Program-made: the position numbers and the translations under genes | Part shown: positions 1 through 33,824 of the stretch, one piece after another | Position numbering within the stretch: position 1 is the first letter of the stretch | How the letters are laid out: each line of letters begins with the position of its first letter | Notes under the pieces: model-generated | Databases searched by the model: none | What the model saw: only the letters and a program-made list of their open reading frames with translations | Told to the model about the DNA's origin: nothing | Source of the DNA: an uncultured Prochlorococcus sp. | GTDB lineage: Bacteria; Cyanobacteriota; Cyanobacteriia; PCC-6307; Cyanobiaceae | Length of the DNA stretch: 33,824 bases | Direction: 5' to 3' | Assembly: GCA_902574425.1 (NCBI GenBank) | Contig: CACGNA010000011.1 | Coordinates: 1-33,824 of the forward strand

Positions 1-713
1 GTTTTTGCATTAATTTTATTTTGATTTATATATTCTGCAAGATTCCTTTGATGACAAAAGGGGGTTGGATAAGTGCTGGTATTTTAGGAACAATTTTGTG
101 GGGATGTTTGTCCTGGCAGGGATGGATGTCAGTTGTAATTTATTTATTATTTGGCTCTCTAGTTACCAAAATAGGTTTTAAATTTAAGAAAGAACAAGGA
201 ATAGCCGAAAAAAGAGGTGGTATAAGAGGCCCTGAAAATGTATGGGGCTCAGCAGCCACAGGATTATTTCTTGCGATGATGACCAAATTTAATGCTGCTA
301 ACGTACTTTTGTTTGAAATAGGTTTTGCTGCAAGTTTTGCTGCAAAGTTGGCGGATACTTTTGGTAGTGAAATTGGAAAAAGGTTTGGGAAAGATACATA
401 TTTAATTACTTCACTTAAAAAGGTTGAGAGAGGAACTGAAGGCGGAATAAGTTTAGAAGGAACATTAGCTAGTGTCTTAGGATCAATATTTATGACTTAT
501 ATAATGCTTAGACTATCAATTATTTCTACAAAATCCCAATTCATAATTGTTTCACTCTCGGGATTTTTGGCAACACTTTCTGAAAGTATTATTGGTGCTA
601 AATTTCAAAATAAATATAAATTAAGTAATGAAATGGTAAATGCTATTCAGACAAGTATTGCTTCTGTTTTTGCAATCTTTGCTCTTATTTTATATTCATA
701 TTTTTTAAATTAA
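1..713 (+). CDS. DUF92 / TIGR00297 family membrane protein (5' end outside window)
   Basis: Integral membrane protein of the DUF92 (TIGR00297) family, whose biochemical role in cyanobacteria is not settled; plant relatives have been linked to phytyl-phosphate kinase activity. Hydrophobic spans alternate with a conserved hydrophilic core around KRGGIRGPENVWGSAATG and the family-typical KLADTFGSEIGKRFGK, then TEGGISLEGTLAS. The reading frame stays open without a stop to the window edge (residues FCINFILIYIFCK precede MTKGG), so the true start lies upstream. The TTG at 21 and the ATG at 51 are only internal candidates. It ends 16 bases before the stop of a convergent hydrolase gene. Family assignment is firm; function is not. 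Confidence 0.85.
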   Translation, partial: FCINFILIYIFCKIPLMTKGGWISAGILGTILWGCLSWQGWMSVVIYLLFGSLVTKIGFKFKKEQGIAEKRGGIRGPENVWGSAATGLFLAMMTKFNAANVLLFEIGFAASFAAKLADTFGSEIGKRFGKDTYLITSLKKVERGTEGGISLEGTLASVLGSIFMTYIMLRLSIISTKSQFIIVSLSGFLATLSESIIGAKFQNKYKLSNEMVNAIQTSIASVFAIFALILYSYFLN

Positions 714-729
714 AAATATTTGGAAAGAA

Positions 730-1374
730 TTAGGATTCCTTCCATTTTGTAAGAATCTCCCAGCTCTTAAGTCTTTGAAAAATCCAGAAATGACCTTCGG
801 AATTTAGGTGAATTCCATCATACGTAATCCAATTTTTACTCCTTTTATCACAGTACATTTCTCTAAAAGTAGGTAGAAATGGGACATTCTGATTGAGGCA
901 TACTTCCTCCATTCGCCTTTCATAAGAATTACAAAAATCATTTGAGTACCATAGACATCCTGCGAACGGCATTTTGCTTTCGTCAACCGGTGTCAGACCA
1001 ATTACAAAGACATTTGTTTGAGATTTCATTTCATTAATTAGTCTCTCTAATCCATATTCAAATCCATCTATATCTAATTGATGTCTTCCGTTTTTCTGAC
1101 CAATTGCTGCAGTGTCGTTAAGACCAACATTTAGCAGGATTGCTTTAGGTTTATTCCTTCTCGTTTCACCTCTAGAGGACCACTCTTCTTCCCATCTAGA
1201 TGAAACTTTTTCTATCCCATCTCCCCTAACGCCAAGTTGATAAATAACTGGCCCATTGTGGTTATTGCACCAATCTTTTCGTAGCCTCTCGCACCATCCG
1301 CCACCTTCATTATCTCCCCATCCATAAACTGAGCTATCTCCAATTACAACTAGCTGTTTTGGTAAACTAATCAC
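730..1374 (-). CDS. SGNH/GDSL-family hydrolase (lipase/esterase-like)
   Basis: Predicted serine esterase of the SGNH hydrolase superfamily, which cleaves acyl or acetyl esters; the substrate cannot be told. All four SGNH blocks are visible: VVIGDSSVYGWGD near residue 10 (nucleophile Ser after GD), a Gly in the QLGVRGDG block, GLND with its Asn near residue 85, and DGIHLNSEGH near residue 190 carrying the Asp-x-x-His pair. There is no signal peptide, so it is probably cytoplasmic. Start is GTG at 1374, as no closer ATG precedes the GDS block. It is convergent with the DUF92 gene and separated by about 48 bases from the downstream permease ORF. Confidence 0.82.
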   Translation of the reverse strand: MISLPKQLVVIGDSSVYGWGDNEGGGWCERLRKDWCNNHNGPVIYQLGVRGDGIEKVSSRWEEEWSSRGETRRNKPKAILLNVGLNDTAAIGQKNGRHQLDIDGFEYGLERLINEMKSQTNVFVIGLTPVDESKMPFAGCLWYSNDFCNSYERRMEEVCLNQNVPFLPTFREMYCDKRSKNWITYDGIHLNSEGHFWIFQRLKSWEILTKWKES

Positions 1375-1422
1375 TATAACCGGAAAAAATAATTACTTGA
1401 TTAAACAAAATATTCTTACAAA

Positions 1423-2130
1423 TCAAGTTAAACTATTTTTGATTTTACCATTAATTAATTCGCCTAATATTGCGATGGAGCTATAAGCTATCAAAACTAT
1501 GGTAACTTCTTGCCATGCGAAGGAACTTATTGATTCTTGCAATTGCCAACCAAGACCAACACTTCCAATAACCCCAACAATTGCAGTTTCTCTAATAATT
1601 ATGTCAGATCTATAAGCGCAATATGCTAAATAACTTTTTGCTTGTTGAGAAAATAAACCTAAAAGCCAACTAGTCTTTTTTGAGATTCCTAAAGATTTCA
1701 TTGCGATATAATTTCTCTTGTCTTGGCTATCTAGGTTTGTGAAAAGTAGTTTGCTTGTAATGCCAGCGTTATGAAGACCTAGTGTTAAAGCTGCTAAAGA
1801 TAAAGAAGGATTATTAAAAGTTAATAGAGTTAGAAGTATTACAGGTGTAGGTATTAAACGAAATAAAAATGCAAAAATTTTTATAAGAATTTTAGAAGTA
1901 TTGTTGTTAAAAAATCCTATTACTAATGGAGGTAAACTAATTGCAATTCCTGTCGATAAAAGACTTAAAATTATTGTTTCCAATATAAGTTTTAATAAAT
2001 CAAATAATCCTAAATCTGAGCTTGATTTAAATAGAGAAGTAACAGAATTAAAATTTTCAAAATTATTATTAAAAACAAAATAAATAAAATATGAAAAAGA
2101 AAGTAAGATTGTTATAAAAAAAAACTGCAA
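1423..2130 (-). CDS. phnE: Phosphonate/phosphite-type ABC transporter permease, C-terminal half (frameshifted)
   Basis: Inner-membrane permease domain of the PhnE type (binding-protein-dependent transport family), with about five to six hydrophobic spans and a cytoplasmic-loop segment around AMKSLGISKKTSW. The reading frame opens at a TTG at 2130 with no Shine-Dalgarno, inside the 3' end of the preceding permease ORF (62-base overlap). Removing one base from the A9 run at 2116-2124 joins the two ORFs smoothly (AVFF-ITILLSFSY), giving one protein of roughly 500 residues with two permease domains. I infer that this is the second half of a fused PhnE, split by a real frameshift, slippage or a sequencing error. 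Confidence 0.78.
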   Translation of the reverse strand: MQFFFITILLSFSYFIYFVFNNNFENFNSVTSLFKSSSDLGLFDLLKLILETIILSLLSTGIAISLPPLVIGFFNNNTSKILIKIFAFLFRLIPTPVILLTLLTFNNPSLSLAALTLGLHNAGITSKLLFTNLDSQDKRNYIAMKSLGISKKTSWLLGLFSQQAKSYLAYCAYRSDIIIRETAIVGVIGSVGLGWQLQESISSFAWQEVTIVLIAYSSIAILGELINGKIKNSLT

Positions 2131-2929
2131 TAAAAAATATAGATAGGATTTTATTTGTATGGTTAAATTTTATATTTTTGAATATTAATCCAGAAAGAAT
2201 TATCAAAATTGCTAAGGACCATAAATAAGTCCATAACTCTCTAAAATTCAAAGTTTGGAAAGATAAAAAAATACTAGTGCCTATTCCTCCAATCCCAAAA
2301 AGTCCTAAAATTACCGTACTTCTTATTGAACATTCTAATCGATATAAACCAAAGTTTTTAAATGTATTTATTACTGGATTCCATATTAAAGTTATTAAAG
2401 AAGAAAATTTAGGTGCATTTATTTGGTTGATAGATTCCAAACTTTTGTCGTCAATAGTTTCTAATTGTTCAGCAAAGACTTTTGAATTTACAGCAATATA
2501 AGGAATACATATAGCTATTATTCCTATTGAAAAATTTATGCCATATATATGCATTAATATTATTCCCCAAACTACTTCATGAATAGATCTAATTATTGTT
2601 AGAAAAAACCTTATTATGCTGTAGAAAAAATTTGGAATATTAAAGATTTTATAAAAAATATTTGAGGATAATATTCCAAAAATTGCTCCAAAAATAATAC
2701 TTACTAACCAACTAGAAAAACCAATTAAGATAGTTTCATTTAATCGATTAATTACGGTAATAATAATTTCATTATCGATCTTGGGATTAAATGCAGAAAT
2801 TAAGAATTCTTGGAATAAATTAAATCCTCCAAAATGTAAGTTGGTTATTAATTGATACCCTAGAGGTATGAAAACCAAAATTGGAAGAAAAGATAATGAG
2901 GTATAGTTTAATTTTAATTTATTCAACAA
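2069..2929 (-). CDS. phnE: Phosphonate/phosphite-type ABC transporter permease, N-terminal half
   Basis: First permease domain of the PhnE-type importer. It has several membrane spans and the segment EVVWGIILMHIYGINFSIGIIAICIPY typical of PhnE proteins. It starts at 2929, one base after the stop of the ATPase gene (2931), so the two are translated as one operon. The last about 15 residues (YNNLTFFFIFYLFCF) lie after the A9 homopolymer and are probably out-of-frame read-through. See the other half at 1423-2130. The partners are PhnC and PhnD upstream. The substrate is phosphonate or phosphite by family only; no lyase or phosphite dehydrogenase gene is present in the window. Confidence 0.8.
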   Translation of the reverse strand: MLNKLKLNYTSLSFLPILVFIPLGYQLITNLHFGGFNLFQEFLISAFNPKIDNEIIITVINRLNETILIGFSSWLVSIIFGAIFGILSSNIFYKIFNIPNFFYSIIRFFLTIIRSIHEVVWGIILMHIYGINFSIGIIAICIPYIAVNSKVFAEQLETIDDKSLESINQINAPKFSSLITLIWNPVINTFKNFGLYRLECSIRSTVILGLFGIGGIGTSIFLSFQTLNFRELWTYLWSLAILIILSGLIFKNIKFNHTNKILSIFFIAVFFYNNLTFFFIFYLFCF

Positions 2930-2930
2930 A

Positions 2931-3668
2931 TTAATATATTTTGTCTAAATGAAGCTTCTTTAAGTTAGTTCTTTTAATATTGAAAAGAATTTTACCATCC
3001 CTTATTCCAATAACTTTATCAAAATCGTTCAGCAAATCTAATCTATGTAATGCAACGAATGTTGTCTTTGGGGATTTTAAATTGTTTTTATCAATATTTT
3101 CTAGCAGTAGGTTTTTAATTCTTTTTATCAATTTGGGATCCAAATTATTAAAAGGCTCATCTGCAAATAATATATTTGACCCTTGAATTAATGATCTAGC
3201 TATAGCCACCCTTTGTTTTTGCCCCCCAGATAGTTTTCTGATTTTTTTGTCGTAAATAGAGTTATGAAGTCTACATAATTGCATATATTTATGAGCCTTC
3301 TTAAAAGAACTTATATTTAGCAAATTTTTAAAGGCGAAATAAAGATTTTTTTCCGCTAGGAGTCCACAATTAACATTTTGTTCTGCTGAGAGATCTTCTA
3401 TTAATCTTAAATCTTGCCAAATAGTTGTGATCTTGCATTTTTGCTTTCTATCTAATTCCTCGAAACTTTTATTGAATAATTTAACCTCACCTTGAGTTGG
3501 CTTGATAGTGCCATTAAGCACTGATATAAGAGTAGTTTTTCCTGAACCGCTTTTACCTAAAAGTGCAATTTTCTCCCCTGAATTGATTTTTAAATTTACT
3601 TTATTTAGAATCATATTATTTTCGTATTTATAAGATATATTTTTTAATTCTAAGAGAGTATTATTCAT
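2931..3668 (-). CDS. phnC: Phosphonate/phosphite-type ABC transporter ATP-binding protein
   Basis: ATPase that powers the Phn-type importer at the inner face of the plasma membrane. It shows Walker A LLGKSGSGKTT (residues about 36-46), a Q-loop at IWQDLRL, signature LSGGQKQRVAIAR (about 144-156) and Walker B NILFADEPF, followed by a switch His in VALHRLD. At 245 aa it is normal length for PhnC. It overlaps phnD by 4 bases (ATGA) and abuts the permease, so phnD-phnC-phnE form one coupled operon on the minus strand. Confidence 0.88.
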   Translation of the reverse strand: MNNTLLELKNISYKYENNMILNKVNLKINSGEKIALLGKSGSGKTTLISVLNGTIKPTQGEVKLFNKSFEELDRKQKCKITTIWQDLRLIEDLSAEQNVNCGLLAEKNLYFAFKNLLNISSFKKAHKYMQLCRLHNSIYDKKIRKLSGGQKQRVAIARSLIQGSNILFADEPFNNLDPKLIKRIKNLLLENIDKNNLKSPKTTFVALHRLDLLNDFDKVIGIRDGKILFNIKRTNLKKLHLDKIY

Positions 3669-4558
3669 CTAATTTTATTTAATTTCCTCCCGATTTCCTC
3701 TATATTTTTATAATGTTTTGCTTCTGCATTAATAAATCTTTTTGCATTGAACATATCTAATATCTTTTTATGTGATTTTTTATTTATATCTAAATTTAGA
3801 ATTACTGATTTAAGTTGTTTGGTAAACCCTTCCCCGAATCTATTTTCAAGATCCCCTTGAGCTACCCAATGATAGTCAAAATATTCTGGGGTAATCCAGA
3901 ATAATTCTAAATTATTTGTTCTTTTGGGATTGTTTTTAAGATTGTTTTCCCAAACTTGTTTATTTAAAGCTCCAGCATCAAATGCCCCACTATTAACTAA
4001 AGCTATTGTGGCATCATGACTCCCACTAAACCCTGCTTTTTTACCTTTAAAGTGTTTGATCTCTAACCCTGCTTGATTTAAGAAATATTCTGGCATTAAT
4101 CTTCCGGAAGTTGAGTTTTCAGAGCCAAAAGTAAATCTTAAATTCTTGAGTTTTTTAAGTCCTTTAATGTTTGAAATTGAGTTAATTTCTAAATTTTTGT
4201 TTACTATAAAAACACTTTTAAATTCCTTATCGATGTCTCTTTGAGCTATGACAATTGAATTAGGAGTTTGTAATCTTGCCTGAACTCCTGATAAACCGCC
4301 AAACCAAACTAAATCTAAATCTTTAGTTCTAAATCCAGTGACTGCTGCAACATAATTAATAACAGGAATGTATTTAACTTCTACATCGAGTTGTTTGGAT
4401 AATTCTTTTGAAAATAAATTAAATCTTTTGTCCAAAACATCTTGGTTTTGATCAGGTATTGCTCCAACTTTTAAAACTTTGGGATTTGAAAATACAGGTG
4501 ATGAAAAAATAGAAAATAATAAAGATGAACTTAGTAATAAATTTTTAAAATTAAACAT
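3665..4558 (-). CDS. phnD: Phosphonate/phosphite-type ABC transporter substrate-binding protein
   Basis: Periplasmic solute-binding protein that delivers ligand to the PhnE permease. The first about 24 residues (FKNLLLSSSLLFSIFSSPVFS) form a secretion signal, and mature sequence starts near NPKVLKVGAIPDQ. PhnD-family features follow: the VGAIPDQNQD opening, DLVWFGGLSG, and the ligand-pocket segment FGSENSTSGRL. From published work on Prochlorococcus PhnD1/PtxB proteins, such binders can prefer phosphite or methylphosphonate over larger phosphonates, and the sequence alone does not decide which. It is first in the operon, 14 bases after the aminotransferase gene, so it may share that gene's transcript. 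Confidence 0.87.
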   Translation of the reverse strand: MFNFKNLLLSSSLLFSIFSSPVFSNPKVLKVGAIPDQNQDVLDKRFNLFSKELSKQLDVEVKYIPVINYVAAVTGFRTKDLDLVWFGGLSGVQARLQTPNSIVIAQRDIDKEFKSVFIVNKNLEINSISNIKGLKKLKNLRFTFGSENSTSGRLMPEYFLNQAGLEIKHFKGKKAGFSGSHDATIALVNSGAFDAGALNKQVWENNLKNNPKRTNNLELFWITPEYFDYHWVAQGDLENRFGEGFTKQLKSVILNLDINKKSHKKILDMFNAKRFINAEAKHYKNIEEIGRKLNKIR

Positions 4559-4571
4559 TTTTTAGTTTAAA

Positions 4572-5750
4572 TTAATAATATTTAGAAATTGCTTCTTGGA
4601 GCCTATTTAGCCCATCTTTAATTTTAGCTTCTGAGGCTGCACAAGAAATTCTAATACATTCATCAACCCCAAAAGCTTTTCCAGGTACAACAACTAATCC
4701 ATAATCTTGAAGAACTTTTTTGCAAAAATCAACAGAAGTAATTGAGGAGTCGGGTAATCTTGGAAATGCGTAAAATGCGCCGTTAGGTTCTTGAATATAA
4801 ATCCCATTTATATTTTTAAGGCCCTCATAGAGAAGACTTCTTCTTTGATCATAATGACTATTAATCGTTGAGAAAAACTCATTATTTATTTTTAAAGCCT
4901 CCAAAGCACCTTTTTGAACAAAAGAACAAACATTACTTGTACTTTGACTTTGTAATGCTGAGGATGCTTTGATCACATCTTTGGCCCCTACTAAATAACC
5001 TATTCTCCAGCCAGTCATTGCCCATCCTTTTGCAAACCCATTTATTATAAAAATTCTCTCTTTTAAGTCATTTGCTAATGTAGATAAACTGTAGTGATTA
5101 AATTCTTTTTTTAGTATTAGTTCGTAAATCTCATCAGAAAGAATATTGATATTTGGATTTTCTCTGGCTATTTCAGCAATTTGCAATAACTCTTCCTTTG
5201 ACATTACTCTCCCAGTCGGGTTATTAGGAGAATTAATAATTATAAATTTAGTTTTTGAGGAGATTTTAGACTCCAAATCTTTTATATCTATTTTAAATCC
5301 ATCTTCAGCAGAAGAATTTGTAATGATTGGCTTTCCACCAGCCAACCTAACCATCTGGGGATAACTTAGCCAGTATGGAGCAGGTATGATAACCTCGTCT
5401 CCATCATTTAATAAAACCTGGAAAAGATTATATATTGCTTGTTTAGCTCCATTTGTGACCATTACATTTTCAAATTCAATATTTAAATTGTTTTGAATTT
5501 GAAGTTTATTTGCAATTGCTTTTCGGAGATCTAAATTTCCCGCTGCAGGACCGTATTTTGTAAATCCATCAAATATAGCTTTACTTGTGGCTTCTATAAC
5601 TTCTTTTGGGGCATTAAAATCAGGTTCCCCAGCACTTAAATTGCAAATATCTACTCCCTCTGTAGCTAATTGATTCGCTTTGGCGCTTATCTGGAGTGTA
5701 AGAGAAGGCTCAATAGAAAGTGCCCGCTTAGATAAATTTACTTTACTCAT
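4572..5750 (-). CDS. aspC: Class I/II aminotransferase (aspartate aminotransferase-like), PLP-dependent
   Basis: PLP-dependent transaminase, most like the bacterial aspartate (or aspartate/prephenate) aminotransferases that link glutamate and oxaloacetate pools. It shows the substrate-side ICNLSAGEPDF, VTNGAKQAIYNLF, NSPNNPTGRV, the PLP-ring Asp in LSDEIYE, the Schiff-base Lys in INGFAKGWAMTGWRIGY, and the carboxylate Arg near ECIRISCA. The ATG at 5750 (MSKVNLSKRAL) is chosen over a TTG six codons upstream because the family begins here. About 392 aa is normal. It may be cotranscribed with phnDCE immediately downstream, although the functions are unrelated. Confidence 0.88.
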   Translation of the reverse strand: MSKVNLSKRALSIEPSLTLQISAKANQLATEGVDICNLSAGEPDFNAPKEVIEATSKAIFDGFTKYGPAAGNLDLRKAIANKLQIQNNLNIEFENVMVTNGAKQAIYNLFQVLLNDGDEVIIPAPYWLSYPQMVRLAGGKPIITNSSAEDGFKIDIKDLESKISSKTKFIIINSPNNPTGRVMSKEELLQIAEIARENPNINILSDEIYELILKKEFNHYSLSTLANDLKERIFIINGFAKGWAMTGWRIGYLVGAKDVIKASSALQSQSTSNVCSFVQKGALEALKINNEFFSTINSHYDQRRSLLYEGLKNINGIYIQEPNGAFYAFPRLPDSSITSVDFCKKVLQDYGLVVVPGKAFGVDECIRISCAASEAKIKDGLNRLQEAISKYY

Positions 5751-5911
5751 TGATTTATAGCTTTTCAAATATGACTTTTAATAATGACAAATGCATAAAT
5801 TAAGATTAAGTAAAAGTATCATAAAATGGTTTAATTTAGTTTATTTTCTTAATTTATTTTATTTTCATGTTTTCACTTCTTAAGATAAAAAATATTTAAA
5901 TTTTATTTTCG

Positions 5912-6415
5912 GTGAAAAGGTTAGTTATTGGAAGAGGAAGTGTATTTGCGGATTTATTAATAATTGGTGAAGCCCCTGGAGCACAGGAAGACTTAGAGGG
6001 AAAACCTTATGTAGGCAAATCTGGTAACTTATTAAACGAATTGTTGAAAAAAGCTAGGATTGATTACAAGGAAGATGTTTATTTTTGTAATGTAATTAAA
6101 TGTCGGCCACCAAAAAATAGAAAACCTACTTCCAGAGAAATTAATATTCATAAACCTTGGTTATTACAGCAAATAAAACTTGTTGATCCGAAATTTATAG
6201 TACTTACTGGTTCGACTGCTATGAGAGCAATTTTAGAAGTGAAAGATCCTATAAGTAATCTAAGAGGTCAATGGATTAAAAAAGATGGGAGAGAAATTAT
6301 GGTGATTTTTCATCCATCTTATTTGATGAGATTTCCTTCAAAAGAAATCAATAAACCTTATCATCTGACTTTAAAAGACCTAGAGAATGTGAGTAGTAAA
6401 CTATATGCCTTATAA
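5912..6415 (+). CDS. Uracil-DNA glycosylase, family 4-like, with reduced Fe-S ligand set
   Basis: Base-excision-repair glycosylase that removes uracil from DNA. Motif A GEAPG (residues 19-23) with the following QED, the KPYVGKSG block, CRPPKNR (64-70) and the C-terminal HPSYLMR are all clear family-4 signatures. Family 4 normally has an N-terminal CxxC about 15 residues before motif A and a fourth Cys in a CxPWL block. Here the ORF starts at a GTG with KRLVIGRG, an in-frame stop at 5897-5899 closes it upstream, and the CxPWL position reads H80-K-P-W. Only C64 plus an extra C59 remain. Either the cluster is lost or rebuilt, or the N-terminus has decayed. Downstream ispG follows after 34 bases. 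Confidence 0.8.
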   Translation: MKRLVIGRGSVFADLLIIGEAPGAQEDLEGKPYVGKSGNLLNELLKKARIDYKEDVYFCNVIKCRPPKNRKPTSREINIHKPWLLQQIKLVDPKFIVLTGSTAMRAILEVKDPISNLRGQWIKKDGREIMVIFHPSYLMRFPSKEINKPYHLTLKDLENVSSKLYAL

Positions 6416-6449
6416 TTTAGTCAATCCTTTTTGAATATCAAGAATTTTA

Positions 6450-7667
6450 ATGTCATTAACTCAATCAAAAGAGGTTAATAGTCTCTCCAAAAGATATTCA
6501 ACTCATATTGAGAGGAGGGTAACTAGAACAGTAATGGTTGGTGATATAGCTATTGGAAGTGATTATCCAGTAAGAGTTCAATCCATGATAAATGAAGATA
6601 CTATGGATGTCGAAAATTCTTACTTTGCTATCAAAAGGCTACATGATGTAGGTTGTGAAATAGTTAGATTAACTGTTCCTTCCTTAGCACATGCAAAAGC
6701 CGTAGGTGATATAAAAGAAAAATTATTAGAAAATAATATCAACATTCCCTTGGTAGCTGATGTTCATCATAATGGCATGAGAATTGCAATGGAGGTTGCA
6801 AAACATGTTGATAAAGTAAGAATTAATCCTGGATTGTTTGTATTTGAGAAATCAGACCCTACAAGAACTGAATATACAGATGAGGAATTTGAAACTATTA
6901 AACAAACAATACTTAAAAGATTTACCCCTTTAGTAGAAGTTTTAAAGACTGAAAACAAAGCTCTAAGGATTGGAGTTAATCATGGATCTCTATCTGAGAG
7001 AATGCTTTTTACTTATGGAGATACTCCATTGGGAATGACAGAATCTGCGATGGAGTTTGTCAAAATTTGTGATGAGCTTGATTTTCATAACATAATTATT
7101 TCTATGAAAGCTTCCAGGGCCCCAGTCATGATGGCAGCTTACAGGATGATTGCAGATAGACTTGACTCAGAAGGATATAATTATCCACTGCATTTAGGAG
7201 TGACGGAAGCTGGTGATGGTGATTATGGAAGGATTAAAAGTACTGCCGGAATCGGAACTCTTTTAGCAGAGGGATTAGGAGATACTATTAGGGTTTCTTT
7301 AACAGAAGCCCCAGAGAAGGAAATCCCAGTTTGCTATTCAATTTTGCAATCTTTAGGATTAAGAAAAACGATGGTTGAATACATCAGTTGCCCTAGTTGT
7401 GGGAGAACACTTTTCAATCTAGAAGAAGTCGTAGACAAAGTTAGGAAAGCTACTTCACATTTGACTGGTTTAGATATTGCAATAATGGGATGTATCGTAA
7501 ATGGGCCAGGAGAAATGGCAGATGCTGATTATGGTTATGTTGGGAAAGGTAAAGGAACTATTGCTTTATATAGAAGGAAAGAAGAGATAAGAAGAGTACC
7601 TGAAGATGAGGGAGTTAATGCTTTAATTCAACTTATCAAGGATGATGGAAAGTGGATTGAACCTTAA
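6450..7667 (+). CDS. ispG: 4-hydroxy-3-methylbut-2-enyl diphosphate synthase (IspG/GcpE)
   Basis: Iron-sulfur enzyme of the MEP pathway. It converts MEcPP to HMBPP for carotenoid, phytol and quinone precursors, in cyanobacteria with ferredoxin as electron donor. The TIM-barrel part holds [14 protein letters not shown] and [14 protein letters not shown] near the N-terminus and [13 protein letters not shown] in the middle. The C-terminal cluster domain shows [15 protein letters not shown] and [21 protein letters not shown], giving the three cluster Cys. At 405 aa it is the expected length for the short (non-plant) type. ATG start at 6450. Confidence 0.95.
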
Positions 7668-7681
7668 GGAGTTGTCAAGGT

Positions 7682-7710
7682 TTGAAATTTTAAATATTTT
7701 TTTTTATAAT
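7682..7710 (+). promoter_or_regulatory. Sigma70-type promoter for the protease gene
   Basis: TTGAAA at 7682-7687 and a perfect TATAAT at 7705-7710 are separated by exactly 17 bases in the gap between ispG and the protease. The predicted transcript start near 7717 gives a leader of about 25 bases before the TTG start at 7743, which supports that unusual start codon. Confidence 0.6.
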
Positions 7711-7742
7711 ATAGAAAAATTGATTCTTTAAAAATAAGAAAA

Positions 7743-9062
7743 TTGCTTAGAAAAAAATTTATTATATTATTTGCGACAACCTTTTCTGGGATGTTTTTTA
7801 ATAATTTTGCAGAAGCAACAGTTTTAAATAATAGTTATAAAGAAGTAATTGATCATGTTTGGCAAATTGTATATAGAGATTTTCTTGATTCAAGCGGTAA
7901 ATTTCAAAAGTCTAATTGGATTAAGCTAAGAAAAGAAGTTTTATCAAAAACATATTCAGACAGCAATGAAGCATATGATTCGATTAGAGATATGCTCTCT
8001 AAGTTAGATGATTCTTATACAAGATTTTTAGAACCTAAGGAATTTAATCAAATGAGAATTGATACCTCTGGTGAATTAACTGGAGTTGGTATCCAAATAG
8101 TTAAAGATAAAGAATCTGATGATTTAATAATTATTTCTCCCATAGAGGGCACTCCTGCATTTGATGCTGGAATTAAAGCTAGAGATAAAATATTATCTAT
8201 AGATGATATTTCTACTGAAGGCATGAATATAGAGGAGGCCGTGAAATTAATAAGAGGAGAAAGAGGTACTAAAGTAAAGCTTGAAATTCTTAGAGGTTCT
8301 AAATCTTTTTTTAAGATTTTATCAAGAGAAAAGATTGAAATAAAATCTGTATCAAGTAAAGTCAATCAATCCAAAAACGGTTTATTAATTGGCTATGTGA
8401 GAATTAAACAATTTAATGCAAATGCATCAAAAGAGACTAGAGATGCTATTAAAGATTTAGAAACAAGAAAAGTTGCAGGATATGTTCTTGACTTGAGAAG
8501 TAATCCAGGAGGCTTATTAGAATCAAGCATTGATATCTCAAGGCACTTCATTAATAAAGGAGTAATAGTAAGTACAGTCAGTAAAGATGGTTTAAAAGAA
8601 ACAAAAAGAGGAAACGGTAAAGCTCTAACAAAAAAGCCCTTAGTGGTCTTAGTTAATGAGGGTTCTGCTAGTGCTAGCGAAATAGTTTCTGGTGCAATAA
8701 AAGATAACAAAAGAGGAAAATTAGTTGGGAAGAAAACGTTTGGTAAAGGTCTAGTTCAATCTATGAGAACACTAGTTGATGGTTCAGGTTTAACTGTTAC
8801 AGTCGCTAAGTATTTAACTCCCAACGGCACTGATATAAACAAATCTGGAATTATTCCTGACATAGAAGTGAAAATGAATATCAACCCTATTCTCCAAAGA
8901 GAGATTGGAACTAGAAAAGATAAACAATATAGAGCTGGTGAAAAAGAGCTAATAAATATAATTAATAGAAAGAATCAGATAAGTGAATTTAAGCCTAGCA
9001 CTACAAACCTTAATGCATTCCTAAAAATTAATAAGGAAGATAAAGTGTTTTCATTTAATTAA
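7743..9062 (+). CDS. C-terminal processing peptidase, S41 family (CtpA/Prc-like)
   Basis: Serine protease that trims C-termini of exported proteins; one cyanobacterial member matures photosystem II D1 in the lumen, and genomes often carry several paralogs. The order is signal peptide (residues 1-25, ending near FAEA), N-terminal helical region with DDSYTRFL, a PDZ domain (GELTGVGIQI to about 200), then the catalytic core. NEGSASASEIVSGA holds the nucleophile Ser, and GKKTFGKGLVQ holds the general-base Lys. It starts with TTG at 7743, and no ATG exists before the hydrophobic segment. It converges with nadA with a 4-base overlap. Whether it is the D1 protease itself is not decidable here. Confidence 0.88.
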   Translation: MLRKKFIILFATTFSGMFFNNFAEATVLNNSYKEVIDHVWQIVYRDFLDSSGKFQKSNWIKLRKEVLSKTYSDSNEAYDSIRDMLSKLDDSYTRFLEPKEFNQMRIDTSGELTGVGIQIVKDKESDDLIIISPIEGTPAFDAGIKARDKILSIDDISTEGMNIEEAVKLIRGERGTKVKLEILRGSKSFFKILSREKIEIKSVSSKVNQSKNGLLIGYVRIKQFNANASKETRDAIKDLETRKVAGYVLDLRSNPGGLLESSIDISRHFINKGVIVSTVSKDGLKETKRGNGKALTKKPLVVLVNEGSASASEIVSGAIKDNKRGKLVGKKTFGKGLVQSMRTLVDGSGLTVTVAKYLTPNGTDINKSGIIPDIEVKMNINPILQREIGTRKDKQYRAGEKELINIINRKNQISEFKPSTTNLNAFLKINKEDKVFSFN

Positions 9063-9973
9063 TTACTCATATCCAGCATTCTCTTTATTGGTACATAAGC
9101 TCTTCTTATTATTTCTGGGTCAAGTTCGATAGACGGGGAATTGTTTTTCAAACAATCTAGAATTTTTTCTAAAGTATTTAATTTCATATATGGACACTCG
9201 TTACATTTACAACCTTCTATATCTGGAACTTCAATGAAGATTTTATTAGGTTCTTTCTTCTTCATTTGATGGATTATTCCAGGTTCAGTTAATACCATGT
9301 ATGTTTTAGATGGATCTTTACTTACGAAATCAAGCAGTTTACTTGTTGATCCAATAAAATCTGATAGAGTTAGTAAATTTTCCCTACATTCAGGATGAGC
9401 AATGACTTTTGATCCTGGATTTTGATATTTTAATTTTAGTAGTGCTTCTTCACTAAATGATTCATGAACAATACAGCTGCCAGGCCATAATTTAAGATCT
9501 CTTCCTGAATTTTTCTGTACCCATCTCCCAAGGTTCTGATCTGGCGCAAATATTATCTTTTTATCTTCAGGTATCTTTTTAACTAATGAGACTGCATTAC
9601 TGCTTGTACAAATCAGATCACTTTGCGCTTTTACTTCTGCAGTGCAATTTATATAACTTACGACATAATGATCTGGATTTTCTTCCCTAAATTTTTGAAA
9701 TTTATCTGAGGGACAATCGTCTGCTAATGAGCATCCTGCGTCAATATCTGGTAATAGGACTGTTTTATTTGGGCTAAGTATTTTTGCAGTTTCGGCCATA
9801 AAGTGTACACCGCAAAAAATTATTATATCTGCATCATTATTTGCAGCTTTCCTAGATAGATCTAATGAATCACCAATGAAATCTGCAATTTCTTGAATCT
9901 CTGGAGCTTGATAATAGTGCGCAAGAATAATGGCATTAGCTTTTTTGCAACGCTCCTTTATTTCAGAAATCAA
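9059..9973 (-). CDS. nadA: Quinolinate synthase A
   Basis: [4Fe-4S] enzyme that condenses iminoaspartate with dihydroxyacetone phosphate to quinolinate in de novo NAD synthesis. It shows the ILAHYYQAPEIQEIADFIGDS opening (about residues 16-36), IIFCGVHFMAETAKIL with the first cluster Cys, the TSSNAVS block with the preceding ICTS Cys, and the C-terminal EGCKCNECPYMKLNTLEK that carries the third cluster Cys. At 304 aa it is typical of the short cyanobacterial form. Its stop overlaps the convergent protease gene by 4 bases, so transcripts from the two strands collide here. Confidence 0.94.
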   Translation of the reverse strand: MISEIKERCKKANAIILAHYYQAPEIQEIADFIGDSLDLSRKAANNDADIIIFCGVHFMAETAKILSPNKTVLLPDIDAGCSLADDCPSDKFQKFREENPDHYVVSYINCTAEVKAQSDLICTSSNAVSLVKKIPEDKKIIFAPDQNLGRWVQKNSGRDLKLWPGSCIVHESFSEEALLKLKYQNPGSKVIAHPECRENLLTLSDFIGSTSKLLDFVSKDPSKTYMVLTEPGIIHQMKKKEPNKIFIEVPDIEGCKCNECPYMKLNTLEKILDCLKNNSPSIELDPEIIRRAYVPIKRMLDMSN

Positions 9974-10076
9974 ATGCTCTTCAGTTTGAAAGGATTTCTG
10001 TTCAGCAGTAGAATTTATACTGGTCAGGATTTAGAATATCTCTAAATAGATTATATGCCTTTAAACAGAAAAAAAT

Positions 10077-10910
10077 CTGACAAATTTAAAAATTGCTATT
10101 GTTGGTGACTGTCATGGTCAATGGTCTGAATTAGACTTGAAAGTTTTATCGATTATTAAACCTAATATTGTTTTATTTGTTGGTGATATTTCTGATGGAA
10201 GTGTCAAAATAATAAAAAAAATCAATGAGATCAAAATTCCTACTTTTGTGATTTTAGGAAATCATGATAAAGGTAAGGATTCTACAGGTGAAATTCTTTC
10301 AAAGCAGATACGTGTTCTTGGTGAAAAATATTGTGCATGGGATTTAAAAGTTTTTAATAATCAAATTAATTTACTTTCTGCGAGACCATGTAGTTCTGGA
10401 GGCGGTTATTATCTTTCAAAAGAAGTTAAAGGCGTTTATGGACCTATCACCGAACAAGATTCAATAAATAAAATTATCAAATGTTCAGAGGAGACTATTG
10501 AAGATATCCCTTTAATAATTATGTCTCATGCTGGCCCTTCTGGTTTAGGCTCAGAACCTAAAAGCATTTGTGGGAAAGACTGGAAAATACCCTCTTTAGA
10601 TTGGGGAGATAGAGATTTGTCTGTGGCTATTTCTCAAATACAAAAGAAAAGAAAAGTTGAGCTTGTAATTTTTGGTCATATGCACAATAGGCTTAAAAGA
10701 AATCTTGGTTTAAGAGAGATGTTTAAAATTGATAGCAAAGGAACAATTTATTTCAACACTGCTGTAGTGCCAAGATATAAAACCGATGAAGATGGGAAAT
10801 TATTAATTAACTTTTCATGGATTGAGTTTAAAAAAAAGGAATTAATAAATGTTTCTCATCGATGGTATTCAGAGTCTGGTGAAATTTGTGAAGAAGATAA
10901 ATTTTTTTAG
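10077..10910 (+). CDS. Calcineurin-like metallophosphoesterase (TIGR04168-like), start displaced by frameshift
   Basis: Metal-dependent phosphoesterase with the full motif series: IVGDCHG (metal block I, encoded at about 10098-10118), LFVGDISDG (II), ILGNHDKG (III), MSHAGPSG (IV) and FGHMHNRL (V). It looks like the cyanobacterial TIGR04168 group, and the substrate is unknown. Block I lies upstream of the first conventional start in frame (TTG 10137), so the gene must begin earlier. The frame is open from 10065 but offers only CTG at 10077. Removing one A from the A7 run at 10069-10075 joins it to an ATG at 10055. I list CTG 10077 as the most conservative start. Confidence 0.8.
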   Translation: MTNLKIAIVGDCHGQWSELDLKVLSIIKPNIVLFVGDISDGSVKIIKKINEIKIPTFVILGNHDKGKDSTGEILSKQIRVLGEKYCAWDLKVFNNQINLLSARPCSSGGGYYLSKEVKGVYGPITEQDSINKIIKCSEETIEDIPLIIMSHAGPSGLGSEPKSICGKDWKIPSLDWGDRDLSVAISQIQKKRKVELVIFGHMHNRLKRNLGLREMFKIDSKGTIYFNTAVVPRYKTDEDGKLLINFSWIEFKKKELINVSHRWYSESGEICEEDKFF

Positions 10911-10933
10911 AATTAGATATTCTTGATCATATT

Positions 10934-11731
10934 TTAAGTGCTCTTGGGCTTTTTATATCTTGTAAACAATGTTTGAGATAAGATATAGCCCGCAATTCCT
11001 GCGGCTGTAAAAGCTAAACCATTTTTAAATAAAGGTAATAAATCATTTGTTCTGGATATTATCGGTGCTAAACCAAAAATTCCAAATAACATTCCCCATA
11101 AGGGAGAAAGAAGAGCTAAAAATCCAATTGATATGACTTGACCTTCTTTTCTTGGGGCAGATGCGAAACCTGCTACTAAACCTCCAAGAATGGAAGTACA
11201 TAAAGTCCATACATATTGCTCTTTGGGTAGGCCAGGGACAACTTGACACCCTCCTCTTTCAAGGCAAATCTTTACTGAATTAATTGCATCTAATACTGCA
11301 CCATCCTCACCGTGATCTTTCACATAATATTGATTACCAAATCTTGTTTGAAGTTCAACCCAAAATAACCTTGGCATAAAATTAAAATAAGCCTCTCCGA
11401 CGTTAAAGTTCAGTAAATTTCCTCCTCTAGGATCTGCAACTATTAACAAACTTGTCTCATCTAAATCCCAATAGTCCTTTATTGCGCTACCAGGAGAACT
11501 CTCAAACTGAGATAAATATTTAATTTTCCACCCACTTTCAATTTCTAGTTTGTTGAGCTTATCCTCTAAAGATTTTTTCTGGTTAGGGCTTAATGTTTTA
11601 GCTAAATCAATCACGGGTGTTTTTTCTTCTGGTAAGAGATTTGGATTATTTATAGCGAAAACGGGTTTATGTGAAATTAAAACTAATATAGATAGAAATA
11701 TTCCCAATAAATAGTTAATCTTTGAAGGCAT
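10934..11731 (-). CDS. TPM-domain (Psb32 / TLP18.3-like) membrane-anchored protein
   Basis: Thylakoid- or periplasm-facing protein of the TPM domain family, whose plant and cyanobacterial members (TLP18.3, Psb32) help protect or repair photosystem II. It has a signal peptide in the first about 26 residues (LGIFLSILVLISHKPVFA), then a TPM domain from TPVIDLAKTLSP to about residue 165, including LLIVADPRGGNLLNFNVG. Two or more C-terminal membrane spans follow. The assignment to PSII repair is by family only. It is divergent from the MidA-like gene with 31 bases between starts, so the two probably share a promoter region. Confidence 0.78.
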   Translation of the reverse strand: MPSKINYLLGIFLSILVLISHKPVFAINNPNLLPEEKTPVIDLAKTLSPNQKKSLEDKLNKLEIESGWKIKYLSQFESSPGSAIKDYWDLDETSLLIVADPRGGNLLNFNVGEAYFNFMPRLFWVELQTRFGNQYYVKDHGEDGAVLDAINSVKICLERGGCQVVPGLPKEQYVWTLCTSILGGLVAGFASAPRKEGQVISIGFLALLSPLWGMLFGIFGLAPIISRTNDLLPLFKNGLAFTAAGIAGYILSQTLFTRYKKPKST

Positions 11732-11762
11732 AATTAAGTTTTATCTCTTTATATTTTCGCCG

Positions 11763-12953
11763 ATGAATAGCTTACCTGCGAATAATCCAGATTGGTTAGT
11801 TAAAAAAATAATAAAAATGGGTGGGACTATAAGTTTTTATGACTATATGAATTTTGTTTTAAATGATCCTATTAATGGTTACTATGGCAGTGGTAAAGCT
11901 AAGTTAGGCGTTCGAGGCGATTTTGTTACATCATCATCATTATCAGATGATTTTACTTTTTTAGTTGGTAGACAAATAGAAGATTGGTTGATCCAGTTCA
12001 AAAGTATTCTTTTATCTCATCAGAAATTAGCTGTAATTGAATTTGGAGCTGGAGATGGAAGCTTTATGAGTGGATTAATTAAATATTTATTAGGAAGTAG
12101 CAAGAATCTTTTGAAAGGAGTTTCTTTTATAATCATTGAACCTAATAAAGGGATGGTAGAAAAACAAAAAAATAAATTGGAGGATTTCTTAAACTTAGGG
12201 ATTGATATTTTATGGAAAGGTTTGGAAGAAGTAGAGGAAAATAATATCAATGGAATAGTTATTGCAAATGAGGTTTTAGATGCTTTGCCGGTAGAGAGAA
12301 TTACTTTTTCAAAAGAAAAATTGTTTCGTCAAGCAGTATCTATAGACAAAAAATCCTGTAGATTATTTTTTGATGAAATGCCAATTACAAGTGAATTGGG
12401 AAAAAGTATCGAACTTGCTAAAAGTAAACTGGGGATAAATATTCCGCCTAAAGATGCCCTTGAAGGATGGACTACAGAATGGCATGTAGACAACTCAAAA
12501 TGGTTAAAAGCTCTTTATGGGAGAATCAATAATGGAATCTTATTGATAATTGATTACGCCAAAGAAGCTGAGAAATATTATAACTCTAGGAATTCTGATG
12601 GGACGATGGTTACTTATAAAAATCAAAAAATGATGAATAATGTTCTAGATTCACCTGGAAATTGCGATTTAACATCTCATGTGTGCGTAGAAACTTTAAT
12701 TAATGATGCTGAGAATCTAGGATTTAATACTGTTGGAATAACTAAACAAGGAGAGGCTTTGTTGGCACTTGGTTTAGCAGATAGACTTTATGGGATTCAG
12801 AAAGAATTTAAGGAGGATTTATCAAATGCCCTTTTAAGAAGAGAGGCATTACTGAGACTGGTTGACCCTGTGTGTCTCGGTGATTTTAAGTGGTTTGTTT
12901 TTAATAAGTTTAAAGAGAAGAAAATGAATATAAATTCAACCTGCTTGCGTTAA
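11763..12953 (+). CDS. SAM-dependent methyltransferase, MidA/NDUFAF7 (DUF185) family
   Basis: Predicted class I protein methyltransferase. The eukaryotic relative NDUFAF7 methylates an arginine of complex I, so an NDH-1 target is a plausible but untested guess. Visible features: [21 protein letters not shown] near the N-terminus, [14 protein letters not shown], the SAM-binding [12 protein letters not shown] (about residue 94), [17 protein letters not shown], and [16 protein letters not shown]. At 396 aa it is full length. Its 3' end overlaps the convergent aroB by 4 bases. Confidence 0.85.
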
Positions 12954-14041
12954 GAAAAAAACTTTAAAAATAATGAATCCTCTACGTCATCATATATATC
13001 CACTTCACCAATTTCCTTCGGTAAGATGAATCTCATTTTTCCATCACGAACTTTTTTGTCGCCCATAAGTATTGTTAGAACGTCTTCTTTATTTATTTTG
13101 GGGATCTCGGTAGGAAGATCGTAACTCTCCAAAAGATTCTGCTGTCTCTCTAATTCTTCTTGAGACCATAATCCTTTCTCAATTGCTACTTTTCCCGCAA
13201 TATTCATGCCAATTGATATCGCCTCACCATGTAGAAATTTGCCGTATCCACATAAATTTTCAATAACGTGACCAAAAGAATGACCATAATTTAATATCGC
13301 TCTAACACCGTGTTCATGTTCGTCTTGAGAAACAATATGAGACTTTGTTTTAATTGAACTATTAATTATTTTAATTAAATATTCATTTTTTAGATTTATA
13401 AGTTCATTCTTGTTCTTTTCAATTTCTAAGTATTCGAAAAGTTCTTTATCTCTTATGACTCCGTATTTTATTACTTCGGCCATACCGGCACTAAATTCTC
13501 TTTTGGGCAAACTTTTCAAAGTTTCTGGATCAATAAAAACAGCTTTAGGTTGATTAAAAGCACCAATTAAGTTTTTGCCTTTAGGATGATTCACGCCTGT
13601 TTTCCCTCCGACAGATGAATCAACCATTGATAATAATGTTGTTGGAATCTGAATATATTCGATACCTCTCAACCAAGTTGCCGCAGCAAAACCACTGACA
13701 TCTCCAACAATTCCTCCTCCAAGTGCAATGATTATTGAATTTCTATCTAAACCAAATTCAAATGCAACGTCATATATTTCACTTAAAGTTTTCAAGTTTT
13801 TATGAGATTCTCCGGCCTTGATAAGGAATATTTGGGCCTTAAAATTATTATCTTTTAAATTACTTAAGAATCTTTCTCCATATAAATTTGATATTTCTTC
13901 ATTTGAAATCACAAGTATTTTTCTGTTTTTTGTTATTCCAATTTTTAAAAGTTCTTCGCAGATATTATTGAGTATTCCTCCTTCTAGAGTTACTTCGTAT
14001 GACTTATCACCTAATGGAACTAATATTTTTCTCTTATTCAC
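12950..14041 (-). CDS. aroB: 3-dehydroquinate synthase
   Basis: Second enzyme of the shikimate pathway, converting DAHP to 3-dehydroquinate with NAD+ and a metal. It shows [20 protein letters not shown] (about residues 105-124), the [19 protein letters not shown] block, the [10 protein letters not shown] loop, and the metal-binding [13 protein letters not shown] with its second His in [10 protein letters not shown]. At 363 aa it is normal length. ATG start at 14041. Convergent with the methyltransferase gene. Confidence 0.95.
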
Positions 14042-14166
14042 AATTAATTACCTAGTTTGGATTTATAAATATTTGGTTTTAAATACTTCTTATAATAGCA
14101 AAACCTAAGCTCTAAATACTTAAAAAATCAGTTGTTAAGAATCAGAAATCGTAATAAAATCAGCCT

Positions 14167-15357
14167 ATGAGTTTAAAAAAAAATATAAAAAATATTAAGA
14201 AAAATTATTCTCTAGGAATAATTGGAGGTGGTCAACTGGCTTTGATGTTAACTGAGGCAGCAAAAAAAAGAAATTTAGAAGTATGTGTTCAAACAAAATC
14301 TTGTGAGGATCCTGCTGGTTCAAAAGCAGATTATGTTATTGAAGCTGATCCTTTAAAGATAAGGGGTAATAAATCATTAATTAATGAGTGTGAAACTATA
14401 ATTTTTGAAAATGAATGGATAAAAATTGATAAATTAAATTTAATTGATAATAATGATATATTCATCCCAAGCCTCGATGCAATTAAGCCTTTAGTAGATA
14501 GGTTTTCTCAAAAACAACTAATAGATAATATGAATATACCCTGTCCAAAATGGATAAGTATTGAAGATTTTAAAAATCTCTCGGATGAGGAAATCAATAA
14601 TTGGAGTTTCCCTTTAATGGCAAAATCAAATAAAGGTGGATATGACGGTAAAGGGAACAAAAAAATAAAGACAAAAGAAGATTTAGATTCTTTATTAAAA
14701 GATAATAATTCTGATGATTGGTTAATAGAAGAATGGATAGATTATGAAAAAGAACTAGCTCTTGTGGGTTCAAGAGATCATACTGGTAAGATTAGATTCT
14801 TTCCAATTGTTGAGACATTCCAATCAAACCATGTTTGTGATTGGGTTCTTGCGCCTGCAGCAACTGAATATGATTTAAACTTATTTGCAATAAATATTTT
14901 CTCTTCAATAGTAAATGAACTTAATTACGTTGGAGTTTTAGGTATTGAATTCTTCTATGGAGACAATGGTCTTTTAATTAATGAAATAGCTCCAAGAACT
15001 CACAACTCTGCTCATTTTTCTATTGAGGCTTGTTCTTCAAGCCAGTTTGATCAATATGTTTGCATTTCATCTGGAATAATGCCACCTGAAATTAAAATGA
15101 ATTGTGAGGGAGCAATTATGATAAATCTTCTCGGATTAAAAAATAATTTCCCAATTTCAATGGAAACAAGATTTAAAATGTTATCTGAAATTGAGGGTTC
15201 TAATATTCATTGTTATGGCAAATCTCGAGAAATTCTGGGAAGAAAAATGGCTCATATCACATTTTTATTAAATGGTGAAACTCATTCAGAAAGATATGAT
15301 GAAGCTCAAGTTTTATTAACTATGGTAAGAGACATTTGGCCATCTCCAAATGGATAA
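14167..15357 (+). CDS. purK: 5-(carboxyamino)imidazole ribonucleotide synthase
   Basis: ATP-grasp enzyme of purine synthesis that carboxylates AIR to N5-CAIR using ATP and bicarbonate. The order is an N-terminal dinucleotide-like loop LGIIGGGQLALML (about 18-30), central ATP-grasp segments FPLMAKSNKGGYDGKG and DWLIEEWIDYEKELAL, the metal site GVLGIEFFYGDNGLLINEIAPRTHNSAH, and C-terminal SREILGRKMAHITFL. At 396 aa it is complete. ATG start at 14167. The 6S RNA gene follows directly, the arrangement reported for other cyanobacteria. Confidence 0.95.
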   Translation: MSLKKNIKNIKKNYSLGIIGGGQLALMLTEAAKKRNLEVCVQTKSCEDPAGSKADYVIEADPLKIRGNKSLINECETIIFENEWIKIDKLNLIDNNDIFIPSLDAIKPLVDRFSQKQLIDNMNIPCPKWISIEDFKNLSDEEINNWSFPLMAKSNKGGYDGKGNKKIKTKEDLDSLLKDNNSDDWLIEEWIDYEKELALVGSRDHTGKIRFFPIVETFQSNHVCDWVLAPAATEYDLNLFAINIFSSIVNELNYVGVLGIEFFYGDNGLLINEIAPRTHNSAHFSIEACSSSQFDQYVCISSGIMPPEIKMNCEGAIMINLLGLKNNFPISMETRFKMLSEIEGSNIHCYGKSREILGRKMAHITFLLNGETHSERYDEAQVLLTMVRDIWPSPNG

Positions 15358-15380
15358 AAAAATAAGTTAGAGTTAATATA

Positions 15381-15552
15381 CTGGATCTTTGGTTAAGTTC
15401 TTCTTTATGTGCTCTGATCTGACTCTCTTTCGACATGAGGAGACTGTCGTGATGCGGTAGTAAACCGATCTTGTAATCGGAAACGAAAGCCCACTTTGAA
15501 TCCTCTTCTGGCTTTTCCAGGTCGATGCAGCAGAGAACTGACGGGGATCCGG
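15381..15552 (+). ncRNA. ssrS: 6S RNA (SsaA/SsrS-type RNA polymerase-binding RNA)
   Basis: Small RNA that mimics an open promoter and sequesters sigma70-type RNA polymerase. It sits just after purK, the known cyanobacterial position. The ends pair as a closing stem (15381-15387 CTGGATC with 15546-15552 GATCCGG). A second helix pairs 15396-15401 with 15534-15539, and internal hairpins form at 15431-15449 (CGACA/TGTCG) and 15465-15480 (CCGAT/ATCGG). The stretch is clearly richer in GC than its surroundings and has no coding frame. A TAATAT at 15374-15379 may be its -10 box, so the exact 5' end is uncertain by a few bases. Confidence 0.8.
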
Positions 15553-15556
15553 TAAA

Positions 15557-15603
15557 CCTCTTAAAAACCTGTTATATCAACGGTTTTTGAGGGGTCTTTT
15601 TAT
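15557..15603 (+). terminator. Rho-independent terminator after 6S RNA
   Basis: The stem pairs CCTCTTAAAAACC (15557-15569) with GGTTTTTGAGGGG (15582-15594) through G-U-tolerant pairing across a loop of about 12 bases, and is followed by TCTTTTTATT. It lies five bases past the 6S closing stem. Confidence 0.75.
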
Positions 15604-15640
15604 TACTATTATTATGGTGCCTTACCAGCTTGTCTTCCCA

Positions 15641-15699
15641 TGTATAGGTAACACCACCAATTTCCTCTGTATAGAAAACACTTCAGTCTCCCCTGTATA
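15641..15699 (+). repeat. Three evenly spaced TGTATA elements
   Basis: TGTATA occurs at 15641-15646, 15668-15673 and 15694-15699, with spacing of 27 and 26 bases. The first two copies extend to TGTATAG-nn-AACAC. No gene covers the stretch between the 6S terminator and 15748. The elements could be an operator array or the remains of a tandem duplication. Confidence 0.35.
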
Positions 15700-15747
15700 C
15701 ATGACGATTCTTTTATAGATGTATTACTCTGCCAAAACTAAATAACA

Positions 15748-15918
15748 TCAACTCCAATCTGGAGGTTCTGGAATATCTTGTTCTTCCTCTTCTGCCTCTT
15801 TTCTTTGCATCTCTTTAAATATTCCTATTCGAATCTTTGTGAAGTACAGAAGTTGACTATATTCATTATCGTTCCATTTAGAGATGGGAGTTCCATCCCT
15901 ATGGATAATATTGAAATG
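15748..15918 (-). pseudogene. Small conserved-looking ORF without start codon (possible gene remnant)
   Basis: On the minus strand a 56-codon open frame ends in a protein-like, acidic tail: NNEYSQLL-type segment, IRIGIFKEMQRKEAEEEE, then DIPEPPDWS and TGA at 15748. Composition and codon use look coding, and the frame reads HRDGTPISKWND before that. No ATG, GTG or TTG exists until a Met near residue 35, and a TGA at 15919-15921 closes it upstream. I read it as a small cyanobacterial hypothetical that has lost its 5' end. An ATT start is the alternative. A plus-strand ORF over the same bases looks like its shadow. Confidence 0.4.
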
Positions 15919-16047
15919 TCAGATCTCATGTTAGAAGAATATTCCAAAAAAGATGTACAAGAAAATTAAAGGCTCAATAATCTATTGAGTCGATAGTCAA
16001 TCATCTCTTAATTTTGATGAGGGTAAATAATTTTTTTTCCAAAATAC

Positions 16048-16077
16048 TTGACGATCCATTTCCAATGCATTTATATT
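16048..16077 (+). promoter_or_regulatory. Promoter of DUF1651 locus, copy 1
   Basis: TTGACG at 16048-16053, an 18-base spacer, and TATATT at 16072-16077. The 19 bases at 16068-16086, spanning the -10 region and the likely start of transcription, are identical to those at 18515-18533 before the paralog, and the -35 hexamer is identical too. Confidence 0.6.
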
Positions 16078-16102
16078 AATAGTACAGATGTATTACTAAG
16101 GA

Positions 16103-16402
16103 ATGACTTTAGGAGGAGCTAATGTTTGGACTAATTTTTCTTACGGTTATCGTAATGAGTCCCCAAGTGGTTGGTTGCTTAGTCCAGACCGCAGCAGATT
16201 AATTTTATTTACAAGGAATAAAAAATCTCCAAGAAATAGTATGAGAATTTTTGCTCATACATATTATGCAAATGATCTTGGTGAGCCAATGGCAATTAAA
16301 TCATCAACACAAATGTATTTGGATAATGCTTGGGATAAATGGCATGACCTTCAATTAGAAGGTTGGACTTTTGAAGAACTTGAATTACCTGAATCAGTAT
16401 GA
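16103..16402 (+). CDS. DUF1651 family protein, copy 1
   Basis: Small protein of DUF1651, a family confined to Prochlorococcus and marine Synechococcus, function unknown. It shows the family's PSGWLLSP near residue 22, a basic stretch after LILFTRN, and the C-terminal pattern of a Trp-rich helix (AWDKWHDLQLEGW). It is paralogous to 18548-18838 (shared ANV-T-F, P-GWL, HT-Y-N-LGEP and W). Its ATG at 16103 has only AAGG two bases upstream, a poor ribosome site. A strong Shine-Dalgarno inside it serves the nested ORF at 16122. Its stop overlaps the next start (ATGA at 16399). Confidence 0.75.
   Translation: MTLGGANVWTNFSYGYRNESPSGWLLSPDRSRLILFTRNKKSPRNSMRIFAHTYYANDLGEPMAIKSSTQMYLDNAWDKWHDLQLEGWTFEELELPESV
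16122..16202 (+). CDS. Nested 26-aa ORF inside DUF1651 copy 1 (candidate overlapping gene)
   Basis: In the +1 frame of the DUF1651 gene, 26 codons encode a hydrophobic peptide opening MFGLIF and reaching PQVVGCL, then VQTAAD and TAA. AGGAGG at 16111-16116 lies five bases before its ATG, an excellent ribosome site. The paralogous locus has an ORF of the same length at the same offset (see 18567). Eleven of the first 20 residues are identical and the other nine are hydrophobic or Ser/Thr exchanges. VVGC resembles a lipobox, although no basic residue precedes the hydrophobic stretch. The function is unknown. Confidence 0.5.
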   Translation: MFGLIFLTVIVMSPQVVGCLVQTAAD

Positions 16403-16539
16403 CTAACTTAAATCCAATCAAAAAGAAATTATCAAAAGTAGATAGAAAGATATCTATGCAAGACCCATCAAAATTATTAGCAGAATTTTTTAATGGTGTT
16501 GTCATTGAACTTGATGAAGAATATAAATATGACTCATAA
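16399..16539 (+). CDS. Small hypothetical protein (46 aa)
   Basis: ORF whose ATG overlaps the DUF1651 stop (ATGA), implying translational coupling. It has a basic N-terminus (NPIKKKLSKVDRKIS) followed by DPSKLLAEFFNGVVIELDEEY and an acidic end. There is no membrane span. I recognise no family. Its 3' end overlaps the next small gene by 11 bases in another frame. Confidence 0.55.
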   Translation: MTNLNPIKKKLSKVDRKISMQDPSKLLAEFFNGVVIELDEEYKYDS

Positions 16540-16681
16540 AGAATTAATAGATCAAGTTTCCGCAAATTTATTTAAACAAAGTGGAAAGTTAGAAAGCAGA
16601 AGATCTTGGTTGGCAATGAGAAATTATCTTGAACAATTAGACAGCGAACAACTTAAATCCATGCTTAAGGACCACGGATGA
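16529..16681 (+). CDS. Small hypothetical protein (50 aa)
   Basis: Soluble, probably helical: THKELIDQVSANLFKQSGK, then RRSWLAMRNYLEQL and SEQLKSMLKDHG. ATG at 16529 is preferred over a TTG-type start at 16493 because it fits the overlapping layout of the three-gene cluster (16103, 16399, 16529), which is probably translated in relay. I recognise no family. The neighbours downstream are on the opposite strand. Confidence 0.6.
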   Translation: MTHKELIDQVSANLFKQSGKLESRRSWLAMRNYLEQLDSEQLKSMLKDHG

Positions 16682-16691
16682 TTTAAAAACT

Positions 16692-16805
16692 TTATTTAGT
16701 TTTTATTTTTTTCTTAATTCTCAGAAAACCGTAAGTTGCAAAGCCAACCAAAAACATATCCAAGTAAATATGCCAAGTAGGAAAAATCTGGTGTATTAAT
16801 TCCAT
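16692..16805 (-). CDS. Small single-span membrane protein (37 aa)
   Basis: Reads MELIHQIFPTWHIYLDMF, then the hydrophobic LVGFATYGFL and a strongly basic tail (RIKKKIKTK), i.e. one membrane span with the C-terminus in the cytoplasm. Its ATG overlaps the stop of the ligase-like gene (TAATG at 16803-16807), so it is the last gene of that minus-strand operon. Family unknown. Confidence 0.5.
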   Translation of the reverse strand: MELIHQIFPTWHIYLDMFLVGFATYGFLRIKKKIKTK

Positions 16806-17554
16806 TAACGTTTTATTGCCACTTGCCAATAAGGATAATCTAAATTTGATTTTTCTCTAATCAATTGTAATTTTCTAGAATTTATTTTTACTACTATTCC
16901 ATCTGTTGGATATTTACTAAAAAGCTTCCCTTCTAGCCATTGTTTTCTAAATACTTCAACTTGGCTCGTAAAGTTGCATGAAATATCTTGAGGGATTGTA
17001 AAACCAAGCTTTGAAAGACTCTTTTTGGACTCATATTGGTTAAGTGTTGAATTAAGTATTTGAAATGCGCAGAAGCTAAGACTTTCAGAAAATCCTTCTT
17101 TAGCTCTTAGAAATCCAGAAGCGATTTTCTGGGAGATATTTGGACTTTGGTTGGGTGCATATAATTCACCTCTAACTTGAAGAACTCCTCGTAAAGGGAG
17201 ATTATTGGGAATGTCTTGGACTTTAATAAGTTTACTTGTAACGTCTATCCCTTTTCGTGAAATTGCTTTCTCCAATATTCCATCCCTATATTGCAAAGCA
17301 ACAGCACAACCATCAATTTTGGGTTCAATTAATAATCTGGTATCTACTAATAATCCTTTCAAAAATTCATCTATTGAATCCTTTTCTAATGAAGGTAAAA
17401 CTAGTTTATTTTTCTTTTTAAAGTAATCACAACTAGGGTTTGTTCTCAATAAATTTTTTTCAAGTTGGTCGAACTGCTTATCAGAGATTAAAGCATTACC
17501 ATTTCTATAATTATCGTCATACCATTCAATTCGTTCTTCTAAATAAGTCTTCAT
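16805..17554 (-). CDS. NAD+-dependent DNA ligase-like protein, adenylation domain only
   Basis: 249-aa protein matching only the N-terminal part of LigA. A domain-Ia-like segment (WYDDNYRNGNALISDKQFDQL, residues about 11-31) is the NMN-handling part. The nucleotidyltransferase core follows: EPKIDG with adenylated Lys79, VRGELYAP (motif III), DGIVVKIN (IV) and the terminal VAIKR near motif V. The OB fold, zinc finger, HhH and BRCT domains of a LigA of about 670 aa are absent. The ORF ends exactly after motif V and is followed by a coupled small gene, so it looks like a stable short form rather than a fresh break. It may adenylate itself without sealing DNA, or use a partner. Confidence 0.78.
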   Translation of the reverse strand: MKTYLEERIEWYDDNYRNGNALISDKQFDQLEKNLLRTNPSCDYFKKKNKLVLPSLEKDSIDEFLKGLLVDTRLLIEPKIDGCAVALQYRDGILEKAISRKGIDVTSKLIKVQDIPNNLPLRGVLQVRGELYAPNQSPNISQKIASGFLRAKEGFSESLSFCAFQILNSTLNQYESKKSLSKLGFTIPQDISCNFTSQVEVFRKQWLEGKLFSKYPTDGIVVKINSRKLQLIREKSNLDYPYWQVAIKR

Positions 17555-17761
17555 TTAATACGATGGCTTAAGTTTTTGGTCAGGTATCCAACTTGGTTTA
17601 TCTATAATCCATTTTTCTCTATCTTCATATTTAACAGTCCATAAAAGAAATGAAGAAATTTCTTTTAGAGTTATGCCAACCAAATATCTTGTTTTTGGAC
17701 TTATTGATACAAATCCAAATAATAATATTAATAAAAAAAGTTTAATCATACCTTTAATCAT
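17555..17761 (-). CDS. Small single-span membrane protein (68 aa)
   Basis: N-terminal hydrophobic span (IKLFLLILLFGFVSI), then a soluble part with EDREKWIIDKPSWIPDQ. Its TAA directly abuts the ATG of the ligase-like gene with no spacer, so both are on one transcript. Either M1 or M5 could be the start. Family unknown. Confidence 0.5.
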   Translation of the reverse strand: MIKGMIKLFLLILLFGFVSISPKTRYLVGITLKEISSFLLWTVKYEDREKWIIDKPSWIPDQKLKPSY

Positions 17762-17792
17762 TTAAAAACTCAGCGTAATTTTTGCGAACTTT

Positions 17793-18050
17793 TTAATTAA
17801 TGCAATTCTTATACCCTTCAATCTTTGCTAGTTCATCAATATTCAAACCTGTTTCTTCTAGTAAAGTTTCTCCTATATCGTCATTATTAAATTTAGTTAA
17901 AGCTCCTTTATTAGAGTACTTAATACATTGGTTTTTGTATTTTGCTTCTTTGATAACAGGTGATAAATAAAAACCAAACAAGATGATAAAAGCCCCATAG
18001 GTTACAACTTTTCTATGGTTTTTCCACCATTCATAAAATTTATTGGACAC
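17793..18050 (-). CDS. Hypothetical single-span membrane protein (85 aa)
   Basis: Short cytosolic N-terminus (SNKFYEWWKNHRK), one span (VVTYGAFIILFGFYLSPVI), then an exported soluble part with two Cys (QCIKYSNKGAL and EGYKNCIN) that could form a disulfide. GTG start at 18050. It lies 31 bases upstream of the ligase-linked operon on the same strand. Family unknown. Confidence 0.55.
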   Translation of the reverse strand: MSNKFYEWWKNHRKVVTYGAFIILFGFYLSPVIKEAKYKNQCIKYSNKGALTKFNNDDIGETLLEETGLNIDELAKIEGYKNCIN

Positions 18051-18119
18051 GAAAAATAAATGACTTTTTTCTATTTTAAATTGACTGTCAACAAATTACT
18101 TTAGAAATTTAAGGATTGG

Positions 18120-18356
18120 TTAATTTATTGTTTTTTCATTAATAGATTTAACCCAAGAATAATATCTTGATTTTCTAATCCTTTGCTCTTTCGAGACTAA
18201 TCTATCCGCAGATTCTAGGGGTGATTCTCCTTTCTCAACTTTTGTTGTCATAGAAATACCAAAACCTTTTGCTTCAATTTTTGCAATGCCACCCTCTAAA
18301 AAAAATAAAAAAGACCAACCTTTGTTCCATCCTAAATAGAAGGGATTTCGATACAT
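18120..18356 (-). CDS. Hypothetical protein (78 aa)
   Basis: Begins YRNPFYLGWNKGWSFLFFLEGGIAKIEAKG and continues with a polar, basic half (VSKEQRIRKSRYYSWVKSI). The aromatic start is weakly hydrophobic, and no clear membrane span is evident. ATG at 18356. Family unknown; same strand as the genes at 16.7-18.05 kb. Confidence 0.5.
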   Translation of the reverse strand: MYRNPFYLGWNKGWSFLFFLEGGIAKIEAKGFGISMTTKVEKGESPLESADRLVSKEQRIRKSRYYSWVKSINEKTIN

Positions 18357-18381
18357 TGAATTCTTTTGGAGATACTCTTTA

Positions 18382-18480
18382 ATGATATTTTCCTTTTCAA
18401 GGAGTTACTTGTATTCACTATTACCAAATAAGAAGTTTACGGCTGATTATTTCTGGAAAGTAATTTTAGTATTTAAATAA
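18382..18480 (+). CDS. Possible small ORF (32 aa), weak
   Basis: Open frame MIFSFSRSYLYSLLPNKKF followed by TADYFWKVILVFK. AAGGAG at 18399-18404 would place a ribosome site before the internal TTG at 18410. There is no other support, and it may be chance. Confidence 0.2.
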   Translation: MIFSFSRSYLYSLLPNKKFTADYFWKVILVFK

Positions 18481-18495
18481 TTACCAGAGGAATAC

Positions 18496-18524
18496 TTGAC
18501 GCCTAAGAGTAGTACATTTATATT
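18496..18524 (+). promoter_or_regulatory. Promoter of DUF1651 locus, copy 2
   Basis: TTGACG at 18496-18501, a 17-base spacer, and TATATT at 18519-18524. Hexamers and the downstream AATAGTACA are identical to copy 1 (16048-16086), while the spacer differs, as expected for a maintained promoter. Confidence 0.62.
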
Positions 18525-18547
18525 AATAGTACAACCGTATTATCTTC

Positions 18548-18838
18548 ATGACTTCAGGAGTCGCTAATGTTCGGACTTATTTTTATCGTAGCAGCCTTAT
18601 TGACGCCCCAACTGGCTGGTTGTTTAACCAAAAAAGTGGGTTATTGATTTTTTTTGAGAGTCATAAGAAATCTGTATCTAATAACTTAAAAGTATACACT
18701 CACCTTTTTTATTCAAATGAATTAGGTGAACCAGCCCAGCTTAAAAATTCAAGACTTCATTCTATTGAGTGTGCTTATGAAACATGGAATGAATTAATTT
18801 CAGGAGGTTGGCAAATTGTTACTAATAAATTCCAGTAA
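18548..18838 (+). CDS. DUF1651 family protein, copy 2
   Basis: 96-aa paralog of 16103-16402. Shared blocks are ANV-T-F at the start, PTGWLF near residue 22, THLFYSNELGEPAQLK in the middle, and AYETWNELISGGW near the end. The function of DUF1651 is unknown. Unlike copy 1, it is followed by no coupled genes. The start ATG at 18548 lacks a good Shine-Dalgarno, whereas AGGAG at 18556-18560 serves the nested ORF at 18567. An independent promoter precedes it. Confidence 0.75.
   Translation: MTSGVANVRTYFYRSSLIDAPTGWLFNQKSGLLIFFESHKKSVSNNLKVYTHLFYSNELGEPAQLKNSRLHSIECAYETWNELISGGWQIVTNKFQ
18567..18647 (+). CDS. Nested 26-aa ORF inside DUF1651 copy 2 (candidate overlapping gene)
   Basis: Again +1 frame, again starting 19 bases after the DUF1651 ATG, and again 26 codons: MFGLIFIVAALLTPQLAGCL, then TKKVGY and TGA. 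LAGC is a good lipobox match. Third-position and conservative changes dominate against copy 1 (TTT/TTC, CTA/CTT, TGC/TGT, L/I, V/A, S/T), while the host frame changes radically over the same bases (Y/R, R/L, N/I). Confidence 0.5.
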   Translation: MFGLIFIVAALLTPQLAGCLTKKVGY

Positions 18839-19100
18839 TCATGATTAAGGTAAATCCGTAAAAATGGGAATATCTAAAACGAAAACGTACAAAGATTTTT
18901 ATTAATTGCAATCAATTTCGCTAAAGCACTACAGAAACTTTTACTATTGTCTTGATTTGTCTAAGATACGAAAAATGTATACCACAGTGTAATCATTTAC
19001 TTAAAGGTTGAGAGTATTGGCAAAATAATAGGACTATATTTTCTCCTGAAGCTTCGTAATTATTCTTCAATTAAATTTTTCTAGGCATAGATATTTAATT

Positions 19101-19262
19101 ATGTTAATAAAGCATTATTTTATACAACCTCAAGAAATCTTTTTAATTATTTTAATAATTATGATTCAATTTTACTTTTCCATATTTCTATTAGTTGTGC
19201 TTACTTTTTTTGCTCTTTTGTTGGATGCACCAGAATTGGCTTCTTTAATTCAAACATTTTAG
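19101..19262 (+). CDS. Small hydrophobic membrane peptide (53 aa, or 33 aa from 19161)
   Basis: Highly hydrophobic ORF: QEIFLIILIIMIQFYFSIFL, then LVVLTFFALLLDAPEL and ASLIQTF. An internal ATG at 19161 would give a 33-aa single-span peptide, more typical of small photosynthetic-membrane proteins. The ordered end (DAPELASLIQTF) argues against a random AT-rich ORF. Family unknown. The about 260 bases before it (18839-19100) hold nothing I can identify. Confidence 0.42.
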   Translation: MLIKHYFIQPQEIFLIILIIMIQFYFSIFLLVVLTFFALLLDAPELASLIQTF

Positions 19263-19344
19263 AAAATTATAAATCAGCATTTTTACTGATTTACTTTCTT
19301 TATACGTAGGGCGTAAGTTTAACTTGTTGAATCGGAGGGATCTA

Positions 19345-19392
19345 ATGATTGATAGTCCACCAGAGGAGTTAGATTATAAAATTAAAATCTAG
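19345..19392 (+). CDS. Micro-ORF (15 aa) with perfect Shine-Dalgarno
   Basis: ATG at 19345 is preceded by GGAGGG (19334-19339) at good spacing. It encodes MIDSPPEELDYKIKI and ends in TAG. Twenty bases later comes a perfect 11-base-pair terminator. Either a very small peptide or the coding part of a small regulatory RNA is expected. Confidence 0.4.
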   Translation: MIDSPPEELDYKIKI

Positions 19393-19412
19393 ATAAAACT
19401 AATGCTAAATTT

Positions 19413-19449
19413 GGAATGAATCTTCTATTTGAGATTCATTCCTTTTTAA
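19413..19449 (+). terminator. Rho-independent terminator
   Basis: GGAATGAATCT (19413-19423) pairs perfectly with AGATTCATTCC (19432-19442) over an 8-base loop, followed by TTTTTAATTT. It is the strongest terminator in the accessory region and closes the short transcript carrying the micro-ORF. Confidence 0.8.
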
Positions 19450-19555
19450 TTTCAATCTAAAAAAAGTGAAATTATAAATATTAAATTTTTAAAATGTAAA
19501 ACTATTTTTATTGAAATAATTTGATGCCACAGGCACTTCTATATAGTGGGTAACT

Positions 19556-19738
19556 TTACCTGAATCCAAAACCAGTTTTTTGTCCTTCCTTTTCTTCCCA
19601 TTCGTTCATAAGTAGTTTTAGTAAACTTTTAACTTCTAAATTCGAAGCATCAGTATCTTTTTGAAGATTTATACATATGTTTTTGATTTCCTCATAGGCA
19701 TTATCAATAAATATTGTTTTTTGATCTGGAATAGCCAT
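19556..19738 (-). CDS. Hypothetical small soluble protein (60 aa)
   Basis: Acidic, helical composition (NAYEEIKNICINLQKDTDAS, then LEVKSLLKLLMNEWEEKEG) ending in GFGFR. ATG at 19738. It lies 6 bases after the next minus-strand membrane gene, so probably an operon. Family unknown. Confidence 0.55.
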   Translation of the reverse strand: MAIPDQKTIFIDNAYEEIKNICINLQKDTDASNLEVKSLLKLLMNEWEEKEGQKTGFGFR

Positions 19739-19744
19739 AGAATT

Positions 19745-19957
19745 TTAAAGAGCTCCATTACAATTGAATCCACTACAGTTAATAACTCTAAAAATATTCA
19801 TTACAAAGTTGTGGAATCTTTCATCATAAAAAAATGCCCAGGTAGTAAATATAGCAAAACCAGATACAGCAAAAGCAGCATATTGCAGCCAATGTATGCC
19901 ATAGCTATCTAATCCATTTTTATCAAAATCAGAATTACTCAATTTCTGTTTTTGCAT
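19745..19957 (-). CDS. Hypothetical single-span membrane protein (70 aa)
   Basis: Polar N-terminus with DFDKNGLDSYGIHWLQYAAF, one span (AFAVSGFAIFTTWAFFY), then DERFHNFVMNIFRV and two Cys near the end (NCSGFNCNGAL). Upstream partner of the 60-aa gene. Family unknown. Confidence 0.6.
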   Translation of the reverse strand: MQKQKLSNSDFDKNGLDSYGIHWLQYAAFAVSGFAIFTTWAFFYDERFHNFVMNIFRVINCSGFNCNGAL

Positions 19958-20036
19958 ATAATAAAAAGTTTTTTTTTTAAAAGAGAGTTTGTTTTGTACG
20001 TGAGATTTTTTTTTAAATCTTAAATAAATTAATGGC

Positions 20037-20291
20037 TTAAATAAAACCAGGAATTATCCACCCAAACATGCCGTAGTTTATTATTAAAACTAAAAAACCA
20101 ATCATAGCTAATCTACCATTTGTTATTTCGGCATTTTTCCAATATTTACCCATATAGTTTTTAATTGTTTTTGAATTTTTATCTATCAAATAATTAGGTT
20201 CTAAAGGCTCCTTTAACCTTTTAATCGCATATAAAGAGAATTGGATTGTAATTGCGATAATAACAACTATAAAACTAGTAAGGGCATCCAT
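20037..20291 (-). CDS. hli: High-light-inducible (Hli) chlorophyll-binding protein
   Basis: Member of the CAB/ELIP/HLIP superfamily, thylakoid single-helix proteins that bind chlorophyll and carotenoid and protect photosystem assembly under light stress. The diagnostic helix motif ENGR-AMIGF is present as AEITNGRLAMIGFLVLIINYG near residues 56-76, preceded by the usual YWKN. At 84 aa it is longer than a minimal Hli because it adds an N-terminal hydrophobic segment (LTSFIVVIIAITIQFSLY). Hli genes are frequent in Prochlorococcus islands. Confidence 0.82.
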   Translation of the reverse strand: MDALTSFIVVIIAITIQFSLYAIKRLKEPLEPNYLIDKNSKTIKNYMGKYWKNAEITNGRLAMIGFLVLIINYGMFGWIIPGFI

Positions 20292-20646
20292 TTTTAGATT
20301 TTATATGTGATCAATTAGTAAGCCAAAGAGGAAATGACATTTGTATGCATCTAACATTTCCTAATATCTGCTTTATTGACAGAGGAAAACTTAACTTTAA
20401 TTATTAATGAATGTAACATATCTAAAAAAAAATAGTATGAATTCTTACTTTTTATTTGGATTTAAAGTTTAAAAAGACTTTTATGTTACATATATGTGTC
20501 AGTTATATCTAAAGAATGGTCTTAATGGAATTAACGAATCAGCTTTAAGGTTTTATTTCTCCATATCTAGTGGGTATTGAAAAGTTTTCAATAAGATTAT
20601 ATTTTCAATTTAATTTATTTAAGATAATTTTAATAAATAAGAATGA
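20292..20646. other. Gene-poor gap of 355 bases with an inverted repeat
   Basis: No convincing ORF. TATGTAACATA (about 20411-20421) and its complement TATGTTACATA (about 20481-20491) lie about 60 bases apart upstream of the Hli gene and could be a paired regulator site or the arms of a long hairpin. No other structure is seen. Confidence 0.3.
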
Positions 20647-20766
20647 TTATTTTTGTTTAATTTCGGGAAGGTAGAACTTATTGCCTAATGTATAACCAAT
20701 TGACATAAGTACCAAACCAATAAGTTGAGGTAAATGAGAATTTGCAAGAGAGATTTTTTCAATCAT
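20647..20766 (-). CDS. Small membrane peptide (39 aa)
   Basis: MIEKISLANSHLPQ, then one span LIGLVLMSIGYTLG and a polar end NKFYLPEIKQK. The composition is a typical single-pass small protein of this lineage. ATG at 20766. Family unknown. Confidence 0.5.
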   Translation of the reverse strand: MIEKISLANSHLPQLIGLVLMSIGYTLGNKFYLPEIKQK

Positions 20767-20817
20767 TTCTCAATCCATAAAAGATTATAATAGTAAATTT
20801 TTTTTAATTCCGTAAAC

Positions 20818-20991
20818 TTATATTTTTTTTGATTCTTTAATCTCACCAGATTTTTTTAGTGAATTAAAAAGTCTTTCATTTTCTGTTTTTAAATTTTCTA
20901 ATGCAGATTTTGTGAATTGCTCTTTAGCCTCAAATTTTGGTGAACTTATGACTTTTTTATTAGGAAGTTTTCTCTTCGGTTCAGGCTTCAT
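20818..20991 (-). CDS. Small basic hypothetical protein (57 aa)
   Basis: Lys-rich and probably helical: KPEPKRKLPNKKVISSPKF, EAKEQFTKSALENLKTENER, LFNSLKKSGEIKE. The last half has coiled-coil-like heptads. ATG at 20991. Similar in style to the 41-aa ORF at 24820. Family unknown. Confidence 0.5.
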   Translation of the reverse strand: MKPEPKRKLPNKKVISSPKFEAKEQFTKSALENLKTENERLFNSLKKSGEIKESKKI

Positions 20992-21089
20992 ATTCAATTG
21001 ATTTTTTAAAATATTAGAAGATATTTTTTTTGTATTACGTATGATTTTTTACAGTTTTATGGTTAATAATATTTGTTTACATAAACAAA

Positions 21090-21302
21090 TTAATCTTTAT
21101 CTTTTGGAAGCCTTATCCAACCGGTATTCCATTCGGTTTTGAGTTTTGTCCAAGAAATCCTTTTAATATCTTTTTTATTTTTAGTAGGAAAAATATCAAC
21201 CCATCGATGTTCATTTTTACCACCATAAGCCTTAACTTGGAAATGCCTATTCCCATTTATGGTCTTAGGTGCTGTCCAGCAAAGAGTGGGAGGCCATTTC
21301 AT
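21090..21302 (-). CDS. Trp-rich small protein, TIGR02450 family
   Basis: 70-aa protein with several Trp and the pattern CWTAPKTINGNRHFQVKAYG, WVDIFPTKNKK, ISWTKLKTEWNTGWIRLP that matches the TIGR02450 Trp-rich family of cyanobacteria and some proteobacteria. The function is unknown. ATG at 21302. Confidence 0.68.
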   Translation of the reverse strand: MKWPPTLCWTAPKTINGNRHFQVKAYGGKNEHRWVDIFPTKNKKDIKRISWTKLKTEWNTGWIRLPKDKD

Positions 21303-21318
21303 AAGAAATTTTTAAAAA

Positions 21319-21405
21319 TTAAAGGTTGCTTTGCCCAGTCAAAACTAAACCATAGTATGCAATCGTGCCAAGAATAAGTACGATACCTAGTATTCTAATA
21401 ATCAT
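21319..21405 (-). CDS. Small membrane peptide (28 aa)
   Basis: One hydrophobic helix (IIRILGIVLILGTIAYYGLV) ending LTGQSNL. Stop lies 16 bases before the TIGR02450 start on the same strand. Such one-helix peptides are common in cyanobacterial membranes. Family unknown. Confidence 0.45.
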   Translation of the reverse strand: MIIRILGIVLILGTIAYYGLVLTGQSNL

Positions 21406-21503
21406 GCTTAAATATTTTTAATTTTAAATTATATTTAAGAATTTTTATTTAAAAAAATTTCTTAAAAATTATATATATATTTGATTTGAAGATTTAAAAT
21501 TTT

Positions 21504-21713
21504 CTAATTTTTTATTTTTTTATTTCTAACTATGGAGAGGCAAGATTCAGGATGCCACTCATACTGAATCTTGCCAATGAAATCATAAATAAATGAATCT
21601 GGACATCCAGTTTCTTTTTGAAGTTCTGAAAGCTCTTCTATAATGGATTCATATACATGTGTTATTGCCCCTAAATTTTCTTCTTGGGAGGGAGCCCATT
21701 TTTTATTCTCCAT
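21504..21713 (-). CDS. Hypothetical protein (69 aa)
   Basis: Soluble acidic protein MENKKWAPSQEENLGAITHV, ESIIEELSELQKETGCPDSF, KIQYEWHPESCLS. ATG at 21713 is preferred over the 21740 start because the upstream gene ends at 21724, leaving a 10-base gap. Family unknown. Confidence 0.55.
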   Translation of the reverse strand: MENKKWAPSQEENLGAITHVYESIIEELSELQKETGCPDSFIYDFIGKIQYEWHPESCLSIVRNKKIKN

Positions 21714-21723
21714 TGTTATTTGT

Positions 21724-21894
21724 TTAATTATTTTCCACAATATCGTAATAAGTTATATCTCCATAATCAGCATCTGAACAACATAAATCACCATATAGTT
21801 CCTCTAACAAATCGTATGCGTCCGAATACTTATCAAAACTTTGAGCTGTTAATTTGTCATCTTTCCCATCGATTCTAATTATTTTGAAGACCAT
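21724..21894 (-). CDS. Hypothetical acidic protein (56 aa)
   Basis: VFKIIRIDGKDDKLTAQSF followed by a very acidic half (YSDAYDLLEELYGDLCCSDA, DYGDITYYDIVEN). It precedes the 69-aa gene by 10 bases and is probably cotranscribed. The regular hydrophobic-polar alternation and late acidic stretch look genuinely coding. Family unknown. Confidence 0.55.
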   Translation of the reverse strand: MVFKIIRIDGKDDKLTAQSFDKYSDAYDLLEELYGDLCCSDADYGDITYYDIVENN

Positions 21895-21953
21895 CTCTAA
21901 TTTTGATGTAAAAGTACTTTTAATTTATTAGAACATCTTAAAATTTAAAAATT

Positions 21954-22157
21954 TTATTTAAGAGTATTGGGATAAAGCTTCTGAATTTTATTTTTCTGAA
22001 TTTCTATTTTTCTTTGTTCATATTTATTGGCCATAATTTTTCTGATAAATAATTGTGGGATAAGCCAAACTAAAGCAATAGCTATAGCCATGAAAATAGG
22101 ATTTCTCCAAGTTAACCTAATAATCTCTTGTATAAGTTCTTGATTAAAAAATTCCAT
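21954..22157 (-). CDS. Hypothetical single-span membrane protein (67 aa)
   Basis: N-terminal MEFFNQELIQEIIRLTW, one span (PIFMAIAIALVWLIPQLFI), then a strongly basic amphipathic tail (KYEQRKIEIQKNKIQK). ATG at 22157. Family unknown. Confidence 0.55.
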   Translation of the reverse strand: MEFFNQELIQEIIRLTWRNPIFMAIAIALVWLIPQLFIRKIMANKYEQRKIEIQKNKIQKLYPNTLK

Positions 22158-22242
22158 ATATTAAATGTTGAAAATATCGATGCTTGCCTTTATAAACATT
22201 TAATAGATTCTAAACACAATTATAACTTATAAAAATTTTATT

Positions 22243-22323
22243 ATGAAATGTATAACTTATTTTCTTTTTCTAGTTTGTGTTTTTATATTTGGATTTAGAT
22301 TAATCTTTTATTTCTTACTTTAA
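22243..22323 (+). CDS. Possible small hydrophobic peptide (26 aa) before SDR
   Basis: MKCITYFLFLVCVFIFGFRL then IFYFLL. The TAA ends 2 bases before the SDR ATG, so translation could be coupled. Low complexity and AT richness make a chance ORF possible. Confidence 0.3.
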   Translation: MKCITYFLFLVCVFIFGFRLIFYFLL

Positions 22324-22325
22324 AG

Positions 22326-22991
22326 ATGCCGACTTTTCTTATCACAGGATCCAATAGGGGTATTGGATTAGAATTATGTAGGCAAATTCATGAGAGGGGA
22401 GATAAGGTAATTGCAACGTGTAGGAAAGCTTCAAAAGAACTTAGAGATTTAGGAGTGAGAATTGAAGAGAATATAGAAATTACTTCTGATGAGTCGATAA
22501 AAAATTTGTGTAAAAAACTATCTGGAGTTAATTTACATTGCTTAATTCATAATGCAGGAATTTATGAATTCAATTCTTTGGAAAAATTAGATAAAAAAAG
22601 TATTTTGCGTCAATTTGAAGTTAATGCATTGAGCCCAATTCTTATCACTCAATCACTTAAGCATCTTTTAAAAAGATCCTCTAAAGTTGCTTTTATTACT
22701 AGTAGAATGGGATCTATTGAAGATAATACATCTGGAAGTTCTTATGGCTACAGGATGTCTAAAGTTGCCCTATCAATGGCAGCAAAATCAATTTCTATAG
22801 ATTTATTAAAAGAAGATATTTATGTAGCTATTTTGCATCCTGGGTTAGTGAGTACAAGAATGACTGGCTTTACTCAAAATGGAATTAGTCCTGAAGAATC
22901 AGCAAATGGCCTTTTAAAACGTATTGATTCTCTAAACAAAAAAAACTCAGGCACATTTTGGCATGCCAACGGAGAAGTTTTGCCTTGGTAA
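22326..22991 (+). CDS. Short-chain dehydrogenase/reductase (SDR)
   Basis: NAD(P)-dependent oxidoreductase with a complete SDR fold: cofactor loop TGSNRGIG (residues about 7-14), HNAG (about 75), catalytic Ser in ITSRMGS, and YGYRMSK (Tyr-x-x-x-Lys, about 140), then HPGLVSTRM. It is closest in style to the C-factor/CsgA-like short SDRs of about 220-240 aa. The substrate cannot be inferred. ATG at 22326. Confidence 0.88.
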   Translation: MPTFLITGSNRGIGLELCRQIHERGDKVIATCRKASKELRDLGVRIEENIEITSDESIKNLCKKLSGVNLHCLIHNAGIYEFNSLEKLDKKSILRQFEVNALSPILITQSLKHLLKRSSKVAFITSRMGSIEDNTSGSSYGYRMSKVALSMAAKSISIDLLKEDIYVAILHPGLVSTRMTGFTQNGISPEESANGLLKRIDSLNKKNSGTFWHANGEVLPW

Positions 22992-23122
22992 TATCCATAC
23001 TTTTATATTTAAGGGATTTAATCGTTAGTTTGTTAAAAAAGTTTTAAATTTTTAACGAATTTCTTTTCTTATTTAATTCTTTCAGTTATGTTTAAAAAAA
23101 TATTAGTAAAGGAGGTGATTCA

Positions 23123-23245
23123 TTGTCGTATCTACCGAAAAATGCGGTTATCAAAGAGGCCGTGAATTCAGTATCTTCATCACATTCACCGGTCTCTCTT
23201 TCTTTAGTTAAGAAAAAAGGTTTTATCATAAATAGATTTATATAA
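23123..23245 (+). CDS. Small ORF (40 aa) behind the strongest Shine-Dalgarno in the window
   Basis: TTG start at 23123, seven bases after GGAGG. It encodes SYLPKNAVIKEAVNSVSSSH followed by SPVSLSLVKKKGFIINRFI. Another frame over the same bases (ATG 23088 to TGA 23165) encodes a very basic 25-aa peptide ending MRLSKRP and would overlap. Only one of the two, or neither, may be real. Codons here are GC-richer than in neighbouring genes. Confidence 0.35.
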   Translation: MSYLPKNAVIKEAVNSVSSSHSPVSLSLVKKKGFIINRFI

Positions 23246-23268
23246 ATCAGTCACTTAATAATTAATTT

Positions 23269-23300
23269 CTCTGCAACTCAAGTAGTCGCAGAGTTTTTTT
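23269..23300 (+). terminator. Rho-independent terminator
   Basis: CTCTGC (23269-23274) pairs with GCAGAG (23288-23293), followed by seven T. It ends the transcript containing the GC-rich element at 23.1 kb. Confidence 0.65.
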
Positions 23301-23523
23301 ATGAATTTAAATAATCTTTAAAAGTGTAAGCTATCCTTTTTGGCAAGTTATTTTAATGCTAAAAAAGATAAAGTGCTTACCAAAGCGATTAAACACCAAC
23401 CAGTTGAAGAGTTGGTAGTTACTGCTGTTATTTATTCTGATTTTTGTAGGAGGAATTGATTATTTGAGAGAAAATCACAATTGATAGCATTAAAAAAACT
23501 AAAAGGATGTAAGTTACGTTCAT

Positions 23524-23778
23524 TTATAAAAAAATGCTAATTATTAAAAAGATAATTCCTAGGACTACTGCAAAAATTGCTCCATCAACTAATAAGTCTT
23601 TCCATGTATAACTTTTCAGCATCCTTTTTTTATCTTCTTCACTCATAAGGTTCTTTAACCAAGTCCAATCTAAAAGCATGGTTAATGCAACCGCAAAAAT
23701 AACATGACCTAGCAAAATACCTATTAGATCAATTCTAGAAATATCTTTAGTGAAACTTGTGATAATAAAAAAATCCAC
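23524..23778 (-). CDS. Hypothetical membrane protein (84 aa)
   Basis: Two hydrophobic segments (DLIGILLGHVIFAVALTMLL and DGAIFAVVLGIIFLIISIFL) flank a polar loop with MSEEDKKRMLKSYTWKDLL. GTG start at 23778 overlaps the stop of the preceding gene by one base (TAGTG), so the pair is translationally coupled. Family unknown. Confidence 0.6.
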   Translation of the reverse strand: MDFFIITSFTKDISRIDLIGILLGHVIFAVALTMLLDWTWLKNLMSEEDKKRMLKSYTWKDLLVDGAIFAVVLGIIFLIISIFL

Positions 23779-24005
23779 TAGTTTTTGTCTTGATTAGATA
23801 ATGCTCCACCTTCATCTTTATATTTTTCCCAAGCTTTAGTTATTTTTGCTTTGGAAAAATTCTGTTTCCCATCAGATAATTTATTTTTGAAATTATTAAA
23901 ACTATTGGAGAGCTCTTTTTTTGTTGATTCATCAAGAAAGTTTGATGTTAATTTCCATAAATACCAGCTACTAGCTAGCAGAATAATTAATCCTAGTAAT
24001 TGCAT
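23778..24005 (-). CDS. Hypothetical membrane-anchored protein (75 aa)
   Basis: N-terminal signal-anchor (LLGLIILLASSWYLW) followed by a long charged helix (DESTKKELSNSFNNFKNKLS, FSKAKITKAWEKYKDEGG). ATG at 24005. First gene of the coupled pair with 23524-23778. Family unknown. Confidence 0.6.
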   Translation of the reverse strand: MQLLGLIILLASSWYLWKLTSNFLDESTKKELSNSFNNFKNKLSDGKQNFSKAKITKAWEKYKDEGGALSNQDKN

Positions 24006-24095
24006 ATCGGTTTTTTAATATGCTACAACTTTTTAAATGGTTTCGATAAATTAATTTATTTAATGCCTATAATTTTTTTTGATATTAAATCTAAA

Positions 24096-24251
24096 TTAAA
24101 ACTTTAACCAGTGAAAAAATATTCTATCTAGCAACCAAATAGTTAAACCTCCTTCCAGGAAAGCCAGCCAGTACATCCCATAATCCGAAAACCCCATTTG
24201 TTCTTTTACTGTTTTAATGAATTTTTTATGGGCTTGAATGAGATCTTTCAT
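24096..24251 (-). CDS. Hypothetical small protein (51 aa)
   Basis: KDLIQAHKKFIKTVKEQMGF, then DYGMYWLAFLEGGLTIWLLD and RIFFHWLKF. An amphipathic basic start precedes one membrane-like segment. Its ATG at 24251 lies 18 bases after the zinc-finger gene stop on the same strand. Family unknown. Confidence 0.55.
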   Translation of the reverse strand: MKDLIQAHKKFIKTVKEQMGFSDYGMYWLAFLEGGLTIWLLDRIFFHWLKF

Positions 24252-24269
24252 TAATAAATCAAATTTGTT

Positions 24270-24521
24270 TTAAATATGTTGAATTTCTTTAATTAAAAAA
24301 CCCTTTCCATAACACGAAAGACAAGTTTTAGTTTCATCTAAAGAAATCCTAAGAAAACCTGCGCCATTACATCTAATACAACGTACTTTAGTATTTGAAT
24401 AGAGTTTTGACTTGATTTTAGCAGCACGATTTAAGTAAGAAACAGTTTCTTTACGACCGTTTGCTTTAGCAGCTTTGTTTAAAAGCTTTTTGTACTTGAA
24501 TTTAAGTTCTTGGGTATTCAT
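24270..24521 (-). CDS. Small DnaJ-type zinc-finger protein (83 aa)
   Basis: A helical basic N-terminal half (KFKYKKLLNKAAKANGRKE, YLNRAAKIKSKLY) is followed by two CxxCxGxG-type repeats, CIRCNGAGFL and CLSCYGKGFL, the Zn-binding pattern of DnaJ cysteine-rich domains and of thylakoid BSD2-like proteins. There is no J domain. It could be a chaperone-like or RNA/protein-binding protein. ATG at 24521. Confidence 0.7.
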   Translation of the reverse strand: MNTQELKFKYKKLLNKAAKANGRKETVSYLNRAAKIKSKLYSNTKVRCIRCNGAGFLRISLDETKTCLSCYGKGFLIKEIQHI

Positions 24522-24819
24522 CTTTTATCTGGAACTAGTTTTAAAATATAGGTATAGGAGTCAATAAATAACTTAAATAATCCTTATGAAGATACCTTTT
24601 ATATTTCTAATCTGATCTCTTATTGAGATTAGTTAAATATAACTAATATTTCTTCTTAATGTTTAACGAATGAGTACTATTATGAATCTTTAGTTGAAAA
24701 TTTATATTTGATGAACTAATTTCTAATATTTAAAAACAAATTAATTCTTTTATTTCGGAATAATAGTTTTATAAATTAAGTAATTTCGAAGAAAATATAT
24801 CTTTGGTAGATCTAGGAGA
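24522..24819. other. Gap without convincing genes
   Basis: Nothing but AT-rich sequence and a weak inverted repeat near 24610-24635 (CTAATCT/AGATTAG) with no T run after it. Confidence 0.4.
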
Positions 24820-24945
24820 TTATCCAGCCTTTTTTAAATTTTTAACTAAAAAGTCATTTTCGTTAGTAAGTACATCAAACTTTGTTTTTTTAAGTTTTTC
24901 TTTGATTTCAGTAGTCAAATCTTTTTTAATTTTCTTGGAATTCAT
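24820..24945 (-). CDS. Small Lys-rich hypothetical protein (41 aa)
   Basis: NSKKIKKDLTTEIKEKLKKT then FDVLTNENDFLVKNLKKAG, helical and very basic. ATG at 24945. Resembles the 57-aa protein at 20818 in composition only. Confidence 0.45.
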   Translation of the reverse strand: MNSKKIKKDLTTEIKEKLKKTKFDVLTNENDFLVKNLKKAG

Positions 24946-25480
24946 ATAGTTTAAAAAATTAAATTTAAAAAAATGACATATCGAATGCTACTGATCTTCC
25001 AAACAAAATGTGGATATATTCTTTGAAAAAAGAAAATATTTTATTTTGCACATAGAAGATATAATTTAATCAACATATTGTGGAAAACCCTGTTGAAAAG
25101 CACTAAAAAAGTGGATAACTCTCGGGGATCATTATCAAAACAAGCTTTTCTCGAGTAAATTCTAAGTATTAATACCTCATTAAGAAAAGTTTAAATATAG
25201 TTTAAAATTCACCATAATCTATTGTTATAACAGTGGGATCATTCTTTTTTTAATTAAAAAAAGGATCTTTTCTAGAAACTAATTTTGAAAAAATGTTAAA
25301 AATTATATTTTTGAATGATGTATCAAATTTACAATTAAAGTTAAGAAAAATAAAAGGAAACTTGAATTTTTGAAAATTTGTCTCATCTGTTTAAATTAAG
25401 TCTTGATTCGGTTTTCTTTATGGAAATATTCATCAAAGCTGAAATTAAACAAATATATTAAATTAAATTAATAATTCAAA
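24946..25480. other. Gene-free gap of 535 bases with DnaA-box-like sites and a palindrome
   Basis: No ORF of note on either strand. Near-matches to the DnaA box TGTGGATAA occur at 25079-25087 (TGTGGAAAA) and 25110-25118 (AGTGGATAA), with a weaker one at 25091-25099. An 18-base perfect palindrome TTTTTTTAATTAAAAAAA spans 25245-25262, flanked by GGATC on both sides, and might act as a bidirectional terminator. Confidence 0.35.
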
Positions 25481-25717
25481 ATGTTAGAAGAAAAAAAGGA
25501 TTCAAAAAAATGTTCTAGAAAGAAAAACATTATGTTTGCCTATGGTTTTATACAACTTGGTTCTAGTTTCGTATCTGCAATAGCTTTAGCTGCAATTGCT
25601 TTTGGATTCTGTTCAGTAAAAAAAGAGTCTAAACTTTTCAATAAATGTGTTACCGAAATTATTGAAGATGGTGGTACCAATTCTGAGGCCGTAAGGTATT
25701 GCAATGGGGGCAATTAA
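25481..25717 (+). CDS. Hypothetical membrane protein (78 aa)
   Basis: Basic, Cys-containing N-terminus (KKDSKKCSRKKN), a hydrophobic span (SSFVSAIALAAIAFGF), then an outside part with CSVKKE, KCVTEIIEDGG and YCNGGN, whose Cys could pair. ATG at 25481. Family unknown. Followed 22 bases later by the next plus-strand gene. Confidence 0.6.
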   Translation: MLEEKKDSKKCSRKKNIMFAYGFIQLGSSFVSAIALAAIAFGFCSVKKESKLFNKCVTEIIEDGGTNSEAVRYCNGGN

Positions 25718-25739
25718 AAGTTCCTCAAAGAACAATTAA

Positions 25740-25982
25740 ATGGATTTAACATGTGATTTGATTATTGATTCTTTGAAAGAGGAGCCAATTGGAGAAACTG
25801 ATCATTTTATTTGGTTCATAACGGATATTGGCATTGTTGCCCTATTTAAAAAAAAGGAGAACTTTGAAACTTATAGTGCGAATGTCGAAATTGAGGCAAA
25901 TAAAATAGCTTTGGATATTACTAAAGAAGAGAAAGATTACTTCAAAATAAAAGAGAGACAACTTTTCTTGTTTTATTCATGA
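25740..25982 (+). CDS. Hypothetical protein (80 aa)
   Basis: Acidic soluble protein: DLTCDLIIDSLKEEPIGETD, HFIWFITDIGIVALFKKKEN, DITKEEKDYFKIKER. No clear membrane span, and possibly an alpha/beta fold. ATG at 25740. Family unknown; likely cotranscribed with 25481-25717. Confidence 0.55.
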   Translation: MDLTCDLIIDSLKEEPIGETDHFIWFITDIGIVALFKKKENFETYSANVEIEANKIALDITKEEKDYFKIKERQLFLFYS

Positions 25983-26002
25983 TCTAGGATTTAGTTCTTG
26001 AC

Positions 26003-26194
26003 TTAGTAGGATGGCTCAAGGTTAAAGGCCGTCTCCATAATATTGTTTTCGCTAATTAATTCGTATGTGAGTTCTTTATTTAGGGCATTAATATAGGATG
26101 TATAAAGTTTTCCCCAAACAAATTCAAATTCATCCTTACTTAAATTCTTGAAAAGAATTTCTCCTTTGAAGTAAATGTGATAAGAATCATTCAT
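26003..26194 (-). CDS. Hypothetical protein (63 aa)
   Basis: NDSYHIYFKGEILFKNLSKD, EFEFVWGKLYTSYINALNK, ELTYELISENN. The alternation of beta and helix suggests a small soluble fold. The ATG at 26194 overlaps the stop of a short upstream frame (ATGA), which suggests coupling. Family unknown. Confidence 0.6.
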   Translation of the reverse strand: MNDSYHIYFKGEILFKNLSKDEFEFVWGKLYTSYINALNKELTYELISENNIMETAFNLEPSY

Positions 26195-26280
26195 AGTGGA
26201 AAATCAATCTTATCCTTTTTAACGTAAAGGATTCTGTATGTAGTATTGTCTGCTACTAAAAAGGAATTTATAGGTGTAAT
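26191..26280 (-). CDS. Short upstream frame without normal start codon
   Basis: An open frame reading NSFLVADNTTYRILYVKKDK then IDFPL ends in TGA overlapping the ATG of 26003-26194. It looks protein-like, but no ATG, GTG or TTG is available; ATT at about 26280 or ATA at about 26271 are the only openings. It could be a decayed small gene whose coupling remains. Confidence 0.25.
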   Translation of the reverse strand: MTPINSFLVADNTTYRILYVKKDKIDFPL

Positions 26281-26291
26281 GAGAAATACAC

Positions 26292-26603
26292 TTAGACCAT
26301 TCGTGTATTCATTTTTTGTTTTTTGAATAAACCTACTGTCTCATCAAGATCCATACACGGCTGAATACTGATATCCATTAATCTCCTCCAGGGATGCCAT
26401 TGTTTCCAAATCGTCTCAAGTGAATCGGCACTAACTACAGAATGTCCAATACCATTTTGAACCATAAAAATCCAAGAATGAACCTCATAGTTTTCAGGTC
26501 GGTTTTGGGGACCACCTGATTCGTACCAATTAATTAGCATTTCTGCCCCTTCTTCTTGATCCTCGCCATCAGTAAATTCGTAGGAAATCAAATACCTTTG
26601 CAT
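26292..26603 (-). CDS. DUF3303 family protein
   Basis: 103-aa protein with the DUF3303 layout: MQRYLISYEF at the start, AEMLINWYESGGPQN, a middle beta region with SADSLETIWKQWHPW, and the end ISIQPCMDLDETVGLF. The function is unknown; the fold is expected to be ferredoxin-like. ATG at 26603. Confidence 0.7.
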   Translation of the reverse strand: MQRYLISYEFTDGEDQEEGAEMLINWYESGGPQNRPENYEVHSWIFMVQNGIGHSVVSADSLETIWKQWHPWRRLMDISIQPCMDLDETVGLFKKQKMNTRMV

Positions 26604-26704
26604 AAAGATTATTATTAAAATCTCTAGACTATATTAACTCTAGATTTAGATATTGCTTTCAAATTTAATAAATGCTATGAAGTTTATATAAGTGATTGTT
26701 TTAA

Positions 26705-26809
26705 ATGACCGAAAGATTTGGAAAGATTAAAAAAAATGTCTTAAGTAATATATCTTTTATAAATAAGACAATTTTGAAGTATTTTCAAAATCATGATCTA
26801 TTCGTATAG
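26705..26809 (+). CDS. Possible small ORF (34 aa), weak
   Basis: MTERFGKIKKNVLSNISFIN then KTILKYFQNHDLFV. It has no ribosome site. It is the only ORF worth naming in the 280-base gap 26604-26885. Confidence 0.2.
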   Translation: MTERFGKIKKNVLSNISFINKTILKYFQNHDLFV

Positions 26810-26885
26810 CTCCTGTTAATGGATAAAATTTGATACTTTTTAAAACACAATAAGTTAGTTACTATGTTTATACTTAAGAATTTTA

Positions 26886-27269
26886 ATGAAAAATAAAAAG
26901 GATAATCGTGATCCAATTGATAATTTAGAGTATGAAAAAGTTCTCGAAGAAGAAATAATTAATTCATACGAAAGTAAATTTCAGAAAGATACTGAACAAG
27001 ATAGTAAAAAGATTAAATTTTACAGACTTAAAAGAACTCCATTGGAGGTAGTAAATAGGTTATTTTTCTTTTTCTTTATTGGAAGTTTTCTTTTCTCTTT
27101 GTTTTTAGCTTATTCAGAAAGTAAGTTGTGGTTCATACTTTATGTAATAAGTGCATTGTCATGTGTTTTTTATACTCCTAATAGAAAAGCACTTAAAGAA
27201 TTAATAGCAGCTTGGCCAAATATAGAAGATCTCATCAAAGGGAGGAGTTTCTGGAGAAAAGGCAAGTAA
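26886..27269 (+). CDS. Hypothetical two-span membrane protein (127 aa)
   Basis: Charged cytosolic N-terminus of about 55 residues (KKDNRDPIDNLEYEKVLEEE, ESKFQKDTEQDSKKIK), then two hydrophobic helices (RLFFFFFIGSFLFSLFLAY and LWFILYVISALSCVFYT), and a C-terminal KELIAAWPNIEDLIKGRSFW. ATG at 26886. Family unknown. Confidence 0.65.
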   Translation: MKNKKDNRDPIDNLEYEKVLEEEIINSYESKFQKDTEQDSKKIKFYRLKRTPLEVVNRLFFFFFIGSFLFSLFLAYSESKLWFILYVISALSCVFYTPNRKALKELIAAWPNIEDLIKGRSFWRKGK

Positions 27270-27365
27270 ATAGATTATTAAACCTATAGATTCATTTAAA
27301 AAGTGGTTATTAAATATTCTTGTGCCATACATAGAGGGCACCAACAAGAAAAAAAAGGATAAAAA

Positions 27366-27503
27366 ATGAGTTTAATAAAGGTTGGAATTATTGTTGAAAT
27401 TTTTTTGTTTGTGGGAGTTTTTTTATGGGTTAAGAAACTAAATATTAAACAAAGTAGGCAACCATCTCTATCAAAAAAGACAATAAAAAATCTTAAATTT
27501 TAA
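27366..27503 (+). CDS. Small single-span membrane protein (45 aa)
   Basis: MSLIKVGIIVEIFLFVGVFL then WVKKLNIKQSRQPSLSKKTI and a basic end. One N-terminal span with a cationic cytoplasmic tail. ATG at 27366. Family unknown. Confidence 0.5.
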   Translation: MSLIKVGIIVEIFLFVGVFLWVKKLNIKQSRQPSLSKKTIKNLKF

Positions 27504-27624
27504 AATTTTGACGACGAAATAAGAAATCTCTTATTAGAAATCACTTTTATCCGAAAATTATTTATTTTTTTCTCTCAGTTTGTATGCGAAATCATTTAGA
27601 ACATCTACATAGTTTCTAAATAAT

Positions 27625-27978
27625 ATGGTCTCCTCTATCCAAGGTCTTGCTCCAATAACAAATCCACTAAATAGTGTCTTAATAGAAAAAAAACTGATAA
27701 ATGTTGATCAAAAGTTTATTCAGCTTGTTTCTCTAGCAGAAGGTTTACCTCGTACAGAAGTTATTGAAAGTGGAAGGAATTATTGGAGAGGTGTTTGTAG
27801 AAGCTTGATTTTTAAATTTCCAGATGACCTTGAAATTTTGAAGCTTGATTTGAGAAGTTATGTAGATAGATCTAAAGGAATCATTCAAATAAGATCTGCT
27901 GCTAGATTAGGTCAATCAGATTTAGGAGTTAATCTAAGAAGAGTTAAATACTTGTTTAATCAATTAGAAAAATTTTAA
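27625..27978 (+). CDS. Hypothetical cyanobacterial protein (117 aa)
   Basis: Soluble protein: SSIQGLAPITNPLNSVLIEK, LVSLAEGLPRTEVIESGRNY, then a basic half with RSAARLGQSDLGVNLRRVKY. The regular alpha-helical spacing and full-length coding bias suggest a real conserved gene, but I recognise no domain. ATG at 27625. Confidence 0.68.
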   Translation: MVSSIQGLAPITNPLNSVLIEKKLINVDQKFIQLVSLAEGLPRTEVIESGRNYWRGVCRSLIFKFPDDLEILKLDLRSYVDRSKGIIQIRSAARLGQSDLGVNLRRVKYLFNQLEKF

Positions 27979-28057
27979 TTAATCTGTTTTTTTTATAAAT
28001 TTAAGGTTCTTTTTACTAAATAATTGTGCTTTAATTCATAAGAATATTTGAAATGCC

Positions 28058-28189
28058 ATGGTAAAAATAATCTTAGTTGGAATTATTATTGCGCTCGTAT
28101 ATTCACAACCTGACCTTCGCCTTACAGTCGCTGATTGGTTAAAGACAGCTTCTGATTTTTTAATTGAATCGGTAAAAGTAAAACCTTAA
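28058..28189 (+). CDS. Small membrane-anchored protein (43 aa)
   Basis: MVKIILVGIIIALVYSQPDL then RLTVADWLKTASDFLIESVK. An N-terminal anchor is followed by an amphipathic helix. A second ATG at 28053 is out of frame. ATG at 28058. Family unknown. Confidence 0.5.
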   Translation: MVKIILVGIIIALVYSQPDLRLTVADWLKTASDFLIESVKVKP

Positions 28190-28373
28190 ATAGATTTTTA
28201 AATCAATAACTAAATAAGACCTGATACAGTAACCATTTGCTTAATGCAGACAGATATGAAAATAAATATTATTATCCTGCTTAATATGTATTTCACTTAA
28301 ACAAATAAATAGTTTTAGGAACATAATAGAAAATTTTTTTGAAATTTTTGAATAGTTAACGATAATAAGGGAT

Positions 28374-29429
28374 ATGAAGCTTAGATTATTCGAGTTCTAT
28401 TTTATTAAAGACTATTTAAGACCTTGGTTTGGTCTTATTTATTCTTTATTCTTTCTGTTTTTTTTAGGTGCAATTGGCTATCGAATAACAGAGGGATGGG
28501 AATGGAGTGATTGCTTATGGATGGTTCTGATCACAATTACCACTATTGGTTTTGGAGAAGTTCAACCTTTAAGTCCTGAAGGCAGGATAGTAACTGTCTT
28601 AGTAATCGTTGGCGGATTGATCTTTATTCAATTTACCTTTCAAAAAGCTGTTAGATTATTCGAATCCGGCTATTTTCAAAGAGTAAATGAATTACGTTTT
28701 AAAAGAATTCTTAGAAAAATGGAAAATCATGTAATTTTGTGCGGATATGGGAGGGTAGGACAGGAAATATCTAATCAAATAAAAACGCAAAATATTCCAA
28801 TTATTGTTGTAGAAAGCGATGAAGATAGAAAAAAGATTGCTGAAGAAAATGGTTTAGAAGTTCTTTGTGCTGATGCAACTCTTGATGAGACGTTAAAACT
28901 GGCAGGATTAGAAAAATGCAAAAGTTTGGTTGTTACTTTGCCTAACGATGCTGCAAATTTATATGTGGTTTTAAGTGCTAAAGGGATAAGAAGTTCTATA
29001 AGAGTAATAGCGAGAGCAGGCACTGAAGAAGCTGCAAGTAAATTGAGATTAGCTGGAGCAAGTATAGTTGTAAGCCCTTACATAGCTGCAGGAAGAGCAA
29101 TGGCATCAATGGCTTTAAGACCAATTGCTATTGACTTTCTTGATCTGCTTGCAGGAAGTGAATGTGAAATTGAAGAATTTGAATTAAGTAATGATATTAG
29201 TCTTTTTGAAACGGCAGAGAAAAGATCACTTTCGGAACTTGGGATAGGGAAAAAGAGTGGTGCAAAAATATTAGCCATTAAGGAAAACGAAAAATTAGTA
29301 ACCAACCCAGGAGGTAACTTTATACTTCAACCAGGTCAGGTATTAATAGCATTTGGCAGTAAAGAGCAGCTAAATATTTTAAATGGACTATTAGGAGATC
29401 TTGTTGTAGCAGTAGAGCTATTAAAGTAG
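28374..29429 (+). CDS. K+ channel / TrkA-N (RCK) domain protein
   Basis: Two-helix potassium-channel-like protein with a cytosolic RCK gate. The first helix lies at about residues 19-36, the pore loop and filter TTIGFGE at 56-62, the second helix at about 71-90, the Rossmann fold HVILCGYGRVGQE from 119, the TrkA-C domain from about 270. The filter departs from the canonical TVGYGD in two positions, so ion selectivity could differ. At 351 aa it is normal for this class. ATG at 28374. Confidence 0.87.
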   Translation: MKLRLFEFYFIKDYLRPWFGLIYSLFFLFFLGAIGYRITEGWEWSDCLWMVLITITTIGFGEVQPLSPEGRIVTVLVIVGGLIFIQFTFQKAVRLFESGYFQRVNELRFKRILRKMENHVILCGYGRVGQEISNQIKTQNIPIIVVESDEDRKKIAEENGLEVLCADATLDETLKLAGLEKCKSLVVTLPNDAANLYVVLSAKGIRSSIRVIARAGTEEAASKLRLAGASIVVSPYIAAGRAMASMALRPIAIDFLDLLAGSECEIEEFELSNDISLFETAEKRSLSELGIGKKSGAKILAIKENEKLVTNPGGNFILQPGQVLIAFGSKEQLNILNGLLGDLVVAVELLK

Positions 29430-29532
29430 ATATATCAAAATAATTTGTTATGTAAATCTTTCAATTTTTAAATGTCTTAAAGGCTGTAAATTATCTTTAT
29501 AATTAATAAACTTAGTTCTCATTACATAATAG

Positions 29533-30462
29533 GTATTTTCAAAAAAACCTCATTTTCTCTTCTGCAATTTCATTAATACTTTCTCCATCTGCTATGGCTT
29601 CAAAAAAGATTGAGCGGAGCTGGTGCATCATTTCCTTAGAAAATTTATACCAGGTGGTTTTTTGACTTATCTAAATCTGGAGGCCCTAGAGTTAATTATC
29701 AAGCAGTAGGTTTTCTGGGTCTGGAAGAAAAGCTTTCATAGACGAAACTGTAAATTTTGGGGCATCAGATGATCCTATGAAAGATTCTGATATAGAGAAA
29801 TTTACTAGAGGACTTGTTCAAATACCTATAGTTGGTGAAACTATTGCTTTCGGATATAACTATGATTGTGATTTGAAACTTACTCAAGAGCAAGCAGTAC
29901 AAGTTGCATTGGGTATGATTAAAAAATGGAATGAATTAGGTTGTAAATCAGGTAAGTTAACTTGGACACATCGTTCTTATGGCTCAGGCACGACTAAAGC
30001 TTTTACAAATTCTATGGAGGCTTTCTCTAAAACCTGGAATTTAGGTAATGGTAAATCTGTTAAATGGCCTTCGGGAGTTGGAGTAAAAGGTAATTCTGGT
30101 GTTGCAGGTGTTATACAAAATACTCAGGGAATATAAGAGCTGCAGCTTTTCAAAATCTTTTAGGCGAATTCGTTACTCCAAATACTGAAGCAGGAGCAAT
30201 AGCTTTAAATGGAATAAATCTTGCTAAGAACTTGCCTAGTAAAAATCCAAACCCTACTGCTAAAGGAGCTTATCCAATAGCAACCTTAACTTGGATACTT
30301 GCTTATGAAAAAGGTAATGGTAGGAATACCAAGGCAATTCAATATACATTATATAAATTGCTCAGCGATGAATACCAAGATAAAGCTCCGCCTCTAGGAT
30401 TTGTTCCACTTAAAGGTGATATCCTTGAGAAATCAAAAGCCGCCGTTAAAAAAAATAGGTAG
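29533..30462 (+). pseudogene. pstS: pstS phosphate-binding protein, multiply broken
   Basis: Clear remains of the periplasmic phosphate-binding protein PstS before pstC. The pieces in order are signal peptide (SAISLILSPSAMAS), then RLSGAGASFP, KIYTRWFF, GPRVNYQAVG, SGRKAFIDETVNFGASDDPM (29708-29776 region), IAFGYN, HRSYGSGTTKAF, and ANLPSK-like to SLGFVPLKGDIL at the end. Lesions are loss of a start codon, an extra A in the run at 29602-29607, an in-frame TAG at 29637-29639, +2 bases near 29711-29714, and a missing block of about a dozen residues with a frame change near 30130-30137. The invariant HRSDGSGT Asp is Tyr. Two intact sub-frames remain (29777-30136, 30232-30462). Confidence 0.85.
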
Positions 30463-30572
30463 ATAAATTTTTAAATACATCTCAAATTATCATGACTTTC
30501 ATATACCATTAACTCCTCTTAAAGTCTTTTTCAACATTTAGTAGTAGATTTAAAGAGATATTCTTTTTTTTA

Positions 30573-31520
30573 ATGGAAGAGAAATTAACTCTTTTCAAGA
30601 ATCGTAAAAGATTCGGTATCGAAAAAAATATAGATATTATCTTCAAGAATACTACTCTAGTCTTGTCTAGTTTCGTAGCAATAATACTTTTAGGAATTAT
30701 TTTAGTAGTCTTTTTTCAGTCATTTGAATCTTTTTCAAGGTATGGCTTGAAGTTTCTAGTAACCTCTGAATGGAACCCAGTAAAAGATGAATATGGAGCT
30801 TTTACTGCAATATATGGCACATTAATAACGTCTTTTCTTTCCTTATTAATAACTATCCCTTTGGGAGTTGGAACTGCAATATTTATTACAGAAGACTTTG
30901 TGCCTGAATTTGTTAGAGAAATAATAGGTTCATTTGTTGAATTACTAGCAGCTATACCATCAGTTGTATTGGGACTTTGGGCAATATTTGTGATGGAACC
31001 TTTTTTTAGAACCTTTTTTGTCTTTTTACATAATTTCTTTGGTTGGATACCCTTATTTAGTACAGAACCTACAGGAAGGAATTCCTTGTTAGCAATATTG
31101 ATTTTAGTTGTAATGCTTTTGCCAATAGTGACTTCCATTGCAAGAGATTCACTTAATCAGGTTCCTAAAAAGCTTAGAAATGCAGCATATGGGATTGGAG
31201 CAAGTAGATGGAAAACAATATTTTCAGTAATTTTGCCAGCAGCGTTATCAGGAATTATGGCTGGTGTTCTATTGGCTTTAGGCAGGGCAATGGGAGAAAC
31301 AATGGCTGTCACAATGATTATTGGTAATTCCAATGCATTTAGTTGGTCTATTTTATCACCTGGATATACCATTTCCTCCATGCTCGCAAATCAGTTTGGT
31401 GAGGCTGATGGAAGTCAGGTTTCATCACTTTTTTATGCGGCTTTTGTACTGATGGTCCTGTCTTTAGTGGTAAATATCTTTGCACAATGGCTAGTTAAGA
31501 AATTTAGTCTCAAATATTAG
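30573..31520 (+). CDS. pstC: Phosphate ABC transporter permease PstC
   Basis: Inner-membrane permease of the high-affinity phosphate importer. It has six or so spans, the PstC loop EWNPVKDEYGAF after the first span, and the EAA-type AAYGIGASRWKTIFSVILPAALSGI followed by ALGRAMGETMAVTM. At 315 aa it is full length. Start ATG 30573, 110 bases after the pstS remnant. TTAA motifs at 30509 and 30519 could be remains of a PHO-box-like repeat, although the match is weak. Seven bases separate it from pstA. Confidence 0.93.
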   Translation: MEEKLTLFKNRKRFGIEKNIDIIFKNTTLVLSSFVAIILLGIILVVFFQSFESFSRYGLKFLVTSEWNPVKDEYGAFTAIYGTLITSFLSLLITIPLGVGTAIFITEDFVPEFVREIIGSFVELLAAIPSVVLGLWAIFVMEPFFRTFFVFLHNFFGWIPLFSTEPTGRNSLLAILILVVMLLPIVTSIARDSLNQVPKKLRNAAYGIGASRWKTIFSVILPAALSGIMAGVLLALGRAMGETMAVTMIIGNSNAFSWSILSPGYTISSMLANQFGEADGSQVSSLFYAAFVLMVLSLVVNIFAQWLVKKFSLKY

Positions 31521-31526
31521 ATAATT

Positions 31527-32420
31527 ATGAATTCACTTTTTTACCAGAAAAGATTATCAAGAAATATAGGAGATAAATTCTTTACTTCTTTATCAGTAAT
31601 TTGTGCATTGATTGCAATACTCCCTTTGATTTTTCTGGTTACTTATATTCTTTTTAAGGGTGGATCTCAAATCACACCAGAATTATTTACTTTAGAACCA
31701 AATCCTCCTGGAGATGATTTAGATGCAGGAGGTATTAATCCTGCATTAATAGGGACATTAATAATAACTACCATTGCCTCAATTATTGCCATACCAGTAG
31801 GTGTTGGCGGTGGAATATATCTAGCGGAATATTCTAAAGGTGGTCCTTTTTCAAGATTTATTAGATTTGGGGTAAATGTTTTAGCTGGAGTGCCATCAAT
31901 CATTGCGGGTGTATTTATTTATGCCTTAATTGTTTCTACAAAGATCTTATTTGGAAGTATGTATAGCGGTTTTGCAGGAGGTATGGCTCTTTCAATATTG
32001 ATGTTACCCACTGTGATAAAAACAACTGACGAAGGTTTAAAGTTAGTACCGAATGAATTGAGATATGCCTCTCTTGGTGTTGGAGCAAGTATGTATACAA
32101 CTATATTGAAAGTTACTTTGCCCTGTGCCTTTAGGTCTATTGCTACTGGCGTTGTACTTGGAATCGCAAGAGCTGCAGGTGAAACAGCTCCTTTGATATT
32201 TACAGCATTATTCTCTTATTACTACATAACAGGCTTTGGAGACTTGTTTTATGAGATGGGTTCTTTGGCTGTATTGATATACAACTTTGCCCTTGAACCT
32301 TATGATGCACAGAACAAATTAGCCTGGGCAGCTTCCTTTATTCTTGTTTTGTCGATATTATCAGTAAATATATTTTCAAGGATATTAGCCGCTTTTACTG
32401 AGAAAACTAAGAGAGTATAA
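31527..32420 (+). CDS. pstA: Phosphate ABC transporter permease PstA
   Basis: Second permease subunit. It shows the GGINPALIGTLIITTIAS block after the first span, VPSIIAGVFIYALIV, and the EAA-type loop ASLGVGASMYTTILKVTLPCAF followed by GIARAAGETAPLIFTALF. At 297 aa it is complete. Its stop is directly followed by the pstB ATG, so translation is coupled. Confidence 0.93.
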   Translation: MNSLFYQKRLSRNIGDKFFTSLSVICALIAILPLIFLVTYILFKGGSQITPELFTLEPNPPGDDLDAGGINPALIGTLIITTIASIIAIPVGVGGGIYLAEYSKGGPFSRFIRFGVNVLAGVPSIIAGVFIYALIVSTKILFGSMYSGFAGGMALSILMLPTVIKTTDEGLKLVPNELRYASLGVGASMYTTILKVTLPCAFRSIATGVVLGIARAAGETAPLIFTALFSYYYITGFGDLFYEMGSLAVLIYNFALEPYDAQNKLAWAASFILVLSILSVNIFSRILAAFTEKTKRV

Positions 32421-33230
32421 ATGATTAAAACTAATAAAAAAACACCAAAGAATATCATTTTATCTCTTGAGAATGTCTCAATTAGCTATGGAACTTTTGA
32501 AGCAGTAAGAAATGTTTTTTGTAATTTTAAAAAAGGAAATATAACCTCCCTTATAGGCCCTTCAGGTTGCGGTAAGTCAACTGTTCTTAGATCTCTAAAC
32601 AGAATGAACGATTTAATTCCTAATTGTTCATTAAAAGGAACCGTCCTCTTTGATGGAACTAATATTTACGATAAAAGAGTAGATCCAGTTGAAGTAAGAA
32701 GAAGAATTGGTATGGTTTTTCAACAACCAAACCCTTTCCCAAAATCTATCTACGAAAATATTGCATTTGGGGCAAGAATTAATGGCTTTACTGGAGAAAT
32801 GGATGAACTAGTAGAAAGTTCACTAAGAAAAGCTGCTTTGTGGGATGAATGTAAGGATAAATTGAATGATAGTGGTTACTCGTTATCTGGTGGACAACAA
32901 CAAAGATTATGTATTGCTAGAACCATTGCAATTGAACCTGAAATAATCCTGATGGATGAACCATGTTCAGCATTAGATCCAATCTCTACTTTAAAAATAG
33001 AGGAGACGATGCACGACCTTAAGAAAAATTACACGATAATAATCGTTACTCATAATATGCAACAGGCATTAAGAGTTAGTGATATGACTGCATTTTTTAA
33101 TGCTGTTGAATACGAAGATGGTGATGGAGGAAAGGTTGGTTATCTTGCGGAATTTAATTCGACAAAGAAAATTTTTAATTCTCCCACAGAAAAAACCACT
33201 CAAGAATACATATCAGGTAAATTTGGCTGA
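32421..33230 (+). CDS. pstB: Phosphate ABC transporter ATPase PstB
   Basis: ATPase of the Pst importer. It has Walker [22 protein letters not shown] (residues about 42-62), [19 protein letters not shown], signature [15 protein letters not shown], Walker [14 protein letters not shown], and the switch His in [13 protein letters not shown]. At 269 aa it is intact. With pstC and pstA it forms a working transport core that lacks its own binding protein here. Confidence 0.95.
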
Positions 33231-33323
33231 TGTTAAAAGAAAAATATTAATCCAAAAAAGATCCAAGGGGTAGACAAAAGGTATAAATACTTATATAGTT
33301 ATTTCGAATTAGCTAGCTTATCG

Positions 33324-33413
33324 TTGAAAAACTTTCCTTATCTACCTTTCTTGATTTTTGCAGGAGCCATAATTACAACTGCTACTATAGGTTTACCTGT
33401 ATTTACTTCATAA
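33324..33413 (+). CDS. Small membrane peptide (29 aa, TTG start)
   Basis: MKNFPYLPFLIFAGAIITTA then TIGLPVFTS: one hydrophobic span with a short polar head, like other tiny cyanobacterial membrane proteins. The frame is open upstream to about 33237 without an ATG, so the TTG at 33324 is a guess. Confidence 0.4.
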   Translation: MKNFPYLPFLIFAGAIITTATIGLPVFTS

Positions 33414-33602
33414 TTTAAAAGTAATTCTATTTAGGTTAATATTAAGGTTTTTATAAAAAAAATTAATTGGAAGTCCTCATAAAGTATTAACAAATGGAGA
33501 TTTATTTGACTTTATGAAAAAAAGAGAGAATATGAATTTGTGTGGGAGTGAAATCTGTATTAGAACCATTTTCTAAGGTGGTTTATTTCTAATTTATTTA
33601 TT

Positions 33603-33749
33603 ATGGATAAAACTAAAGAACAATTAGAAAAATTAAGAGAAGTAGCTGAAGCATCTCTAACAAAAACTGATGAACTTCAGAAAGTTCTTGCTCAAATCGA
33701 AGCTTTAATGTCTAGAGAAGAATCACAAACATTATCAAAGAAGAAATAA
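33603..33749 (+). CDS. Small coiled-coil-like protein (48 aa)
   Basis: MDKTKEQLEKLREVAEASLT, KTDELQKVLAQIEALMSREE, then a Lys-rich end. Leu/Val/Ile heptad spacing over about 35 residues predicts a coiled coil. ATG at 33603. Family unknown. Confidence 0.55.
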   Translation: MDKTKEQLEKLREVAEASLTKTDELQKVLAQIEALMSREESQTLSKKK

Positions 33750-33824
33750 TTATTTAAAAATTTTTTTTTAGTTTATGTACTTTTAATTACACCTCTGCAA
33801 TCCCGTAGTTGTTATTAATTAAAT

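Follow-up and report, generated by a model that had tools for sequence, protein, structure and literature searches.

A putative LexA-controlled hydrophobic peptide nested in the +1 frame of DUF1651 genes in Prochlorococcus

The window analysed here is a 33,824-nt stretch of DNA from an uncultured Prochlorococcus sp. (GenBank assembly GCA_902574425.1, contig CACGNA010000011.1) and carries two genes of the DUF1651 family on its + strand. Copy 1 (16103..16402, 99 aa) and copy 2 (18548..18838, 96 aa) match Pfam PF07864 with E values of 2e-10 and 8.6e-14, and at 41.4 and 52.2 bits against a cut-off of 22 both host frames belong to the family. The initial annotation of this DNA had proposed that each gene contains, 19 nt after its own ATG, a 26-codon ORF in the +1 frame with its own Shine-Dalgarno sequence, and the coordinates of both ORFs were confirmed. 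The nested ORF of copy 1, MFGLIFLTVIVMSPQVVGCLVQTAAD (16122..16202, + strand), lies behind AGGAGG at 16111..16116, the last base of which is 5 nt before the nested ATG at 16122. That of copy 2, MFGLIFIVAALLTPQLAGCLTKKVGY (18567..18647, + strand), follows AGGAG at 18556..18560, with the last base 6 nt before the ATG at 18567. Each ORF comprises 26 codons and a stop, and the two peptides do share 11 identical residues among their first 20. It is also fair to say, as had been claimed, that the host ATGs are without a comparable site, AAGGA being placed directly against the ATG at 16103 with no spacer between.

A few further features accompany the two copies. Between them, on the − strand, a 249-aa gene (16805-17554) contains only the adenylation domain of NAD-dependent DNA ligase (PF01653, E 7e-19). 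Two small + strand ORFs at 16399-16539 (46 aa) and 16493-16681 (62 aa) overlap the end of copy 1 and one another in an arrangement like that of a coupled operon; neither has a Pfam match. Rfam identified 6S RNA at 15375-15559 and Yfr17 at 24979-25235, both on the + strand.

A 22-nt motif representing the nested start, with up to three mismatches allowed, was found in 133 of the 151 genomes of the genus, and among the matches listed many genomes have two copies about 2.45 kb apart. Because the reversed pattern, used as a control, gave only 0-1 matches per strand and genome, the occurrence of the motif is beyond chance. Across the family, the pattern was present in 23 of 300 genomes, all of them among the 24 sampled from this genus, and it was absent from the 276 genomes that represent 58 other genera. 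With a MED4-type protein as query, DUF1651 itself was detected at E <= 1e-5 in 54 of 131 family genomes, 49 of which lie outside the genus. Since the alignments from outside the genus begin at query residue 13 or later, the N-terminal extension that bears the overlap is a feature of the genus in this sample. Two gapped patterns used for further loci matched 10 and 14 of 266 genomes, the latter figure including some chance matches.

The collected loci form four classes, namely copy 1 (125 rows, among them the misfiled locus L134), copy 2 (106 rows), a MED4 type (18 rows) and a fourth class (4 rows). In a tree of the DUF1651 part, built from 15, 15, 15 and 4 sequences of these classes together with three other DUF1651 proteins, copy 2 and the MED4 type grouped together (support 0.85), with two sequences of the latter nested next to copy 2; the other grouping was of copy 1 and the fourth class (support 0.66). 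Genome G015 contains a copy-1-like gene beside an hli-like gene, a neighbour for which Pfam gave no match; we take this copy-1-like gene to be the probable counterpart of PMM0819, which lies beside an hli gene in MED4. The MED4-type gene of the same genome stands after purK and the 6S RNA, which is the position published for PMM0684 of MED4 (PMC5490813, PMC2518516). As the 6S RNA also follows purK in the window, this is the same locus as that of PMM0684. The DUF1651 genes of the window and PMM0684 and PMM0819 of MED4 are very probably orthologues. In another locus (L025), which is cut by a contig end, the nested start of a copy-1-like gene reads AAG.

GGAG is kept in 123 of the 125 copy-1 rows and in 106 of the 106 copy-2 rows. 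On the copy-2 tree no events were counted in GGAG or in the nested ATG, although nt 11 and nt 20 are host third positions; nt 5, 8, 14 and 17, which are the remaining third positions within host codons 2-6, had 14, 4, 30 and 4 events. Copy 2 also conserves its host ATG (3 events in 3 sites), and the conservation of this codon alongside the nested start signals suggests that both starts are probably used. By the rule of our script, the nested ORF was broken in 4 of 125 copy-1 rows and in none of the 106 copy-2 and 18 MED4-type rows, and a broken host frame with an intact nested ORF occurred in 3 of the 106 copy-2 rows, in 3 of the 18 MED4-type rows and in L134; these counts of intactness lean upward for both frames, since the loci were gathered partly by host similarity and partly by the nested-start motif, and the collecting script required a loose match (at most 7 substitutions) to GGAG and the nested start. 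The fourth class keeps the ORF, with GGAG in only one of its four rows. Loss of the nested ORF in other strains had been put forward as grounds for refuting the proposal; in copy 2 the nested ORF is intact in all 106 kept loci, and in two copy-2 loci outside the row sets (L071 and L072) the overlap carries indels that bring the nested start into frame with DUF1651. These two loci may represent sequencing errors or decayed genes. In L071, at about 5480-5560, a longer C run fuses the nested start and DUF1651 into one ORF, which is either a real variant or a sequencing error.

In the geometry of the overlap, host codon positions 1, 2 and 3 correspond to nested positions 3, 1 and 2. Substitution events were counted on trees built without the overlap, and mutation rates were taken from host-synonymous changes downstream; the events are parsimony counts on single-gene trees without a recombination model and are not fully independent of one another. 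The selection tests used 123 copy-1, 106 copy-2 and 17 MED4-type sequences. Left out of the counts were L134 (a sequence of copy 2 sorted into copy 1 on account of its broken host frame), L198 (for its low score), rows identical to others, loci truncated by a contig end, and loci lacking a GW-type motif in the host frame (L071, L072 and L068). In copy 2, nested codons 2-14 had 65, 24 and 15 events at host positions 1, 2 and 3, compared with 124, 81 and 206 downstream of the overlap. Over nested codons 2-26 the counts were 84, 34 and 43, and the comparison of positions 1 and 3 with the downstream region gave a Fisher p of 4e-8. The MED4 type behaved similarly (24, 8 and 23 events, Fisher p 0.0017). 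Copy 1, with 26, 14 and 90 events, did not differ from its downstream region (Fisher p 0.46), and the positional contrast between copy 1 and copy 2 was pronounced (p 5e-12).

The same picture emerged when events were classed by their effect in each frame. In codons 2-14 of copy 2, changes that are synonymous in the host frame and nonsynonymous in the nested frame were seen 15 times against 59.5 expected, whereas those of the opposite kind were close to expectation (65 seen, 70.8 expected). The nested frame of copy 2 is constrained and the host N-terminus is free in these codons, which is the inverse of copy 1, where the corresponding figures were 22 seen against 54.6 expected (0.40) and 4 seen against 74.6 expected. 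The MED4-type sister class, which includes PMM0684, shows both patterns (7 seen, 18.8 expected, and 12 seen, 24.6 expected). In codons 15-26, changes of the host-synonymous, nested-nonsynonymous kind reached 0.55 of expectation in copy 2 (p 0.0017), 0.88 in the MED4 type and about 0.94 in copy 1 (55 seen, 58.2 expected), so that the second half of the nested ORF has weak protection, and in copy 2 only. In copy 1 the host frame is strongly constrained and dominant; the first half of the nested ORF is constrained in both frames and its second half is free, the nested frame showing no constraint of its own beyond the suppressed host-synonymous change in the first 14 or so codons. An earlier version of the test gave a copy-1 ratio of 1.48 for this kind of change over the overlap, as against 0.40 (codons 2-14) and 0.94 (codons 15-26) with the later rates, and the conclusion for copy 1 therefore depends on the rate model.

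Omega was also estimated in windows of 39 nt at the beginning of the overlap, and the values were consistent with these counts. For copy 2, the MED4 type and copy 1, respectively, omega was 0.23, 0.30 and 2.09 in the nested frame, 2.14, 0.61 and 0.11 in the host frame, and 1.42, 1.35 and 5.73 in the third frame. Downstream of the overlap, copy 2 had +1-frame values from 0.63 to 5.48. Tree-free allele counts agreed with the omega results. The initial interpretation is supported in part: nested-frame selection is clear, mainly in copy 2 and its MED4-type relatives. The copy at 16103, for which selection had been claimed, does not show it over the whole nested frame; there, host-synonymous change is suppressed in codons 2-14 and not in codons 15-26. 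The opposite constraint on the two frames in two duplicates provides an internal control, with evidence at population scale. Overall, the pattern of substitution makes it very probable that the nested peptide exists, mainly in the lineage of 18548 and PMM0684.

It had also been suggested that translation from the strong site shifts frame into DUF1651. The nested start would then be the true N-terminus of a DUF1651 isoform, about 14 codons being read before a −1 shift into the host frame, and such a shift would agree with a nested constraint that peaks in codons 2-14 and is weak or lacking beyond them, as well as with the indels of L071 and L072 that put the nested start in frame with DUF1651. 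However, the conserved host ATG of copy 2 would be needless if ribosomes shifted, a conserved slippery run is lacking at the border (copy 2 varies at position 57 and copy 1 at position 59, and MED4 has TCACCC there), and codons 15-26 of copy 2 are still under nested constraint; moreover, the two indel loci may be erroneous or decayed. We consider frameshifting improbable.

We find it similarly hard to credit that DUF1651 is the sole product and that the overlap is kept as a translation-initiation region or nucleotide signal, the nested ORF being incidental. Copy 1 would fit such a signal, in that its host-synonymous change is low just past the start and its +1 frame shows no nested-frame periodicity, but in copy 2 and the MED4 type the changes fall by preference on the third positions of nested codons, where they alter the host protein. 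Folding z scores of −0.70 and 0.88 gave no RNA structure signal, and RNA structure was rejected as the cause of conservation. There is also little to commend the idea that the nested ORF is a regulatory decoy whose strong initiation site competes with, or times, DUF1651 translation, the peptide sequence being of minor importance: a strong Shine-Dalgarno sequence at the nested start and none at the host start is what a decoy would have, yet nested codons 2-14 of copy 2 and the MED4 type are constrained at the amino-acid level. A translated nested peptide remains our preferred reading.

The best 19-residue hydropathy mean of the peptide is 2.06-2.17 in the window copies and 1.75 in the MED4 type, compared with at most 1.49 for ten control +1-frame ORFs. 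Judged by hydropathy, the product is predicted to be hydrophobic enough for one membrane span, as in peptides of the DinQ/TisB type, and T-rich host third positions alone would probably make +1 products partly hydrophobic. The mean number of Lys or Arg in residues 20-26 is 2.0 for copy 2, 1.67 for the MED4 type and 0.03 for copy 1, and the near-absence of these residues from the copy-1 C-terminus fits a loss of peptide function there. A lipobox at residues 18-19, as initially proposed, did not stand up. Residue 19 is Cys in 100 and Tyr in 6 copy-2 sequences, and Cys in 111, Tyr in 10 and Phe in 4 copy-1 sequences; it is Tyr in 17 and Cys in one of the 18 MED4-type sequences, and Phe in all four of the fourth class. 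We rejected the lipoprotein reading, as Cys is not kept at this position.

A consensus promoter scan of 15900-18950 identified, on the + strand, TTGACG, 18 nt, TATATT at 16048..16077 upstream of copy 1 (10/12 consensus matches), which is among the two best sites in this region, and TTGACG, 17 nt, TATATT at 18496..18524 upstream of copy 2; the 11 promoter-like sites found there are not above chance, 15.1 being expected from shuffles. A LexA-like box sits after the −10 element of this TTGACG-N17/18-TATATT promoter. The copy-1 box, AGTACAGATGTATT (16081..16094, + strand), matches [AG]GTACN3[ATG]GTA[CT]T and is the sole match in the window on both strands. In copy 2 the box, AGTACAACCGTATT (18528..18541, + strand), is one mismatch from the pattern in this genome, and 95 of the 106 orthologous rows fit it, 73 of these with AGTACAACTGTATT. 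Relative to the host ATG, the copy-1 box begins or lies within −20 to −23 in 121 of 125 rows, and the position is likewise fixed in the 95 matching copy-2 rows, in 17 of 18 MED4-type rows and in two of the four rows of the fourth class, the chance of a match being about 4e-5 to 1.4e-4 per 50-nt stretch. The half-sites are quiet; the spacer and flanks vary.

A search of the whole source genome located RGTACNNNTGTAYT at six positions (seven strand matches, against 3.6 expected by composition and 0.96 by a first-order Markov model), and its reversed form has no match there. Four of the positions precede lexA, recA, copy 1 and a further DUF1651 gene; one is close to a 76-aa ORF, and the last is close to a peptidase M48 gene. 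Because this genome-wide excess is modest, the fixed place of the box across loci is the stronger evidence. The box of the other DUF1651 gene is AGTACAAATGTATT (L266, box at 1501); that gene is without a nested ORF and lies near an hli-like ORF. Another box, AGTACGTATGTATT (L271, box at 1501), overlaps the start region of the 76-aa ORF, which has no Pfam match. Of 25 DUF1651 loci from other genera, 23 were readable, and one of these showed a LexA-like box in the 200 nt upstream, at about −135. The accessible text of Li et al. (PMC3091678) gives GGTACAAATGTATT for MED4 lexA and AGTACACATGTACT for MED4 recA, and that of PMC2921402 gives TAGTACA-N2-TGTACTA. A box of the lexA/recA type is present at the promoter of both copies, as in the LexA regulon of marine cyanobacteria, and the best reading, predicted from the box pattern, is that both are under LexA control.

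Nested-frame selection, the conserved Shine-Dalgarno sequence and nested ATG, and the LexA-like box are properties of the aligned sequences, and from them we infer translation of the peptide, LexA binding, a membrane location and a physiological role. We propose that a DUF1651 gene acquired a genus-specific 5′ module consisting of a promoter repressed by LexA together with an N-terminal extension, about 20 codons long, which would also encode, in the +1 frame and behind its own Shine-Dalgarno sequence, a 26-residue hydrophobic single-span peptide (MFGLIF...TP...). LexA would be inactivated by DNA damage, and perhaps by phage attack, and one mRNA would be translated twice, with DUF1651 made from the upstream ATG that has no Shine-Dalgarno sequence and the peptide made from the nested one. 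At the membrane the peptide may act in the manner of DinQ and TisB, possibly as a stress peptide. After duplication the frames would have been reweighted, copy 1 serving mainly the DUF1651 frame and copy 2 and PMM0684 the peptide frame. That a LexA-controlled single-span peptide with DinQ/TisB-like action is dual-coded in the genus-specific DUF1651 extension is, in our judgement, somewhat probable. The fuller proposal of a toxin-like membrane peptide in the phage response of one of the most abundant phototrophs, with duplicates subfunctionalised between reading frames, is put forward only tentatively.

Few nested genes on the same strand are well supported in bacteria, and tisB is not known to be nested in a conserved protein gene. 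The available text on DinQ of Escherichia coli, with AgrA/AgrB (PMC3567139), describes an SOS-regulated toxic single-transmembrane peptide with antisense RNAs. The features shared here are the LexA-like box, the predicted one-span peptide and an antisense RNA published for PMM0684; unlike dinQ, the present ORF is nested within a protein gene and read in the +1 frame, and the likeness drawn here is one of features. TisB/IstR-1 of E. coli, as described in the accessible part of PMC8145889, likewise involves a LexA-controlled small membrane peptide, as proposed here. According to the sections available, PMM0684 and PMM0819 rise in phage infection (PMC5490813), during which arrays show PMM0684 and the antisense RNA asMED4_07401 rising together (PMC2518516); those sections make no mention of a nested ORF or of a LexA box for the two genes. 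Among the matches listed for the literature on Prochlorococcus with LexA/SOS, with type I toxins and with LexA and small proteins, and on cyanobacterial overlapping genes, titles and abstract openings gave no description of the nested ORF; in the literature searched, DUF1651 appears in one paper and the string MFGLIF in none. If the proposal is correct, an unannotated peptide would be added to the probable SOS response of Prochlorococcus, the rise of DUF1651 genes during phage infection would have a reason, and PMM0684 expression data would report on two overlapping products.

A phage origin was also considered and rejected, the query P0002 having no match at E 1e-3 when compared with 50,697 phage records; since a DUF1651 domain is reported for coliphage ECBP5 in the accessible part of PMC5490813, this search misses distant members. 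A scan of IMG/VR with P0001 returned one locus, L150, which is copy-1-like (92% identity), lies near the end of a 42-kb contig and is perhaps host DNA filed as viral.
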